A stretch of 64,000 nucleotides of DNA from an uncultured Clostridia bacterium (lineage in GTDB: Bacteria > Bacillota > Clostridia > Christensenellales > Borkfalkiaceae): the NCBI GenBank assembly GCA_947624965.1, contig CANQMN010000001.1, forward strand, positions 140,708-204,707, in the 5' to 3' direction. The translations under genes were made by a program, and so were the position numbers. The notes beneath the pieces are model-generated. The model had not been told where the DNA came from. It saw only the letters and a list, made by a program, of their open reading frames with translations, and made no database searches. Positions 1 to 64,000 of the stretch are shown piece after piece (position 1 is the first letter of the stretch; every line of letters begins with the position of its first letter).

Positions 1-1274
1 CGCAACGCTTCCAGCCCCTCGTCGAGGGAGTTGAACACGCGCGCCTTGCCGCGGTACTTCATGAGGTGCGGCGGGACCGCCGCGATCTTTACGATGGAGC
101 CCTCGGGCGCGAGACTGCCGTACAGAACGCCGATGCCCGCCTCCTTCATCACGGGATCTTCGAGCGTATGGATGCAGTCCGCGTTGTAGCAGACCGCGCT
201 CTCCACGTTCTCGCGGAGGGTGTTGCCCGTTACGGTGAGCACGTCGCCGTTGAGTTTGGGAAGAAGATTTTTCAGCACGCAGCGCATGCCGCCCGCAAGG
301 TCGAGGTCTTTGAGGTTATAGGGACCGCTCGGCGCAAGGTGCGAGAGGAGCGGGATCTCGTTGGAAGCCTCGTCGAAGTACTTCCACCACGGGAGATCGT
401 AGCCCGCCTCGTGCGCGATCGCGGGGATGTGCAGGATGAGGTTGGAGGAGGCGGCGACCGCCATGTCCAGTTTGATGGCGTTTTTGATGGCGTCCACCGT
501 CATGATCTTGCGCGCCGTAATGTTCTGCGCGACGAGGTTGACGATCTGCTTTCCCGCCTGATAGGAGAGATTTCTGATCTCCGAGCTCACCGCCGACATC
601 GTGGAGTTGCCGGGGAGCGTCATGCCGAGCCCCTCTGCGATCATGCACATGGAGTTCGCCGTCGTCATCGACGTGCACGCGCCGCAGATGCCCCAGCTCT
701 TCGCGATGAGTTCGTTGTACTCGTCGATGTCCATTCTCCCCTCCTTCACCGTGCCGACCTTGTCCTGCGCGTGGATGTGCAGAACTTCCTTGCCGCGGCA
801 CTGTCCGAGGGGCATATAGCCGCCCGTAACGATGATGGCGGGGATATCGAGGCGCGCCGCCGCCATGAGGTGCCCGGGCACGATGGAATCGCACGCCGAG
901 AGCATCACCATGCCGTCGAAGAAGTTGCCCTCGACGGTGATCTCCACCTGATCGGCAATGGAGTTGCGGCTGGGCACTTCGATGTATTTGGGATCTTTGA
1001 GCACCATGCCGTCGCAGATCCCCGTCGTCATCACTTCGAGCGGGAGCCCGCCCGCCTCGCGCACGCCCTGTTTCACGCGCTCCGCGAGCTGGCGGAGATG
1101 GACGTGTCCGGGGTTGTACTCGTTCCACGAATTGACGACGGCGATGAGGGGGCGTTTCAATTCCTCCTCGGTATAGCCCATGCCGAGCATGAGCCCTCTG
1201 CGGCATTCGGACGCTTCCCCGAATTCCCACTGGCTTCTTAACTTTTGAAGTTGTTCGTCTGTGAATTTCATCAT
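1..1274 (-). CDS. IlvD/Edd family dehydratase, 3' end beyond the left edge
   Basis: About 424 N-terminal residues of a ~570-aa family are present. The family dehydrates dihydroxy acids or sugar acids using an Fe-S cluster and Mg. The three expected cluster cysteines are visible (in GICDGM, SACDSIVPG and GICGACTSM), along with MAAARLDIP and LPGNSTM. The usual CDK after the second cysteine reads CDS, so the Lys that is normally carbamylated and binds Mg is replaced by Ser. Two ATGs stand in tandem at 1274 and 1271 behind GAGGAG; the first is used here. It is the last visible gene of the catabolic locus, after an SDR dehydrogenase. Context favours a sugar-acid dehydratase over branched-chain amino acid synthesis, but the substrate is unknown. 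Confidence 0.88.
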   Translation of the reverse strand, partial: MMKFTDEQLQKLRSQWEFGEASECRRGLMLGMGYTEEELKRPLIAVVNSWNEYNPGHVHLRQLAERVKQGVREAGGLPLEVMTTGICDGMVLKDPKYIEVPSRNSIADQVEITVEGNFFDGMVMLSACDSIVPGHLMAAARLDIPAIIVTGGYMPLGQCRGKEVLHIHAQDKVGTVKEGRMDIDEYNELIAKSWGICGACTSMTTANSMCMIAEGLGMTLPGNSTMSAVSSEIRNLSYQAGKQIVNLVAQNITARKIMTVDAIKNAIKLDMAVAASSNLILHIPAIAHEAGYDLPWWKYFDEASNEIPLLSHLAPSGPYNLKDLDLAGGMRCVLKNLLPKLNGDVLTVTGNTLRENVESAVCYNADCIHTLEDPVMKEAGIGVLYGSLAPEGSIVKIAAVPPHLMKYRGKARVFNSLDEGLEAL

Positions 1275-1319
1275 TTTTTCTCCTCTGAAAATTTTATGGT
1301 TTCCGACAGATTTTTCGCG

Positions 1320-2111
1320 TTAAATGGGTTCGTCGAGCATGTAGTCGATCGCGCCGTCCACCGACTGTCCGCCATCCACGACGAACGTCTGCCCCACGAT
1401 GAAGGAGGCGGCATCCGAGGCGAGGAAGAGGATGAGCGGCACGATATCGTCCACGTTCCCGAGCCTTCCCGCGGGGATCTTGCGGAGAAAGGCTTTGAGC
1501 TCCGCCTCGTTGTAGCGCGTCGTCGCGCAGGTGGAAATAAACCCGGGCGCGACGCAGTTCACGTTGATGCCGTGCTTTATCACCTCCACACCGAGCGTCT
1601 TTGTGAACATCTCCAAGCCGCCCTTCGCCGCGCAGTACGGGAGCGCCTTCCTGCGCACCCACGTAACGCTCCCGTGCACCGAACCGACGTTGACGATCTT
1701 TCCGTGCACGCCGTTTTCGATCATGTTCTTCACGGCGAGGCGGGAAGTATACGCCGCATGGCTGAGGTTGAGCCGTATCTGGTAGTCCCAATAGTCCACG
1801 GGCATCTCCTCGAAGCCGCCCGCGGGCATTTTGAGGGCGCCGCCCGCGTTGTTCACGAGCACGTCGATGTGTCCAAAATCGCGGAAGAAACTTTTCATCA
1901 TGCGCTCCACCTCTCCGCTCTCCGCCACGTCACAGAGATATAATTCGGCGCGCACGCCGTATCCCCGCGCCTGCTCCGCCACTTCCTCGCCGCGGCGGGG
2001 ATCCTTGTTGCAGTTGATGCCCACGTTGTAGCCCTGCTTTGCAAAAGCGAGCGCTGCCGCCTCGCCGATCCCGTGCGAAGAGCCCGTGACGAGCACGTTC
2101 TTTGCTTCCAT
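1320..2111 (-). CDS. SDR family NAD(P)-dependent oxidoreductase
   Basis: 263 aa, the usual length of a classical short-chain dehydrogenase. The Rossmann signature TGSSHGIG is at residues 9-16, NNAG at 87-90, the catalytic Ser near 144-148, and Tyr159-x3-Lys163 in PYCAAKGG. The C-terminal VDGGQ is typical of the gluconate 5-dehydrogenase / 3-oxoacyl reductase branch. It lies between the metallo-hydrolase and the IlvD/Edd dehydratase, which suggests oxidation or reduction of a sugar or sugar acid in the cytoplasm. The substrate cannot be read from sequence. Confidence 0.92.
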   Translation of the reverse strand: MEAKNVLVTGSSHGIGEAAALAFAKQGYNVGINCNKDPRRGEEVAEQARGYGVRAELYLCDVAESGEVERMMKSFFRDFGHIDVLVNNAGGALKMPAGGFEEMPVDYWDYQIRLNLSHAAYTSRLAVKNMIENGVHGKIVNVGSVHGSVTWVRRKALPYCAAKGGLEMFTKTLGVEVIKHGINVNCVAPGFISTCATTRYNEAELKAFLRKIPAGRLGNVDDIVPLILFLASDAASFIVGQTFVVDGGQSVDGAIDYMLDEPI

Positions 2112-2114
2112 ATC

Positions 2115-2987
2115 TCAAACTTCTCCTTGTATTTTTTTCAGATGTTCGCGCACCGTATAGCGCGCGAGAAAAAGATGTTCCGGCATCTTGCCGCCCCGCG
2201 CGCGGATGAGCGCTTCGGCGCACGCGCGCGGCGTTTTTCCCTCCTTGGAGAACCGCTCTACTTCCTCTTGGTAAATATCGGTGAGTTCCAAACAGAAGGA
2301 AAGATACCGCTTGCACGCCTCCTTTCCCTCGGCGACCGCGCCGAGCGGGCGGAAGGGATGCCCGCACACGATGCGCGCCGCGTCCAACGCCATGAGCCTT
2401 CGGATGCTCGCGCGGTAGTCGTCGAGATACATATAAAGCCCGACGCCCTGCGTGTCCGTGCCGTCCTGTTGCAGGCTGTCCCCCGTGAGAAGGGTCCCCG
2501 TGCGCCCGTCGAAAAAGCACACGGCGTCGTCGTCGTGCCCGCTCGTCGGGATGACGCAGAGCCTGTCTGCGCAGTCGCCCTCCCGCAGGCACAGCTGTAC
2601 CGCAACGCCGCGCAGATGGCGGGAAGGCGGCGGGCTGTCCTCGGGAAAGGTGCGGCGGATCGCGATATTGCAGGCGAGCGGATCGGCGAGCTTCTCCCGT
2701 TGCAACGCCGTCGCGGCGACGCGGAGACGGGGCGCGAGCTCCTTCAAGCGCGCGTGTCCGCCGATGTGGTCGCCGTGCGTGTGCGTGCAGAGAAGAAGGT
2801 CGAGATCGGACGGCGCCGCCCCGAACTTTCGGAGCGCGGGAAGGATCGCCCCGTCCACGCCCTCCGCGTCGAGCCCGCTGTCGATGAGCGTCAACGCCTC
2901 GCCGCGGACGAGATAGACGCCCGCCCAGATGCCGTTGAAGGGGATCTTCAAGAGATAGATCCCGTCCGCAACGCATTCAAATTTCAT
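2115..2987 (-). CDS. Metallo-beta-lactamase fold hydrolase
   Basis: 290 aa. The HTHGDH metal motif is at residues 69-74, with further ligands in SGHDDDA, TGDSL and a late CGHPF, as in glyoxalase II-like hydrolases. The ATG at 2987 follows GGGAGGGGATCGT and overlaps the stop of the DUF2877 gene by 4 bp (ATGA), so the two are probably translationally coupled. A longer reading frame extends upstream but overlaps that gene and has no ribosome site. The substrate is unknown; in context it is probably a lactone, thioester or sugar ester. Confidence 0.88.
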   Translation of the reverse strand: MKFECVADGIYLLKIPFNGIWAGVYLVRGEALTLIDSGLDAEGVDGAILPALRKFGAAPSDLDLLLCTHTHGDHIGGHARLKELAPRLRVAATALQREKLADPLACNIAIRRTFPEDSPPPSRHLRGVAVQLCLREGDCADRLCVIPTSGHDDDAVCFFDGRTGTLLTGDSLQQDGTDTQGVGLYMYLDDYRASIRRLMALDAARIVCGHPFRPLGAVAEGKEACKRYLSFCLELTDIYQEEVERFSKEGKTPRACAEALIRARGGKMPEHLFLARYTVREHLKKIQGEV

Positions 2988-3793
2988 ACGATCCCCTCCC
3001 GCAGCAGTTTCATCGCTTCGAGCGCGCCCGCCGCCATGCCGCTGCCCGACGAGTGTCCCGCGCCGACGAGCCGTTCGGCGCAGACCGCGTCCGCAGGCAG
3101 ACGGAGCGCGTCCGTCAGCGCGGTAAATTCCCCGCCCGTCGCGGCGCATTCGAGATATTCCGCCGAAATGGAGGAAGTCTCGTGTTCCGCCGTGCGGACG
3201 GCGTCCGACAGCGCGCCGAAGCAAGCGGGCAACCGCCGCTCGCGGAACCCGTACAAAAGTCCCGTCAAAAAGTCGTCCCCGTCGGGGGTGAGCCCGCGCC
3301 CCAGCCCGACGAGCCCGCGCGCCGCACGGAAAATTTTCGCCGCGTCGTTTTCGAGAAGTCCCGCTTCGAGCGCGCAGACGAGCGTCTCCGTCCGCTCCCG
3401 CAGCGGGGAATGCTCCCCGCTCCCTTTCGCGATGTCCGCGAACACGCCCCTGCCGAGCCGCGCGAACGCCTCCTCCAACGCCGTGAGGCGGAGCGCGCCG
3501 CAGCGGGGAAGCTCCGCGCGGGGCGGAAGCCCGCGCCGCAGGACGACGTCTCCGCAGAAGAGCGCGCGTCCGTCGTATTCCCAGATCCTCCCCTCCCTGC
3601 ATTCGGGAAGAGTGAGCGGGGCGCGGTCGGCAAGCGCGACGCCGAAGCGGATCGCGCCGTACTCCTCGGCGTGGAGAAGACACACGCCCTTTCCGTCCGA
3701 GAGGTACACCCCCGCGGAATAACACCCGATCACCGCGAGGCGGAGCGGGGAGCGGAATTTACTTCCGAAGCGGCAATCCCAAAACCGTTTCAT
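2984..3793 (-). CDS. DUF2877 domain protein
   Basis: 269 aa. The family signature GLGRGLTPDGDDFLTG and a second glycine/serine motif GHSSGSGM are clear. DUF2877 includes AllH, reported as part of an oxamate carbamoyltransferase; whether this protein has that activity is not known. The ATG at 3793 follows GGAGGAGACAT and lies 35 bp inside the end of the acetate-kinase-like gene, so upstream in-frame codons were not used. It is coupled to the next gene by an ATGA overlap. Confidence 0.82.
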   Translation of the reverse strand: MKRFWDCRFGSKFRSPLRLAVIGCYSAGVYLSDGKGVCLLHAEEYGAIRFGVALADRAPLTLPECREGRIWEYDGRALFCGDVVLRRGLPPRAELPRCGALRLTALEEAFARLGRGVFADIAKGSGEHSPLRERTETLVCALEAGLLENDAAKIFRAARGLVGLGRGLTPDGDDFLTGLLYGFRERRLPACFGALSDAVRTAEHETSSISAEYLECAATGGEFTALTDALRLPADAVCAERLVGAGHSSGSGMAAGALEAMKLLREGIV

Positions 3794-4958
3794 ATGTCTC
3801 CTCCGCGACGACGCTCTCCTCGTCGGCGGGGACGACGAGCACGCGCACGGGCGCGCCGTCCTCCGCGATATCGCCGCCGAACGCCGCGGGCGCGCCGTTC
3901 TTCTCTTCGGAAATGCGCACGCCGAGCGCGCCGAGCTTTGCGCAGACCTCGCCCCGCACGAGGACGGAATGTTCGCCGATCCCTCCCGTAAAGGAGAGGA
4001 CGTCCAGCCCGCCGAGTTCGGCGAAAAACGCGCCGACATACCGTACGATCGCGCATATGTACACATCGAGCGCAAGTTTTGCGCGCGCGTCTCCCGCGGC
4101 GGCGGCGCGCTCGATATCGCGCATGTCGCCGCTCGTGCCCGAGAGACCCTTCAACCCCGCGCCCTTCGTGAGCGTTTCGCAGACCTCGCCGTACGGGATC
4201 CCCCGCTTCACGAGGAGCGGGATGAGATAGCTGTCCACATCGCCGCACCGCGTCGCATGCGGGAGCCCCGTTTGCAGGGAAAAGCCGAACGAGGTGTCCA
4301 CGCTCTTGCCGTCCGAAATGGCGCAGGCGGACGCGCTTCCCCCGAGGTGAAGGGAGACCGTTCTCTTTCCGCGCCCGTAACGCGCTTCGACGCACCGCGC
4401 GACGTAGCCGTGCGATGCGCCGTGATAACCGTATTTGCGAACGCCGTATTTTTCCGCCCACGCATAGGGAAGCGCATAGAGCGTGCGCTCCCGCGGGATC
4501 GTGGTATGGAACGCCGTCTCGAACACGCCCACGAGGGGCGCGGACGGCAAAAGCGCGCGGAAGAGCGCAACGGCGTCGAGATAGGGTCGGTTGTGCGAGG
4601 GCGCGATGTCGAGGTATTCCTCCATGCCCGCGAGCACGGCGTCGTCCAGAAGGTGGACGCCGTAATACCCCTTCGCGATCACCGTCTTGAACCCCACGGC
4701 GGCGATGTCCCGTTCGGAGGAGACCGCGCCGCTCTCTTTCAGCGCGGCGAGGAACCTCTCGATCCCCTCGCGGTAGGAAGGCACGCCGTGCTCGGAGTCC
4801 GAGCGGGCGTACCCGCCCGCGGGGACCTCGCATGTAAAGACGCTCCGCGCCTCCCCGATCCGTTCGATTTTACACACAAACAGCGTTTGCTTTTCGGGGA
4901 AGCGGTACAGCTTGAATTTGAGCGACGTGCTTCCCGCGTTGCAGACGAGAATGTTCAT
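3759..4958 (-). CDS. Divergent acetate kinase family protein
   Basis: 399 aa, the normal acetate kinase length. The ASKHA fold is plain: Asn7 in CNAGSTSLKFKL, APSHNRPYL, YALPYAWAEKYGVRKYG, YHGASHGYVA, GKSVDTSFGF, FTGGIGEHS and a C-terminal ADEES. Several active-site positions differ from AckA: HRVVHGG reads FKTVIAKG (no substrate Arg or His), VFDTAFH reads VFETAFH, and GNGAS reads GGSAS. It is therefore unlikely to be the housekeeping acetate kinase; a kinase for another short-chain or sugar acid is an inference. The ATG at 4958 is 7 bp after the GH2 stop; a TTG at 4973 is less likely. Confidence 0.85.
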   Translation of the reverse strand: MNILVCNAGSTSLKFKLYRFPEKQTLFVCKIERIGEARSVFTCEVPAGGYARSDSEHGVPSYREGIERFLAALKESGAVSSERDIAAVGFKTVIAKGYYGVHLLDDAVLAGMEEYLDIAPSHNRPYLDAVALFRALLPSAPLVGVFETAFHTTIPRERTLYALPYAWAEKYGVRKYGYHGASHGYVARCVEARYGRGKRTVSLHLGGSASACAISDGKSVDTSFGFSLQTGLPHATRCGDVDSYLIPLLVKRGIPYGEVCETLTKGAGLKGLSGTSGDMRDIERAAAAGDARAKLALDVYICAIVRYVGAFFAELGGLDVLSFTGGIGEHSVLVRGEVCAKLGALGVRISEEKNGAPAAFGGDIAEDGAPVRVLVVPADEESVVAEETYETVLGLPLRK

Positions 4959-4965
4959 ATCCGAT

Positions 4966-6723
4966 TCAACCAAGGATGATCTCCCGCATCCGTGCGAGCG
5001 GCGCCTTGGGCGCGCGTTCCTCTGTGAGCAGTCCGTTCTTCTCCTGCATGACGTCCGCGATTTGCGTGATACAGAACCCCGCGCAGGCGGGAACGGAGCG
5101 GACGGCGTCCAGAATACTTTTGAGCCGCGCGAGGAAATCTTCGCTGTCGCGGGCGGCTTTTCCGTACCCCCATCCGCCGTTTTCGGTGTCCTGCTCGAAG
5201 GTGATCCCCACGCATTCGCTCAACACGACGGGCTGTCCCCCGTAGGCGTATCCCTTGCAGAAGGGCGCGCGCGTGAGCAGTCCCTTTACGCGCTCTCCCG
5301 AAAGGAACCCCGCCATGTCGGCATACGAATCGAGGATCCCCTGCCCCGTCCCCTCGTAGTTATGGATCGTTACGAGGTCGCTCTCGGTGTGATCCCAGCC
5401 GTCGTTGGAGATCGCGAGCCGATCGGGACAGATCGTCTTGGTGAGATGGTACATCGCCCGCGTGAACGACTGTTCCCGTCCGTTCTCGGAGACGTGCATG
5501 ACGCCCCAGCTCTCGTTGAACGAGACATACGCCATGATGCACGGGAAATTGCGGTATTGCAGGAGCACTTCCTGCCACTGCGCGGAAAGGCGTGCCACGC
5601 TGTCCTCGGCGAAGGCATAGAAGGAGGGCATCTCGCACCAGAGGAGGAGCCCGTAGACGTCGCAGAAATAGCAGAACCGCTCGTCCTCTATCTTCTCGTG
5701 CTTGCGCACGCCGTTGAAGCCCAGCTCTTTGAGGAGTTTTACGTCCCGTTCCAGCTCGCAGGGCTCCCCCGTGAGACCGCCCTTTCCGAAATACCCTTGG
5801 TCGAGCGCCATGCGCAGATAGACGCTCGGGAAGTAGTTGAGACGGAAGCTCCCGCCGTATGTATCGTAGCGGACGAGCGCGGAATAGGAGCCGACGACGT
5901 CCGTCGGTTTCCCGTCCTCGAAAAGCGTATAGGTAACGTCATAGAGATTGGGCTGAGCGGGAGACCAATATTTCATGGGAAGGAGCTTATGTTTGTTGAC
6001 GAGGCGGAGGACAATCTCGCCGTATCCGTCCGTAACGTCCGCCGTCGCCGCCGCGAGCTTCACGCCGTCGAACTCCGCCTCCACGCGAAGGCGCATGCCG
6101 GGCTTGGGATCTTTGACGCGGTAGCAATAGCGCACGCTGTCCTGTTCAAACAGGATATCCTGCGAGACGCGCTCGATATAGCGCGCGGGGACCCGCTCCA
6201 TCCAGACGCTCTTCCAAATGCCCGTCGTCTCGGTATAAAAACAGCTCGCGCTCTGGGGCGTCCAACGCTGTTTCCCGCGCGGTTGCAGGATGTCCGCGGC
6301 GTCCTCGCACTTCACGGTGAGCGTATTCTCCCCGTCCGCGATCGCGTTCGTCGCGTCGAAGGTGAAGCGGGCGTACCCGCCCTCGTGCGCGCCGAGGAAA
6401 ATTCCGTTCAGCCAAACTTTCGCGAGATAGTCGCACCCGTCGAAGTGGAGAAGGACGCGCCCCTCCCCCTTGGAGAAGGAGAAGGTACGGCGATACCAAA
6501 CGTTGTCGCAGGGGGCCTCCCTGCCTATTCCGCTCTTTTCCGTATGGTAGGAATAGGGAACGACGATTTCAAGCGGGAACGCGCCCCCTTTCTGCCAGTT
6601 TTCGCGCTCGCCGATGTTCTCCTCGTCAAACGCGAATTTCCATACGCCGTCGAGCGAGGTATAGTCCCCCCGCACGAACTGCGGACGGGGATAGTTTTCT
6701 CTGTAACATTTTACGTGTCGCAT
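4966..6723 (-). CDS. Glycoside hydrolase family 2 protein
   Basis: 585 aa without a signal peptide, hence cytoplasmic. It has an N-terminal jelly-roll sugar-binding domain (about 1-180), an immunoglobulin-like middle domain, and a TIM barrel from about 290. The acid/base is Glu404 in FNESWG and the nucleophile Glu503 in VVLSECVG; GFNGVRKHEK is the usual GH2 barrel motif. The length fits a beta-glucuronidase or small beta-galactosidase-like enzyme. It follows the two permease genes by 3 bp and probably cleaves the imported oligosaccharide. Exact specificity is not assignable. Confidence 0.93.
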   Translation of the reverse strand: MRHVKCYRENYPRPQFVRGDYTSLDGVWKFAFDEENIGERENWQKGGAFPLEIVVPYSYHTEKSGIGREAPCDNVWYRRTFSFSKGEGRVLLHFDGCDYLAKVWLNGIFLGAHEGGYARFTFDATNAIADGENTLTVKCEDAADILQPRGKQRWTPQSASCFYTETTGIWKSVWMERVPARYIERVSQDILFEQDSVRYCYRVKDPKPGMRLRVEAEFDGVKLAAATADVTDGYGEIVLRLVNKHKLLPMKYWSPAQPNLYDVTYTLFEDGKPTDVVGSYSALVRYDTYGGSFRLNYFPSVYLRMALDQGYFGKGGLTGEPCELERDVKLLKELGFNGVRKHEKIEDERFCYFCDVYGLLLWCEMPSFYAFAEDSVARLSAQWQEVLLQYRNFPCIMAYVSFNESWGVMHVSENGREQSFTRAMYHLTKTICPDRLAISNDGWDHTESDLVTIHNYEGTGQGILDSYADMAGFLSGERVKGLLTRAPFCKGYAYGGQPVVLSECVGITFEQDTENGGWGYGKAARDSEDFLARLKSILDAVRSVPACAGFCITQIADVMQEKNGLLTEERAPKAPLARMREIILG

Positions 6724-6726
6724 AAA

Positions 6727-7737
6727 TTACCCCTTGATGCCGGTGATCGCGAGCGAGCCGACAAAGCATTTTTGGAAGCACAGATAGACGATAAAGAGCG
6801 GGATACACGTGATAAACGCGCCCGCATACAGGAGAGGTTTATCCGCATTCTGTGCAAAGGTGTACAAACGGACTTGCAGGGTAGACGAAGGGCTGTTCGA
6901 GCTCAAATAGATGGACGGCGCGAAGAAGTCGTTCCAATGTCCCACGAACCCGAACACGACCTGGCAGGCGACCGCGAGCCACATGTTGGGGATCATGATG
7001 AGCAGAAAGCTCTTGAAATACCCGCACCCGTCGATCCTCGCCGCCTCGAACATTTCGTTGGGAATGCCGTTCATGAATTGGATAAAGAAGAACGCCATGC
7101 TCACGTTTCCGAAGAAGGAGGGCAGGATGAGCGGCCATAGCGTGTTCGTGAGCCCCGCCATCATATAAATTTTGTACTGCGGGAGCAGAACGGAAGCGTA
7201 CGGCACCATGAGCCCGCTCATGATGAAGAGCAGCCAAAACGTCTTGTGGCGCAGGCGCATCTTCGAGAACGCAAACGCCACGAGCGCGGAGACGAACGTG
7301 CCGATGGGAATGGTCGCGATCTCCACGATCATCGTGTTTTTGAGTCCCGTGAGCAGTTGGAGCTTTTCAAACACGTCCACATAGTTTTTCCACTGCGGCT
7401 CCGCGGGGAAGAACACCACGTGCAGGGTATTCGTCGCCTCCTCGATGGTCTTTATGCTCGTGAGGAGCATCCAAATGAAGGGGAACACCGTCGTGATGCA
7501 CACGAGCGCGAGGAGCGTGTAGGAGAGCGCGAGCACGAACGATCTGTCGTATTTGCGGAAAACGTCCGCGGCGGACTTTTTCGCGTTCGCCCCCTCTTCC
7601 GCCGCGTCCCCCGCCGCGGGGGCGGCGGAGAGCCGCTTCTTCTCGCGGAGCGCGCGCGCTTTCAGGATATAGTACACGGCGATGAACACGGCGATGACCG
7701 CGAGGATGACGCAGAGCACGATAAGGATAGGTTTCAT
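6727..7737 (-). CDS. Carbohydrate ABC transporter permease (MalG/AraQ type)
   Basis: 336 aa inner-membrane protein with an extra N-terminal membrane segment (about 1-28), then a charged cytoplasmic stretch and the usual six helices. The coupling loop EAARIDGCGYFKSF, which docks on the ATPase, is present. It pairs with the permease just upstream. No ATP-binding subunit is encoded in this locus, so a shared MsmK/UgpC-type ATPase elsewhere is expected. Confidence 0.93.
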   Translation of the reverse strand: MKPILIVLCVILAVIAVFIAVYYILKARALREKKRLSAAPAAGDAAEEGANAKKSAADVFRKYDRSFVLALSYTLLALVCITTVFPFIWMLLTSIKTIEEATNTLHVVFFPAEPQWKNYVDVFEKLQLLTGLKNTMIVEIATIPIGTFVSALVAFAFSKMRLRHKTFWLLFIMSGLMVPYASVLLPQYKIYMMAGLTNTLWPLILPSFFGNVSMAFFFIQFMNGIPNEMFEAARIDGCGYFKSFLLIMIPNMWLAVACQVVFGFVGHWNDFFAPSIYLSSNSPSSTLQVRLYTFAQNADKPLLYAGAFITCIPLFIVYLCFQKCFVGSLAITGIKG

Positions 7738-7755
7738 GATCTCTTTCCGCGCCTC

Positions 7756-8778
7756 CTATACGCTGTATACCCACTTGTTGGACCGCTTGAATTGCAGCAC
7801 GGTGAGCGCCATGATGACGATGGAGAGCAGCACCGATGCCGCCGCCGCAAGTCCGTAATTGCGCTGATAGATGCCGTAATTCCAGATGAACCAAACAACG
7901 GTCTGCGACCCCTGCGAACCGGGCGCGAAGATGACCGAATCGTTATAGCTCTGCAAATTGCCGATGATGCCCATCACGAGGAGATAGAACGTCGTGGGCG
8001 TAACGAGCGGGAAGGTGATCTTCCAGAACTTCGTCCAGCGGCTCGCGCCGTCGATCTCCGCCGCGTCGTAATAGGTGTCGCTGACGGAGAGACACCCCGC
8101 GATGTAGAGGATCATCGTGCGCCCGAGCGAGCCCCACGTGTTCTTGATGATGATGGCGAGCCGCGTGAGGTGCACGTTGGAGAACCAGTTGACGTTGATC
8201 CCGAACAGCTGGTTCAAGAGCCCGTACTCCGTCGCGAACAGATACTGCCAGATGTAGCCCATCGCGACCGCAGAGGCGACGACCGGCAGATAGATGAGCA
8301 AGCGGAACGTCGATTTCAATTTCAGGTCCTTTTGGCTGAGCACGGCGGCGAGCAACAATCCCCCCGCCATACCGAGCGGCACGCTGAACATGAGGAGCAC
8401 CGTGTTCAGAATGCTCCGCAGAAAGATCTGCGAATACAGCGGGTGGGTGAAAAGATCGGCATACTGCTTGAATCCCGCCCAAAACTTTTCGTTGCCGAGA
8501 TAGGTGAACAGCGTGTTGGGGAACCTCTGCGGATCCATGTTGCTGAAACTGTAAATGATGCAGGCGGCGACGGGGATCAGCGTAAAGACGATGAACCCGA
8601 TCAGTTTGACCGAGATAAAGCCGAACGCAATGCGGCTCTCACGGATCTCCAACTTACTGCGCCGCTTCTTCCGCCCGCCTTCGGGACGTTCGGGCGGAAG
8701 CTCTCCGGCTGTCCCGCGCGCGCCGTCCGCGCGCGGCGCGGGGACCTCGATCCCCGCTTCGTTTGTCAATTCTTTCAT
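7756..8778 (-). CDS. Carbohydrate ABC transporter permease (MalF/UgpA type)
   Basis: 340 aa with a charged Arg/Lys-rich N-terminal tail (about 1-50) and then six membrane helices. The coupling motif DAAEIDGASRWTKFW is clear. It sits between the binding-protein gene (10 bp upstream) and the second permease (18 bp downstream), a standard CUT1 importer arrangement. Confidence 0.93.
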   Translation of the reverse strand: MKELTNEAGIEVPAPRADGARGTAGELPPERPEGGRKKRRSKLEIRESRIAFGFISVKLIGFIVFTLIPVAACIIYSFSNMDPQRFPNTLFTYLGNEKFWAGFKQYADLFTHPLYSQIFLRSILNTVLLMFSVPLGMAGGLLLAAVLSQKDLKLKSTFRLLIYLPVVASAVAMGYIWQYLFATEYGLLNQLFGINVNWFSNVHLTRLAIIIKNTWGSLGRTMILYIAGCLSVSDTYYDAAEIDGASRWTKFWKITFPLVTPTTFYLLVMGIIGNLQSYNDSVIFAPGSQGSQTVVWFIWNYGIYQRNYGLAAAASVLLSIVIMALTVLQFKRSNKWVYSV

Positions 8779-8788
8779 CCGCGTTTCC

Positions 8789-10273
8789 TTATGAGTTCTG
8801 GATCTCTTTCATCTCATCCAGCCAGTTCTGCATCGTGGGCGCGAGGGCGTTGAGGGATTCCCGCGCGGAAATCTGCCCCTTCCACACCGATTTTCCGTTG
8901 GTGCCCTGCCCGTCCAGCCACTGCGCGAAGTACGTTCTCCACGTGCTCGAATAGGTGAACCTGCCGGGGCGGTACTTGCCCGTTACCGCGTCGACATACG
9001 TCGTAACGCCGTCCTGCGCCGTCTTGGTCTGCCCGCATCCGTCGATGACGTCGATCCACACGGAGCGGTTCTTCGGCGTCTCGTTGGAGAGCACGCCCTT
9101 GGTGTTCCCGGAAAACTCCGCCGCCATGCTCCGAAGGTTGGGGATTGCCTGTCCCCTTCTGTACTGCGAGCGCTGGGAGCCCTCGTACGTCGCGAGGTAC
9201 TTCGCGAGGTACGCCGCGTGCTCTTTGATCTGGGAATTTGCGGAGATGCAGTATCCCATGCTCCCCACATACGCCGTGGAGACCGCCCCTTCGGCGGGAC
9301 CGACGCAGACGGGCGCAAGATCCCATTCAAAGCTGATCTGCTTCCAGTAGTCCTTCATCTTCCACGGTCCCGCATAGTAGAACAGCGCGCGCCCGTTGAT
9401 GAAAGCCGTCTCGTCCGTGCCCGTGGTGCCGCCGCGCGGCGCGATGATGCCCTCGGAATACAGCCTCTGCATAAACTCTATCGCCTGAACGAAGTTGTTG
9501 TCCGTGATGCGCTGTTGGGAGGCGTCCGGGGTGAAATAGTCCGCGTTGTTGGAATAGATCGCCGAATCGAGGTCGTACCCCGCGCACGGATAGAACTCGC
9601 CGTCGTACTCGCCTTTGAGCTTGGTGCACACGTCGATGAACTCGTCGAAGGTATACGGCTCCGTCGCGGAGGGAAGAGAGATCTGCATCTGCGCGGGCTT
9701 GCCTTGGTTGTACTTTTCCATGAGATCTTCAAAGAGCGTCTTGTTGTACATGAGCCCGAGCGGACCCTGATCCTTGGGATAGCCGTAGAACCCGCAGTTC
9801 GGGTCGTCCTTGTCCCAGCCGTAGAGATCGGTCTCGGTGTTGTAGCAATACGCCTCCGCCGCATAGGTGTACACCTGCTCGTCGAGCTCGTCCATGTCCA
9901 CGAACTCCTTGTAGTCGGCGATGAGCCCGTTCTCCGCGAACGCGATGAACTGGTCGTCGCTCAACATGAAGAGATCGGGCAAATTGGACCCCATGCCGTT
10001 GATCTTCTGCATATACGCGCTCTCGTTGGCAGACCAGTCGATCTGGATATCGTAGTTGGGATTGTCCTGCATGAAGTCGTTGATGAACACTTCGTAGTTC
10101 GCCTCTTCGGAATCGTTGCTGCGCCCCGCAAAGGTGAGGTGGACGATGCCCTGCTCGTCGACGAAACCGCCGTTCTTCGTTCCGCAGGCGGCGATCCCCG
10201 CGACCGCCGTCGCGGCAAGTGCGGCGGAGACCGCCACGGAAATAAATTTCAAATGCTTTCTCATGTTTTTCAC
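8789..10273 (-). CDS. Extracellular sugar-binding lipoprotein of an ABC importer
   Basis: 494 aa. The signal peptide ends in a lipobox, AGIAAC, with lipidated Cys30. The rest matches family 1 solute-binding proteins (ligand domains with YGYPKDQGPLGLMYNK, then ALFYYAGPWKM), in the size range for oligosaccharide binders. It would deliver the substrate to the two permeases encoded next. The start ATG at 10273 follows AAGGAGTG. Confidence 0.94.
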   Translation of the reverse strand: MKNMRKHLKFISVAVSAALAATAVAGIAACGTKNGGFVDEQGIVHLTFAGRSNDSEEANYEVFINDFMQDNPNYDIQIDWSANESAYMQKINGMGSNLPDLFMLSDDQFIAFAENGLIADYKEFVDMDELDEQVYTYAAEAYCYNTETDLYGWDKDDPNCGFYGYPKDQGPLGLMYNKTLFEDLMEKYNQGKPAQMQISLPSATEPYTFDEFIDVCTKLKGEYDGEFYPCAGYDLDSAIYSNNADYFTPDASQQRITDNNFVQAIEFMQRLYSEGIIAPRGGTTGTDETAFINGRALFYYAGPWKMKDYWKQISFEWDLAPVCVGPAEGAVSTAYVGSMGYCISANSQIKEHAAYLAKYLATYEGSQRSQYRRGQAIPNLRSMAAEFSGNTKGVLSNETPKNRSVWIDVIDGCGQTKTAQDGVTTYVDAVTGKYRPGRFTYSSTWRTYFAQWLDGQGTNGKSVWKGQISARESLNALAPTMQNWLDEMKEIQNS

Positions 10274-10294
10274 TCCTTATGAAAGTTTATCTTT

Positions 10295-11275
10295 TCATCC
10301 GACGTCCACGGTAACGATGATGCTCTGCGCGTAGTCGCCGAATTTTTCGCCGAACAGGTTGAACCCGCCGTTGTTCTTCGCGTTCGCCTTCACGCCGAGG
10401 CGGAACGTGAAATAGTCGCCCTCGCCGAGGCGGAGCTTCTCCGCCTTCACGCTCGCCACGCCCACCTCGTTGAGATAGACGACGTTTTCCTTCAACGTGA
10501 TGTTGACGAGGAGCCCGTACTGGGTGTTCCCCTCCGACCACCACGGGGGATTGAGCCGTCCCCGCCTGCCGCCGAAGTCCCCGGGCGACGTGTACGTGCA
10601 CAGCTCCACGTCGTTGAGCCAGAAGGTGATGTCCGAGCACCAGTCGTTTTGGTAGTTGGGGATCTCCGAACAGAGTTCGAGGCTCACGGAGAGCGACTTC
10701 ACCGTGCCGCCGTTTTTGAGGAAATCGTTGGGGACGCGGTATTCGAGGCTCCCGCCCGAAGCCCACAGGATCTGCGCCTCGCTCCTGCCGCCGAGCAAGA
10801 ACACGGCGGGGGAATCGAACTCCCCGATGATGCCGTTCTCGCTCGCCATGCCGCACGGAGGGACGATCTTCGCGTCGAAGTAGCTCCCGATGGGCAGGCG
10901 GTACGTGTGCGTCGTCGTTTTTGGTTTGCGGTGCATCATGAGGTCGAACACGACCCAGTCCACCTTGCGGGAGACGACGTGCTCCTTCCCGCGGGAGGCG
11001 ACCTTTTCGATCACCCGCACGAGCCCCGCCTGTTCCAGCACGTTGATGTTGAAATGGACCGTGGTTACAGGGACGTCGAGAACTTTTGCGATCTGCGCGA
11101 CGCTGTAAGAATTGCCCGCCAAAAGCTGCAAAATTTTCCTGCGGAGACCGTGGCTCAACGCGGAAGCGATCGCGAGAAAGCGGTCGTCCGGGCTATTGCT
11201 CCCGATCCAAAGCCGCTCCATCCTGCCGCTGTTCGTGTTTGCGACCGATTTCGTTTTCTTGTTATCCGTGTCCAA
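10295..11275 (-). CDS. ArsR-like winged-helix regulator with C-terminal beta-rich domain
   Basis: 326 aa. The winged-helix DNA-binding domain lies at about residues 25-105 (ALSHGLRRKILQLL, SVAQIAKVLDVPVTTVHFN). The ~200-residue remainder looks all-beta and is not one I can name; it has no metal-binding cysteine set. The start chosen is a TTG at 11275, 15 bp after the upstream stop and preceded by AAGGAG; the next ATG (11221) has no ribosome site. Lying between the surface enzymes and the importer, it is the likely local regulator of the locus. Confidence 0.82.
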   Translation of the reverse strand: MDTDNKKTKSVANTNSGRMERLWIGSNSPDDRFLAIASALSHGLRRKILQLLAGNSYSVAQIAKVLDVPVTTVHFNINVLEQAGLVRVIEKVASRGKEHVVSRKVDWVVFDLMMHRKPKTTTHTYRLPIGSYFDAKIVPPCGMASENGIIGEFDSPAVFLLGGRSEAQILWASGGSLEYRVPNDFLKNGGTVKSLSVSLELCSEIPNYQNDWCSDITFWLNDVELCTYTSPGDFGGRRGRLNPPWWSEGNTQYGLLVNITLKENVVYLNEVGVASVKAEKLRLGEGDYFTFRLGVKANAKNNGGFNLFGEKFGDYAQSIIVTVDVG

Positions 11276-11289
11276 TGTTTGCTTTCTCC

Positions 11290-13917
11290 TTATAGCTTCT
11301 TGAAGGACAGATCTTTGTACTGGACGCGGCTGCTGTCCGAGAACAGTCCGCAATATCCGTCCATAAATGCGTTGTTGTCCACCGCTTCGAGGATCTGCAC
11401 GTCGTTGAGAAGGACGACGAACTTGTTCTGCAACACGCGCACGGTGACGCGGTTCGTCCTGCTTCCCGCAAAGGCGCGCTGTCCGTCCACGAGGGGCACT
11501 TCGCTCGCCAGCCGCGTCTCGAAGAAGTTCTCCTTGTAGAGCGCGACGGAATTTGCGTTCATTTCCAAAAGATACCCTTGGAACGCCCGTTTGGGGGTGC
11601 CCGCGATCTCGTCGTAGCAGAAGTTCTTCGCGCGGAAGAGAATGCCCGCCGTGCCCGACTTCACGGTAACGTCCACCGAGATCTCGTAGTTCGCGAGCCC
11701 CTTTGCGCCGAAGTAGTACAGCGTGCGCGGCTCGTCCGCGTTGGTTACCAGCCCGTTATTGGTGCTGAACGCCACCGAATCGCATCCGATGACGGGCGTC
11801 CCCTGCGCAAAGTCGGCGGTGAGCGGGGCGTCGAAGTCGTCCAGCCGCTGTGCATCCTTCGCCGTGGCGATCTGCGTCATGTTCAGCGTGCCCTTGTATA
11901 CCCTGATCTTCATCGAATGCACGCCCGCCTCGACGGGGAACGTCCCCGTGTGCACGGGCACATATCCCGATTCGGGGAATACGGCGTCCGAAACCTTCAT
12001 TTTATAGACGCTCCGCTCGTCGATGATGACCTCGAAGATACAGTTCGCGCTCTCCTTGGAGAGGGTGAGATCGAGCGCGTAGCGGCTCGCTTCTGGCGCG
12101 TTGACCGCATACTTCACCCAGTCGCCCGCATGGAGCACGGTCGCGACGCCGCCGTCCGATCCGCTCGCGGCGGTGCTCTCCTTTTCGCCCTGCCGCACGC
12201 CGTCCGTGCGGATCTGCGCCTGCGAGAGCTGCCAGCCCCTGTTCTCTTGTTTGAGATAGGTGTAGGCGGGGAAGGTCGCGCCGAGGTTTTTCACGCTCTC
12301 GAAGTCGCCCGTGCCGAACGCGTCGTCGGAGAACTGCACATAGCCCGTCTCCGTATCCTTGCCGACGCCCACCTTGCCGCCCGCCGAGACGGGGCGGTCC
12401 AGCGCGATGCGCTTCACGTTGTCGTACCAGATCTCGCTCTTGCCCGCGCCGTTGATCACGCGGACGGTATGCAAAGCGTCCGCGTAGTCGCTCGCGGCGA
12501 CGGTCGCCGAACCGAGGACTTCCGTCCCCCGCCTTACGGTGAGCGTCGTCCCGTCCACGGCGATCTCGGTAAACCCGTCGCTGCCGTAGCCGACGACCGC
12601 GCTCCCCCGCCCCGCGCGGAGCTTGAAGTTGATCTCCGCCGTGAACACCGCGCCGCTCGCCTGTTCGGAGAGCTTCCACGCGTCGTCGCCCGAGAGCGCG
12701 AGCCGCTCGTCCCCTTCCGAGGTGAAAACGGGCATCGCGGGCTTGGGCGTGGGCGTGATGCACAGCCCGTTGACGGAGAGTTTCCCTTGGTTGGTGAACA
12801 TCTGCGCCACGTTGTAGCGGCGGTTATAGCCCGAACCGTTCACGCCCGTGTGGTCGCGGCGCCCCGCGTTGTGATAGGCGATGAACACGCTGTCGAGGTT
12901 GGGACCATACACGTTGCTGCTGTGTCCCAGTCCGCGGTAGGTGCTCACTGCCTTATAGCCGCTCCCGGAGCCGTATCCGCCGCCCTCGTAGGGGGTATCG
13001 TCCCCCGTGTTGACGAGAATGATCTTGTTCTCCTCCGTTTTCAGATCGCGGAAGGGAAGCGCGTTTGCCGTGTACGAATACCCCACGCGGTAGCAGGAAG
13101 AATCCACGCTGTTGCCCGTATACGTGAGATACTTGTAGCCGTCCCGCTCGAAGATGCCGGGACCCTCCGTCCACCCGTTCAGAGAGGCGGTCTCGATGAT
13201 GACGCGGTTGCCCTTCGTTACTCTCCCCTCCCCGTCGAAGAGGAGCGGAACGTAGGTGATGGTGCTGCCCAAGGCGTTGCCCGTCGTCGCGGAGACGAGA
13301 TAGAGGTTGTCCTCCGCGTCCACCCAGAACGTACCGTCGATGCCCTCGCCGAGGTCGTTGGAGACGGGCTCGAACTTGCCGTTCGGCGACGTGGAGCGGA
13401 GAATGTAGTGCCCGGGCGTGCTTCTGCCCGATTCGTCCACGGGCTTCTCGCACAGATAGAAATAGCCGCGGTAGAACACGACCTCGGGCGCGTACGCCGT
13501 ATAGGCGATCGTGCCCGCGGAGCCCGCCGTGCCGTCGCCGTACACCCAGTTCGAGAACTCCCAGTCGATCATGTTGTCGGAGACCCAGCAGGGAATGCCG
13601 TGCGAGAGATGCCCCGTCGTTACCGAAGAATACAGATAGTATTTTCCGTTATAGCGCATCACATAGGGGTCGCCGATCTGGTAGATCTCGCCCTTGTCGT
13701 CGTAGAGTTCGATGTAGTTGAAGTAAGTGTTGTGCTCGTCGTATGTCGCGGCTTGGTATTTGATCTCGTCCGCGTCCAACGCGGTATGCGGTTGCGTATC
13801 GTAATCGTCCACGATGTCCTCGATGGGCGGGGCGTCCTTTCCGCAGGCGGCAATGCCGAGAAGCATGATGCCGCACAGCGCGATCCCCGCCGCTTTTTTC
13901 AGTTTATTTGCTTTCAT
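11290..13917 (-). CDS. GH43-type glycosidase lipoprotein with C-terminal LamG-like domains
   Basis: 875 aa. The signal peptide ends at LGIAAC (Cys25). The five-bladed GH43 propeller spans about 70-400: Asp83 in IGDPYVMRYN, Asp194 in IDGTFWVD, Glu251 in WTEGPGIF. It is followed by a concanavalin-like region (about 410-560), a probable carbohydrate-binding module (about 590-700) and another LamG-like domain to the end. It is anchored on the outer face, where it would trim arabinose-, xylose- or galactose-containing chains before import. Specificity is not readable. Confidence 0.88.
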   Translation of the reverse strand: MKANKLKKAAGIALCGIMLLGIAACGKDAPPIEDIVDDYDTQPHTALDADEIKYQAATYDEHNTYFNYIELYDDKGEIYQIGDPYVMRYNGKYYLYSSVTTGHLSHGIPCWVSDNMIDWEFSNWVYGDGTAGSAGTIAYTAYAPEVVFYRGYFYLCEKPVDESGRSTPGHYILRSTSPNGKFEPVSNDLGEGIDGTFWVDAEDNLYLVSATTGNALGSTITYVPLLFDGEGRVTKGNRVIIETASLNGWTEGPGIFERDGYKYLTYTGNSVDSSCYRVGYSYTANALPFRDLKTEENKIILVNTGDDTPYEGGGYGSGSGYKAVSTYRGLGHSSNVYGPNLDSVFIAYHNAGRRDHTGVNGSGYNRRYNVAQMFTNQGKLSVNGLCITPTPKPAMPVFTSEGDERLALSGDDAWKLSEQASGAVFTAEINFKLRAGRGSAVVGYGSDGFTEIAVDGTTLTVRRGTEVLGSATVAASDYADALHTVRVINGAGKSEIWYDNVKRIALDRPVSAGGKVGVGKDTETGYVQFSDDAFGTGDFESVKNLGATFPAYTYLKQENRGWQLSQAQIRTDGVRQGEKESTAASGSDGGVATVLHAGDWVKYAVNAPEASRYALDLTLSKESANCIFEVIIDERSVYKMKVSDAVFPESGYVPVHTGTFPVEAGVHSMKIRVYKGTLNMTQIATAKDAQRLDDFDAPLTADFAQGTPVIGCDSVAFSTNNGLVTNADEPRTLYYFGAKGLANYEISVDVTVKSGTAGILFRAKNFCYDEIAGTPKRAFQGYLLEMNANSVALYKENFFETRLASEVPLVDGQRAFAGSRTNRVTVRVLQNKFVVLLNDVQILEAVDNNAFMDGYCGLFSDSSRVQYKDLSFKKL

Positions 13918-13938
13918 GAAAACTCCTTAAAAGGGGTT

Positions 13939-13972
13939 GCTCTTCCCCTGCCCCGCAAGGCGGGGGAAGAGC
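13939..13972. repeat. GC-rich inverted repeat after the 2131-aa gene
   Basis: A 10-bp perfect stem, GCTCTTCCCC against GGGGAAGAGC, encloses a further short stem (CCCCGC AAGG CGGG). It lies just past the stop of the giant lipoprotein and before the GH43 gene. No T-run follows, so it resembles the dispersed palindromes elsewhere in the window more than a standard terminator; it could still stabilise or attenuate the message. Confidence 0.6.
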
Positions 13973-13992
13973 GTAGGGGGAATGGGTAATCG

Positions 13993-16900
13993 TTATTCCG
14001 CGGCTTCCTTGTGGAACCCGTAGTACTCTCTGCCGGTCACGTGCGTACGCAAGCCGAACTCGGTCCCCGTGAGCGGGGCGGCATCCGTGTACTCGAAGAA
14101 CTGCGTATCGTTCACATACAGGATGATGTGAAGGCTCGTCTCCTCTTTTTTGAGCTCGATCGTCATCTTATAGGTGCCGTCGCTGTCCCATGCGCTGCCC
14201 GCGGCTTTCGCCCAGTCCGTACCGGCGGTGTTGTTGAGGACCTGATATCCCGTGGAGGAGCTCTGCGTGCCGACGCACTTCACGAGCTGCCAGCCGCCCT
14301 GCTGTGCGTTGATATACCAGTAGTAATAGCTCGTCGTCTCCTTCTGCGACGCCGTTTCGTTTGCAAGATCCGTCGCGCAGAACACCACGCCGCCCTGGTT
14401 GCCCGCCGTCGCGCCGGGGAAGGTGATATACCAGCTCAACTTCCCCTCCTCGAAGGGCTCGCCGTCCATGCGGACCATGGAGGGAACGGTGGGTTTGTAG
14501 AGATCGTACACGCCGTCGTTGGTGTGTCCCGCCGTGCCCTGCGACGCTTGGAAGGACGTGATGGGCTCTTCCACCGTCGCGTGCCATCTCGCTTTGAGGT
14601 GTACGCTCTTGATGGGCGTGCTCGTGGTAACGAGCTCGCCGCTCTCGTCCTCCCAGCCGACGAACTCATAGCCGAAGCCCGTCTTGTATTCGAGCGTGGG
14701 AAGAAGTTCGTCCGTGAAGTTTCCGTCGAACGGCGTCTGTGCCTGTTGGGGCGCAGTGCCGACCGAAGATTCGTACGAGACGATCGCCTGATCGGACCAG
14801 ACCGCATAGAGATTGGCGTTGACCGAGCCGTCCTTCATCACGACCTCGTCGCCCGCGTGCAGCGTTGCGGCGTCCGCGCCGCTGTCCGTCGCCCAGCCGA
14901 GGAAGCCGTGCTTGTCCTGCGCCGCCGCGGGAAGCGTATACTTCCAGTTCTTGGGAAGGGACACGGTGAGATCGTTTTCCTGCGCGCCGTCCACCTTGCC
15001 GCCGTTGCCGTGGAAAGTTACGGTGTACTTGTCGTCCTCGGGGATCTCCTCTACCGTCTCCGCCGTGAAGCCCCACCATTCGCGCGTTGCCTGCGCGGTG
15101 AGAATGCCCATCTGCGCGCCGCCGATCGGGTCCTCGTCCACATAGTCGAAGAACAGCTTGTCGTTCACATAGAGCATGATGTGGAGCTTTTCGCCCAACT
15201 TCTGCAATTCGACCGCCATCTTGTACGTGCCCGCGGGGTCAAACGCCGCGCCGTACGTAAGATTCCATGCCGACTGCGTGTTGACGTTGGTGCGCTTGCC
15301 GTCCGTAACCTTGTAGAGCATCCAGCCGCCCGAGGTGTTGTTGATGTACCACGAGTAGTACGGGTGCGAGAAATCGTTCACGTTCGTGGAGGACTGTTCC
15401 AACAGCTTGTCGATCTCGTTGCCGCCGAACATGAAGTGGTTGATGAGCTGCCCCGAACCGCCTTTGAAGGTGTTGAACCACGTGATCCTGCCCTCTTCGA
15501 GCGTCTCGTTGAAGATGATGAAGGAGTTCGCCGCGGGAGCGTACACGTCGTACACGCCGTCGTTTTTCATCACGGGTTCGGCGAGCGACCGCTTGGAGGT
15601 GAGCTTGGTCCCGCCCGAGAGCGTCGCCTTCCAGTGCGCGGTGAGCGTTACGCTCTCCGTAACGGGATCGCCCGCGTTCACCTTCGTCTCGGGATCCTTG
15701 TACCAGCCCTCGAACTCATAGCCGTACCCCTTCTTATATTCGAGCTCGGGAAGCTCCTCCGACGTGAAGTTGTGCCCTTCGCCCTTTTGAAGGGTCTTTG
15801 TCTCGGGCGCGGTCCCCACGGAGGTAACGTACGTGATGACCGCTTCGTTCGTGAAGATCGCATACAGTTCCGCGCCGCCGTCGATGTCCTTCCCGATGAC
15901 GAGCGTGTTCTCCACGATCTGCGCCCTGTCCTCCGAAGCCTTGGACCAGCCGAGGAAATCGTACCCGTCCCGCAACGCGGCGGGAAGCGTGATCGTCCAC
16001 CCGTCGAGCGCGTAGAGGTCGAGATCCTGCTGTCCGTTCACCGTGCCCTCCACGCCCGCATGGAGCGTGATCTGCAATTTTTCGCTGTTGTCGATCGCGT
16101 CGTGCTCCTGCGCGGAGACCGCATAGTACTCCCGCGCGTAGTCGCCCGCGGTCGAGCGGATCCCGATCTCCGTGCCGGGAAGCGGGCTGTTGTCCGTCGT
16201 GGTGAAGTAGGGCTCGTCGTTCACGAAGAGCGCAATGCGCAGTGCGCCGCTCGCAAGACGTTCGAGTTCTACCGTCATCTTGTAGTTGCCGTTCGCGTCG
16301 TAGGGTCTGCTGTACTTCCAATCGACGCCCACGGCGTTATTGAACGTCGTGTACGCCGTGCCGAGGCACTTGGCGAGCTGCCACTTGCCGCCGTCCTGAT
16401 TGAAATACCAGTAGTAATAGCTCGTATGCGCGGTGTTGTTTTTGGAATTGTCCGCGCTCACCTCGTTCACGAGATCCGTTCCGCCGAACACGATGCCGCC
16501 TTTGCCGCCCGTGCCCTTGAAATTGGTATAGAAGGTGAGCCTGCCCGAGTGCAGGGATATGCCGTCGAACTTGGCGATCGCCGTCGCGCTGACGCTGAAC
16601 AAATCGTATACGCCGTCGTTCTCCGTTTTCGGCGTGCCGATCTTGCTTGCGGAGAGCCCGCTCGCAAACGTCCCTTCGAGCGAGGCGTTCCAGTGCGCGG
16701 TGAGCGTAACGCTTTCCGTAACGGGGTCGCCCACGTTCACCTTCGTCCCTTCGTGATACCACCCGTCGAACTCGTAGCCGTACGGTGCGCCCGTGGGTGC
16801 GACAAGCTGCTCCGCCGTAAGCTGCGAATTGAGGGAGACCTGCGTCTTTGCGGGCGCCGTGCCAACGGGCGTAACATACGTGATGATCGCCTGATCGGTG

Positions 16901-19900
16901 AAGATCGCATACAAAGTATTGTCGATATACGAGGCGTTCATGTACATGTTCCCGAGTTGTTCCTCGGTGAGGATGTGATCGAAATCGCCCGCCGCCGTAG
17001 ACCAACCGACGAAGTGATTATCGGGCTTCGTGAGCGCCATGGGAAGTTCGATCTTCCAGTTTTCGGGAAGTTCGAGCTCGGTCGGCGCGCCCGCGCCGCC
17101 GTCGAGGTCGAGGTGGAGCGTTTTCTTGTTTTGAATGTCCTCCGCGCCCGCCGTCGTAAAGGCGAAATACTTTCTCGTGCCCGCGCTCTGGTTGGTGCGG
17201 ATGCCGAGTTCGTCGCCCGTGAGCGGCGTCTCGTCGAGGTAGGAGAAGAACAGCCTATCGTTCACATAGAGCAAGATGTAGGCGGAGCCGTCCGAAAGCC
17301 GCTGGATATCCACCGCCATCTTGTACGTGCCGTTCGGATCGAACGCCTCGCCGTAAGCATTCTGCCACGACGCGCCCGCGGCGATGTTGAGCACGCCGCC
17401 CGCGTAATCGGTGCCGATCACTTTCACGAGCTGCCAGTTGCCCCACACGCCGCTGCTCTGCCAGCTGTTGACATACCAGTAGTAGTAGCTCGTGTGCTCC
17501 GTCTGCGCCGCGCTCGTCTCGTGGGCAAGATCGGTCGCTCCGAAGAGGAAACCGCTCTGGCTCGCGGAAGTCGCGCCCGTAAACGTCGTGTAAAACTCCA
17601 CTCTGCCCTCGCTGAAAGTCTTGTCGAGCTTGATAATGGAGCTCGCGTAGGGCGTTACGATGTCGTAAATGCCGTCGTTTTCGCGCTCGAACGACCCGAC
17701 GACCGCCCTGTCGCCGAAGCCGGCGAGGTCGTCGGAGACCGCCGCCCAGTGCGCCGTGAGACGGAGATCGCCCGAAACGGTACTGCCCGCCGCATACTTC
17801 GTCGCGCCGTCGTACCAGCCGTCGAACTTATATCCCGTGCGCGTCGCCGCGGGGAGATCCTCCTGCAATTCGCCCTTGGTTACGACCGCGATCTCCGCAG
17901 ACGTGCCGCCGTTCGCGTCGAAGGTAACGACCGCCTGCGTCTCGTCGATGTAGTACGCATAGAGCGTCATGTCGTCGTATTCGCTTTGCATGATCTCGCC
18001 GCGGAAGAACGTCGTGCCGTCGTCGCGCTCCGTCGTCCAGCCGACGAACGTCTTGCCCTCCTCGGGCGTCGGCGCGGGAAGCGAGATGCCCCACCCCGCG
18101 GGACGGCGATATTCCGCCGTGCTTTCGCTGTTCAGCGTGCCGCCGTTCGCGTCGAGGTTTATGGTGAGCCCGCCGAGCGCGAAAGCCTCTTGGATATGCA
18201 CGCCGTAATAGGTGCAATTCCCGTCCTTATTGCGGAAGCCGAGCATGTCGCCCGTCAGCGCGGGACCGCCGATGCTTCCGTTGTCGTAATACGAGTCGAG
18301 TTTCGCGCCGTCGAAGTACAGGATGATGACCTTCCCGTTGGGCGCATCGGAAAATTCCACGGAGAGCTCGTGCCGCATGCCGGGGATGTAGTCTGCGAGC
18401 GTCCCCTGCAACAGGACGTCGTACCCGGGGTTGCTCTCGTTCGCCGTCTGGGGATTGGCGGAAGAGGTAACCTTTGCAAGTTGCCAAACGCCCGTCGAAT
18501 GGTTCATGTGCCAATAGTAATAACTCGAACCCGTTTGGATGAAGTCGGCGTCGCTCAACGTGCCGAAATCGGAGCGGATCGTCGCGCCGAACACGACCCC
18601 GTTGCCGCCGTATGTGGAATATTTGAGGTAGACGGTGTACTTCCCGTCCGTGAAGTGCACATTCTCGAAGGTCGCGAAGGAGCCGCTGTTCGCCTTGAAC
18701 GCGGTGTACCCTTCGTACGCCGTATCCGTCGTATAGGAGCCCTTGTCCGTGTGCAGGGTAACATCGGTAACCTCCTGCCCCGCGGGCTTTTGCCACTTCG
18801 CGGTGAGGATGACGAGCTTGGTGTCCCCGTCGTAATCCTGCGCCGCAAAGACGGTCTCCTCCTCCGCCTGCCGCTCCGTTCCACCGTCGTCGTAGAACCA
18901 GCCGACGAACTCGAAGCCGAGTTTTTGCACGGCGGGAAGTCCCTGCGCGCCGAGCGCTTCGCCGTTCGCGCGGTAGATGTAGGGGATCTGCGTCTCGTTG
19001 CCCGCCTCATAGACGATGGTCGCGCCGTGCGGAATGACGCTCCACGCGGCTTTCAGCGTGATGGAAGACGAAAGCGGCGACGTGCCGTCGTAGACCTCGC
19101 CGTCCGGATAACGCCAGCCCTCGAACGCATAGCCGGGGTTGGCGGGGACGGGAAGTTCCGCCGCGGGCATCGCCACTCCCTCTGCGACGCGCACGAACTT
19201 CGTTTCGCAGACGCCGCCGTTCGCATCCAACGTGATCTGGTTGTGGGTGGAACGGACTTGGAGATCTTCAAAGTAGATGCCGGGCTTGGTGGAGCGGAAG
19301 CCGACGCCGAGCCCGCCGAGATAGGCAAAGTGGTTGCCTTCCTCAAAGGTCCCCGTCGAACTCTCTACCGTAAGTTGCAGCGCATCGTCGACATAGAGGA
19401 CGACCCCGCTCTCCGACGATTCGATCTTGACGTGAATGGTGAGCGGCTCGGACGCATCCTTCGCCGCCGTGTATTTCTCCTTGAAGGGCGTGGTGTTCTG
19501 GGTGAGAAGCACGCTTTTGAGCGCGGAATAGCCGTTGGTGCCGCTGCCCGCCTGGATATACGCGATCTGGAATGCGCCCGCGCTAGGATTGAAGTGGAAA
19601 TACCAGTACTCGCTCCCGTCGTTCATGAACGGCGCGTCGCCGTTGCCGAGCGTAACGTTCCAAACAAGTCCCGCGCCCGTGCACGTATAGTCCTCAACGG
19701 TGATATCCGCCTCGATCTCGCCGTACGCCATCTCCGTTCCCGCCATCGTCGTAATGGCGCGCGTCGAAGTGGCGAGATGGTATCTCCCCTGCGCGTCGAC
19801 TTCCCACGAGGGAAGCACGCCGTAATCGTACAGCGCGGTGAGATAGACGTCCTCGGGATAATCGAGCGTGAAGGAATCCGTGTACGTCTTGTTCTCCGCC

Positions 19901-20388
19901 GTGTACTTCCAGCACAGGAAGGGATACGACTTGCCTCCGAGGACCTGCGGCTGCGGTTGCGGCAACGAGACCGTCTCCCCCACGGAGACGGTCATATCGT
20001 CGAAACTCTCGCCCGTCTTGGTATCGAAGATGATGCTGTACTGTCCGACCGACCACTTCGCATAGAGCGTCGCATCGCCGTCCACCTCCAAAGAGGGGGC
20101 GATGTTGCCGTTTGCCTGCACTTTTTGCGTAAGCGCCTCGTCGTAGTGCCAGCCGTCGAACCTGTACCCGTAGTTATACGGCGTGGGGAGCGTGAAGGGC
20201 TGTCCCACCGTATATGTCCGGGGCGCGATCGTCGCTTCGCAGTTCGTCTCGAAAGAGATGGTGTACTGGTCGCCGTCCCGCGATGCGCACGCCGCGATGC
20301 CGAACGCGAGCGTCAGGGCAAGGGCGACGGACATAAAAATCAGAGCGAGCTTGGAAACGATCGCCGATTTTTTGCCTACCGGTTTCAT
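13993..20388 (-). CDS. Giant modular surface lipoprotein: six units of two InlB B-repeats plus a LamG-like domain
   Basis: 2131 aa. The signal peptide ends at FGIAAC (Cys34). The mature protein is about six repeats of ~350 aa, each with two Listeria-Bacteroides (InlB B-type) repeats ending in motifs like YEFDGWY...TLTAHW, followed by a ~170-aa concanavalin/LamG-like domain marked by SYYYWYxN, WQLVK and YKMxxELxxL...LYVND. There is no sorting signal or protease domain. The LamG-like domains are probably glycan-binding and the B-repeats spacers; this is inference. It lies between two GH43 genes, so a substrate-capture role at the surface is plausible. Confidence 0.85.
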   Translation of the reverse strand: MKPVGKKSAIVSKLALIFMSVALALTLAFGIAACASRDGDQYTISFETNCEATIAPRTYTVGQPFTLPTPYNYGYRFDGWHYDEALTQKVQANGNIAPSLEVDGDATLYAKWSVGQYSIIFDTKTGESFDDMTVSVGETVSLPQPQPQVLGGKSYPFLCWKYTAENKTYTDSFTLDYPEDVYLTALYDYGVLPSWEVDAQGRYHLATSTRAITTMAGTEMAYGEIEADITVEDYTCTGAGLVWNVTLGNGDAPFMNDGSEYWYFHFNPSAGAFQIAYIQAGSGTNGYSALKSVLLTQNTTPFKEKYTAAKDASEPLTIHVKIESSESGVVLYVDDALQLTVESSTGTFEEGNHFAYLGGLGVGFRSTKPGIYFEDLQVRSTHNQITLDANGGVCETKFVRVAEGVAMPAAELPVPANPGYAFEGWRYPDGEVYDGTSPLSSSITLKAAWSVIPHGATIVYEAGNETQIPYIYRANGEALGAQGLPAVQKLGFEFVGWFYDDGGTERQAEEETVFAAQDYDGDTKLVILTAKWQKPAGQEVTDVTLHTDKGSYTTDTAYEGYTAFKANSGSFATFENVHFTDGKYTVYLKYSTYGGNGVVFGATIRSDFGTLSDADFIQTGSSYYYWHMNHSTGVWQLAKVTSSANPQTANESNPGYDVLLQGTLADYIPGMRHELSVEFSDAPNGKVIILYFDGAKLDSYYDNGSIGGPALTGDMLGFRNKDGNCTYYGVHIQEAFALGGLTINLDANGGTLNSESTAEYRRPAGWGISLPAPTPEEGKTFVGWTTERDDGTTFFRGEIMQSEYDDMTLYAYYIDETQAVVTFDANGGTSAEIAVVTKGELQEDLPAATRTGYKFDGWYDGATKYAAGSTVSGDLRLTAHWAAVSDDLAGFGDRAVVGSFERENDGIYDIVTPYASSIIKLDKTFSEGRVEFYTTFTGATSASQSGFLFGATDLAHETSAAQTEHTSYYYWYVNSWQSSGVWGNWQLVKVIGTDYAGGVLNIAAGASWQNAYGEAFDPNGTYKMAVDIQRLSDGSAYILLYVNDRLFFSYLDETPLTGDELGIRTNQSAGTRKYFAFTTAGAEDIQNKKTLHLDLDGGAGAPTELELPENWKIELPMALTKPDNHFVGWSTAAGDFDHILTEEQLGNMYMNASYIDNTLYAIFTDQAIITYVTPVGTAPAKTQVSLNSQLTAEQLVAPTGAPYGYEFDGWYHEGTKVNVGDPVTESVTLTAHWNASLEGTFASGLSASKIGTPKTENDGVYDLFSVSATAIAKFDGISLHSGRLTFYTNFKGTGGKGGIVFGGTDLVNEVSADNSKNNTAHTSYYYWYFNQDGGKWQLAKCLGTAYTTFNNAVGVDWKYSRPYDANGNYKMTVELERLASGALRIALFVNDEPYFTTTDNSPLPGTEIGIRSTAGDYAREYYAVSAQEHDAIDNSEKLQITLHAGVEGTVNGQQDLDLYALDGWTITLPAALRDGYDFLGWSKASEDRAQIVENTLVIGKDIDGGAELYAIFTNEAVITYVTSVGTAPETKTLQKGEGHNFTSEELPELEYKKGYGYEFEGWYKDPETKVNAGDPVTESVTLTAHWKATLSGGTKLTSKRSLAEPVMKNDGVYDVYAPAANSFIIFNETLEEGRITWFNTFKGGSGQLINHFMFGGNEIDKLLEQSSTNVNDFSHPYYSWYINNTSGGWMLYKVTDGKRTNVNTQSAWNLTYGAAFDPAGTYKMAVELQKLGEKLHIMLYVNDKLFFDYVDEDPIGGAQMGILTAQATREWWGFTAETVEEIPEDDKYTVTFHGNGGKVDGAQENDLTVSLPKNWKYTLPAAAQDKHGFLGWATDSGADAATLHAGDEVVMKDGSVNANLYAVWSDQAIVSYESSVGTAPQQAQTPFDGNFTDELLPTLEYKTGFGYEFVGWEDESGELVTTSTPIKSVHLKARWHATVEEPITSFQASQGTAGHTNDGVYDLYKPTVPSMVRMDGEPFEEGKLSWYITFPGATAGNQGGVVFCATDLANETASQKETTSYYYWYINAQQGGWQLVKCVGTQSSSTGYQVLNNTAGTDWAKAAGSAWDSDGTYKMTIELKKEETSLHIILYVNDTQFFEYTDAAPLTGTEFGLRTHVTGREYYGFHKEAAE

Positions 20389-20451
20389 TCTTGTTTCCTC
20401 CTTATCATTTCCGCACCGTCTTTCTCGCGGCGCGTTTCGTTTCTCTTTCCC

Positions 20452-21894
20452 TCAAAAGATCTTCTTCTGGGGGGTCATCGTGGGACCGTTCACCACCATC
20501 ACGTCGGGACCGCCGTCCACCTTCACGAACTTCATTCTGTCCATTCTGATCCAGCGGGGCGAGATCTCCGTCGGGCTGTAATGCTGGTGATAGAACATGA
20601 TCCATTCCTTGCCGTCGGGCGACTTCGTATACACCGAATCGCCCACCGCGCGCGCCTGTACGTGCGACGTAAGAATGGGATTATAGGGATATTTCGTCCA
20701 CGGTCCCAGCGGATGCTCCGCCGTGGCATACCCCTCCGCATACTGTCCCTTGTAATGGCTGCCCGCATACATCGCGTAATACAGCCCGTTGTGTTTCAGA
20801 AGCACCGCGCCCTCCACGATATTCGCGTAGTCCTTCTCCCACGGCTCCGTCGCCTCGAACATTTTGGTGATGCTGTCCTCGCGGACGGTCACCTCCCCGT
20901 CTTTCAGCGTCATCTCCATGATCCAGCACTCGTTGCCGTTGTTGAAGCGCACCACGGTGAGATACGCTTTCCCGTCGTCGTCGAGGAAGGGCGCGCCGCC
21001 GATCTCCTGCACGTCGGAATGGAGCGGGACCTTTTTCTTCGCCTTGAAGGGTCCCAGCGGGCTCCGCGACGTCGCGTACGTCACCTGCGCGCGGCGCCTG
21101 CCGTTTTCGTCCGGCGCGGTGTGCGAGGCGTAGAACATGTAAAACCAGCCGTCCTTGCAGATCACGTTGGGGGACATGTATTCATTGTTCCCCCAGCCGT
21201 CCTCCCCGTGGAACACGATGTGCGGTTCCGACCAGTGGATGAGGTCCTCGGAGGTGTAGCACTGGAAGATGTGCATGTCCGCCGTATCCGTAAAATAGAG
21301 ATAGTACGTTCCGTCATGGTACATGATGTCGGGATCCGCGCCGTAGAGGATGGGATTTTTGTACGATTCTTCGGGCGAAAGCCTCTCTGCACGGTTCTCT
21401 TGCAGCGAGACGCCCCGGAACTGCGCGACCCCGTCGCCGAAGGCGAGCCCCGCCGTCCCCTTCATGAAATAGCCGAGCTCCAAGTCGAACTTGGGATAGG
21501 GATCGAGATCGTATTTGAAATTATCGAAATACAGTTTGGTGTCCTTGCCCGAAACGACGACGGCGATGCGGTACCACACGCCGTAATCGAAGGGATATTT
21601 CACGACGCCGAGCGTGTTGATAAGGTGATCGCCCTTGCTCACTTTTGTGAGCGTTATGGTGTGCTTTTCCGCGTTTACGGTAAACGCGTATCCCACCAGC
21701 CAGTCCACGCCGTTTTTGGAGACGGTACGGAAGTAGAGTCCCGCTTCCCCCGCCTTCTCCAACTTGATCTCCGCTTCAAACACAAAGTCCGCGGGCGTAT
21801 TTTCCGCGGTAAAAAGGTAGCACTCCTTTCCCGCTTCGCCGCTGTATACGCCGTCCTTCTCCTCCGCTTTGCCGCCGAGTTGCCGCCATTCCAT
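20452..21894 (-). CDS. Glycoside hydrolase family 43 protein with N-terminal LamG-like domain
   Basis: 480 aa, no signal peptide. An N-terminal LamG-like region (about 1-165) precedes the propeller, whose base is in YGADPDIMYHDGTYY (Asp187) and whose acid is in IVEGAVLL. The ATG at 21894 follows GGGAGGAAACAGCGT; the frame is open 159 bp further upstream but without a ribosome site. It is the first gene of the catabolic locus and is probably an intracellular arabinofuranosidase, xylosidase or galactosidase. Confidence 0.88.
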   Translation of the reverse strand: MEWRQLGGKAEEKDGVYSGEAGKECYLFTAENTPADFVFEAEIKLEKAGEAGLYFRTVSKNGVDWLVGYAFTVNAEKHTITLTKVSKGDHLINTLGVVKYPFDYGVWYRIAVVVSGKDTKLYFDNFKYDLDPYPKFDLELGYFMKGTAGLAFGDGVAQFRGVSLQENRAERLSPEESYKNPILYGADPDIMYHDGTYYLYFTDTADMHIFQCYTSEDLIHWSEPHIVFHGEDGWGNNEYMSPNVICKDGWFYMFYASHTAPDENGRRRAQVTYATSRSPLGPFKAKKKVPLHSDVQEIGGAPFLDDDGKAYLTVVRFNNGNECWIMEMTLKDGEVTVREDSITKMFEATEPWEKDYANIVEGAVLLKHNGLYYAMYAGSHYKGQYAEGYATAEHPLGPWTKYPYNPILTSHVQARAVGDSVYTKSPDGKEWIMFYHQHYSPTEISPRWIRMDRMKFVKVDGGPDVMVVNGPTMTPQKKIF

Positions 21895-22574
21895 ACGCTG
21901 TTTCCTCCCAATATCCTTTATCTTTTGCGGATTTTTCCGCACTAACCCTTTTACACGCCAAATCCACCGTACGCAACGGCGGGGACTTGTTTCACTGCAC
22001 TTGTATGACTTCGTACCGTTTCGCGGACTTCCGTTGAAATGAACGAAATTCACACAGATTTTATTGTTTTTTTCCGTATTTACATTTTAAGTTTATCACA
22101 ATGAAAAAACGACACAAGTATTTTCACGAAAATTGCATTCATTTCTACGAGTTTCGTTGTATAGGTCATGGAACATTTTCAAACAAAATTAAATGAATTT
22201 AACTGAAAATGAAGGTTTTTTCGCCGTTTTTTCCGCGCCGTTTTCCGCGGAAAAACGCCCGCGCCCCGCTCCCTTCTTCCTCTCCGCGCGCGGCAAAATT
22301 TTTTCTGCGGAATTTTTGAAAAACGCGCCGAGCGCCCTTTGATTTTTCCGTTTTTTGTAGTACAATGGGTTTGAATGAGCGGCGTTCCGCCGCAAAAGAT
22401 AGAATGAGCTTCCCCCTCTTCTTTCGGAAAAACCGCAGAATTTTTCTCATGCGGAAAAAATCGGCGGAAATGCGGAAAAATTTCAAATGTAAACCGCCGG
22501 TTGTCAGTATGCAAACTTTGGTTGCTTGTGAAACAGCATGGTTTTTGTTATGATTTCCGTATAGGAGGCAACAA
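21895..22574. other. 680-bp intergenic region, AT-rich, two divergent transcription starts
   Basis: I see no convincing gene here. The left half is AT-rich and must hold the promoter of the minus-strand catabolic locus; a weak candidate is TTGTGT-N16-TAAACT (22090-22117, minus). On the plus strand TTGATT-N16-TACAAT (22339-22366) is a possible extra promoter with no clear gene behind it, and the promoter of the XRE gene lies at its right end. An open frame at 22179-22514 (minus) is Arg/Lys/Phe-rich and looks like noise. Confidence 0.5.
22526..22554 (+). promoter_or_regulatory. Sigma-A promoter of the XRE gene
   Basis: TTGTGA (22526-22531), a 17-bp spacer and TATGAT (22549-22554). The gene starts 21 bp further on, after AGGAGGCAACAA. 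Confidence 0.75.
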
Positions 22575-23375
22575 ATGAAACTTTACGAAAAAATCATGTA
22601 TTTGAGAAAGCAGCAAGGCATGTCGCAGGAAGATCTTGCGTTTCGCCTCGACGTTTCCCGTCAATCCGTCTATAAATGGGAAACGGGCATGAGCAATCCC
22701 GAAATGGACAAGATCAAAAAACTTTCCGAGATCTTCGGCGTTTCGTACGACGCTCTGCTGGACGACGCGAAGGACATCACCGTCCTGCCCGTGAGTGCAA
22801 AGCCCGCGCCGCGCTACCGCACGGTATTCGATTCGGGCAGACCGCTCCCCTACGAACACGCCGATCTCGACAACGGCTATTATTATCCGAACGGTTACAG
22901 CGGCAAAGTCTTTACGGGAGCAAACAAGGAAGCGCCCGCGTTCTTTGAACGTTACGACGGGGAAATGTACGACGCGATGGGAAACTATACCAAGACCGTC
23001 CGCCCGCAGGGAGACTTGTGCGCGATGTTCTTCACGGACGACGCGCGCGGCGTGCTCGGATTTTTCTACGACGGCGCGGAACAATTCGTGCTCCCCTATG
23101 AAAACATCATCGACGTTTCGGTTACGAACGACGAGCCCTCGATGGCGTACGACCGCGCGCCCGTCGTGGGCGTGGGCATGGGCGTCGGCGGCGGCGTGGG
23201 CGCAATGGTCGGCTCGCAGGCGCTCCCCCGCATCGTCCCCTCCACGCGGTACGCGCTGAACATCTCCTACTTCAAGGCGGACGGTTCGACCGCGGTCTAT
23301 ACGCTGAAATTCGGCTGCGTGCGCATGTACTATATCGGAAACGCAAAGGATCCAAGTCCGAGGGAAAAACGCTGA
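22575..23375 (+). CDS. XRE-family regulator, N-terminal part of a frameshifted gene
   Basis: 266 aa to the stop. Residues 8-62 are a helix-turn-helix of the Cro/C1 type (MSQEDLAFRLDVSRQSVYKW). The rest is a beta-rich domain with a Gly/Val stretch (VVGVGMGVGGGVGAMVG). Reading becomes implausible after YYIGNAK; one frame over, coding continues as KSEGKTLTQLLSINTAKSLEE and ends in a membrane anchor at 23674. A single missing G near AAAGGATCC (23345-23350), or a -1 slip there, would rejoin the two halves into a ~366-aa protein. Start ATG 22575 after AGGAGG. Confidence 0.8.
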   Translation: MKLYEKIMYLRKQQGMSQEDLAFRLDVSRQSVYKWETGMSNPEMDKIKKLSEIFGVSYDALLDDAKDITVLPVSAKPAPRYRTVFDSGRPLPYEHADLDNGYYYPNGYSGKVFTGANKEAPAFFERYDGEMYDAMGNYTKTVRPQGDLCAMFFTDDARGVLGFFYDGAEQFVLPYENIIDVSVTNDEPSMAYDRAPVVGVGMGVGGGVGAMVGSQALPRIVPSTRYALNISYFKADGSTAVYTLKFGCVRMYYIGNAKDPSPREKR

Positions 23376-23674
23376 CGCAGCTCCTCTCCATCAACACGGC
23401 GAAATCGCTCGAAGAGATCCGCATGGAGATCGTATCGGCGCACGCCAAGGGACAGCGCATCGCGGAAAGCGCGGCAAGACCGAACGAGATCGACCTCGCC
23501 GCGCTGAACAACGCCGTGGCGGCGGGCGACGCGGTCTACCGCAAACACATCGCCGAGGTTGCCGCCTCCATGGAACAGGCGAAAAAGGGCGGTCGCAAGA
23601 AGCTCATCATCTGGGGATGCGTCGCGGCGGCGGTCGTTGTGCTCCTCATCGTCCTGGTTGTCATCGGCTCGTAA
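23345..23674 (+). pseudogene. C-terminal, membrane-anchored part of the frameshifted XRE protein
   Basis: In the frame one base away from the N-terminal half, an uninterrupted sequence of about 108 residues runs to 23674. It has an amphipathic Ala/Glu-rich region (LAALNNAVAAGDAVYRKHI) and a final membrane helix (WGCVAAAVVVLLIVLVVIG) preceded by GGRKK. An internal ATG at 23423 has no ribosome site, so independent translation is unlikely. It could be a true mutation, programmed frameshifting or an assembly indel. Confidence 0.65.
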
Positions 23675-23714
23675 AAAGCGGAAAAGTTTTCGGAACGCCC
23701 CATCACGGACAATA

Positions 23715-23749
23715 AAAAAGCGGCTTGACGCCTTGTCAAACCGCTTTTT
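23715..23749 (+). terminator. Rho-independent terminator after the XRE gene
   Basis: Stem AAAAAGCGG / CCGCTTTTT (23715-23723 and 23741-23749) with an inner TTGAC/GTCAA stem. It works in either direction because of the A- and T-runs. Confidence 0.85.
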
Positions 23750-23756
23750 CCGCTCT

Positions 23757-23796
23757 CCTCTGCGGCGCGCGCCGCAGAGGCTCTTTTTGTCATTTT
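23757..23796. terminator. 24-bp perfect palindrome followed by T-rich tail
   Basis: Arms CCTCTGCGGCGC / GCGCCGCAGAGG (23757-23780), then CTCTTTTTGTCATTTT. It lies between converging genes and is probably a second terminator. Confidence 0.6.
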
Positions 23797-23812
23797 CGCT
23801 TTTTAAGGAGAT

Positions 23813-24019
23813 TCAATCCTCCAATCCCGCAAGGTAGTCGATCGAGACGCCGAAAAAGCGCGCGATCGCGACGAGCTTGGACAGCGTCGGCTCGCAACGC
23901 CCCAACTCCCACAAACTCACCACGGATTTCCCCACGTCGAGCTCTTTGGCAAGCCGAACCTGTCCGATCCCCTTCTCCTGCCGAAGCGCGCGAAGCCTCT
24001 CCCCGAATTTATTTTCCAT
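23813..24019 (-). CDS. Small XRE-family repressor (single HTH domain)
   Basis: 68 aa, nearly all Cro/C1-type helix-turn-helix (IGQVRLAKELDVGKSVVSLW). The ATG at 24019 is only 4 bp from a 28-bp inverted repeat, with no ribosome site and AAAATAA directly upstream, so the mRNA may be leaderless and autoregulated. It is divergent from the zinc-ribbon protein gene, whose promoter carries a second copy of the same operator. It is closely related to the XRE protein at 59875-60105 (shared KGIGQV-LAK and SLWE-G--EP-L). Confidence 0.88.
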   Translation of the reverse strand: MENKFGERLRALRQEKGIGQVRLAKELDVGKSVVSLWELGRCEPTLSKLVAIARFFGVSIDYLAGLED

Positions 24020-24023
24020 ACCG

Positions 24024-24051
24024 TTATTTTCCCACAATGTTGGGAAAATAA
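24024..24051. promoter_or_regulatory. Operator 1 of the XRE/zinc-ribbon pair
   Basis: Perfect inverted repeat with 11-bp arms TTATTTTCCCA / TGGGAAAATAA and a 6-bp spacer. The core TCCCA-N6-TGGGA recurs at 24059-24074. It covers the region just upstream of the repressor's start codon. Confidence 0.8.
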
Positions 24052-24052
24052 C

Positions 24053-24081
24053 TTGACTTCCCAGTATAATGGGAGTATAAT
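24053..24081 (+). promoter_or_regulatory. Promoter of the zinc-ribbon gene with operator 2 in its spacer
   Basis: TTGACT (24053-24058), 17-bp spacer, TATAAT (24076-24081). The spacer contains a second TCCCA-N6-TGGGA (24059-24074), centred 29 bp from operator 1, so repressor binding would directly block RNA polymerase. Confidence 0.82.
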
Positions 24082-24109
24082 GGAAAAAATTCACAGAGGA
24101 GAAAAAATT

Positions 24110-24400
24110 ATGTTTTGTAAAAACTGCGGAAGCCAGATCGACGACAGAGCGGTCATTTGCCCCCATTGCGGCGTGCCGCAGACGGTGCAGAAGGCGGAGT
24201 CGAACGTCCTTGCGATCGTCGGGTTCGTGCTCTCCTTTTTTATTGCGATCGCGGGACTTATTTGCTCTATCCTCGGACTGAAAAAGGCGAAGGAGTTGGG
24301 AGGAACGGGAAACGGGCTCGCCGTGGCGGGGATCGCCATCAGCGCCTGCACCCTTGCCATATACTTCATAGCGATCATCGTGGCGGTCTCCGCGGTGTGA
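24110..24400 (+). CDS. Zinc-ribbon plus DUF4190-like membrane protein
   Basis: 96 aa. An N-terminal zinc ribbon (FCKNCGSQI...VICPHCG, Cys pairs near residues 2-5 and 17-20) is followed by two membrane helices (about 34-55 and 70-92) around a Lys/Gly loop, as in DUF4190 proteins. The ATG at 24110 follows AGAGGAG. It is the apparent target of the divergent XRE repressor. The biochemical role is unknown. Confidence 0.88.
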   Translation: MFCKNCGSQIDDRAVICPHCGVPQTVQKAESNVLAIVGFVLSFFIAIAGLICSILGLKKAKELGGTGNGLAVAGIAISACTLAIYFIAIIVAVSAV

Positions 24401-24457
24401 AGCCTTACGGGAGCGTACGAAAGCCCGCGTCCCCGCGCAGGCGAGATATCATGAAAA

Positions 24458-24488
24458 AAGCGCCGCCCGCTTTCTGCGGGCGGCGCTT
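24458..24488 (-). terminator. Terminator between converging genes
   Basis: 13-bp stem AAGCGCCGCCCGC / GCGGGCGGCGCTT with loop TTTCT. On the minus strand it is followed by a T-run, so it mainly ends the CotH gene. Confidence 0.85.
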
Positions 24489-24492
24489 CTGT

Positions 24493-26373
24493 TCAACGGA
24501 AGCGGGCGATGGTCGCCTCGACCTGTCTTATAAAATAGTCCCCGTCCGGATAGACGTCGTACGAATTATCCCAGAACACGCGGACGCGGTCGCGAAGGAC
24601 GGCGTGGGTGTTGGCGATGGCGTTCCGCCACGCGGCGATGCCGTAGTCGCTGCGCTGCCAGCGCGCGAGGTGGCGGTGCATGGCGGTCTCGACCTCCGCC
24701 TGCATCCCGTCGAGGATGCTCTGCGCGCGCGCCGTCTCGAATACCTCCTGCACGACGGCGGCGCGTTCCCGCAAAAGGGTGCGGAATTTTTCGTTTTGCA
24801 TGGGCGCGCGGAAGAGGCAGGTCGTCTCGGGGGAAAGTCTCCCCAAATCGTTGATCGAAAGGTCCGCATTCCCGAGATAAAAATCGAGGTAATTTGCGGC
24901 GCACTCGAAACAGTTCGCCCCCACGATCTGCGCGTCGCCGAACTGGTTTTCAAAGGAGAAATCGAGGTCGTGCAGGCAGAACCGCCACCGCCCGTCTGCA
25001 TAGGGATTTTCGGGATCGACGGCGTCCGTCCGCCACATCTTGATATTGTTGTACGAAAAATCCCAATTCCCCGCGTAAAAGTGGGTGAGGAGAAGGTCGG
25101 CGAGGGAGGTGAGGTCGACCTTTTTTTCGAGCTCGCGGTACATTGCGTCCTCCGAAAAGTCGTTCCCCATGAGGAAATCGAAGAAGGAGACCGCCTTCTG
25201 CATGCCCGAGCCGTCCTCCGCCTCGTTGTCCTCGGCGAGTTCAAAGGCATATTTTCGGTTAAAGACGTCGTTCGTCTCCGTAACGCCCGTCGTGCGGTCC
25301 ACGAGGAGAACCTCATCCTTATCCACCCCGTAGTTCTGGGCAAAATAGACGTCCGAATAGTGCTCGCGGATGGCATAGAGTCCCCAATATTCGCCGTTGA
25401 GATAGACTTCGCAGGGGCGGTACCCCGTCGTTGCGACCTGCAATTTCTCCCCCGTGCGGGAGGCGCACTCCGCCGCGACCTTCTGCGTGAAGGCGTCGCC
25501 GAACCATGAGATCACCTGCGAATTGCCCCCCGAATGGAGACGGAAGCGGGTGAAATTTGTGAGCTCGCTCCCGTCCCGCGCAGTTCTGTCTCCGAACAGT
25601 TCCACGGTCACGGGCGTATTTTTCTTGCCGTTTTCGTCCTTGTTGAAGTTGAGATTCATCGTGCGGTACGGGTAGCCCTTCGTCCAATTCCCGCCCACCT
25701 TGATCTGCGAATTGAGGGCGAAGCGCTCGCCGCTTGCGAAGTCGAAATAGGCGACCTCGGCGCGCTCCTTGCTCTCGTTTACGATATCGTTATAGAAGGA
25801 GAGCGCCGTTTCCTGCGGCATCACGATGCTGACGACGGGGAGCGGGAACGCCGCCTCCCCCGCCGCGCGGATGAAATAGGTCTCCGTCCTCTCCGCGACC
25901 GTCTCCCCCGCCGCGTTCAGTTCGGCGAGGCGGATCACCGTGCACTCGTTGCCCGTGCCGAAAACATAGTTGCCGTAGGTATCGCTCTGCCAGAGGACGC
26001 CGTTCGTGAGCGGATATTCCGTCCGCGCAACGCCGATCTGCACCCCGCCGCCGAGAGGAGCGCTCTCCCCCGTCGGGCGGGAGCCGTCGAGCGTGTAGCG
26101 GATGACGTTATTTTCGTCCGCCTTCTCCGCGGTGAGGAGAAAGGGCGCCGCATAGACGCCGCTCTCGTGCGAGAGGACGAGCGGCGCGGGCTCGGGTTCG
26201 GGCTCCGGCTCCGGTTCGGGCTCGGGATCGGGCGTCTCTTCCGACGGATCCTTTTCCTCGGCGGGAGGCGTCTCGGAGGACGTTGCGGGAGGAAGTTCGC
26301 CTCCCCCGCAAGCGGAGAGCGGGAAGGCAAAGAGAAGGAGCGCCGCAAGCACAAAGATCGGAAGTTTTTTCAT
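24493..26373 (-). CDS. CotH kinase family lipoprotein
   Basis: 626 aa. Lipobox PLSAC (Cys22), then a Glu/Pro linker (alternating EP, about 48-62), then a short beta domain. The CotH protein-kinase fold runs from about 165 to 600: VYLNGEYWGLYAIREH, WDFSYNNIKMW and the metal-binding HDLDFSF. CotH proteins phosphorylate secreted targets, classically spore coat proteins in Bacillus; here the kinase would be tethered outside the membrane and its target is unknown. The ATG follows AAGGATGGGGT. It is separated from the ABC exporter by a terminator. Confidence 0.9.
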   Translation of the reverse strand: MKKLPIFVLAALLLFAFPLSACGGGELPPATSSETPPAEEKDPSEETPDPEPEPEPEPEPEPAPLVLSHESGVYAAPFLLTAEKADENNVIRYTLDGSRPTGESAPLGGGVQIGVARTEYPLTNGVLWQSDTYGNYVFGTGNECTVIRLAELNAAGETVAERTETYFIRAAGEAAFPLPVVSIVMPQETALSFYNDIVNESKERAEVAYFDFASGERFALNSQIKVGGNWTKGYPYRTMNLNFNKDENGKKNTPVTVELFGDRTARDGSELTNFTRFRLHSGGNSQVISWFGDAFTQKVAAECASRTGEKLQVATTGYRPCEVYLNGEYWGLYAIREHYSDVYFAQNYGVDKDEVLLVDRTTGVTETNDVFNRKYAFELAEDNEAEDGSGMQKAVSFFDFLMGNDFSEDAMYRELEKKVDLTSLADLLLTHFYAGNWDFSYNNIKMWRTDAVDPENPYADGRWRFCLHDLDFSFENQFGDAQIVGANCFECAANYLDFYLGNADLSINDLGRLSPETTCLFRAPMQNEKFRTLLRERAAVVQEVFETARAQSILDGMQAEVETAMHRHLARWQRSDYGIAAWRNAIANTHAVLRDRVRVFWDNSYDVYPDGDYFIRQVEATIARFR

Positions 26374-26388
26374 ACCCCATCCTTTGAA

Positions 26389-26414
26389 AAAACCGCGCCA
26401 AAACGCGCGGTTTT
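26389..26414 (-). terminator. Terminator of the ABC exporter operon
   Basis: Stem AAAACCGCG / CGCGGTTTT followed on the minus strand by a T-run, 8 bp past the exporter stop. Confidence 0.8.
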
Positions 26415-26421
26415 CTCTGTT

Positions 26422-28431
26422 TTATTCAAGCTCGAAGGCGCCCGTGTAGAGCTGGTAATACTTGCCCTTCTGTTCGATGAGCTGTTCGTGCGTGCCGCGC
26501 TCGATGATGCGCCCCTGCTCCAAGACCATGATGACGTTGGAGTTCTTGACGGTGGAGAGCCTGTGCGCGATGACGAACACCGTTCTGCCCTCCATGAGTT
26601 TATCCATGCCGCGCTGGACAATTGCCTCCGTGCGCGTATCGATGGAGGAGGTCGCCTCGTCCAAGATCATGACGGGCGGGTCGGCGACGGCGGCGCGCGC
26701 GATGGAGAGGAGCTGCCGCTGTCCCTGCGAGAGGTTGGAGCCGTTTTGGTGGAGCATCGTGTTGTACCCCTCGGGAAGGCGCACGATGAAGTCGTCCGCG
26801 CCCGCGAGCTTCGCCGCCGCGATGCACTCTTCGTCCGTCGCGTCCAGCCTGCCGTAGCGGATGTTTTCCATCACCGTGCCCGTAAAGAGGTTGGTATCCT
26901 GCAAGACCATGCCGATGGCTCTGCGGAGCTCCCCTTTCTTGATTTTGTTAACGTTGATGCCGTCGTAGCGGATCTTGCCGTCCTGAATATCGTAGAAGCG
27001 GGTGAGAAGGTTGGTGATAGTCGTCTTGCCCGCGCCCGTCGCGCCCACGAAGGCGACCTTCTGCCCCGGCTTCGCGTAGAGGTTGATGTCGTGCAATACA
27101 ATTTTTTCGGGGTCATAGCCGAAGTCCACGTCGAACATTCTCACGTCGCCCGCGAGCCGCTCGTACGTTACGGTGCCGTCCGCCTTGTGCGGGTGTTTCC
27201 ACGCCCAGATGCCCGTGCGCTCCTCGCACTCGGAGAGGGTGCCGTCGGCATTTTCCTTGGCGTTGACGAGCGTAACGTACCCCTCGTCCTCCTCGGGTTT
27301 CTCGTCGATGAGGGCAAAGACGCGCGCCGCGCCCGCAAGACCCATGATGACGGGGTTGACCTGGTTGGACACCTGGTTGATGTTGTTGGAGAACTGCCGC
27401 GTCATCTGCAAGAACGCCGCCACGTTGGCGACCGTGAACAACCCGACCTCCGCGGAATCGAACAGATTAATGAGCCCGAAGTTGTGCACGTTGGAGAGAA
27501 TGAACACGCCGCCGAGCAGCGCGATGAGCACATACAGAACGTGCCCGATGTTGCCCAAAATGGGCATGAGCATGTTGGCGTACGCGTTCGCCTTGGTGGA
27601 CTGTTCGCAAAGATAGTCGTTCACCCTGTCGAAGTCGCGCTTCGCGCCCTCCTCGTGGCAGAACACTTTCACGACCTTCTGCCCGTTCATCATCTCCTCG
27701 ACGAACCCTTCCGTCTGCGCCACGGCGCGCTGCTGTCCGAGGAAGAATTTCCCCGCGCCGCCGCCCACGACCTTCGTTACAAAGAGGATGATGACGATGA
27801 AGGCGAGCACGATGAGAAGGAGCCACACGCTGTACACCATCATGATGACAAAGAGGGTGATGACCATCACGCCCGAAGTTACGAGCTGCGGGAGCGACTG
27901 CGAGATGACCTGACGGAGCGTATCGATATCGTTCGTGTAATAACTCATGATATCGCCGTGGCTCACCGTATCGAAGTATTTGAGCGGAAGATCCTGCATG
28001 CCGTCGAACATCTGCCCGCGCATCTTTTTGAGATAGCCCTGCGTGATGATCGCCATGAGCTGTTTATCCACCGCGCCCGAGACGAGGGAGACGACGTACA
28101 GCCCGATGAGCGTGAGCATGCTCGTGATGATATAGGTAGAAACTTTCGCCATGACGGGCGCGCCCGCCGCGCCGAGATCGACCATTCCGCCCCAGCCGAC
28201 GCTCTGCTCCGTCGCCGCCTCGATGGCTTTGAAGATGCGCTCCATAAAGATAGAGGGAAGCGCGGAGACGATCGCGTTGAACACGATGCACAGGAGCGCG
28301 ATCGTCATCATCTTGGGATAGAAATGGAAGAGCGATCTCATAAGCCGCTTGAACGTTCCCTTGGGCGCCTTCATGCCCTTTGCTCCCCTTGCGCCGCCGC
28401 GGGCGGGGCGCGCCATATTCATTTTAGGCAT
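26422..28431 (-). CDS. ABC exporter subunit, catalytically complete half
   Basis: 669 aa: a basic Arg/Gly/Met-rich leader, six membrane helices, and an ATPase domain with GATGAGKTT, LSQGQRQLL, MILDEATSSID and a normal H-loop IAHRLST. It is the active-site partner of the upstream subunit; together they form a heterodimeric multidrug- or peptide-type exporter. The ATG at 28431 has AGGGAGG 8 bp upstream; a GTG at 28440 sits directly on that site. It overlaps the end of the upstream gene by 8 bp. Confidence 0.9.
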   Translation of the reverse strand: MPKMNMARPARGGARGAKGMKAPKGTFKRLMRSLFHFYPKMMTIALLCIVFNAIVSALPSIFMERIFKAIEAATEQSVGWGGMVDLGAAGAPVMAKVSTYIITSMLTLIGLYVVSLVSGAVDKQLMAIITQGYLKKMRGQMFDGMQDLPLKYFDTVSHGDIMSYYTNDIDTLRQVISQSLPQLVTSGVMVITLFVIMMVYSVWLLLIVLAFIVIILFVTKVVGGGAGKFFLGQQRAVAQTEGFVEEMMNGQKVVKVFCHEEGAKRDFDRVNDYLCEQSTKANAYANMLMPILGNIGHVLYVLIALLGGVFILSNVHNFGLINLFDSAEVGLFTVANVAAFLQMTRQFSNNINQVSNQVNPVIMGLAGAARVFALIDEKPEEDEGYVTLVNAKENADGTLSECEERTGIWAWKHPHKADGTVTYERLAGDVRMFDVDFGYDPEKIVLHDINLYAKPGQKVAFVGATGAGKTTITNLLTRFYDIQDGKIRYDGINVNKIKKGELRRAIGMVLQDTNLFTGTVMENIRYGRLDATDEECIAAAKLAGADDFIVRLPEGYNTMLHQNGSNLSQGQRQLLSIARAAVADPPVMILDEATSSIDTRTEAIVQRGMDKLMEGRTVFVIAHRLSTVKNSNVIMVLEQGRIIERGTHEQLIEQKGKYYQLYTGAFELE

Positions 28432-30271
28432 TCTCGCCACCTCCCTTTCCGCTCTCTTCGGGCTCTCCCATCTCCCCGAACGAGGAGACCGCCTTGCCGC
28501 CCTTGTTCTGCGTGGTATACACTTCGGTGTAGATATCGTTGGTATTCAAAAGTTCCTCGTGCGTGCCGACGGCGACGATTTTGCCCGCGTCCATGATGAC
28601 GATGCGGTCGGCGTCCTCCACGGAGGAGGTGCGCTGGGCGATAATGATCTTCGTCGTCGAGGGAATGTAATCGCGGAACGCCTTTCTGATGAGGGCGTCC
28701 GTGTGCGTATCGACGGCGGAAGTCGAGTCGTCCAAGATGAGGATCTTGGGCTTTTTCAGAAGCGCCCGCGCGATGCAGAGGCGTTGCTTCTGCCCGCCCG
28801 AGACGTTCGTGCCGCCCTGCTCGATGTAGGTATCGTACTTTTTGGGGAAGGTTTGGATGAATTCATCCGCCTGCGCCAGCTTGCACGCCGCTTCGAGCTC
28901 CTCGTCCGTGGCGTTCGGATCGCCCCACCGCAGGTTTTCCTTGATGGTGCCCGAGAAGAGCACATTCTTTTGGAGGACGACGGCGACTTGGTTGCGGAGG
29001 GCTTCCAGATCGTACTCTTTGACGTCCCTGCCGCCCACCTTCACCGTGCCCTCCGTCGCGTCGTACAGGCGGGAGATGAGGTTGACGAGCGAGGTCTTTC
29101 CCACGCCCGTGCCGCCGATGACGCCGATAGTCTCGCCCGAGCGGATATGCAGGTCGATATGCTCCAAGACGTCCTTTTCCGCCGCCGCGGAATATTTGAA
29201 GGAGACGTCCTCGAAATCGATGGAGCCGTCCGCCACCTCGTGCACGGGGTTTTCGGGGCTGTGCAGGGTGGGCTGTTCTTTGAGCACTTCGCAGATACGG
29301 CGCGCGCTCTCGACGGAGATGACGATCATCGCGAACACCATGGAGAACATCATGAGCGACATGAGAATTTGCATGCCGTACACGATGAGCTGGGAGATGT
29401 CCGTATATTTCAGGGTAATGCCGAAGCCGACGTCCGTCTCTGCGAGCACGAAATAGGAACCTAAAAAGAGCACCGTGGAGAGCACCGAATAGAAGAAGAA
29501 CTGCATCACGGGGTTGTTCCACGCGAGGATGCGCTCCGCCTTGGTGAAGTCCTTCTGCACATCAGTCGCGGCGCGATCGAACTTCTGCTTTTCAAAGTCC
29601 TCGCGCACGTACGACTTGACGACGCGGATGCCCGAGATGTTCTCCTGAATGCTCTCGTTGAGGTTATCATACTTTTTGAACACGCGGCGGAAGAGCGGCA
29701 TCGTCTTCCACATGATGAAGAAGAGAATTGCCGCGAGCGGCGGAATGACGCCCACGAAGATCCACGCGAGATGCCCGCCCATGATAAACGCCATCACGAC
29801 GGAGAAGATCATCATCATGGGGCTTCTCACCGCGACGCGGATGATCATCATGAAGGACATCTGCACGTTGGTTACGTCCGTCGTCATCCTCGTTACAAGC
29901 GAGGGCGTGGAGAACTTGTCGATGTTCTCGAAGGAGAACTCCTGCACCTTGTAGTAGAGGTCCTTGCGCAAGTTCTTCGCAAAGCCCGCCGAAGCCTTCG
30001 CGCAGAAGAGACCCGACAGCATGCCGCAGGCGAGCGAGGCGATCGCCATCGCGATGAGGATGCAGGCGTACTGCCCGATGCCGTACATCCCCTCCGTTCC
30101 CCACAGTTGCAGGGAATGCTCCCCGAGCCGCGCCCCCTCCATATAGCCGAGGAGCTCCGCGATAAAGAACGGGAGCAGACATTCGAGCACGACCTCGAAC
30201 GTTACGAATATGGGAGACAAGATCGTGGAGACTTTGTACTCCCGTATGCACTTCATCAACGTTTTGATCAA
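28424..30271 (-). CDS. ABC exporter subunit, degenerate-site half
   Basis: 615 aa: six membrane helices and an ATPase domain with GGTGVGKTS and VSGGQKQRL. The Walker B reads LILDDSTSAVD (Asp for the catalytic Glu) and the H-loop IAQRTSS (Gln for His), the usual degenerate site of heterodimeric exporters such as TM287/288. The best start is a TTG at 30271 with AGGAGG 6 bp upstream; a longer frame starting at 30355 lacks such a site. It forms a pair with the downstream gene. The substrate is unknown. Confidence 0.9.
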   Translation of the reverse strand: MIKTLMKCIREYKVSTILSPIFVTFEVVLECLLPFFIAELLGYMEGARLGEHSLQLWGTEGMYGIGQYACILIAMAIASLACGMLSGLFCAKASAGFAKNLRKDLYYKVQEFSFENIDKFSTPSLVTRMTTDVTNVQMSFMMIIRVAVRSPMMMIFSVVMAFIMGGHLAWIFVGVIPPLAAILFFIMWKTMPLFRRVFKKYDNLNESIQENISGIRVVKSYVREDFEKQKFDRAATDVQKDFTKAERILAWNNPVMQFFFYSVLSTVLFLGSYFVLAETDVGFGITLKYTDISQLIVYGMQILMSLMMFSMVFAMIVISVESARRICEVLKEQPTLHSPENPVHEVADGSIDFEDVSFKYSAAAEKDVLEHIDLHIRSGETIGVIGGTGVGKTSLVNLISRLYDATEGTVKVGGRDVKEYDLEALRNQVAVVLQKNVLFSGTIKENLRWGDPNATDEELEAACKLAQADEFIQTFPKKYDTYIEQGGTNVSGGQKQRLCIARALLKKPKILILDDSTSAVDTHTDALIRKAFRDYIPSTTKIIIAQRTSSVEDADRIVIMDAGKIVAVGTHEELLNTNDIYTEVYTTQNKGGKAVSSFGEMGEPEESGKGGGENA

Positions 30272-30370
30272 ATTCCGCCTCCTATGGTAAGCCCGATAAA
30301 CGAACCGTATAAACGAACAAAAGAGCGTAACGTTCCATTGAGGAATATTACGCATTCGACGATTGTGTAT

Positions 30371-30399
30371 ATATTAACACGGAAAGAGACTTATGTCAA
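30371..30399 (-). promoter_or_regulatory. Sigma-A promoter of the ABC exporter
   Basis: On the minus strand TTGACA, 17-bp spacer, TAATAT, giving a ~95-nt leader before the TTG start. Confidence 0.72.
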
Positions 30400-30440
30400 C
30401 TTTTCGCGGGGGGTATTAAAAAATTTTACCTGATTTTCAA

Positions 30441-30463
30441 AAACCCCTTCCGCGCGGAGGGGG
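30441..30463 (-). terminator. Terminator after sigF
   Basis: Stem CCCCTTCC / GGAGGGGG (one G-T pair) with a T-run on the minus strand, 12 bp past the sigF stop. Confidence 0.72.
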
Positions 30464-30474
30464 CTTTGCGAAGT

Positions 30475-31197
30475 TTATTCGAGATCTTTGCGGAATTCCC
30501 GCAAGAGGCGGGACTCGATCCGCGAGATCTGCACCTGCGAAACGCCGATCGCCTTGGCGACTTCGCTCTGCGTCATGTCGCGGAAAAAACGGAGAAAGAC
30601 GATCTTCTTCTCCCGCTCGGGCAGCTTTTCGATCGCCTGCCGGAGCACCATCTTTTCGATCATCTCGTCCTGGTTGTCCTTGGAGGGAAGTTTCTCCGCC
30701 AAAGTTACCGATTTCTCGTCCTTATAGTCGCTCTGCTCGTAGATGGAGACGGGCATGCGGGAGGAGCCCAACGTGAACACGACTTCGCTTTCGTCCATCG
30801 AAAACGCCTCGGCAAGCTCCTTCACCGTGGGTTGGGAGCCCCGCTCCGCGCTCGTCCGCTCGATGTATTCGTTCATCTCCCGCGCCGTCTTCTTCATCGC
30901 GCGCGACACCTTCACGCTTCCGTCGTCGCGCAAAAACCGCTTGATCTCCCCCGCGATCATGGGCACCGCATAGGTGGAAAAGCGCACCTGATAGCTTTCG
31001 TCGAACCCCGCGATCGCCTTCAAAAAACCCATGCAGGCGAGCGAATACAGATCGTCGTACTCCACGCCCTTGTGCAGGTAGCGTTTGAGAATGGATTTCA
31101 GCAGCGAAGTGTTGTGCGAGAGAAGGGTCTCCTTCGCCCCGTTATCCCCCTCTTTGGCGCGGCGGAGAAGGCGTAAGGTCTCCCGTTCATCGAGCAT
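30475..31197 (-). CDS. sigF: RNA polymerase sigma-F factor (forespore)
   Basis: 240 aa. Region 2 reads YDDLYSLACMGFLKAIAGFD and RFSTYAVPMIAGEIKRFLRDDG; region 4 ends SEVAKAIGVSQVQISRIESR. This is the sporulation sigma pattern. It is the third gene after spoIIAA and spoIIAB, overlapping spoIIAB by 11 bp, the conserved order of the spoIIA operon. It directs early forespore transcription once released from SpoIIAB. Confidence 0.95.
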   Translation of the reverse strand: MLDERETLRLLRRAKEGDNGAKETLLSHNTSLLKSILKRYLHKGVEYDDLYSLACMGFLKAIAGFDESYQVRFSTYAVPMIAGEIKRFLRDDGSVKVSRAMKKTAREMNEYIERTSAERGSQPTVKELAEAFSMDESEVVFTLGSSRMPVSIYEQSDYKDEKSVTLAEKLPSKDNQDEMIEKMVLRQAIEKLPEREKKIVFLRFFRDMTQSEVAKAIGVSQVQISRIESRLLREFRKDLE

Positions 31198-31624
31198 CGC
31201 TTTCCGCCTGCGCGCCGAATTTTTTGCTCATCTTTACCACCGTTCCCCCGCCGGGGACCGAGTGCACGGAAAATCCGTCCATAAACGTCTGCATGATGGT
31301 AAAGCCCATGCCGGACCGCTCCTCCTCCGCAAGCGTCGTGTAGAAGGGCGTGAGCGCCTCCTCCACGTTCTCGATGCCCCGCCCCTCGTCCGCGATCTCC
31401 ACGAACAGGCAGCCGTCCTCCGTCTTGCAGGCGATCTCGATCCAGCCCTCCCCCTTCGCATAGCCGTGCACGATGCAGTTGGTGACCGCCTCCGACACGG
31501 CGGTCTTGACGTCGGAGATCTCCGCAAGGCTGGGATTGAGCGGCAGGGCAAACGCCGCGACCGCGTTCCGCGCAAAGACTTCGTTTTCCGAACGGGATAA
31601 AAATTTGAGACGCATTTCATTCAT
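31187..31624 (-). CDS. spoIIAB: Anti-sigma-F factor / serine kinase
   Basis: 145 aa GHKL-type kinase: VSEAVTNCIVHGY (N-box), ADEGRGIENVE (G1) and RSGMGFTIMQTFMD (G2 lid). It binds sigma-F and phosphorylates SpoIIAA. It lies 7 bp after spoIIAA. A tandem Met (MNEM) leaves the start uncertain by three codons. Confidence 0.95.
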   Translation of the reverse strand: MNEMRLKFLSRSENEVFARNAVAAFALPLNPSLAEISDVKTAVSEAVTNCIVHGYAKGEGWIEIACKTEDGCLFVEIADEGRGIENVEEALTPFYTTLAEEERSGMGFTIMQTFMDGFSVHSVPGGGTVVKMSKKFGAQAESDAR

Positions 31625-31631
31625 ATTCCAC

Positions 31632-31940
31632 CTAAATTTTGGGCATGAGGGAATAGACCCCGCTCAACGAAAGAATTTTGTCCGCCCCCGCGTTGGGATT
31701 TTCGAGGTACATCGCCATGCCGTATTGCCGCAGTTTTTTGTACCGCCCGATGAGAAAACCGATCCCCGTCGAATCCATGAATTTCACGCCCGCGAGATTG
31801 AAGATCGCGCGGGACAGCCCCGCGTGCTCGTCGATGACCCTGTCCGCCTGCGCGCGCATTTCGGAGACCGAATGTTCATCGAGTTCCCCCGCGAGATAGA
31901 CGTAGAGATTGTCCCCCTGCCGACTGCTTTGCATCTGCAT
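31632..31940 (-). CDS. spoIIAA: Anti-anti-sigma-F factor
   Basis: 102 aa STAS domain. The phosphorylated serine is in FMDSTGIGFLIGRY. The ATG at 31940 follows GGAGGTGAAAT, a very strong site. It is the first gene of the operon. A TATAAT lies upstream on the minus strand (31990-31995) but without a good -35, and no clear sigma-H site was seen. Confidence 0.95.
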   Translation of the reverse strand: MQMQSSRQGDNLYVYLAGELDEHSVSEMRAQADRVIDEHAGLSRAIFNLAGVKFMDSTGIGFLIGRYKKLRQYGMAMYLENPNAGADKILSLSGVYSLMPKI

Positions 31941-32093
31941 ATTTCACCTCCGAAGATCGCCGCGCCCGCCGCGGAACGACGTTAAAGTGATTATAACAAA
32001 CGTATATCCGCGAATTTTAACGGATCCGCGCCGACGCGAGGGAATCGCGTCGAAAAAAAAGTTTCGCTTTTTTTCAAAAGAGGCAAAAAATAC

Positions 32094-32122
32094 TTGACTT
32101 TTCCCGCAGATTATACTATGAT
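32094..32122 (+). promoter_or_regulatory. Promoter of the tRNA cluster
   Basis: TTGACT, 17-bp spacer, TATGAT, ending 35 bp before the first tRNA. Confidence 0.8.
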
Positions 32123-32157
32123 ATTCAAGCGTTGCGGTTCGCGGCGTCCGTATCCAC

Positions 32158-32234
32158 GGGCCTTTAGCTCAGTTGGTTAGAGCAGTCGGCTCATAACCGA
32201 TCGGTCCGCGGTTCAAGTCCGTGAAGGCCCACCA
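32158..32234 (+). tRNA. tRNA with CAT anticodon (Ile2 or elongator Met)
   Basis: 77 nt with encoded CCA. Acceptor GGGCCTT / AAGGCCC; anticodon loop CTCATAA between GTCGG and CCGAT. The GGxCCTTTAGCTCAG start resembles Bacillus tRNA-Ile(CAT), where C34 is modified by TilS, but elongator Met cannot be excluded. Confidence 0.93.
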
Positions 32235-32236
32235 CT

Positions 32237-32303
32237 TCGTCGAGGCAAGGCGCGTTTCGCGGGTTTCCGCGCTTGGCGCGAAAACCACGCTGAAAACGCC
32301 TGC
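32237..32303 (+). repeat. tRNA-trailing repeat, copy A
   Basis: Starts 3 nt after the CCA of the CAT tRNA and is nearly identical to copy B after tRNA-Phe (shared GTCGAGGCAAGGCGC, CGGGTTTCCGCGC and AAAACCACGCTGAAAACG). A 12-bp inverted repeat CATCGTCAAAAA / TTTTTGACGATG follows within 60 nt. Confidence 0.7.
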
Positions 32304-32381
32304 GCCCCCCTCATCGTCAAAAATCTTTCCGAGAAGTCTTTTTGACGATGAACTTCGGTACGGCGCAATGCAACACATTAT

Positions 32382-32458
32382 GGCCCAGTAGCTCAGTTGG
32401 TTAGAGCGCCAGCCTGTCACGCTGGAGGTCGACGGTTCGAGCCCGTTCTGGGTCGCCA
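32382..32458 (+). tRNA. tRNA-Asp(GTC)
   Basis: 77 nt with encoded CCA. Acceptor GGCCCAG / CTGGGTC; anticodon arm CCAGC-CTGTCAC-GCTGG. Confidence 0.95.
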
Positions 32459-32468
32459 AAATTTTGGG

Positions 32469-32494
32469 AAGCCTCATTCGGAGGAATGAGGCTT
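32469..32494. repeat. Inverted repeat between tRNA-Asp and tRNA-Phe
   Basis: 11-bp perfect stem AAGCCTCATTC / GAATGAGGCTT with loop GGAG. It is followed only by CTATAC, so it is more likely a processing or stability hairpin than a terminator. Confidence 0.65.
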
Positions 32495-32500
32495 CTATAC

Positions 32501-32576
32501 GGCTTGGTAGCTCAGTTGGTAGAGCGGAGGACTGAAAATCCTTATGTCGGCGGTTCGATTCCACCCCAAGCCACCA
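32501..32576 (+). tRNA. tRNA-Phe(GAA)
   Basis: 76 nt with encoded CCA. Acceptor GGCTTGG / CCAAGCC; anticodon loop CTGAAAA between AGGA and TCCT. Confidence 0.95.
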
Positions 32577-32578
32577 CA

Positions 32579-32644
32579 TCGTCGAGGCAAGGCGCCCGTT
32601 GCGGGTTTCCGCGCAAGCGCGAAAACCACGCTGAAAACGTCTGC
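32579..32644 (+). repeat. tRNA-trailing repeat, copy B
   Basis: Second copy of the element following the CAT tRNA, again 2-3 nt after the CCA. It is also trailed by a long hairpin, CCCAAAAAA / TTTTTTGGG, with a different stem sequence from that of copy A. Confidence 0.7.
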
Positions 32645-32730
32645 CTCTCCTCTTCCCAAAAAACCTTTGCTCCGCAAATCTTTTTTGGGAGCCCTGAAAG
32701 GGCTTATGTCCCCCATCGGGGACAAATTAA

Positions 32731-32806
32731 GCCGGTGTAGCTCAATCGGCAGAGCAACTGATTTGTAATCAGTAGGTTGCAGGTTCAATTCCCGTCGCCG
32801 GCTCCA
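32731..32806 (+). tRNA. tRNA-Thr(TGT)
   Basis: 76 nt with encoded CCA. Acceptor GCCGGTG / CGCCGGC (one G-T pair); anticodon arm CTGAT-TTGTAAT-CAG. Confidence 0.95.
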
Positions 32807-32832
32807 TCCGATTGTAAAACAATTTAATATAC

Positions 32833-32917
32833 GGGTAGGTTCCAGAGCGGCCAAATGGATCAGACTGTAAATCTGACGTCACTGACTTCGGTGGTTCGAA
32901 TCCACCCCTGCCCACCA
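32833..32917 (+). tRNA. tRNA-Tyr(GTA)
   Basis: 85 nt with encoded CCA and the long variable arm of type II tRNAs. Acceptor GGGTAGG / CCTGCCC; anticodon arm CAGA-CTGTAAA-TCTG. Confidence 0.95.
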
Positions 32918-32951
32918 GCAAAACGGCACCCCAAAAGGGTGCCGTTTTGCT
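32918..32951 (+). terminator. Terminator of the tRNA cluster
   Basis: 14-bp stem GCAAAACGGCACCC / GGGTGCCGTTTTGC, starting directly after the CCA of tRNA-Tyr. The T-run is inside the 3' arm. Confidence 0.8.
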
Positions 32952-33094
32952 GTGGAAAGAGGTGGTAAAAAGAAACGCCGCGTGGTTCGCCCCGCCTTGC
33001 ATGTCGGCGCAATTTTCTTTTCCCAAGGGCGGCACGAGCGCCAACGGCACGAAGGGATCCTCCCACGGGAAAATCGTTAACTTCCACGCGTCGC

Positions 33095-33123
33095 TTGACA
33101 GTCCTGACCGCTCTTTGTATAAT
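33095..33123 (+). promoter_or_regulatory. Consensus sigma-A promoter, start point at the start codon
   Basis: TTGACA, 17-bp spacer, TATAAT with no mismatch. The -10 ends 10 nt before the ATG at 33134, leaving room for only a few untranslated bases. Confidence 0.85.
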
Positions 33124-33133
33124 TAATAGTGTT

Positions 33134-33808
33134 ATGATAGCACGGATCAGGACAAAAGACGGATGTTACGATTCCGCCGTATTTGCAATCTATGACCATA
33201 AAAATTATGCCGAAGCGCTCGTTTTCGATCGAGAAGGGATAGCTCTGAAACGCGAACGCTTCACTTCGCATACCCACCACGGGATACGCATCAACGTCTT
33301 TATTTTTGATACGAGAACGGAAAACTGGATCAAAAAAGGAAAAAATGAGGGTTACGATTGGCTTTTAGGGCACGAAGGCGATGCAGAAATCTTGGAACGA
33401 TGCAAAGAGATCCAAGCGCATGTCTGCGTTCCCGAATGGTTCGAGCTCAAAAATAAGGACGACGTCGAAGGTCTCATCAGCGCGACCATGGGACTGCATG
33501 ACGCTTACGTCAAGAAAATTTATAAAAGAGGCGAAAAGCTCTACCTTCGCTTTGCCGCATGGAGCTGCGAAGTTCTGTTCGAGCTCACGGGAAGCCCCGA
33601 GACCAATCTCTGCGAGGGATACGGGCACATGTCGATCGGGGATGAATATCCGCTTATCTTTGAGACATCTGTCTTTTTCGAGGACGGGAAAGTCTGCTGG
33701 ACAGACTATGAGGACGCACATAGTTTTGCAGATCGGGACACATACGAATGCGCCTACTTTCTCGCCGAAAAAATCCGATGGAAGTTCACCTTGACGGCAA
33801 CGGATTGA
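33134..33808 (+). CDS. Unknown protein, probably translated from a leaderless mRNA
   Basis: 224 aa, soluble, rich in aromatic and acidic residues, with no motif I recognise. Features include a His pair (SHTHHGIRINVF), a C-terminal DYEDAHSFADRD and AEKIRWKF. The ATG at 33134 lies 10 nt after a perfect TATAAT and has no ribosome site; the next in-frame ATG is over 100 codons downstream. A terminator (33829-33849) follows. Single-gene unit. Confidence 0.75.
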   Translation: MIARIRTKDGCYDSAVFAIYDHKNYAEALVFDREGIALKRERFTSHTHHGIRINVFIFDTRTENWIKKGKNEGYDWLLGHEGDAEILERCKEIQAHVCVPEWFELKNKDDVEGLISATMGLHDAYVKKIYKRGEKLYLRFAAWSCEVLFELTGSPETNLCEGYGHMSIGDEYPLIFETSVFFEDGKVCWTDYEDAHSFADRDTYECAYFLAEKIRWKFTLTATD

Positions 33809-33826
33809 AATCGGTTTAGGTTATAC

Positions 33827-33854
33827 GCGGCGCCCGCCTCGGGCGCCGTTTTGA
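33827..33854 (+). terminator. Terminator, left copy of a 28-bp direct repeat
   Basis: Stem CGGCGCCCG / CGGGCGCCG with loop CCT and tail TTTTG. The whole 28-nt sequence recurs exactly at 35049-35076, so the two copies flank the AT-richer islet. Confidence 0.85.
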
Positions 33855-33944
33855 TGGTGGGAAAAGGTAGTAAACGGGGAAAAGACCGTCCCTAACCCGT
33901 TTGATCCCCCTTTTTCCTGCATTCAAAAAAATATTTGCCCATAT

Positions 33945-33973
33945 TGACAAACCGTGCGTTGTTGTGGTATACT
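33945..33973 (+). promoter_or_regulatory. Sigma-A promoter of the structured RNA
   Basis: TTGACA, 17-bp spacer, TATACT. The expected start falls at about 33980, the first base of the RNA's closing stem. Confidence 0.8.
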
Positions 33974-33979
33974 TATTAT

Positions 33980-34150
33980 GCCAAACAAGTTTATATCCCA
34001 AAAAGGAGGCGTACAGTTTTTTTCATGTGTTTTTGATTTGAGGGGAAAGGTCTGCTCTCCCCTTGCAGTACCTATATTTGAATTTGGCAAAACTGCAAAT
34101 TCCTATATATGGGTATTGCAAAAACTGTACCGTATATAAACTTGTTTGGC
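33980..34150 (+). ncRNA. Structured RNA of unknown family (171 nt)
   Basis: The ends pair in a perfect 17-bp stem (33980-33996 with 34134-34150). Inside are a 14-nt purine-rich bulge (33997-34010, AAAAAGGAGG) and an 11-bp stem (34011-34021 with 34120-34130). The apical part has a hairpin with two 7-bp helices (34071-34077/34107-34113 and 34080-34086/34096-34102). It also has GGGGA/TCCCC (34042-34046/34058-34062), whose loop CTGC can pair with GCAG at 34065-34068, a possible H-type pseudoknot. A terminator follows at 34174-34205. Size and rod shape would also suit 6S RNA; a leader attenuator for the two genes downstream is the alternative. Confidence 0.65.
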
Positions 34151-34173
34151 GACAATCGGAGTTTGCGTTTTGT

Positions 34174-34205
34174 AGTGCGCTTAACTTCGGTTGGCGCACT
34201 TTTTA
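34174..34205 (+). terminator. Terminator between the structured RNA and the next genes
   Basis: Stem AGTGCGC / GCGCACT, extended by AAC-TTCG-GTT, followed by TTTTT. It lies 18 bp before the next start codon, so it either ends the RNA or attenuates the downstream pair. Confidence 0.82.
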
Positions 34206-34222
34206 ATTTGCAAGGAGAAAAT

Positions 34223-34429
34223 ATGAAAGACAAGAAACTAACTTCCGATGCAGTTGCCGATGCTTTCATCGACCTCGATCATAGCATCGGTCTCTGCGAC
34301 GAAAATACGGCAAGAGGAGCTAAAACGTCGAAAAAGAAAGAGATCTTCAAATCTTCCGACGATCGTTCGTTTGCAAAATTCACAAACGAAATCAAAAAAA
34401 GGCAAACAAAAAAAGACGGAGGAAATTGA
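34223..34429 (+). CDS. Small unknown protein of the AT-richer islet
   Basis: 68 aa, hydrophilic and Lys-rich (KKKEIFKSSDDRSF, KKRQTKKDGG), probably soluble or RNA/DNA-associated, with no recognised domain. The ATG at 34223 follows AAGGAG. It is separated by only 2 bp from the next gene, so the two form an operon. Base composition is visibly richer in A/T than in the genes around it. Confidence 0.6.
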   Translation: MKDKKLTSDAVADAFIDLDHSIGLCDENTARGAKTSKKKEIFKSSDDRSFAKFTNEIKKRQTKKDGGN

Positions 34430-34431
34430 AC

Positions 34432-34929
34432 ATGACGATCAAAGAAGCCGAAGAACGATTTTATTATGAAGTCGAAGTATGTAAACAGCGAGAAATCGCA
34501 AAAGCAAAGAAAAAACGCCTGATATGCAATATAATCGGCGCAGTCCTTATTATAATCGGTATTGTTCTAACGATATTCGGATTTACCGCTACACCGAAAG
34601 AAGTTCTCTCCGACAGGTACGAGATACACACGATCGGTACGACATTCGAGAGGGTCGGCGGGATAACGGCAATGTTTATCGGCGCATCCATAATGCTTTT
34701 CATGAATATCGTAGTTTGCATAGCTATTAAAAGGGGGCAGATAGATCTTTCACCGCACATTGAAGCATTATATTTGAATTATTTGAAATGCGAAGATATG
34801 AAACCCGAATACAAGGAATTTTATAAGCAAAAATTAGAAGGCATCAGGAACGCAAACCTTGTCAACGCTATACGTAGAGCATCATCTGCTACGTCAAGCG
34901 CTATAATATTCAGCACATTATATAAGTAA
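34432..34929 (+). CDS. Unknown protein with two membrane helices, AT-richer islet
   Basis: 165 aa. Cytoplasmic basic N-terminus, first helix at about 30-52 (IIGAVLIIIGIVLTIFGF), an outside loop, second helix at about 78-100 (AMFIGASIMLFMNIVVCIA), then a cytoplasmic helical tail. The ATG at 34432 has GGAGG 9 bp upstream; a TTG at 34426 overlaps the previous stop. No family recognised. Its coupling to the 68-aa gene and the structured RNA suggests a single functional cassette. Confidence 0.7.
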   Translation: MTIKEAEERFYYEVEVCKQREIAKAKKKRLICNIIGAVLIIIGIVLTIFGFTATPKEVLSDRYEIHTIGTTFERVGGITAMFIGASIMLFMNIVVCIAIKRGQIDLSPHIEALYLNYLKCEDMKPEYKEFYKQKLEGIRNANLVNAIRRASSATSSAIIFSTLYK

Positions 34930-35048
34930 ATTGAAAAAATAATTTCGGCATATTCCCGATCGGAAAGCAGTTTCCTTTCCAGTGCTACCGAGATTTCCGC
35001 CTCAAATCAAGTTTTATGATCCCGCATTCTTATTTCTATCAACCGTTC

Positions 35049-35076
35049 CGCGGCGCCCGCCTCGGGCGCCGTTTTG
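35049..35076 (+). terminator. Terminator-like right copy of the 28-bp direct repeat
   Basis: Identical over 28 nt to 33827-33854. It could end transcription from the islet genes. Confidence 0.78.
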
Positions 35077-35107
35077 GTGTAAAGCGACGCGCGGGCGTAA
35101 GAATCGA

Positions 35108-35136
35108 TTGACAGATCGCTTCGGGGAAATTATAAT
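35108..35136 (+). promoter_or_regulatory. Consensus sigma-A promoter of the acetyltransferase
   Basis: TTGACA, 17-bp spacer, TATAAT, no mismatch. An in-frame ATG inside the -10 (35135) therefore cannot be the start. Confidence 0.85.
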
Positions 35137-35158
35137 GGAAAGGGTCTCGGAGGGCGAT

Positions 35159-35737
35159 ATGGACAGACAGAAATTTGCGGACGAAATGGCAAAACGGACG
35201 TACATCACGGCGGGTTCGGAGACGCACCTTTTTATGCACGCGGCGTCGCAACGGGCATTGAGGATCACCGCAAAGATGAACGGGCGATACCGCACGCCGA
35301 AAAAACTGCGGGTGCTCTTTTCGGAGCTCATCGGGAAAGAGGTCGACGAGACGTTCGGCTTGTTCCCGCCCTTCCACGCCGACTACGGCATGAATATCGC
35401 GGTCGGGAAAAGAGTGTTCATCAACGAGGGCTGTTGTTTTCAGGATCAGGGCGGAATTGAGATCGGCGACGACGTGCTCATCGGGCAACAAGTTGTCATT
35501 GCGACGCTCAATCACGACCAAGCCCCCGCGCGGCGCGGGAACATGCTTCCTGCGCCCGTAAAGATAGGGAACAAGGTTTGGATCGGCGCGCATGCGACGA
35601 TCTTGCCCGGGGTAACGATAGGCGACGGCGCGATCGTCGGCGCGGGCGCGGTCGTAACGAAGGACGTGCCCGCGAACGGAGTTGCGCTGGGCGTCCCTGC
35701 AAAGGTTGTGAAATATCTCGACAAAGACGAAAAATAG
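35159..35737 (+). CDS. Sugar O-acetyltransferase (maltose/galactoside acetyltransferase type)
   Basis: 192 aa. An N-terminal Mac-type helical domain (about 1-60) is followed by a left-handed beta-helix of hexapeptide repeats ([45 protein letters not shown]) and the C-terminal GVPAKVV. The acceptor His is in LNHD. It transfers acetyl from acetyl-CoA to a sugar hydroxyl. The start is ATG 35159 after GGAGG, downstream of the promoter; an in-frame ATG at 35135 is ruled out by the promoter. Confidence 0.92.
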
Positions 35738-35752
35738 GTCGGGTGCGTCTTA

Positions 35753-35784
35753 TCCCCTTGCCATTTTGGCAAGGGGATTTTTTA
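35753..35784 (+). terminator. Terminator of the acetyltransferase gene
   Basis: 10-bp stem TCCCCTTGCC / GGCAAGGGGA, loop ATTTT, then TTTTTT. Confidence 0.88.
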
Positions 35785-35827
35785 TGGGAATGGGAAAAAT
35801 TCCGCCCCCATGTGCTCAATTTTTCCC

Positions 35828-36087
35828 ACTCCCCCTCCCCTACCCCTCCCCCTCGCTTGCGAGGGGGAGGGTAAAGGAGAGATAAGCGAGGGGAGAAGTA
35901 AGAGAGAGCGGGAGAGGGTGAAAGAACTACCAGCTCACCTCCCCCTTGAAAGGGGGAGGATATGGTGGGGGTTGACGAGAAGGACGAAAGGCGAGGCGAA
36001 AGCGGGCTCCCCCTCCCCTACCCCTCCCCCTCAACGAGGGGGAGGGCGAATAAAAAGAACCTCCCCCTCGCAAGCGAGGGGGAGGTA
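35828..36087. repeat. Cluster of four GC-rich palindromic repeats
   Basis: Copies at about 35830-35875, 35937-35975, 36008-36049 and 36060-36087. Each has a CTCCCCCT / AGGGGGAG stem with a short variable loop (CGCTTGCG, TGAAA, CAACG, CGCAAGCG), in part preceded by CCCTACCC. They fill the gap between the acetyltransferase and the zinc-ribbon lipoprotein; no gene is visible. Confidence 0.8.
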
Positions 36088-36107
36088 TAATAGATGGGAA
36101 GATAACC

Positions 36108-37184
36108 TTAAATGCGTTTGGTGGGGAGGGCGTAGAATTCGGGCGGGAGGGCGATCTCCGAGCTCGTGGGGGCGGCGCTGTGGAGCTGCTGTTGGACGCG
36201 GCGGTACTCGGAGATCCGTACGACGTGCACGGAGATGATAAAGCTCGAAACGGGGATATCGCCCGAGCGGAACACGAACTTGACGGAATAATCCCCCAGC
36301 GACTGCATGCGGAAATAGTTGAAATAGACGAGGAGCGGGTAGGTGTTGTTGGGTCCGAGCTCGGTGGATGAGCCCGTGTTCTCGTCGTACCAGTAGGCGC
36401 TCACGCCGCCGCCGAGACTTTGGTCGAACTCCTGAATCTCCGAATAGATCTTATTTCCCTTGAAGTTGTACGCGTCCGTGATGTAATACTTGTATTTGTA
36501 TGCCCCGTCGTTATCCACCGCGAGCGTAACGGAGGCGCGCTGTAAAATCGTTTTGTCGTCCTGCACGTACTCGTGATCCTCATAGAGAATGACGGGGTCC
36601 AGATCGGTAGAAGTCCAACCGCTGCCCTCTCTTCGGAGCCCGATTTTGAACTTTTGGGGAACGGAATCGGAATAGACGGGCACTTCCTCGAACACGTATT
36701 CGCAGATGGAACAGACGTTCTCGGCGCGCCCCATGCGGAAGGCATTCGGGGGCGTGCGGAGAATGTATTCGGGCTCGGTGTGAGGCTCCAAGAACTCGGC
36801 GCGGCAACCGCGCGTGGTGCAGACGCGGTAGTGCCCCTCCGCCTTTTGGAGCCAAGGCTGGGTCTCGTCGAACACGTGCTCGCCCGTCGCCTCGACGGTC
36901 TCGATTTTCTCCTCGCCGCAGACGGGGCAGGCAAAGACGCCCTTTCCGCGCGTGAAGCAGGTGGGCTCCTCCCCTTCCACGTACTCTTTGAGGACAAATT
37001 CCTCGTGCGGGAACGACTCCCGCGCGTTACAGCCCTCGTCCGTGCAGAAATGCCAGTGTTCCTGCGCGTTGTGGTTCCATTCCGTCGCCCAGTGGTGGGT
37101 CTCCTCCCCGTCGCACGCCGCGATGCCGAGCGCGGCGAACAGCGCGGCGAAGAGGGAGAGCAAAAGGATAAGCTGTCTCTTCAT
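36108..37184 (-). CDS. Lipoprotein with four Cys pairs (zinc-ribbon-like), paralogue of 55428-56384
   Basis: 358 aa. Lipobox LGIAAC (Cys24). Residues about 28-165 carry four Cys pairs in a regular pattern: HWHFCTDEGC, FACPVCG, YRVCTTRGC, NVCSICE. Each first member is preceded by conserved His/Trp residues, as in metal-binding ribbons. The C-terminal ~190 residues are beta-rich and unassigned. The same pattern and order occur in the 318-aa lipoprotein that opens the VWA operon. The ATG follows GGAGGAGG. Role unknown; extracellular. Confidence 0.85.
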   Translation of the reverse strand: MKRQLILLLSLFAALFAALGIAACDGEETHHWATEWNHNAQEHWHFCTDEGCNARESFPHEEFVLKEYVEGEEPTCFTRGKGVFACPVCGEEKIETVEATGEHVFDETQPWLQKAEGHYRVCTTRGCRAEFLEPHTEPEYILRTPPNAFRMGRAENVCSICEYVFEEVPVYSDSVPQKFKIGLRREGSGWTSTDLDPVILYEDHEYVQDDKTILQRASVTLAVDNDGAYKYKYYITDAYNFKGNKIYSEIQEFDQSLGGGVSAYWYDENTGSSTELGPNNTYPLLVYFNYFRMQSLGDYSVKFVFRSGDIPVSSFIISVHVVRISEYRRVQQQLHSAAPTSSEIALPPEFYALPTKRI

Positions 37185-37249
37185 TTTTTCCTCCTCCGCG
37201 GAGAGCCCGCGGAATATCGCAAGCGCAAAAATTTGCGCGGAAACCTCGT

Positions 37250-37279
37250 ACCCCCTCCCCGCAACGCGGAGAGGGGGGT
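37250..37279. repeat. GC-rich palindrome between two lipoprotein genes
   Basis: CCCCTCCCCGC / GCGGAGAGGGG, a member of the dispersed family. It lies between the giant gene's stop and the 358-aa gene's start and may act as a terminator or stability hairpin. Confidence 0.55.
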
Positions 37280-37316
37280 TGGAGATGCATTCCCGCTTTC
37301 GCGGGTGGTGTGAGCG

Positions 37317-40300
37317 TTACGCAGTGGGCGTCATCGTGATGGTAACCGTCTCATCCGCGGGCGCGCCAAAGAGCCAGAATTTGAAGGATACGATGTTGGA
37401 GGAGAGGCTCTTCTTCGTCCAAGTGTGCGTACGTCCTTCATCGCTCACCGTGCAACCGGAGTTGCCGGACTGCGTAGAGAAGAGCCCGCTCGGGAGAGAG
37501 ACGTTGCTCTGCTGATTCGTCAGCGACGAGAAGGTAATTACGATATCGTAGTACGCATAGCGACCGTTTGTAACCTTGAAGCCTTCCAACTCGAAATCGT
37601 ACTGCACGTAGTGTTCGGGCTTGAACGTAAACGCCACCCCCGGCTGTATCTTCTGTCCCGCGTGCGTCGTCAGTTTGAGGTTGATATCGATCGGCGCGTT
37701 CCCGTTCTCGGGATCGGTAGCCGCGGGCTGGTAGAGCACGAACTCTCTGCTCTGGAACGCGATGGGCAGGCTGAAATTGTTGTCCTTATTCAGCGTGTAC
37801 TGCTTGCCGTAGCTCCAAACGTAGAGCGTCGCCGTCTCTTTGAGTTCGGGCGCGAGCGTCGCCACGAGGTCGCAGAAGGAGTAGACACTGGTGTCCTTGC
37901 CCTCGTCGGACTTACCGATTTGGACTGCCTCGTCGAGCTTGACGATGATAATCCCCGCCGCGGGAACGGTGATGGAGACATCGCCGCCGTCGAGCGTGAG
38001 CGACTTTTCCAACGCTTCCGTGTACTTCTGCAAGGTCAACGTGTACGTGCTCGAACCCGACGACCCGCCGTAGGCGAGGGTGAAGCTACGATCGGTCTCC
38101 GAAAGGATAACGATCTCGTACGGCTTCGACCCCGTGAGCGACACCGCGCCACCCTCCGCCTTCGTGATACCGCCCCCGATGTTGAGGGTCGTGAACGACG
38201 AGGAAGTCGTCGTCGCGGAGAGCAGGTACTTGTTCTCTGCGCCGCGTGCGAGCGAGGAATCGAAGATCGCGGTCTTTGCGGTCTTGGAAACGCCGCTGTA
38301 CGTCATCGGCGCGTCGAGTTTGAGTGCGGTACTCTCATCGGGATTTTCGAGCTTGATCGTCGCGCTCACCGTTTCGTTTCCATAGTAGTTGGCCAAGTTG
38401 ATCATCAGGAACGCGTTGCCGTCGGTGAGCGTGAGTTTCAACAGCGAGCTTTCGATCTTGCGACTATTACCGCTGAACGTGAACGTTTGTCCCAACGCGC
38501 CGAACGTTGCAGATCCCTTGGGCCCCTTCGCATCGCCGAACGCGAACTGCGGCGAGCCGCTCGGAACGCTTATGGGCGTAGCGGTGATCTTGCAATAGAC
38601 CGTCTGCCCGATCAAACTGCTGTCGATAGGTAAGAACACACGCTCCGTCGTGCCCTTGATCGACACATTGATGCCGTCGCCGCCGAGCGTGAGCGCCTCG
38701 CCCTTGTACTCTTCGAGCGTGAAGGTAACGTCGCAGGACGTTGTATTGGACATCGTAACATCGAGCGTCTTATTGATGTTGTAGAACGCGAAGGCTTTGG
38801 ACTTATATTCGTTGTCCTTGTTGAGGGTAATGGTCGCAAGCAAGACCGAGGTCGCGCTGTTCGATCCCGTAAACGAGAACGTGGGATCGCTGCCTTCGTT
38901 GCCGGATACTTCCGCCTTGATGGTGTACAGTTTGCCAATCGTTACGCCCTTCAATTCGAGCGCAGCCTTGACGCCCGTCTTCATGGTGGTGGTTACGGGC
39001 GAGCCGACGCCAAAACCGAGGTATTCGTTGATCGTGAGGCGGACAAAGTGGTCGACAATGGTGCCGGCGAAACCGGGCATCGAGCCCATACCGGAGATAC
39101 AGCCGGTCATATCCACCGTGAGATATTCGGACCCGAACGTTACCTGTTCATACTTCTGTCCCTTCGTTTTAAATTCCCACCGGTTTTCGCCCACCTTGAC
39201 CGTTCCGCAGAGTTCGCCGTCCTTATGGTCGGTGCCCGGCATATTTTTCCAACCGATGTCGTAGGGCATGGTGATGGTGAACGTCTTCCCGCCCGCGTTC
39301 TTCGCGAGAACTTCGTCCGGCAATTTGTACCATGCGGTAGGAGGCGTGGTGCCGCCCTCGTTGAAGTGCACCTGGAAGCCGGAGATCAACTGCGCCATCG
39401 TGAGCGCGGTAACGGGGATGTAGGTCATGTACACCTTCACGTCCTCCGAAACGCCGCTCACCGTGAGTTTGAAGCGGTGGACCGCCGCCGCGGACGTACC
39501 GACCGCGGCAATTTCCTTGGTCGCCGAATAGCTCTTGCCTTCGCCCGCATCCTTGGTGAAGCCGTCGATTACGATGCTTGCGGGGAACGTATCCGTGTCG
39601 CCCGACGTAAAGGTGAGCGTGAGCGAGGAGAGATCGAGCTCTTCGCCGCTCGCCGCCTCCGCATGGAAGCTAACGAGGGCAAGCGGGTTAAGGTAGACGC
39701 TCGCGTACTTCTCGCCCGCGGAGGAGAGCGTAACCGCGCTTCCCGCCGTCATGTCTTTGCCGAAGGCAACGTCGTTTTTCATCGCGCCCGAGAAGGAGAA
39801 GGCGACCGCCTCGTCCGTTTGGGACGTGATGTAGAAGTAGTTCTTGTTGAGGGCGAGCGGAGCCGTTGTGAACACTTCGCCGCTCTTGGTGAATTCCGCC
39901 GTCTCGTCGTCGTTGTAGTGGATGATGAACTTGACGTTGTCGCCCACTTCGCCCGTCGGCGTGATGGTGAACACGTAGGGCGCGTATTCGCCCTGAATAT
40001 CGGAGGAGAGCGCGATGTACGTCGCCTCATCCGGCTGCAAGGTTACGGACGTCGTCTCGTTCTGCCCGATCTTCGTGTAGTCGAGATAATGGATGGTGAT
40101 ATCGTGTTCCGCACCGTCCGCCGCCGCGATATAGCACTGCCGTGCGCCCGTGCCGCCGCCGCAGAGGAACATGGGAAGCGTCCAGTTATTGGACTTATCG
40201 AGCGTGAACTTGTCGGAGCCGTGGTAGAAGTAGAACACGTCGCCTTCGTTTGCGCCCTCGATCCAGAAGCGGGTCTCCATATAGTTATCGTAATCGATAA

Positions 40301-43300
40301 GCTCCATGGCTTTCTCCGCGCCCGCCTCGATGTGGAGGCTCTCGCCCGCCTTCTCCGACTTGGAGAGTTGCACGCACGAATACTTTTCGACGTGGATGGT
40401 TACGGTAACTTCCTTATCCGCTTTGAGCGTGAAGGTCGCAGTGCGCTGCAAATTGAGCTTGTATACCTTGTAGCGGCTCGCCGCGTTGAGCGTGATGGAT
40501 TCGTAGGTGTATCCGCTGTCCACGTTGGAGACGAAGACGATCTCCGCGCTCTCCGAGACCTGCAACCAGAGGTTGTACTGCTCCATCTCTTTCCCCGGGA
40601 CGGAGGTTTTGAGGATATCCGCGCTGAATTTGAACTTCTGCGCCGTCGTATTCAGCGTAACGCCTTCGAGCGGCTCGTCGATGCCGACGAAATTCGCCGA
40701 ATCGTCGGTGAGCTCGAACCAGACGTCGTAACAGCTGCCCGCACTGCCCGCCGTGATCGCGATGTAATTGTAGCTCGACGTGAAGGAGAACACGAATTCG
40801 GTGTAGTCATCCTCCGTCTTCCGCTCTTCCTTCAATTCGGTCAACGCGGGAGCGGTACCCGTTTCCGTATCGATCTTTTTCCCGGAGCAAACGCTCAACG
40901 ACGCCACCTTCGCGTGGCTTCTCACGTACATCTTATAGGAGTGCTGTAAGAGCACGGTGTTCGGGAGAGTGAAAGGAATGTAATGCCCGTTGGAGAGCCC
41001 GGAGTAGCCCGCGCCGACCGTCGTCTTGGAGCCGTCCGTCGCCGCCGACGGGATCCCCGCCGATTGCAACGTGAGCGTGCCGCTGAGCGTGGGACCGTTA
41101 TAGGTGAGAAGGTCGATCGTGAGCGTATCCGCCGTCTTCATGCCGTTTTCACTGCGGAAGTAGGCGATGAACTTGGAAGTCGTTCCGTCGCTCTCCGCCT
41201 CGCTGTACGCAAGGTTAGCTTTGACGCCCGTGAGGGAGCCGTTCATGGCGATGGCGCCGCGGAAGTCGGTGTTCTCCACCGCAAACGTGAGCTTGTAACC
41301 GCCGCTCGCCGACTTCGTGGCATTGCGAATGTTGCTGATGGAGATCGAGAAGGAGGTGTACTGCGCGGGGTCGATGGCGCAATCGGTCGAATTGCCGACG
41401 CTGACGGCACGCGAGAAGGGATTTTCCGCCTGCCAATGCGCTTTGAGCACGATGTCCGCCGCGGGCATCACGAAGGAGGACTCGACGTTGAGCACGGTCA
41501 TGGAATCGGCGCCCGCCGCCGTGTATTCCCAACCTGCGAGGAGGTAGTTCTCACGCGTGAACATGTCGCGGGAGCCGAGCGTTACGGTCGCGCCCTCTTC
41601 GTTGTGGAGCTTGTTCACGGGCGTGCCCGTCGCGTCGCGGTGGTTTGCCTCGTACGTGATGTTGTACACGCGGTGCATCGAGAAGTTGACAACGGAGTAG
41701 TAATCGGTGGTATCCGTGCTCGCAACGAGCCAAACGGCGGTATCCCCTTCCTCGATGTCGATGTAATAGGTTTTGCCCAAATAGGACGCGGTGAGTTCAA
41801 CGGGATCCTTCCCCTCTGCGACGAGCGCGAGCGAAGGGATCGCATGACCGCCGACCGTGGACACCGTGAACGCATAGGAGCCCGCGTCGAGATCGGCGAG
41901 TTTGAGCTTGAATTTGCCGTCCTTCTCCTCGTTGTAGGGATTGGTGGGCGCGACGACGACGGTCTCCACCGAGCCGTCGAGCTCGGGCTGGACATACGCC
42001 TCCAACTCGAAGTCCACCGTGAGAGCCGCGGAGAGCGCATCTTCCAAATAGACGGTGAATTCGTGCACGCCCGCAATTTCGATATAGCCGACGTAGACGT
42101 ACTTATTCGCGTCCGCATCGCTCGCCGCGGTATCCTTGTAGAAGTAGGAACGCACGCCGTCGACGGTTACGTAGAAATCGGTCGTCTCGACGTTGAGCGT
42201 CGCGGTGAGCTTGTATTCGCCCGCAAGCGAAGGCGCAAGCGAAACGGTAAAGGAGGTGTGCTCCGCGCCCGCGATCTGCACGCCGCTCAACTTGTTTGCC
42301 GCGCCGAGCCCGAGCGTGCCCTCGACCGTGTAGATGTCCTCGGGCTTCCACTTCACCGTGAACTTGATCTCGCCCGCGGCGTTGAGCTGTTCCGCCGTGA
42401 AGACGAGGCTGTCGCCAGGGTGCGCGACCTTCGTTTCGCCCGCGGCATCCTGATATTCCCAACCGTCGAACACGAAGCCGGGCTTCGTAATTCTCATATC
42501 GCCGTTGTGGAGCACGGTGTAGCTATCGAACGCCTTATCGGTATCCACATAGGAGCCCTCGGACCCCGCCCCGCCCTCGTAAACGAAGTTCGCGCGGGTG
42601 TACACGGCGGAGAGCTTCACCTGCACCTGCACGAGCGTATCGCCCGTGTGCGTTACGACAAAGCCGTAGGAATAGCTGCTCCAAGCGTTCGTAAGCTGCG
42701 AGGACATCGCATTCGCCTGCGTGAGCGAAGAGGTACGGAGAAGCGAAGTCGCGCTCCTCGACTGCATGGTAAACTGGTAGACCTTTGCGCCTTCGAGCGA
42801 GGAGCCTTGCACTTCGGCGGTGTACTGCGCATAGCCGTGCTTCTGCGTGTAGAAGTAGCCGAACGTGGAGACGTTGCTCTTGTAGCCCGTGGAGCTCGAA
42901 AGTCCCGTGAGCATGAGCCAGCTCTCGGGAACGGCGTAAACGGTGATGTTCTCCTCGGAGGCGGTAACCAAATTCTTCTCGTAAGGCGTGCAATTTGCGA
43001 CCGCTTCGAGCGTGAGGGTCACTGTGCAGGCAACGGTTCTATCGAAGTTGATGAGGCGGAGCGCATAGTCGTCCTTGGCGTACCCATCGAGATAGATAAT
43101 GCCCTCGAACTTGGAAGCGTCGTCCGTCGCCGCCGTGAGGTTGAAGATGTATTCGACGTTCTGCACGCCTTCGAGCCCGCTCGTCGTGTAGCCCATGATG
43201 GCGCTCGGGTTGCCGTCCGCGGACGTAACCTTCGCCGTGAGCTTATAGTAGCCCGCCTGAATGCCGCTCACAAGCCCGAGGTTCTTCACCGTGCCGTACG

Positions 43301-44411
43301 TGGACGAGCTCGCCGTGGGAAGTTCGAGCCCGACATAGGCGTTCTCCTCGCCCAAGCCGAGGCGCATGTTGCTGTAATAGGCGACCGCAAGGTAAATTTC
43401 CTTCTCGTCTGCCGTCTCATCCGCCGCCGCGAACAGGTGGTTCGCCGCCGCCCTCTGCAAAAATCCGTACAGTTCGGCGTCGATGGGATAGAGACCTTGC
43501 CCGTTGACCTTTTCCGCATACGCTTTGAGGAGCGGATAGTAGTTGTGGCGCGTCCACTCGTTGGTGGACTCGTTCGTGCACTCTTCAAAGGTGAAGAGGC
43601 CGCTGTCGGGCTCGGTAACGAGCTCCTTGATCGTCTTGCCGGCGAAGATACGGTCGTTTTCCACATCGAGCATGAGATAGGCGATCGCATCGCCGTAATA
43701 GTATTTGCCCTCGCTCTCGCGGAGCTGGTTCATGCCGAGCTCGGTGATCTCAACGGGGAGCGCTTCCCTGTTGGTGTACCCTTCCGCAGGCGCGGGCGTG
43801 CCGCTCGCGGTGTGGTTGACGTCCGTCGCATAGTGCTTCGCATAGGAGAGCACGATCTGCGCGGAGGTGTTGCCTTCCCCGACGGCGACGGCGTCCGCTT
43901 CCACATATGCGGAAGGCACGCTCAAAGCCGCGACCTCGTAAGAACTGCCCGCGTGCTTGGTGTATGTAAGGGAGACGGAGCCCGTGGCGTCCGTCGTGCC
44001 GACTGCCGCCGCAACGCCTTCCGCCGCATCGCCCGCCGCGTATTGCAGCGCGACCTGCGCGCCCTCTACGGGCAAGCCCGCCGTGTCCTCCACGGAGACG
44101 GTGAACGTCTCGGGAACGCCGAGCGAGACGGCGATGTTCTTTTCCGTGCCGTCCACGTTGAGCACGGGCTCATAGCCCGCGGGGATACCGTAAGAGGACG
44201 CCGACTGCGTGCCTACTCCCACATAAAAAACGCGCGAAAGAGCAACGCTGACGTAAGCATCCGCTTCCCCGCGGACGCTCGTACGCAGCGTGTGCACGTT
44301 CTCGCGCGCATCGTTATTCAGATAGTAGACGTCGAGGTAAATATCTTTGAGAGCAGTTTCCGCCGCATCCTTCGCGGTGAGCTTAAAGGACGCGTATTCG
44401 GATAGAGACAC
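37317..44411 (-). CDS. Giant surface lipoprotein, main part (out of frame with its signal peptide)
   Basis: 2364 aa in one frame, joining the 120-aa signal-peptide ORF through a run of nine G (44411-44419). The first ~480 residues contain an Ig-like segment and a helical region; two B-repeat-like segments (GFVFDGWEYQD...TVKW, LLAGWEYTAAG...KAHW) lie near 640-980. The rest is many ~100-140-aa beta domains resembling the pre-peptidase C-terminal type. There is no sorting motif at the end. It has no ribosome site of its own, so it is expressed only when the G tract restores frame. Probably a surface adhesin or envelope protein (inference). Confidence 0.82.
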   Translation of the reverse strand: MSLSEYASFKLTAKDAAETALKDIYLDVYYLNNDARENVHTLRTSVRGEADAYVSVALSRVFYVGVGTQSASSYGIPAGYEPVLNVDGTEKNIAVSLGVPETFTVSVEDTAGLPVEGAQVALQYAAGDAAEGVAAAVGTTDATGSVSLTYTKHAGSSYEVAALSVPSAYVEADAVAVGEGNTSAQIVLSYAKHYATDVNHTASGTPAPAEGYTNREALPVEITELGMNQLRESEGKYYYGDAIAYLMLDVENDRIFAGKTIKELVTEPDSGLFTFEECTNESTNEWTRHNYYPLLKAYAEKVNGQGLYPIDAELYGFLQRAAANHLFAAADETADEKEIYLAVAYYSNMRLGLGEENAYVGLELPTASSSTYGTVKNLGLVSGIQAGYYKLTAKVTSADGNPSAIMGYTTSGLEGVQNVEYIFNLTAATDDASKFEGIIYLDGYAKDDYALRLINFDRTVACTVTLTLEAVANCTPYEKNLVTASEENITVYAVPESWLMLTGLSSSTGYKSNVSTFGYFYTQKHGYAQYTAEVQGSSLEGAKVYQFTMQSRSATSLLRTSSLTQANAMSSQLTNAWSSYSYGFVVTHTGDTLVQVQVKLSAVYTRANFVYEGGAGSEGSYVDTDKAFDSYTVLHNGDMRITKPGFVFDGWEYQDAAGETKVAHPGDSLVFTAEQLNAAGEIKFTVKWKPEDIYTVEGTLGLGAANKLSGVQIAGAEHTSFTVSLAPSLAGEYKLTATLNVETTDFYVTVDGVRSYFYKDTAASDADANKYVYVGYIEIAGVHEFTVYLEDALSAALTVDFELEAYVQPELDGSVETVVVAPTNPYNEEKDGKFKLKLADLDAGSYAFTVSTVGGHAIPSLALVAEGKDPVELTASYLGKTYYIDIEEGDTAVWLVASTDTTDYYSVVNFSMHRVYNITYEANHRDATGTPVNKLHNEEGATVTLGSRDMFTRENYLLAGWEYTAAGADSMTVLNVESSFVMPAADIVLKAHWQAENPFSRAVSVGNSTDCAIDPAQYTSFSISISNIRNATKSASGGYKLTFAVENTDFRGAIAMNGSLTGVKANLAYSEAESDGTTSKFIAYFRSENGMKTADTLTIDLLTYNGPTLSGTLTLQSAGIPSAATDGSKTTVGAGYSGLSNGHYIPFTLPNTVLLQHSYKMYVRSHAKVASLSVCSGKKIDTETGTAPALTELKEERKTEDDYTEFVFSFTSSYNYIAITAGSAGSCYDVWFELTDDSANFVGIDEPLEGVTLNTTAQKFKFSADILKTSVPGKEMEQYNLWLQVSESAEIVFVSNVDSGYTYESITLNAASRYKVYKLNLQRTATFTLKADKEVTVTIHVEKYSCVQLSKSEKAGESLHIEAGAEKAMELIDYDNYMETRFWIEGANEGDVFYFYHGSDKFTLDKSNNWTLPMFLCGGGTGARQCYIAAADGAEHDITIHYLDYTKIGQNETTSVTLQPDEATYIALSSDIQGEYAPYVFTITPTGEVGDNVKFIIHYNDDETAEFTKSGEVFTTAPLALNKNYFYITSQTDEAVAFSFSGAMKNDVAFGKDMTAGSAVTLSSAGEKYASVYLNPLALVSFHAEAASGEELDLSSLTLTFTSGDTDTFPASIVIDGFTKDAGEGKSYSATKEIAAVGTSAAAVHRFKLTVSGVSEDVKVYMTYIPVTALTMAQLISGFQVHFNEGGTTPPTAWYKLPDEVLAKNAGGKTFTITMPYDIGWKNMPGTDHKDGELCGTVKVGENRWEFKTKGQKYEQVTFGSEYLTVDMTGCISGMGSMPGFAGTIVDHFVRLTINEYLGFGVGSPVTTTMKTGVKAALELKGVTIGKLYTIKAEVSGNEGSDPTFSFTGSNSATSVLLATITLNKDNEYKSKAFAFYNINKTLDVTMSNTTSCDVTFTLEEYKGEALTLGGDGINVSIKGTTERVFLPIDSSLIGQTVYCKITATPISVPSGSPQFAFGDAKGPKGSATFGALGQTFTFSGNSRKIESSLLKLTLTDGNAFLMINLANYYGNETVSATIKLENPDESTALKLDAPMTYSGVSKTAKTAIFDSSLARGAENKYLLSATTTSSSFTTLNIGGGITKAEGGAVSLTGSKPYEIVILSETDRSFTLAYGGSSGSSTYTLTLQKYTEALEKSLTLDGGDVSITVPAAGIIIVKLDEAVQIGKSDEGKDTSVYSFCDLVATLAPELKETATLYVWSYGKQYTLNKDNNFSLPIAFQSREFVLYQPAATDPENGNAPIDINLKLTTHAGQKIQPGVAFTFKPEHYVQYDFELEGFKVTNGRYAYYDIVITFSSLTNQQSNVSLPSGLFSTQSGNSGCTVSDEGRTHTWTKKSLSSNIVSFKFWLFGAPADETVTITMTPTA

Positions 44412-44745
44412 CCCCCCCCGAAGTGATCGGCATCATGTACAGTTTTCCGCTCGAAAATTGCACTTTGACATAGGGCACTTCGCCTTCGCCGACGGAGACA
44501 GCCCCGATGGAGCTCACCTGCCCGCCGCTCAATGCGTTGATGCCCGCCGTGATATCGTTATACCATTCTTCCAGGGACTTCGCCCCGCTTCCGACGGTTT
44601 GGCTGTAAACGCCGTAGACCGCCTCGTACTGCGCGTCGACTTTGAAGTCTTCTTCGCCGTCGTCGCACGCAGCGATCCCCGCGACGCAGGCGACCGCGCA
44701 GAGGGCGGTGAGCGTCGCTACCAGAAGTTTCCGCAATGCTTTCAT
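44383..44745 (-). CDS. Signal-peptide ORF of the giant lipoprotein, ends after the G9 tract
   Basis: 120 aa. Signal peptide and lipobox AGIAAC (Cys27), then about 75 residues that lead directly into the giant protein. After PITSGGG the frame gives VSIRIRVL and stops; one base over it gives VSLSEYASFKLTAKD and continues for 2350 codons. Eight or eleven G would be in frame; nine is out of frame. The ATG at 44745 lies behind a strong promoter (44830-44858). Confidence 0.82.
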   Translation of the reverse strand: MKALRKLLVATLTALCAVACVAGIAACDDGEEDFKVDAQYEAVYGVYSQTVGSGAKSLEEWYNDITAGINALSGGQVSSIGAVSVGEGEVPYVKVQFSSGKLYMMPITSGGGVSIRIRVL

Positions 44746-44779
44746 AAAACCTACCTCGACTGTTTTCGTACAGAGATGA

Positions 44780-44793
44780 ATTTATGCAAATTC
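44780..44793 (-). promoter_or_regulatory. 14-bp leader motif shared with the VWA operon
   Basis: On the minus strand GAATTTGCATAAAT, 35 bp before the start codon. The identical 14 bp occurs at 56415-56428 in the leader of the zinc-ribbon lipoprotein gene. A 7-bp inverted repeat (TTCGTAT / ATACGAA) overlaps it here. Confidence 0.55.
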
Positions 44794-44829
44794 GTATGCA
44801 ACAAATCCTCTTTATACGAATATTATACA

Positions 44830-44858
44830 TATAATATCATTATAAATTTCTTTTGTCA
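44830..44858 (-). promoter_or_regulatory. Promoter of the giant lipoprotein gene
   Basis: On the minus strand TTGACA, 17-bp spacer, TATTAT, giving a leader of about 80 nt. Confidence 0.78.
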
Positions 44859-44970
44859 AACAAATTGACGGGGGTTTTTGCAAGAATTTCCGCGCGCTTC
44901 GGCATAAATTTCCCAAATCCCGCGCCTCGGGTGGCGCAAAGCCCCCTCCGCACGGCGGTTTTTCCCTGTC

Positions 44971-45490
44971 CTCCCCCTACCCTACCCTCCCCCCTCGCTT
45001 GCGAGGGGGGAGGTAAATAGAAAGAACGGCAGCAAAGGGAGAGACGGGCGGGTGAAAAAAGCGGGAAGGGAAATATTTACTCCCCTTGGTAAGGGGAGTA
45101 AATATAACTACCTCCCTCTTGAAAGGGGGAGGGTTGGGTGGGGGTTGAAAAGGACGAGGAGTAGATTCCCTCCCCCCACCCTACCCTCCCCCCTCACAAC
45201 GTGAGGGGGGAGGTAAATAGAAAGAACGGCGGGAAAGGGAAAAGAGAGAGCGCGAGAAGAAACGGCGGGAAAGGGAGAGACGGGCGGGTAGAAAAAGCGG
45301 GAAGGGAAATATTTACTCCCCTTGGTTAGGGGAGTAAGTATAACTACCTCCCCCTTGGTAAGGGGGAGGGTTGGGTGGGGGTTGAGAAGGACGGGAGGTA
45401 GAGCCCCTCCCCCTACCCTACCCTCCCCCCTCGCAAAGCGAGGGGGGAGGTAAATAGAGAACCTCCCCCTCGCAAGCGAGGGGGGAGGGA
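44971..45490. repeat. Tandem array of GC-rich palindromic repeats
   Basis: No gene is present. Two long near-identical units and a third partial one begin at about 44978, 45178 and 45415. Each unit carries CCTACCCTCCCCCCTC-N-GAGGGGGGAGGTAAATAGA, then AAGGGAAATATTTACTCCCC with its inverted partner GGGGAGTAAATA, then CTACCTCCC...GGGAGGGTTGGGTGGGG. Units differ mainly in loop bases and one ~35-bp insertion. Confidence 0.82.
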
Positions 45491-45507
45491 AAAGAAAGCG
45501 CGAAAGG

Positions 45508-45544
45508 AAAAGGGCTCTCCCGTAGATGGGAGAGCCCTTTTTTT
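45508..45544 (-). terminator. Terminator of the VWA operon
   Basis: 14-bp stem AAAAGGGCTCTCCC / GGGAGAGCCCTTTT with runs of A and T on both sides; it can act in either direction. Confidence 0.85.
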
Positions 45545-45626
45545 GAATTTAATGGTCGCTATGGCGAAAACACAATCCTATTAGGCGTAACGGCTCGGTG
45601 GGAACGACAAGGAGAACGCTATCCTA

Positions 45627-47039
45627 TCAGGCGTAATAGCCGCAACAGAAGAGCCACTGGTTATCCTGCGTGGACATGAGCCTGACGCTCGAATAGGCTT
45701 CCGCCCAGCCTTCGCCGTCGTCGAAGAGACGCTGACCGACCGCGTATGCCTGCAACGCTTCCTTCAACTCCGCCGTTACGGGGTGCGCTCCGTCCGCATT
45801 GCAATAGAGCGCGTAATTTTGGGGCGTACGAAGCGCGCCGGTGTAGAGGAAATCCGAATAGTCCTTCCCGTCTCCCTGGAAATTGATCATTTCAAACATG
45901 AAGCCGTTTCCGTCGTCCGTTTGAATAATTTCGTTGTCCTGTGTGAGCTTCGCGAAGAGGATGGCGCCGTAGACGCCGACCTTCCCCTCCTGCGCTTCCG
46001 CCGCGGTGGGCGCGGTGTAGAGATGGTAGTAGCCGTCTCCCTCGTTCCCCTCGTCGTCCGTCGTGCCGCGCGCGAACAGTTTTACCTTGCTGCCGTCGAG
46101 AATGCGCCCCGTAGAGTAGTAGAAGTAGCGGAAACTGCCGCTCGGCTGCAACACCTGCATGAGATCCTGTTCCTTCGCCAGAACTTCCTGATAGGTAGGC
46201 TCTACCGGCGGTTTGACGCCGCCGCTCGAACCGCCCCTATCCACCGTGAGCGTGAACACCACGCTGATGGGAAACTCCCCCGTGCGCGAGCTTGCATTCA
46301 AGACATAGAACACCTTCCCCGCGAGATCGTCGCGGTTGAGCCGACACTTATAGTTTCCCGTATAGGAAGCGCTCGTCGACGGGTTTACCTGCGGGGTGGC
46401 GGAATCGTTCCTGTTCCAAGAGCCGCTGACCGTGTTGCCGCTGTACCCGACGAGATGGGGCTTTACGTTGTTCTCCGTCGTACTGCACCACGTCTCGAAC
46501 ACGCCCGATTGCATGGTGAACCACTGTTGTTGGAGCACGCTCTGGAAGGTAACGCGGTAGGCAACGGTATCCGAGATCGAGGGATGGATGCCGGTAGGCA
46601 TCGACGGCTCTCCCGTGCGGCCTGCGTAATCCACCACGCTGTAAATTTTGATCTCGACGTCCCTATGGTCGTTATCGGCGAAATAGATGTTGGGATTGTA
46701 GACGTATTGGTTGGGAAGGGAGACGAGCGTTACCGAATACTCGCCGTCCAGCCCGTCCGTCGTCGCGACGCCGTTCTCGTCGAAGGCGGCGCGGTAGGTG
46801 CTGCCGTCCTCCCCTTTCCACTGCGCCATGAGGGAAGCGGGGCGCTCGAACGCCACGCCCGTAAGTTTTACGGTGAAATCGCCGATCTCGTCTCCGCTGC
46901 CGATCCCGCCCCCGCTCGGGCGCGACGTGCTCGTATCCGAGCCGGAAGGCTTTCTGTTGACCGCCTCCTTATACGTCTCACACCCCGCGATGCAAAAGAG
47001 CATGGCTACGGAGAGGATTGCAATGAGAAATCTCTTCAT
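45627..47039 (-). CDS. Lipoprotein of the VWA operon, unknown family
   Basis: 470 aa. Lipobox CIAGC (Cys20), a Ser/Gly/Pro linker (about 30-50), then mostly beta sequence with no recognised domain. It is the last gene of the seven-gene operon; its ATG overlaps the stop of the VWA gene by 4 bp (ATGA). Probably extracellular and working with the VWA membrane proteins. Confidence 0.82.
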   Translation of the reverse strand: MKRFLIAILSVAMLFCIAGCETYKEAVNRKPSGSDTSTSRPSGGGIGSGDEIGDFTVKLTGVAFERPASLMAQWKGEDGSTYRAAFDENGVATTDGLDGEYSVTLVSLPNQYVYNPNIYFADNDHRDVEIKIYSVVDYAGRTGEPSMPTGIHPSISDTVAYRVTFQSVLQQQWFTMQSGVFETWCSTTENNVKPHLVGYSGNTVSGSWNRNDSATPQVNPSTSASYTGNYKCRLNRDDLAGKVFYVLNASSRTGEFPISVVFTLTVDRGGSSGGVKPPVEPTYQEVLAKEQDLMQVLQPSGSFRYFYYSTGRILDGSKVKLFARGTTDDEGNEGDGYYHLYTAPTAAEAQEGKVGVYGAILFAKLTQDNEIIQTDDGNGFMFEMINFQGDGKDYSDFLYTGALRTPQNYALYCNADGAHPVTAELKEALQAYAVGQRLFDDGEGWAEAYSSVRLMSTQDNQWLFCCGYYA

Positions 47040-49834
47040 TGTCTGCTACCTCCCGCCTTTTTTTTATTCTTCCGCGCAAAGCCGAAGAAACTCTTGATGT
47101 CCTCCCATTTGAGTTTGCGCACCGCAACGTCCACGACGAACAGGACGGCGACGGCGATGAGAAGAGGCACCGTAAGATCGAAGGAATACGTCGCGAGATC
47201 GTCCTCGTTGTTGACGAGCGCGAGCTCCCCGTCGGTGCTGACGATCCCCCTTCCGTTGAGCGCGCGGAGCAGCTCGGAGGGATCGTACGAAGCAAAACTA
47301 TCGTATTCCGCCGCAAAGGAATTGTTGAGTACGGCGGTCTGCGCGTAATCGTTCCCCGCAAAGGAATAGACGACTTCAATGACGTATTTGCCGACGAGCG
47401 AACTATCTATCTCGCTGTAATAGTAGTTGGAGCCGAACGTCATGAGCTCTGTGTATGCGTCGCCGTCCGGCGTGGAGATGTTGAGCGTTACGAGCCCGTC
47501 GTACTGGTAGTTGGACGGCGTGACCGTAATGCGGCTCACGGAGCCCTCCTGCTCGATTTCGAGATTGTACGGCACGGAGGACTTCTCCTTGGGTATGTTC
47601 TCCTCGAACACGTTTTGCAGGAACTGCCCCTCGATGCCGCTCTCCGCCCAGTGCGTGAGCCAAGAGCCGTTCTCCCCGCCCACCATGCTGGTGAACGTGG
47701 AGACCTTGCCGTTCCCGTAATCCCAATAGGCGAACAGCGGGATCTCGTTTTGATTGCCCGAGGGCGTCTCGTGGTCGAGCGTGAGCACCGTCGTCGCGCT
47801 GGGCTTGATGCGGCTGTACACATACCCCGAGACGGCGGGGATCTCCGAAATGTTGATGCCCGAGAGCACGCTGTCCGTTCTGCGGAGCACGTTGACGGTC
47901 GCCTCCTGCTCTACGACGGTCGCCGTTACATTGTCCGAAATTTCCCCGAAGGTAACCTCGTCGAGGTTTTCGAGATTGTTGGAATAGTAGTACTTCCCGT
48001 GTCCCACGGCGGCGTACCGTTCGAGCGAACGCTTTGCCGTGGTGGCGGCGGGATCGGAGTTGGAGCCGTCTGCCGCGTCGCCCTGTCTGCCGACGTCGAA
48101 CACCGAGGTCGCGATGCCCACGTCGTACATCTGGGTGATGACCGTCTCGGGATTGGGAATGCTCGTGCCCGTGCCCGCGCCGACGTAGTTGAGCCCGTCG
48201 GTGATGAGCATGACCTGCTTCTCGCTGTAAGGGAGCGGCGCGATAAATTCATACGCCATGCGGAGCCCCGCGCCGATCACCGTGCCCTGTCTGCCGTCCA
48301 GCCCGTTGATGCTGTTGATGATGGTCTGGCGGTTGTTCTCCAAGGAGATGGGCGCCTGCACGAGCTCGGCGTCGCCGTAGAAGGTGATGATACAGATCTG
48401 ATCCTCGGGATTGAGAATGTCGAGGAGACGGATGGAGAGCTGTTTCGCGATCTCCAAATGGAAGAGGTGCTCCATGCTCAACGAGGAGTCCACGATGAGC
48501 GTGTACAGTTTGGGCTCGCCGTCCTGATTGCCGTAGCGGACGGGGAGCATATCGGTCAGCGCCCGCTGCGCCTCGGTGGTGGCGCTCTGCAAATAGAGAT
48601 TGCCCATCGTTACGAGGTCCTTCCCGAAGAGGGAGACCGCCGTATCCACGTTCCGCATGAAGGTGGTGGAGCCGTCCAGATCGGAGACGTCGAGATTGGC
48701 GAGCACGATCTGGTCGTACCAGCAGAGCTGTTCGATGTCCACGGGGACGGCGGTATCCAAGAGGTGGAAGTTGATGTCCTCGTTGTCGCGGAACTGCTCG
48801 ATGTACAGTTCCTTGCGGGAGAGCGGCACCGTCGTATCGACTTCGTACACGTCGATCGACGCGACATCCCCGTACTGCTCGACGGCGGCGACGGCGTCTG
48901 CCCAGCTGCCCGTAACGAACAGCACGCGCATGTCGTCTACGACGCTCTGCGTGAACGTATATTCGTTGTTGTGGGGATTTTCGTCCCCCTCCGCCTCGAC
49001 GATCACCTTGTAATCGAAGGTGCCCTCCTCGGAGGTATCCAAATCGAACTCGATGTTGTTGAGCCCCTCCGCGAGGGAGACCATCTTCTCCGAGATCTTC
49101 TCCTCTCCGCGGACGAGCCGCATGACGGCGTCCGTCTCATAGGTGGACTGCACGCCGACATCCGCCGTCTCCTCCCGCCCGAAATAGGCGTTCTTCGTGA
49201 AGTCGACGGAGGAGATCTGTACCTCGGACACATCGTAGGAGATGTTGTCGTCCAGATAGATGGCGTCCACGCGGATGTTCTTCGCCACCAAACCGTCTAC
49301 GGCGCGCGTGATGGCATAGGTATCCGTCGCGTCCGTCTGCTTCCCGTCCGTGATGAGGACGATGCGCTTGATGACGCCCTCCTTGAAGAGTTCGCCCGTG
49401 TAGGCGAGCGCCTCCGCTATGTTCGTCTCGCTGGTGTCCACCGTGGCGTTGCGCACGCTCTCGAATTCGGAGGGATCCCCCAAATTGTTGAGCACCTCGC
49501 AGTCCTTCCCGAAGCACACGACGCCCAGTTTGCTGTGGGCGGGCAGGTCGAGATTGCGGATGTAGCTGTCCACAAGGTCGAGATTTTTGTCCGTGGAATA
49601 GGAGACGTCCGCGACGACGTAGACGTCCGTCTCGGTGAGCACGGAGCGGAAGGAAGTCCCCGCCGCGGCAAACCCGATGAGGACCGCCATCACGACGTGC
49701 ATGACCATCGACGCGATATTGTGCCCGTTTGCATTCTCCTTGCGGATCGCAAGCGCGAACGGCACGGTGAACAGCGCGACGAGCGGGAGAATGATGAATA
49801 ACAGATAGGCGTTATCGAAGCTGATACTGCTCAT
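47036..49834 (-). CDS. Membrane protein with two VWA domains
   Basis: 932 aa. Two N-terminal helices (about 8-30, 40-60), a first VWA domain (DVSYS at about 75, LITDGKQTD) and a glutamine-amidotransferase-like middle. A second VWA domain follows (VDSSLSM at about 450, MLITDGLNY), then a beta region and a final helix at about 890-910 with a basic tail. Both VWA domains keep the DxSxS metal site. It resembles the BatB-like membrane VWA proteins found beside MoxR and DUF58. It overlaps its neighbours at both ends. Confidence 0.87.
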   Translation of the reverse strand: MSSISFDNAYLLFIILPLVALFTVPFALAIRKENANGHNIASMVMHVVMAVLIGFAAAGTSFRSVLTETDVYVVADVSYSTDKNLDLVDSYIRNLDLPAHSKLGVVCFGKDCEVLNNLGDPSEFESVRNATVDTSETNIAEALAYTGELFKEGVIKRIVLITDGKQTDATDTYAITRAVDGLVAKNIRVDAIYLDDNISYDVSEVQISSVDFTKNAYFGREETADVGVQSTYETDAVMRLVRGEEKISEKMVSLAEGLNNIEFDLDTSEEGTFDYKVIVEAEGDENPHNNEYTFTQSVVDDMRVLFVTGSWADAVAAVEQYGDVASIDVYEVDTTVPLSRKELYIEQFRDNEDINFHLLDTAVPVDIEQLCWYDQIVLANLDVSDLDGSTTFMRNVDTAVSLFGKDLVTMGNLYLQSATTEAQRALTDMLPVRYGNQDGEPKLYTLIVDSSLSMEHLFHLEIAKQLSIRLLDILNPEDQICIITFYGDAELVQAPISLENNRQTIINSINGLDGRQGTVIGAGLRMAYEFIAPLPYSEKQVMLITDGLNYVGAGTGTSIPNPETVITQMYDVGIATSVFDVGRQGDAADGSNSDPAATTAKRSLERYAAVGHGKYYYSNNLENLDEVTFGEISDNVTATVVEQEATVNVLRRTDSVLSGINISEIPAVSGYVYSRIKPSATTVLTLDHETPSGNQNEIPLFAYWDYGNGKVSTFTSMVGGENGSWLTHWAESGIEGQFLQNVFEENIPKEKSSVPYNLEIEQEGSVSRITVTPSNYQYDGLVTLNISTPDGDAYTELMTFGSNYYYSEIDSSLVGKYVIEVVYSFAGNDYAQTAVLNNSFAAEYDSFASYDPSELLRALNGRGIVSTDGELALVNNEDDLATYSFDLTVPLLIAVAVLFVVDVAVRKLKWEDIKSFFGFARKNKKKAGGSRQ

Positions 49835-51746
49835 AACAATACACCCCGTAATCCGCTACTGCCACGACGCCGAGCAAAATGAAGAGAATGAGCAAGTCGT
49901 CGTAGATGCCGTCGAACTTGCCGTCCAGCGCAAGCCCTTCGATGATAAAGTCCTCGCCTTCCTCGGCGGGAACGCGCTCCGATTCGGGAAGAGACGCGAA
50001 CACGTTGAGCGTTCTCACGTCCGTTCCTCCCCGCATCGTCATACTTATTTTATAGGCGCCCGCCTCGTCCAGCCGATATTCGCTGACGGCGACGGTCGTA
50101 TCCAGATATGCCTTCTTTCCGCCCGGCGTCTCCACCTCGATGCTCAAACACCCCGGGAGAACGTTCACTTGCGCGACTTCGCCGCAGTAGTAGTTGGTCT
50201 CCTCGATGAGCGTCGGGAAAGAATAGTTGAGGAAATTGGAGACGAGCGCCGCCAGATCGCCCGTGAGGGCGAAGGGCGCGGACGCGTTGAGCGGGAAGGC
50301 GAACACCACTTCGCGGTTGCCGTACACGTTGCTCCCCGTAAAGACGACGGAGTTCCTGTCGCAAGTTACGAGGGTGGTGAACTTTCCGCTGACGCCGCAC
50401 TTCACATAGCCCGAAAGCGCGAAACTTCTGCCCGACGTGCCCGCGAGAAGGCGCTTGACCGTCGTGGACGTGGACGTGGAATACGTCGCTTCCTGTCTGG
50501 GCGTCGCCGTGTCCTGAAAGGTGAAATTCGCCCCCGGGACCGTCTTTGTGGGATTGATGAACCACACCGCGCCGCTCTCGGGCATGACTTCGGGCGTGCA
50601 CGAATCGAAGATGTACAGACCGTACCCCGACGGCGTCGTTTCGAGATATTCTTCGGGCGACATGACCGACATGATGCCGCTCGCGCCCGCCTCCTCGTCC
50701 CCCGCATCCTTGAATCCCGCGGCGCGCATGGCGGCGCGGAGGAAGAACGCGGGCTGACCGTTCGTTCCCGCCTCCGGGAGCTCCGTTATGATGAGCGCGT
50801 TGCCGAAGTTCTGCGCGTCGACGCTGTATACGATGACTTCGCTGTCCAGCGCGAGCGCGTCCGCATCCTTGATGCGCACCTTCATCGCGCCGAACGAAGC
50901 GACGTCGCAGGAGATGGTGAACGCCGTCTCCTCCTCCTTGATGAGGGAGAGCGTCTGCGAGGCGCTCGGGACATAATCCTCCGTACCGCTCGCGGCGAAG
51001 GAGACCTCTACCTCGACGTTTGCGTCGCTCGTATAGGAGATCGCCTTGCCCGAAACGACGATCTGCGTGCCCGTCGCCTCGTACTCTATCCCGGAGAGCG
51101 CGTAGTTTTCCACCGCATCCTTCCCCGCGGTAACGTTGACGACCTCGATGTTCTGCGTCTGTTGATAGTTTTTATCGGTTACGAGATAGATAACGGAAGC
51201 CGCGTTTTCGTTGAAGTAGTCCTGCGCCGCGTCGAGCATCTTGATGTATTCGGGCGTGATGCAGGAGACTTCGAGCGAATGGAGGATCTCGATCGCCTGA
51301 TCTTTATCCGTGAGCTCGGTATAGATGCGCTCCGACGAAGCGCCGATGTAGACGAGCGTATACAGGCTGCCGTTCGCGGCGCCGTCTATCTGCCCCTCGA
51401 TCCAATCGACCGCGCGGGCAAAACGGGTCTTGCCGTCCTGCTCGATGTTCATGCTGCCCGAGGCGTCGAGCACGAAGCAGTAGGCGTTCGCCGAATCGGC
51501 GAGCGTGATGACGGGGTGCGCGATGAGGAAGGAGGCAAGGACCGCCACGAGGATCTGCAAGATGAGCGCGATGATCCCGACGAGCCTGCTGATGGGCAGA
51601 CGCTTCTTGATGAACTTTTCGCTGAGCGTCCAGAGATAGGTGGACGGGATCGTCTGCTCGGTATACTTGTTCTTGATGATGTAGATGAGGATAAAGACGG
51701 GGACGGCGATGAGCCCCAAAAGTCCGATGAGATAGAGGAAACTCAT
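49812..51746 (-). CDS. BatA-like membrane VWA protein
   Basis: 644 aa. An N-terminal BatA-type membrane region (helix about 5-22, then helix 58-78 before the VWA), a VWA domain with VLDASGSM and LVTDKN, a long beta region, and a C-terminal helix (about 618-635). The DxSxS site is complete. It overlaps the DUF58 gene by 4 bp upstream and the next VWA gene by 23 bp. Confidence 0.87.
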   Translation of the reverse strand: MSFLYLIGLLGLIAVPVFILIYIIKNKYTEQTIPSTYLWTLSEKFIKKRLPISRLVGIIALILQILVAVLASFLIAHPVITLADSANAYCFVLDASGSMNIEQDGKTRFARAVDWIEGQIDGAANGSLYTLVYIGASSERIYTELTDKDQAIEILHSLEVSCITPEYIKMLDAAQDYFNENAASVIYLVTDKNYQQTQNIEVVNVTAGKDAVENYALSGIEYEATGTQIVVSGKAISYTSDANVEVEVSFAASGTEDYVPSASQTLSLIKEEETAFTISCDVASFGAMKVRIKDADALALDSEVIVYSVDAQNFGNALIITELPEAGTNGQPAFFLRAAMRAAGFKDAGDEEAGASGIMSVMSPEEYLETTPSGYGLYIFDSCTPEVMPESGAVWFINPTKTVPGANFTFQDTATPRQEATYSTSTSTTVKRLLAGTSGRSFALSGYVKCGVSGKFTTLVTCDRNSVVFTGSNVYGNREVVFAFPLNASAPFALTGDLAALVSNFLNYSFPTLIEETNYYCGEVAQVNVLPGCLSIEVETPGGKKAYLDTTVAVSEYRLDEAGAYKISMTMRGGTDVRTLNVFASLPESERVPAEEGEDFIIEGLALDGKFDGIYDDLLILFILLGVVAVADYGVYCYEQYQLR

Positions 51747-52630
51747 TTCAACACCCCCGATTCTACCAGTTTATCGAAGAACACTTCCTGCAAAGGATCG
51801 TCATCCGAGACGAGAATGTAGCTCCCGCCGCGCGCGGCGCAGTTTTCGCGGACTCTGCCCGTCGCGTATTCGAGCGCGCGCCGATAGGCGCGGATGATCT
51901 CCTTGCTGATGTTCTTGCGGTAGTAGTTTTCCGCATTTTCACTGTCGTAAAAGTGCATCTTCCCGCGCACTTTGGGCGCGAGCTCGTCCTTGGAGAGCAC
52001 CTGCACGCAGAGGATATCCCTCCGCTTGCTCGCAAGATGGTCGAGCGCGGCGACGAAATCCTCGTCCGTGAGAAAATCGGAGATGATAACGGAGAGCCCG
52101 TCTCCGTAGCCCACCTTCGTGGGCAAGATCGCCTCCGAGATGCGGCACGACGCGCCGTCGAACACGATGTCGTTGAGCTTTCCCACGTTGTTGAAGTACG
52201 CTTCCTTCCCGAGAATGTTCTCGATCACGGGCTCCACGCGGTTTTCCCGCATGGCGTAGACGGAGACCTTGTCCATCTCGCAGACGGCGAGATAGGCGAA
52301 TGTCGCCGCGAGACGGATGGCTTGCACGTCCTTTTCGCCCTTCCCGAAGCTCATGGAGCGGCTCGCGTCGAGATAGATGCGCGCATGGGTCTGCCGCTCG
52401 TCGAGATAGAGTTTGAGATAGAGCTTTTCAAAGCGCGCGAAAGCGTTCCAGTCGATCTTCGTGATGTCGTCGCCGGGAAGATAATCGCGGTAATCCGTAA
52501 ATTCGCAGGAGGAGCCGAACGACTTGCTCTGATGGCTTCCGCCGAACGCTCCCGCCACGCAATTTTTGAGAAGCGTCTGCAACAGTTCCACCTGTTCCAA
52601 AAACGCTTCGTTCACTGCCAATTCGCTCAT
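51743..52630 (-). CDS. DUF58 domain protein
   Basis: 295 aa. The signature reads DYRDYLPGDDITKIDWNAFA, followed by a VWA-like fold with LDASRSMSFG. It is the usual partner of MoxR ATPases and membrane VWA proteins, probably an adaptor in chaperone-like maturation of envelope or secreted complexes (family knowledge; mechanism unclear). It starts 8 bp after moxR. Confidence 0.92.
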   Translation of the reverse strand: MSELAVNEAFLEQVELLQTLLKNCVAGAFGGSHQSKSFGSSCEFTDYRDYLPGDDITKIDWNAFARFEKLYLKLYLDERQTHARIYLDASRSMSFGKGEKDVQAIRLAATFAYLAVCEMDKVSVYAMRENRVEPVIENILGKEAYFNNVGKLNDIVFDGASCRISEAILPTKVGYGDGLSVIISDFLTDEDFVAALDHLASKRRDILCVQVLSKDELAPKVRGKMHFYDSENAENYYRKNISKEIIRAYRRALEYATGRVRENCAARGGSYILVSDDDPLQEVFFDKLVESGVLK

Positions 52631-52637
52631 GTTAAAC

Positions 52638-53810
52638 TTACTTGGTTTCGCCGAGAATGAGGGTTATGACGTCGTCTGCCGCCAATTTGTCGCTGATCGC
52701 GTTATAGTTGAGCTTGATCCTGTGCCGAAGAACGGGATATGCGAGCGTCTTGATGTCCTCGTAGGACACGTTGTATCTGCCGTGCATGAGCGCGCGCACC
52801 TTCGCGCAGGTGATGAGCGCCTGCGCCGCACGCGGAGACGCGCCGACTTTGACGTACTTTTTCGCCGTGTCCGAGGTCTTTTCGATCTCGGGGTGGGTGT
52901 TCGAGACGAGGTTGACCGTGAAATCGAGAATGTCGCGGATGACGGGCACGCCCTTGGCAAGTTCGCGCATTTCGAGAATGGTCTTTCCGTCCAGCACCGC
53001 TTCCGCGGTCTCGTCCATCGTGATCTGCGTCATGTTGACGATGTTCGCGATCTCCTCCGCCGAGGGGAACCCGACGAGCAGTTTGAACATGAAACGGTCG
53101 ATCTGCGCTTCGGGAAGCGGATAGGTACCGTCCTGCTCGATGGGGTTTTCCGTCGCGAGGACGAAGAAGGGTTCTTCCAGAAGATACGTCTGTTTGGAGA
53201 CGGTAACTTTGTGCTCCTGCATCACTTCGAGCATCGCCGACTGCGTTTTGGGCGTCGCACGGTTGATTTCATCCGCGAGGACGAGATTGGCGAAGATGGG
53301 TCCGCGCTGGAACACCATGCTCATTCTGCCCGCTTCGTCCTGCTCGATGATGTTTGCGCCCGTAACGTCGGAAGGCATGAGGTCGGGCGTGAACTGGATC
53401 CGCGAGAACGGCAACCGGAGCGCCCGCCCGAGAGAACGGACGAGACGGGTCTTGCCGACGCCGGGAACGCCTTCCAACAGCACGTTGCCCCCCGCGACGA
53501 TGGCGCAGAGCACGTTGTCGATGATATCGTCCATGCCGACGATATCCTTGGCGAGCTCCCGCTTCACCTCGTCGATGGCGCGACCGAACTCCTTCACCTT
53601 TTCGGGCGCTTCGGCGGGCTGTTCCTCCGCGATCGCCTCCGCGGTCTCGGGCGCAGCCGTCTCCGCGGTCTCGGGGACGATCGTCCCCTCTGCCTCGGGC
53701 GCGATCTCCGCGTCAACCGCGGTCCCGTTCGTTTCGGGTTCAAGCGCGGACGGCGCGAGCTCCGCCGCGACTTCCTGTTCGGTCTTCTTTGAATGTTTCG
53801 CTTTCTTCAT
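52638..53810 (-). CDS. MoxR-type AAA+ ATPase
   Basis: 390 aa. An acidic, Ala/Glu/Pro-rich disordered tail of about 75 residues precedes a complete AAA_3 module: VLLEGVPGVGKT (Walker A), LADEINRATPKTQSAMLE (Walker B), ATENPIEQDGTYPLPEAQ (sensor 1) and the lid domain. The extension is unusual for MoxR. The ATG at 53810 follows GAGGAG. Its ATPase activity presumably drives the DUF58/VWA partners. Confidence 0.93.
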   Translation of the reverse strand: MKKAKHSKKTEQEVAAELAPSALEPETNGTAVDAEIAPEAEGTIVPETAETAAPETAEAIAEEQPAEAPEKVKEFGRAIDEVKRELAKDIVGMDDIIDNVLCAIVAGGNVLLEGVPGVGKTRLVRSLGRALRLPFSRIQFTPDLMPSDVTGANIIEQDEAGRMSMVFQRGPIFANLVLADEINRATPKTQSAMLEVMQEHKVTVSKQTYLLEEPFFVLATENPIEQDGTYPLPEAQIDRFMFKLLVGFPSAEEIANIVNMTQITMDETAEAVLDGKTILEMRELAKGVPVIRDILDFTVNLVSNTHPEIEKTSDTAKKYVKVGASPRAAQALITCAKVRALMHGRYNVSYEDIKTLAYPVLRHRIKLNYNAISDKLAADDVITLILGETK

Positions 53811-53867
53811 GATATACTCCTCGATTATCAGCAGACCCGCTGAAATTTTTTCTGTTTGCTCTGCGCG

Positions 53868-55373
53868 TTACTGCGCGTTCGCCTGCGCGAGAATGGAGAG
53901 ATACGCCCTGATCGCCGCCTCCATCTCCGGCGTTACCGTGCCGCCGCGGAGATACTCCTCCACGATGGCGTAATATCTGCCGAGCAGCGTTCCGTATTGG
54001 ACGTACTCGCCGCTGTCGGGATCGTAGACGGACTCGTTGCTACCGTATTTGAGATCGCCTTCGCCGATCCCGCCCTCGTGCGTTTCGTCGTCGTCGGGCG
54101 TGGACGGCAGCACGCTGTCCCCTTCCATTGCCCCGATGGCTTCAAAGGGCTGTTCGTACTGCGAAGTCAGCCCGAACACCGAGCACAGCCGAAGATCGAC
54201 GTGCCTGCCCACCGCAAGGCGGTAGGTCTGCACTTCGAGCGCCTCGACGATCCTATCGGACACCAAGCCGCACAGCGTGGTGAAATTTTTATGAGCCGCC
54301 TCGTCGTCCATCGTGGACGCGTCGATCATTCCTTTATATTGCGTGAGCTGCGCCGCGAATGCGGCGATCGTAACGGAGAACGGATCCGTCGCGGGGAGCT
54401 GCGCCGCTTCGACGGTGTCCCCCAGCGCGGAGATGACGAGCGTGAGCCGCATCGAGAGCCCGTTGGCGATGTTCACGTTCAACGATTCCGCGAACGCGTT
54501 CATGTAGGGCGCCACTTCGCCTGCGATGTAATCCGCATTCTCCCGCGCGAACGCCTTGACGCCGCTGTAACTCGCGAGATCGGGCTTGCGGTAGACGTTG
54601 GAACCGTTCACGATCGCCGCGGAGAGATAGGAAACGTACTTCCGCCATGCGGCGTCCGCGACATGGGCGGCGTTGTTGGGGAAGGAGACCGTCGTCATGA
54701 CGTCGGAAATCGCGCCGTACACGCTGTCCTGCATCTGCCCCACCGTCGTCGCCGCCTGCACTTCGGCAAGGAGCCGTTCGAGCCGCGCCGCCGCGGGATC
54801 CTTTAAGGCGACTTCCAGATCGCACCCCTTTACGTTGTCGATGAGTTCTTGCACCGCGACGATTTGGAGCTCGGTCGCCTCGAAGGGCTCCTGCCGGGGG
54901 TCGGCGATCGCCTCTTTGCGCGCGGGCACCGCGATCGCGGCGACCGCAAGGGCGAGCGCGAGCACGCCCAGCGCGATGTATTGCCACATCCGCGAAAAGG
55001 AAGGGCGGCGGTACGGGAGCGCTTGCAACGTCTCCTCCGCGTCGCCGCGCTGCATTTCGACGACTACGCCCGATTCATTCGTAAATTCGAGCGCCGTCTG
55101 CGTCCTTTCGTGCAGACCGTAGTCGGCGTCGAGCCGCTTCGCGAGCTTTGCGTCGGTGGGGCGCAAGATCGCAAAGGAGATCGCGCCGCCGATCGCCGCG
55201 CCGCCCAGCGCGATGAGCACGTAATACCCCGCGTTCAGCGAGATCGCGGACAGTTTGAGCGCGAGCAGGACGGCTCCCACGCAAACGAGCCCGCAGGACA
55301 CGGCGCACGCCGCGCATTTGAGCGCGGAGCCGAGAATGTACTTCTTTTTTTGTTTCAGGAATCCCTTTTGCAT
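53868..55373 (-). CDS. Membrane protein of the VWA operon, unknown family
   Basis: 501 aa. Two N-terminal helices (about 15-38, 47-68) and a third at about 132-152, then a ~350-residue, mostly helical outside domain with an acidic Asp/Gly-rich segment (TPDDDETHEGGIGEGD). The short region between helices 2 and 3 (AKRLDADYGLHERTQTALEF) resembles DUF4175-type proteins that accompany MoxR/DUF58 operons. The ATG follows GGAGG. Function unknown. Confidence 0.82.
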   Translation of the reverse strand: MQKGFLKQKKKYILGSALKCAACAVSCGLVCVGAVLLALKLSAISLNAGYYVLIALGGAAIGGAISFAILRPTDAKLAKRLDADYGLHERTQTALEFTNESGVVVEMQRGDAEETLQALPYRRPSFSRMWQYIALGVLALALAVAAIAVPARKEAIADPRQEPFEATELQIVAVQELIDNVKGCDLEVALKDPAAARLERLLAEVQAATTVGQMQDSVYGAISDVMTTVSFPNNAAHVADAAWRKYVSYLSAAIVNGSNVYRKPDLASYSGVKAFARENADYIAGEVAPYMNAFAESLNVNIANGLSMRLTLVISALGDTVEAAQLPATDPFSVTIAAFAAQLTQYKGMIDASTMDDEAAHKNFTTLCGLVSDRIVEALEVQTYRLAVGRHVDLRLCSVFGLTSQYEQPFEAIGAMEGDSVLPSTPDDDETHEGGIGEGDLKYGSNESVYDPDSGEYVQYGTLLGRYYAIVEEYLRGGTVTPEMEAAIRAYLSILAQANAQ

Positions 55374-55427
55374 GGAACCCTCCTTCTATCTTGCGGACCG
55401 ACTGCCTTCCGCTGCGGGCGGGGCGCT

Positions 55428-56384
55428 TCACCCCGCCGAGACGCTCTGTTTCCACTCGTTGTACGGCAGGCACAAAAGATACAGCGTCTCCGTCGCTTTC
55501 GCCTCGTTGCCGAGATAATAGACGAACTTGATGCAATACTCGCCCGCGATCTTCACGCGGAGCACACGGCTGAAATACTGGATCGGCGTTGTGTCCTCGA
55601 ACGTGAGTTCGCGGCTCCCGCCCGTATACGCGTCGACGAGGAAGGCGCGCACGCCGCGCTGTGCCGAAGCCGACCAATCCTCTACGGCGGAGACCCTTCC
55701 GCCCGCGCCGTTCAACGCGTTCTTGAAACTTATCTGCACGGCATAGACGGTTTCGGCGGTCTCCTGCGCGAGGAGGAGCTTCCCCGACCCGTCTGCCGCG
55801 GGGGCGGGATCGCCCGCCGAATAGCCGCTCCCCTTGGTTACCGCGATCTCAAAGGAGACGGGAACGCCCGCCGCGGGCGTTATCCGCTCGGAGACGACCG
55901 CGCCGCATTTCTTGCAGACCTGCCGTACCGCGCCGTCCTCGTACAGACTGCCCGCGGAGACGATCTCCTCCGTCTCGTGCGGCTCCGTCTCCTCCGCGCG
56001 GCAACCGGACACGGTGCAGGTGCGGAAATGAACGTCCGCGCCCGCGCGGTTTTGCCATTCGCCCCCGAACACATGCGCACCCGTCGCTTCGGCGACGCTA
56101 TGCTTTGTCTCCCCGCAGACGGAGCAGACATAGATCGCTTCCCCGCGCGTGTAACAAGTCGGTTCTTTTGCGTATTCGGAGAGTACCCACGCGTGAGGGG
56201 CTTCGTCCCCTTTCTCGCCGCAACCCTCATTTTTGCAAAAATGCCAATGCGTCTCCGCCGTGTGGCGCCACTCCGTCTCCCATTCGTGCTGCGCTTCTTC
56301 TCCGCCGCTGCAAGCCGCCGAAAAGCTCACGCAAACTATAACGAAAAGGATCAGGAAGGGTCTCCTGATTTTTCTCATTTCCAT
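55428..56384 (-). CDS. Lipoprotein with four Cys pairs (zinc-ribbon-like), first gene of the VWA operon
   Basis: 318 aa. Lipobox SFSAAC (Cys25). The Cys-pair region (about 30-165) reads HWHFCKNEGC, YVCSVCG, FRTCTVSGC, QVCKKCG, matching the 358-aa lipoprotein at 36108-37184 pair for pair. The C-terminal half is beta-rich. Start at ATG 56384 after GGGAG; a second ATG two codons later is possible. It would act outside the membrane, perhaps as a partner or substrate of the VWA proteins. Confidence 0.84.
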   Translation of the reverse strand: MEMRKIRRPFLILFVIVCVSFSAACSGGEEAQHEWETEWRHTAETHWHFCKNEGCGEKGDEAPHAWVLSEYAKEPTCYTRGEAIYVCSVCGETKHSVAEATGAHVFGGEWQNRAGADVHFRTCTVSGCRAEETEPHETEEIVSAGSLYEDGAVRQVCKKCGAVVSERITPAAGVPVSFEIAVTKGSGYSAGDPAPAADGSGKLLLAQETAETVYAVQISFKNALNGAGGRVSAVEDWSASAQRGVRAFLVDAYTGGSRELTFEDTTPIQYFSRVLRVKIAGEYCIKFVYYLGNEAKATETLYLLCLPYNEWKQSVSAG

Positions 56385-56414
56385 GCATCTCCCGAAAAAT
56401 TATCCGCGCGGTGC

Positions 56415-56428
56415 ATTTATGCAAATTC
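56415..56428 (-). promoter_or_regulatory. 14-bp leader motif shared with the giant lipoprotein gene
   Basis: On the minus strand GAATTTGCATAAAT, 31 bp before the start codon, identical to 44780-44793. Confidence 0.55.
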
Positions 56429-56466
56429 TTATACGATAAATGGTAGCCGCATGAATAATTATTCAC

Positions 56467-56496
56467 AGTTTATCATGCGCCCGTCCGAACTGTCAA
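56467..56496 (-). promoter_or_regulatory. Promoter of the VWA operon
   Basis: On the minus strand TTGACA, 18-bp spacer, TAAACT, about 75 nt before the first start codon. Confidence 0.65.
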
Positions 56497-56581
56497 GCAA
56501 TTGAACGGCATTTTTCGATTTTTTCACAAAATAAACCCCCCGCAGACGGAAAAAAGTCCGCGGGAGGCGACGAAAATTCCC

Positions 56582-57157
56582 CTATTTGACGTATTTTTCC
56601 AGACGGACGGCGAGAATAGTCGCGATGACGAACTTCGCCGCATCGGGCAAAAGATAGGGCACGACGCACACCGTGAGCGCGTAGACGAACGTGCAACCGT
56701 ACATCTTCATGAACCAGACCGTGCCGAAACAGTAGCACACGGCAAGCCCGACTACCATGCCCGCGTAAAACAGCGCCGCCCGCTTCCACTTGTTTTTTAC
56801 GGGCGCGAGCTTGCACAGCGCGGGCGCGAGCGCGAGGAATAAAAAGCCGAAAATGTAACCGCCCGTGGGACCGAACAGCGCCGCCGCCCCCGCGCGGAAC
56901 TCGGAAAAGACGGGCACGCCCGCGAGTCCCATGAGAATGTACGTCGCCGTCGCCGCAAGCGCGCGTTTCCAGCCGAGGAGCGCGCCGACGAGCGCGACGG
57001 CAAGCGTTTGGAGCGTGAACGGAACGGGACCCAGCGGCACCGAGAGCCATGCGCAGACGGTGATGAGCGCAACGCCGAGGGCGATATAGGCGATCTCCCG
57101 CGCGGCGAGCGCGCCCCGCCTTGCCCCCTCTTTCCGCGGAGACTTCCCCCGCCTCAT
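56582..57157 (-). CDS. bioY: BioY-family transporter (biotin substrate-binding ECF component)
   Basis: 191 aa, six membrane helices. Family motifs [26 protein letters not shown] and [11 protein letters not shown] are present. It is the substrate-binding subunit of an ECF transporter; the energising ATPases are not in the window. The ATG overlaps the metK stop by 4 bp (ATGA). The pairing with metK fits biotin synthesis' need for S-adenosylmethionine, but transport of biotin itself is inferred from family. Confidence 0.9.
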
Positions 57158-58317
57158 TTGAGATAGCGCGCGAGCGAAGCCGCGCGATCCGTCCTTTCCC
57201 ACGGGAACTGTTCCCGCCCGAAATGCCCGTAGGCGGAAGTCGCCGCATAGACGGGGCGGCGAAGACCGAGCGTCTCGATGATCGCCGCGGGGCGAAGGTC
57301 GAACTCCGCCTGCACGAGGCGGGCGATCTCGTCGTCCGCAAGTTTCCCCGTGCCGAAGGTATCCACGAACACGGAGACGGGATGCGCCACGCCGATCGCG
57401 TAGGCGACTTGCAGTTCCATCTCGTCCGCGATGCCCGCCGCGACGCAGTTCTTGCAGATATAGCGCGCCATGTACGTCGCGCTTCGGTCCACCTTGGTGG
57501 GGTCCTTCCCCGAGAACGAGCCGCCGCCGTGGGCGCACCTGCCGCCGTAGGTGTCGACGACAATTTTCCTGCCCGTGAGCCCCGTATCGCCCTCGGGCCC
57601 GCCGATCTCGAACCGGCCCGTCGGATTGATGAAATATTTGGTGTTCTCATCGAGAAGTTCAGCGGGAATGACCGCATTTACGACGAGTTCCTTCATGTCC
57701 CTTTCGATCTGCTCGTGGGTGACTTTGGTGTTGTGCTGGGCGGAGATGACGACGGCATCCACGCGCACGGGGGTCTTTCCGTCGTATTCGACGGTGACTT
57801 GCGTCTTTCCGTCGGGGCGGAGATAATCGACGATCTGATTTTTGCGGATGTCGGCGAGACGCTTGGAAAGTTTATGCGCGAGCACGATGGGCAGAGGCAT
57901 GAGTTCCTCCGTCTCGCGGCAGGCATAGCCGAACATCATGCCCTGATCGCCCGCGCCCAAAAGGTCGCTCTTCTCGCCACCCGCCCTGTTTTCGAGGGAA
58001 CTATCGACGCCGAGGGCAATATCGGGCGACTGCGCGTGCACGAGGGTGATGATGCGGCACTTATCGTAGGCAAAATCGCCCGCATAGTAGCCGATATCTT
58101 TGATGACATTGCGGGCGACCGCCTCGTAGTCCACGCGCGCCGCGCTTGTCACTTCCCCCGCGATCATGAGGGTATTGTAGGCGGCGCAACACTCCACCGC
58201 CGCGCGGGCGTAGGGATCCTGCCGCAGAATTTCATCGAGAATGGTGTCCGAAATGCGGTCGCAGACCTTGTCGGGATGCCCCTCGGTGACGCTTTCACTC
58301 GTAAAAAATCTTCTCAT
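57154..58317 (-). CDS. metK: S-adenosylmethionine synthetase
   Basis: 387 aa, normal length. Motifs [27 protein letters not shown] and [17 protein letters not shown] are complete. It makes S-adenosylmethionine from ATP and methionine. The ATG at 58317 gives [17 protein letters not shown]; a longer open frame upstream would include the promoter. No SAM riboswitch was seen in the short leader (about 25 nt). Confidence 0.96.
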
Positions 58318-58348
58318 AGCCGTGTTTTTCCTTTTGTCGATCTTTTCC

Positions 58349-58377
58349 ATTATATAAGAACGCGCGGGAAATGTCAA
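58349..58377 (-). promoter_or_regulatory. Promoter of metK-bioY
   Basis: On the minus strand TTGACA, 17-bp spacer, TATAAT: a perfect sigma-A promoter. Confidence 0.85.
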
Positions 58378-58649
58378 CCGATTATGACGGGGGAATGGGG
58401 AATGGAAGAGGACGGGAATGATACGCCCCTCTCGCTCGCGCCATTGATGACAAGGACGTACCCCCTCCCCTATCTCGGTTGCGGCGGCAGGAACCGCCGC
58501 AACCCCCGTCGCGCTCGCCTGCGCTCCTATCGCGGCACGCTCACAGCCCACAGGGCTGTTGAGCATGGTGTGCCACTCTACCCCTTACGCAGGGGGAGGG
58601 CAAGAATAAGGCAAGGCGCGGGGCAAGAAATCGCATGGTTTTTTCAACG
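58378..58649. repeat. Degenerate dispersed-repeat region upstream of metK
   Basis: No gene is visible. It holds TACCCCCTCCCCTATC, an inverted repeat GGTTGCGGCGG / CCGCCGCAACC, and GCAGGGGGAGGGCAAG. This looks like a decayed or expanded copy of the GC-rich palindromic family. Confidence 0.5.
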
Positions 58650-58675
58650 AAAAGGGACTGACAAATGTCAGTCCC
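58650..58675 (-). terminator. Terminator of the 53-aa gene
   Basis: 10-bp arms GGGACTGACA / TGTCAGTCCC, followed on the minus strand by TTTTCG, 11 bp past the stop. Confidence 0.8.
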
Positions 58676-58686
58676 CGCCGTTCTGC

Positions 58687-58848
58687 TTATGCTCGCTTAA
58701 TTTCGCGAACTTTTTTGTCGGGATATTTTGCCATGAACCGTTGTAAAGCAATCGCTTCACTGGTTGCATAAACAAAAGTGGTGCCCGTATTGTGATAGAC
58801 AATCCAACGAACTGCATTGCCCTCATACGAACTGAATCCGTCCGCCAT
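58687..58848 (-). CDS. Small unknown protein (53 aa)
   Basis: Reads MADGFSSYEGNAVRWIVYH..., ending KKVREIKRA. A beta-hairpin followed by a helix (SEAIALQRFMAKYP) is likely. AGGAGG lies 9 bp before the ATG and a clear terminator follows the stop, so it is a genuine small gene. No family recognised. Confidence 0.75.
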   Translation of the reverse strand: MADGFSSYEGNAVRWIVYHNTGTTFVYATSEAIALQRFMAKYPDKKVREIKRA

Positions 58849-59028
58849 TTTTCATTTCCTCCTTTGTAGATTTTATCAATTACGGATAAGGCACTTGCGC
58901 TCCGTCCGCAACCGTCAGATTAGATTGTTATCGAGTTGAGTTTGAACAAGTTCATATATTGTCCGAATCAGCTCGTTAAAAGATTATCCATAGAAAATTC
59001 TCCTTTGTATCGCTTCGGACTTTCCCTA

Positions 59029-59757
59029 TCAGAAACGCGTTTGATAGGAGTCGAGCAGTTTCGCAAGTTGGCTATACGTCTTTGCGCCCACGAGGTCATC
59101 GACGGTGATATATTCCGAGGTGACGGCTCCGTCTTTCCGCTTGAACGCACCGTATTTCTCGCACTCCTCGGGATCGCACACCATGAGCGCGGCCTGCATC
59201 TTAAAGCGACGGAAACGCTCGTCCTCTTTCGGATCGGCGGACGGCTCCCCGAGCCATCCGTTATAAATTTGATGATGCTCGTTCATAATGTCCTCATCCG
59301 TGAAATGAATGACGTTATTTGCCTTTTGCATTTCAAAAAAGAGGTTTGTAACGAGCGTTGCCCGATAAAAATCGGCGTTCTTATCCGCACGCATATAGTT
59401 CCCCATAAAAACGAACTCTCGATTGATGGCGAGAACGGCTCCGTTCCCATCGCGCAAATAAGCAAGCCCGTTGTTTATAATATATCCGGGTACATAGCCG
59501 CAATGGATCGCGTCTTCAACCGTTTCGCCCGTTAAGCGGGCGGCGGAAATCCCGAATCCCCCTTCGCTCGGAGCCGCCTTCAATACCGCTAAAATGTACG
59601 CGGCGCGAATCTCATTTTCCTCCGCCCAGGAAGATACTTGCCACAGACTTCCCATACAGGAGATCAACTGCTGCAAGGACATGGCGCGGTATTTTTGCTT
59701 GAACTCTTCCCGCAATGCTTCTTCTTTTTTCTTTTTCCCGAGACCAAATAGACCCAT
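59029..59757 (-). CDS. Unknown cytoplasmic protein under XRE control
   Basis: 242 aa, soluble, with a basic N-terminus (GLFGLGKKKKEEALREEF) and no motif I recognise; an Asp/Glu-rich region (FTDEDIMNEHHQIYN) lies mid-protein. Start ATG 59757 after GAGGTGGTACT. It is divergent from the XRE gene and its promoter (59813-59841) carries the regulator's operator in the spacer, so it is the probable target. Confidence 0.85.
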   Translation of the reverse strand: MGLFGLGKKKKEEALREEFKQKYRAMSLQQLISCMGSLWQVSSWAEENEIRAAYILAVLKAAPSEGGFGISAARLTGETVEDAIHCGYVPGYIINNGLAYLRDGNGAVLAINREFVFMGNYMRADKNADFYRATLVTNLFFEMQKANNVIHFTDEDIMNEHHQIYNGWLGEPSADPKEDERFRRFKMQAALMVCDPEECEKYGAFKRKDGAVTSEYITVDDLVGAKTYSQLAKLLDSYQTRF

Positions 59758-59812
59758 AGTACCACCTCTTCTTTTTGTAATTATTTCAAGCCTGAACGGG
59801 CCTGATATGTTC

Positions 59813-59841
59813 ATTATAATCTTACAGTTGTAAGAAGTCAA
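59813..59841 (-). promoter_or_regulatory. Promoter of the 242-aa gene with operator in its spacer
   Basis: On the minus strand TTGACT, 17-bp spacer, TATAAT. The spacer contains CTTACAGTTGTAAG (59821-59834), a near-perfect palindrome. Confidence 0.82.
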
Positions 59842-59849
59842 CTAAAATT

Positions 59850-59863
59850 CTTACTTTTGTGAG
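59850..59863. promoter_or_regulatory. Second operator, next to the XRE start codon
   Basis: CTTACTTTTGTGAG, matching the CTTAC-N4-GTRAG pattern of the first operator, centred 29 bp from it and about 18 bp before the XRE ATG. Confidence 0.7.
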
Positions 59864-59874
59864 AAAATAATGCT

Positions 59875-60105
59875 ATGGAAACGGAGTTCAGACAAAACTT
59901 ACTCGCCCTGCGAAAGGAGCGCGGGATCGGGCAGGTGGAACTTGCAAAGGCCATTGGGGTGAGCAAGGGAATTATCAGTCTATGGGAAAACGGGCTACGA
60001 GAACCGAGCCTCGAATCCCTCGTTTCCCTCGCGCTCTTTTTTGATATTACAACGGACGAACTCATCGGATATGAGAAAATAAAGGCGAAAAAACGGCTCG
60101 GATGA
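59875..60105 (+). CDS. Small XRE-family repressor (second cassette)
   Basis: 76 aa: a Cro/C1 helix-turn-helix (IGQVELAKAIGVSKGIISLW) plus a short basic tail. It is a paralogue of the 68-aa repressor at 23813-24019. The ATG at 59875 has no ribosome site and AAAATAA directly upstream, as in that gene, suggesting a leaderless, autoregulated mRNA. It is divergent from the 242-aa gene. Confidence 0.9.
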   Translation: METEFRQNLLALRKERGIGQVELAKAIGVSKGIISLWENGLREPSLESLVSLALFFDITTDELIGYEKIKAKKRLG

Positions 60106-60115
60106 GCCGTTTTTT
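60088..60115 (+). terminator. Terminator overlapping the XRE stop
   Basis: 12-bp stem AAAAAACGGCTC / GAGCCGTTTTTT, loop GGAT; the stop codon lies inside the stem. Confidence 0.88.
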
Positions 60116-60160
60116 CGTGCCGCAGTTGCTTTTTATGCGGCGATATGCTATACTTCCCCT

Positions 60161-61012
60161 ATGCAGTGCAGACTTTGCCCTGTGAAGTGCGGGGCGGATC
60201 GGGCAAAACGGGCGGGCGCGTGCGGCGTTATGGGCCTCACCGTCGCCAAATACTACTTGCACCCCTTTGAAGAGCCGTGCCTCTCGCCGAGCGGCAAGAG
60301 CGGGACGGTGTTTTTCGGCGGGTGCAATCTGCGCTGTGTGTTTTGCCAAAATTATGAAGTTTCCCGCGCCGAGCGGGGCAAGGCGATCACCCCCGCCGAA
60401 CTTGCGGAGATCTTCCGCGAACTCAAAGATGCAGGCGCGGAGAACATCGACCTTGTGACGCCCGACCACGTCTCCCCTCTCATTGCGGAAGCGTTCGCCC
60501 TCTATAAGCCGCGCGTGCCCGTTATTTACAATTCGGGCGGGTATGCGGAAGTCGCCGCTTTGGAAGAAATTTCGCCCTTCGTGGACGTGTGGATGCCCGA
60601 TTTGAAGTTTGTCTCAAACGAACTTGCCGCGCGGTACACGGGGCGGGGCGACTACTTCGACGTTGCGAGCCGCGCCATTGCTTTTATGGCAAAAAAGCCC
60701 CTTGCATGGGACGGGGAGCGGCTGAAAGCGGGCATTTTGGTGCGGCATTTGGTGCTGCCCGGGTGCACGTCGGATTCGAGGCGCGCGCTCGACTTTCTGC
60801 ATGAAATTTTGCCCGCAGGTGCGCCAATCTCCATTCTGCGGCAGTATACGCCCATGGGCGACATTGCGAAATTCCCCGAACTCGGGCGCAAGATCACCGA
60901 CCGCGAGTATGCGCGCGTTGTGGATTACGCGTACGCGCTGGGGTTTGAGACGGTTTACACGCAGAAAAAGGACAGCGCGGACGAAAAATTTGTGCCAAAG
61001 TGGGAGTTTTAG
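60161..61012 (+). CDS. Radical SAM protein, PflX-like activating-enzyme family
   Basis: 283 aa. The radical SAM cluster is CNLRCVFCQN (Cys55, 59, 62). An N-terminal Cys set (MQCRLCPVKC..., Cys21) may bind a second metal site. GGYAEVAALEE and YTPMGD are family motifs of the COG1313 (PflX) group, distantly related to pyruvate formate-lyase activating enzymes. The substrate protein is unknown. It is separated from its neighbours by a terminator and a repeat array. Confidence 0.88.
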   Translation: MQCRLCPVKCGADRAKRAGACGVMGLTVAKYYLHPFEEPCLSPSGKSGTVFFGGCNLRCVFCQNYEVSRAERGKAITPAELAEIFRELKDAGAENIDLVTPDHVSPLIAEAFALYKPRVPVIYNSGGYAEVAALEEISPFVDVWMPDLKFVSNELAARYTGRGDYFDVASRAIAFMAKKPLAWDGERLKAGILVRHLVLPGCTSDSRRALDFLHEILPAGAPISILRQYTPMGDIAKFPELGRKITDREYARVVDYAYALGFETVYTQKKDSADEKFVPKWEF

Positions 61013-61022
61013 GGCAAGTGTT

Positions 61023-61262
61023 CACCCCCACCCTACCCTCCCCCTCAAAGAGGGGGAGGTGAGTAAGAAAACACGCAAGGGGAGGGCAAGTAAGGAAAAG
61101 CGAGCAAGAAATTTGCACCCCCACCCTACCCTCCCCCTCAACGAGGGGGAGGTGAGTAAGAAGGCGCGCAAAGGGAAGGCAAGTAAGGAAAAGCGAGCAG
61201 GAAGTTTGCACCCCCACCCTACCCTCCCCCTCAACGAGGGGGAGGTGAGTAAGAGAAAAACG
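61023..61262. repeat. Tandem repeat, 93-bp period, three copies
   Basis: Units begin at 61023, 61116 and 61209 (the last partial). Each starts CACCCCCACCCTACCCTCC, continues CCCTCAACGAGGGGGAGGTGAG, and then has AAGGCAAGTAAGGAAAAGCGAG. The palindrome belongs to the dispersed family. No gene is visible between the radical SAM stop and 61327. Confidence 0.85.
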
Positions 61263-61326
61263 AGCGGGAAGCAAGAGACGGCACAGGAGAGATAGAAAGA
61301 AAGACGGGCGGGATCGCGAGACATTC

Positions 61327-61452
61327 TCACTTGTGCAACCAATCGTCCTTTAACTTTACGAGCTCCTTTGCGAGCTTTGCGCTCTCCGAGGGGGACGCCG
61401 CTTTGAGACGGCGTTCGATCGTGCGGAAGGCGCGCAACTGTCTGCATTTCAT
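61327..61452 (-). CDS. Possible small basic helical protein (41 aa)
   Basis: Reads MKCRQLRAFRTIERRLKAAS... and ends KLKDDWLHK, a likely single amphipathic helix or helical hairpin. It is divergent from the ABC-F gene with 30 bp between start codons. The ribosome site is weak, so it is a candidate only. Confidence 0.4.
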   Translation of the reverse strand: MKCRQLRAFRTIERRLKAASPSESAKLAKELVKLKDDWLHK

Positions 61453-61482
61453 ACCATCAGTTTTTTCTTCGGAGCGGCGATT

Positions 61483-63327
61483 ATGCTTTTTATGTTCAAA
61501 GACGTCGATTTTTCCTATGCGGGCGACCCCGTTCTGCGGGACGTCTCCTTTGCATTCCACGAGGGCGAGCGGGCGGGGCTCATCGGCGGGAACGGCGCGG
61601 GTAAGACGACGCTCGTCCGCCTCATGTTGGGGCAGCTTCTCCCCGAGCGGGGCGAAGTGTTCCGCCGCAGCGGCGTGCGGATCGGCTACCTCGAACAGAG
61701 CGGCGGCTTGGAGTCGGATGCGACCGTCTACCGCGCGATGGAAGAGGTGTTCGACGAGGACAAGGTCCTCATCTCCCGCCTTGCCGCGGCGCAAGAAGCC
61801 CTCTCTTCGGCGAAGGGCAACGAATACCGCCTTCTCTCCGCGCGGTGTGAAAGCCTCGAAAAGCAGATCGCCGCGCGGGACAGCTATCACTTCGACGTCA
61901 AAATAAAGACCGTTTTGAACGGCATGGGGTTTGAAAAATTTTACGGGCAGACCGTCTCCACGATGAGCGGCGGGGAAAAGACGCGGCTGAAACTGTGCCG
62001 TTTGCTCCTCGAAGAGCCCGAGCTCCTCGTTTTGGACGAGCCGACCAACCACCTCGACCTCGGCACGCTGTTTTGGTTGGAGGACTATCTCGCCACCTTC
62101 AAGGGGGCGCTCCTCGTCGTCTCGCACGACAGGTATTTTTTGGACAGGCTGACTTCGCGCACGCTCGAACTCGAATACGGGAAGCTGACCTCTTACAAGG
62201 GCAACTACTCGAAGTACCGCGTTCTCAAAGAGGAACGGTTCAAGGAGCTCTCGCGCGCCTACGAACGGCAGCAGGAAGAGATCGGCAAATTGCAGACGTA
62301 TGTCGAGAAGAACATCGTCCGCGCGACGACGGCGAAGAGCGCGCTCTCCCGCGCAAACAAGTTGGAGCGCATGGAGCTGCTCGAAAAGCCAAAACTTCCC
62401 CCGCCCCCGCCCCGCTTCCGCTTTGAATACGACGAACGCCCCTACGAACGGGCGATCCGCGCGGAAAATTTCGACCTGACGGCGGGCGGAAAGACGCTTC
62501 TGCGCGGGGCGGACTTTACGCTTCTGCGCGGGCAGAAGATCGCCGTCGTCGGCAACAACGGCACGGGCAAGAGCACGCTGTTAAAATTTTTGCGCGCGGG
62601 CGGGGACAAGGTCTCGTTCGGACGGTTCGTGCGCATCGCCTACTACGACCAGGAGAATGCGGATCTCGATCCCGAGGCGAGCGCGCTCGACGCCTTTTGG
62701 GGCGAAAACCGCAAACTCACGCGCACGGAAGCGCGCGCCGTCCTCGCCCGCGCGGGCATCGGCGCAGACGCGGACAAAAAAGTGAAGGAACTCTCGGGCG
62801 GCATGCGCGCGAAACTCGGGCTCGCCCGCCTCGAAGCGCGCCGCGGCAACGTGCTCCTTCTAGACGAGCCGACCAACCACCTCGATCTGCCCGCGCGGGA
62901 AGCGCTCGAAGAGGCGTTGAAAAACTTTGACGGGACCCTTCTCTTCGTCTCCCACGACCGCCGCTTCATCGAGACGCTCGCCGACTCCGTTCTCCTCATA
63001 CGGGACGGCGCGCTCCTGCCCTTTGCCGACAGCCGCGCCGCCTTTGCGGACGCGGGCGGGACGCCCCGCCCCGAAAAGCGGGAGAAATCCGCGCCGACGG
63101 AGGGATACCGTTCCAAAGAGGAACGCGCGCGGGAGGCAAGGACGAGACAGCGCGTGCGGGAGGTGGAACGGCGGTTGGAGGAGATCGAGCGCGAAGAAGC
63201 GGAGCTCAACGCCGAACTCGCCAAGGTCGCCGCGGACTATCTGCGCGTGCGCGAACTCACCGAACGGGCGGAAGCACTCCGCCGCGAGAGCGACGCACTC
63301 TATGCGGAATATGAGACGCTGATCTGA
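61483..63327 (+). CDS. ABC-F family ATPase
   Basis: 614 aa with two ATPase domains and no membrane region. Domain 1: GGNGAGKTT, MSGGEKTRL, VLDEPTNHLD. Interdomain linker about 240-310. Domain 2: GNNGTGKST, LSGGMRAKL, LLDEPTNHLD. There is a C-terminal coiled coil (about 530-614). ABC-F proteins act on ribosomes as translation factors or antibiotic-resistance factors; the linker has a Pro run (PKLPPPPPRF). Which subtype this is cannot be told from sequence alone. The ATG at 61483 has CGGAG 8 bp upstream. Confidence 0.92.
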   Translation: MLFMFKDVDFSYAGDPVLRDVSFAFHEGERAGLIGGNGAGKTTLVRLMLGQLLPERGEVFRRSGVRIGYLEQSGGLESDATVYRAMEEVFDEDKVLISRLAAAQEALSSAKGNEYRLLSARCESLEKQIAARDSYHFDVKIKTVLNGMGFEKFYGQTVSTMSGGEKTRLKLCRLLLEEPELLVLDEPTNHLDLGTLFWLEDYLATFKGALLVVSHDRYFLDRLTSRTLELEYGKLTSYKGNYSKYRVLKEERFKELSRAYERQQEEIGKLQTYVEKNIVRATTAKSALSRANKLERMELLEKPKLPPPPPRFRFEYDERPYERAIRAENFDLTAGGKTLLRGADFTLLRGQKIAVVGNNGTGKSTLLKFLRAGGDKVSFGRFVRIAYYDQENADLDPEASALDAFWGENRKLTRTEARAVLARAGIGADADKKVKELSGGMRAKLGLARLEARRGNVLLLDEPTNHLDLPAREALEEALKNFDGTLLFVSHDRRFIETLADSVLLIRDGALLPFADSRAAFADAGGTPRPEKREKSAPTEGYRSKEERAREARTRQRVREVERRLEEIEREEAELNAELAKVAADYLRVRELTERAEALRRESDALYAEYETLI

Positions 63328-63370
63328 ACCGCTTCGCCTACGAAGGCGCGCCTTCTCCCGAAAGAAAAAG

Positions 63371-63455
63371 AACACCCCCACCCTACCCTCCCCCTCGCCA
63401 CGCGAGGGGGAGGTAAAATAGAGCCCTCCTCGCCACGCGAGGAGGGTAAAATAGC
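63371..63455. repeat. Dispersed GC-rich palindromes after the ABC-F gene
   Basis: Two copies: CACCCCCACCCTACCCTCC then CTCGCCACGCGAGGGGGAGG, and CCTCCTCGCCACGCGAGGAGG, both followed by TAAAATAG. They occupy the gap between converging genes; the second stem keeps compensating bases. Confidence 0.75.
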
Positions 63456-63546
63456 ATCAGGGAAAAATGGAAAACTACCCCCATATAGACAATTTGCGCC
63501 GCGGGGCTTTGCCCCGCGGCGCATACCGATGCGTGCAAGAAACGAA

Positions 63547-64000
63547 TTATCTATGTCTTTTGTGCCTCTTTCCGCGTTTTCCGTTTTTATGGTGTTGCCC
63601 CGTGGAGCGATCCATCGGCTTTCCTTCAACGGGCTCTTCCGCGGCGGCGACCTCTTCTGCGGGCGTTTCAACGGGTTCCTCGGCGGCGGGCTCTTCCGCA
63701 ACTTCCTCGACCGTCTCCGCGGCAGGCTCTTCCGCGACGGCGACTTCTTCCGCGGGCGTTTCAACGGGTTCCTCGGCGGCAGGCTCTTCTGCAACTTCCT
63801 CGACTGTCTCCTCAACGGGCTCTTCCGCGGCGGCGACCTCTTCCGCGGGCGTTTCAACGGGTTCCGCGGCGGCAGGCTCTTCCGCAACTTCCTCTACCGT
63901 CTTTTCGGCGGGCTCTTCCGCGGCGGCGACTTCTTCCGCGGGCGTTTCAACGGGTTCCTCGGCGGCAGGCTCTTCTGCAACTTCCTCGACTGTCTCCTCA
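63547..64000 (-). CDS. C-terminal end of an acidic repeat protein, runs off the right edge
   Basis: 151 residues before the stop at 63547. A 31-aa repeat (93 bp) of type VEEVAEEPAAEEPVETPAEE is present in at least four and a half copies, ending in a strongly basic tail (KNGKRGKRHKRHR). The acidic frame is open throughout, and the repeats in DNA start 93 bp apart (63661, 63754, 63847, 63940). The N-terminal domain lies outside the window, so the function is unknown; such tails occur on translation or surface proteins. Confidence 0.72.
   Translation of the reverse strand, partial: EETVEEVAEEPAAEEPVETPAEEVAAAEEPAEKTVEEVAEEPAAAEPVETPAEEVAAAEEPVEETVEEVAEEPAAEEPVETPAEEVAVAEEPAAETVEEVAEEPAAEEPVETPAEEVAAAEEPVEGKPMDRSTGQHHKNGKRGKRHKRHR

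Follow-up and report, generated by a model that had tools for sequence, protein, structure and literature searches.

Phase variation based on homopolymeric tracts is best known from Gram-negative pathogens. In Bifidobacterium breve UCC2003, the sortase-dependent pili depend on genes carrying an intragenic G tract, the replication slippage of which was followed by deep sequencing (PMC9187656). In the porA gene of Neisseria meningitidis, a G tract is located between the -35 and -10 hexamers and the transcript level follows the number of Gs (PMC3899988). The homopolymeric tracts present at the 5' end of genes have been presented in a survey as a general regulatory mechanism (PMC2831843). Phase variation is also known in Clostridia, in Clostridioides difficile, but the parts of the reports considered here attribute it to the inversion of DNA by recombinases and not to homopolymers (PMC9286219, PMC8890394). 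Among the matches listed from the open-licence PMC literature, no paper deals with homopolymer switching in Christensenellales or Borkfalkia, and no paper in this literature contains both "Christensenellales" and "phase variation".

The stretch of DNA analyzed here (64,000 nucleotides, referred to below as the window) lies on contig C1 of a genome of 1.79 Mb in 34 contigs, which is apparently a metagenome assembly and probably comes from a gut member of the Clostridia (G000). The only G/C run of at least seven bases in the window is a G9 tract on the coding (minus) strand, i.e., C9 on the plus strand, at positions 44411-44419; runs of four, five, and six bases occur 363, 120, and 17 times, respectively, and runs of seven or eight are absent. 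The tract is located within a gene, at about residue 108, at the boundary between two reading frames. The upstream ORF (44383-44745, minus strand, 120 aa) comprises a signal peptide and the start of a mature predicted lipoprotein, as judged from the ORF and its match with a paralog. The predicted lipoprotein signal peptide MKALRKLLVATLTALCAVACVAGIAAC (44665-44745, minus strand), in which the lipobox cysteine is Cys27, was identified using a fixed sequence rule. This frame continues for about 80 residues past the signal peptide, enters the G9 tract and meets a stop about 8 codons later. The downstream ORF (37317-44411, minus strand), which overlaps the upstream one at the tract in a different frame, begins with a GTG located where the tract ends and remains open for 2364 codons without any stop. 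The meeting of a signal-peptide ORF and a giant ORF out of frame at this tract had been reported in an earlier note on this DNA and is confirmed by the sequence; the sizes given there are correct to within a few residues (2364 aa for the downstream ORF and about 2470 aa for the product of an in-frame form).

The split gene is preceded by a predicted promoter without a G tract (44831-44859, minus strand; TTGACA at 44859-44854 and TATTAT at 44836-44831, with a spacer of 17) and by a Shine-Dalgarno-like sequence GAGGTAGG upstream of the ATG (44750-44757, minus strand). The downstream ORF shows weak matches, below the cut-off, with Big_1 and the InlB B-repeat (Ig-like/InlB-repeat), and these matches, together with the lipobox signal peptide, predict that the product of the gene is surface-exposed. 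The LPxT[GAS] motif was sought in the window ORF and in the paralog and is present in neither of them, and no solved structure matches the giant protein by sequence. Since the downstream ORF starts from a GTG and has no signal peptide, it would not be exported on its own. Just upstream of the split gene is a G/C-rich, repeat-like stretch (44940-45200; gaggggggaggt..., gttgggtggggg), and intergenic stretches resembling it carry G8 or G9 runs elsewhere in the genome (L020, L022, L028, and L038). A second giant ORF of the window (13993-20388, minus strand) encodes 2131 aa, contains seven Listeria-Bacteroides repeats, matches DUF6250, and adjoins a GH43 ORF (11290-13917).

A search in the window's own genome yielded a single paralog (C23:7062-14366), which is one intact ORF of 2434 aa starting with MKKLRRFLM...LAAC.... 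It shows 33-34% identity with the window protein over the full length (query residues 1-2360), with 34% for the downstream ORF. Its start is 51% identical to the upstream ORF over 111 aa, and the two matched query segments (1-111 and 103-600) overlap at the tract. Since one ORF of the paralog matches both pieces, the comparison of the sequences indicates that the two ORFs of the window are parts of one gene. At the homologous point, the paralog, the one homolog available for this comparison, also carries a G9 tract, which in this case is in frame. Immediately 5' of the tract, the sequences of the two paralogs are unequal in length, so that tracts of equal length leave the two genes in opposite frames. 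These opposite frames are as expected for a gene with a drifting in-frame length, and a plain indel beside the tract would fit them too: because the length of the 5' flank differs, the OFF state of the window gene need not come from a change in the tract itself. The codon pair GGG-GGG encodes none of the 73 glycine pairs in 13 other ORFs of the window and none of the 13 pairs in the window ORF; in the paralog it encodes one of 18, and that one is the tract. As this codon pair is absent from the other glycine pairs, the amino acid sequence does not in itself dictate the tract.

It is likely, in our view, that the G9 tract, which divides a single giant gene for a predicted lipoprotein into two frames, acts as a slipped-strand phase-variation switch belonging to a genus-wide set. 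The tract would gain or lose Gs by slipped-strand mispairing during replication. In the window gene, a change in length would move the frame, translation ending just past the tract in the OFF state, which is the state assembled here; at an in-frame length (ON), it would continue into a cell-surface lipoprotein of about 2470 aa. Several features of contingency loci are present, namely a long homopolymer where a change in length alters the frame, an intact frame beyond it, and a tract kept in a homolog (one homolog only), with ON and OFF states. Tract lengths are polymorphic elsewhere in the genus and the order; the window locus has a single form on four contigs. In searches of a protein database, in which about 7990 candidates sharing most words were scored, only the genes' own forms were returned. 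For the window gene, this was the OFF-form ORF of 2364 aa (one sequence on four contigs, which may not be independent), and no length variation was seen at its tract; for the paralog, it was the ON form (one sequence on four contigs).

The return of the OFF form only is in line with the main rival explanation, a fixed frameshift, in which the window gene would be a duplicate that broke recently, with the G9 tract doing no more than marking a slip or a nearby indel. The unequal 5' flanks point in the same direction, and the intact paralog may make the window copy dispensable. Among 103 genomes of the genus, the pair formed by the window gene and the paralog occurs in one, so that the ON state of the window gene is seen in no relative; on one genome, a recent loss and an OFF phase are indistinguishable. 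Relatives of the giant protein were searched for in 61 and in 103 genus genomes, which yielded the paralog only, plus short InlB-repeat matches in two genomes, and none was found in a genome-contig collection from which records near the window genome are possibly omitted. We nevertheless hold the fixed frameshift to be unlikely: 2364 codons have remained open, whereas about 2.5 stops are expected per 1% of neutral substitution, and the presence of G9 at the homologous point of a 34%-identical paralog is improbable as a result of codon choice.

In the earlier note, a sequencing indel had been named as the main alternative, a position that belongs instead to the recent fixed frameshift. An indel introduced at the homopolymer by sequencing or assembly, the real gene being simply in frame, would be conceivable in what is probably a metagenome assembly, a G9 tract being an error-prone kind of place. 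It is very improbable, however, in view of the fact that the same 2364-aa form occurs on four (possibly not independent) contigs and that four of the six tracts located in lipoprotein genes of the same genome are in frame, which argues against a general miscall. The paralog protein also occurs on a 71,100-base contig, longer than the 16,184-base contig that carries it here; the same form of the paralog is therefore present in one further assembly or more, although this has no direct bearing on the window tract. A G9 run can be slippery, and programmed ribosomal or transcriptional slippage at the tract would give a fixed fraction of full-length protein from unchanged DNA, which is consistent with the long frame staying open. 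A conserved out-of-frame layout would be expected in this case, but the paralog (the one homolog compared) is in frame with the same G9, and slippage of this kind leaves unexplained the tracts located in promoter spacers, where no frame is involved, and their length differences; we consider it most unlikely. The slipped-strand switch is the reading we prefer.

In G000, 23 G/C runs of at least nine bases were found, versus about 16 per genome (about 0.56 per 64 kb) expected from the dinucleotide counts and 41 expected from the base composition. An excess of G9 runs as such is therefore not supported, and it is the placement of the tracts, not their number, that departs from chance. Nine of the 23 tracts are spacers between promoter-like -35 and -10 hexamers (at most two mismatches with TTGACA/TATAAT and spacers of 15-19), and all nine precede predicted exported proteins, i.e., eight lipoproteins and a giant protein whose signal peptide is of the ordinary type. 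Six tracts are located inside predicted lipoprotein genes, four in frame (L020, L024, where the tract is just behind the lipobox, L026, and L033) and two out of frame (the window gene and L034). A G10 tract lies upstream of a predicted exported protein of 1945 aa or more (L017). The remaining seven include runs in dispersed intergenic repeats, where some of the G8 and G9 runs are located. Of the 17 G8 tracts of the genome, two lie in promoter spacers; a lipoprotein follows one of them, and a protein with a sub-threshold GrpE match follows the other. In all, about seventeen tracts are tied to predicted exported proteins (the nine spacers, the six in lipoprotein genes, L017, and one G8), the signal-peptide and lipoprotein calls being based on a fixed custom rule and not on a trained predictor. 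The "coding" assignments of L028 and L246 stem from spurious start codons close to the tract and were left out of the counts.

The other out-of-frame lipoprotein gene predicted in this genome, L034 (251-2998 and upstream, contig C28), carries its G9 inside the signal peptide, immediately before the lipobox; in its homolog P0006 (31% identity), the lipoprotein signal is intact and a glycine run is lacking at that place. In the genome G030, L240 looks like a further out-of-frame lipoprotein gene, near a contig end. A Pfam scan of nine products identified BspA-type leucine-rich repeats in L035 and Listeria-Bacteroides repeats in L023 and, below the cut-off, in L022; five of the nine had no match at E 1e-4.

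Poly-G promoter spacers are distributed well beyond the window's genome. The pattern TTGAC-N(0-12)-G7-N(0-8)-TATAAT occurs at 218 sites in 74 of the 101 genus genomes searched, 21 of these sites being supplied by G002 alone, and the reversed pattern does not occur in them. When G8 was required, the pattern was found in 41 of the 247 order genomes, a set comprising those of the window's genus, and in 5 of the 249 phylum genomes, G000 included; its reversed form occurred in none of the former and in two of the latter. The collection of named genomes contains at least 119 such stretches, other groups included. The suggestion in the earlier note that such a layout is uncommon in Clostridia does not apply to this lineage, where these tracts are frequent. 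Poly-G spacers from Treponema ruminis, Streptobacillus notomytis, Helicobacter sp. 16-1353, and Pumilibacter muris (L108, L124, L133, and L152) are among the matches listed. In P. muris CLA-AA-M08, a cultured relative, the promoter (L152) has a G9 tract in a spacer of 16 and stands in front of a gene for a predicted lipoprotein of 948 aa. G002 carries a repeated, near-identical poly-G promoter, and the four copies examined out of 21 each precede one lipoprotein family, MNTKKWLALGLSVALAATAALAAC or nearly so. A strand rule allowing for G only was rejected, as C-tract spacers occur at 26 sites in 21 of the 101 genomes, seven of these being one identical C7 promoter.

In G000 and four further genomes taken together, 39 of the 85 tracts of at least nine Gs are promoter spacers, and the gene that follows encodes a lipoprotein in 22 cases, another membrane or signal-bearing protein in five, and neither in nine, no gene being found in three. 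The same rule selects 123 of 34,000 random positions (0.36%), 40 of 2415 positions located immediately before lipoprotein starts (1.7%), and 2 of 85 on the opposite strand. Thirty-seven of the 85 tracts belong neither to the promoter spacers nor to the lipoprotein genes, and the link with lipoproteins is weakest in G017 (one of five spacer tracts). When 30 G-spacer loci from 30 genomes, those retrieved with the G7 pattern in the genus, were compared with 30 G-less promoters of G000 (the first 30 of its 78 promoters without G7), the next gene encoded a lipoprotein in 18 versus 1, another membrane or signal-bearing protein in 4 versus 1, and neither in 6 versus 21, and was lacking in 2 versus 7; for lipoproteins the Fisher test gives 2.6e-6, some of the 30 G-spacer loci being mutual orthologs.

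For the spacers, tract length would determine how far apart the -35 and -10 hexamers lie, and hence how strong the promoter is. Among the exact TTGACA/TATAAT pairs, the spacer measures 17 in 3 of 47 cases with G8 or more versus 26 of 45 without G8 (Fisher, 7e-8), in a comparison that leaves out the control loci fetched by spacing and keeps the paralogs in (42 distinct spacer strings). The other lengths of the G-spacer promoters scatter from 14 to 20, with one at 26. The close relatives G001 and G055 (L286/L287) share 98.2% identity over 2969 bp and differ by three indels, one of which is G8/G9 in the spacer; the gene behind this spacer has no predicted signal peptide. The lipoprotein orthologs L052 and L291 (G013 and G079; 93% over 1766 bp, with many indels) have G10 and G7, the paralogs L292 and L293 of G002 have G7 and G8, and the paralogs L284 and L285 of G184, from another family of the order, have G11 and G12. 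Several sets of paralogs are uniform in tract length, such as four in G030 that are all G9. In a rabbit-gut Bacilli assembly, three paralogous promoters (L114 at 3264, L150 at 2010 and 3138) have G10, G8, and G9, the spacer bases around the tract being identical. The tract length in relatives, the comparison of which had been proposed in the earlier note, thus differs at other poly-G promoters; at the window tract, where the gene pair occurs in one of the 103 genus genomes, no difference was seen. The contingency-locus reading put forward there gains support from the in-frame tract of the paralog, the clustering at spacers and lipoprotein genes, and the length differences between close relatives.

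The MutS sequence of G001 is 74% identical to that of G000, 72% to that of G030, 62-63% to those of two Candidatus Borkfalkia genomes, 61% to that of a second genus of the same family, and 45-51% to those of three other families and Pumilibacter muris. That of Candidatus Avimicrobium is 59% identical over a 227-residue piece, and no match was found in G118. On the basis of these identities, the window's genome is probably that of a member of a genus that is sister to Borkfalkia; NCBI taxonomy places Borkfalkia in Christensenellales, Clostridia. Loss of MutS as the cause of slippage was rejected, since mutS1 is present in all 21 genomes (21/21); with MutS1 present, any instability would stem from the tract itself. 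Separately from mutS1, a stretch resembling the MutS N-terminus occurs in very long open frames (2400-3765 aa) in G000 (C29:3375-3746), G001, G006, and G013, and in shorter frames in G005 and G018.

The split of the window gene, the in-frame tract of its paralog, the clustering of the tracts, and the length differences at other loci are direct observations. It seems fairly likely that they belong to a lineage-wide, multi-gene slipped-strand phasome in uncultured Christensenellales (this genus together with sister families of its order), similar in kind to those of Neisseria or Helicobacter, in which poly-G switches in promoter spacers and reading frames, with MutS intact, would act in ON/OFF combinations. 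Many different sets of exposed surface lipoproteins would then coexist in a population, which might be useful against phages, host antibodies, and changing mucosal or dietary surfaces. If the switches work, strain-level surface diversity of these gut bacteria is generated within the host, which bears on phage resistance, on immune recognition, and on how "broken" genes in metagenome assemblies are read.

Within the portions of the literature considered here, the closest demonstrated precedents would be the pilus G tracts of B. breve for the coding class (PMC9187656) and porA for the spacer class (PMC3899988). The window locus is like that of B. breve UCC2003, also a gut commensal, in that a short ORF with a secretion signal and a very long ORF (2674 aa in the case of bbr_1889b) are split by a G tract; it differs in that the B. 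breve product is an LPXTG pilin, whereas here a lipoprotein without LPxTG is predicted and the genome also carries tracts in promoter spacers (PMC9187656). The porA gene, a single gene in a Gram-negative species, resembles the promoter class described here and not the window tract (PMC3899988). Unlike this single-gene case, the poly-G spacers amount to 218 sites in 74 of 101 genus genomes and often precede predicted lipoproteins. As in the cases described in the survey (PMC2831843), the tract of the window gene is near the 5' end and inactivation would be by frameshift. The sections of that survey considered here stress poly(A) and poly(T) in coding genes, whereas the tracts described here are poly-G and include promoter spacers (PMC2831843).
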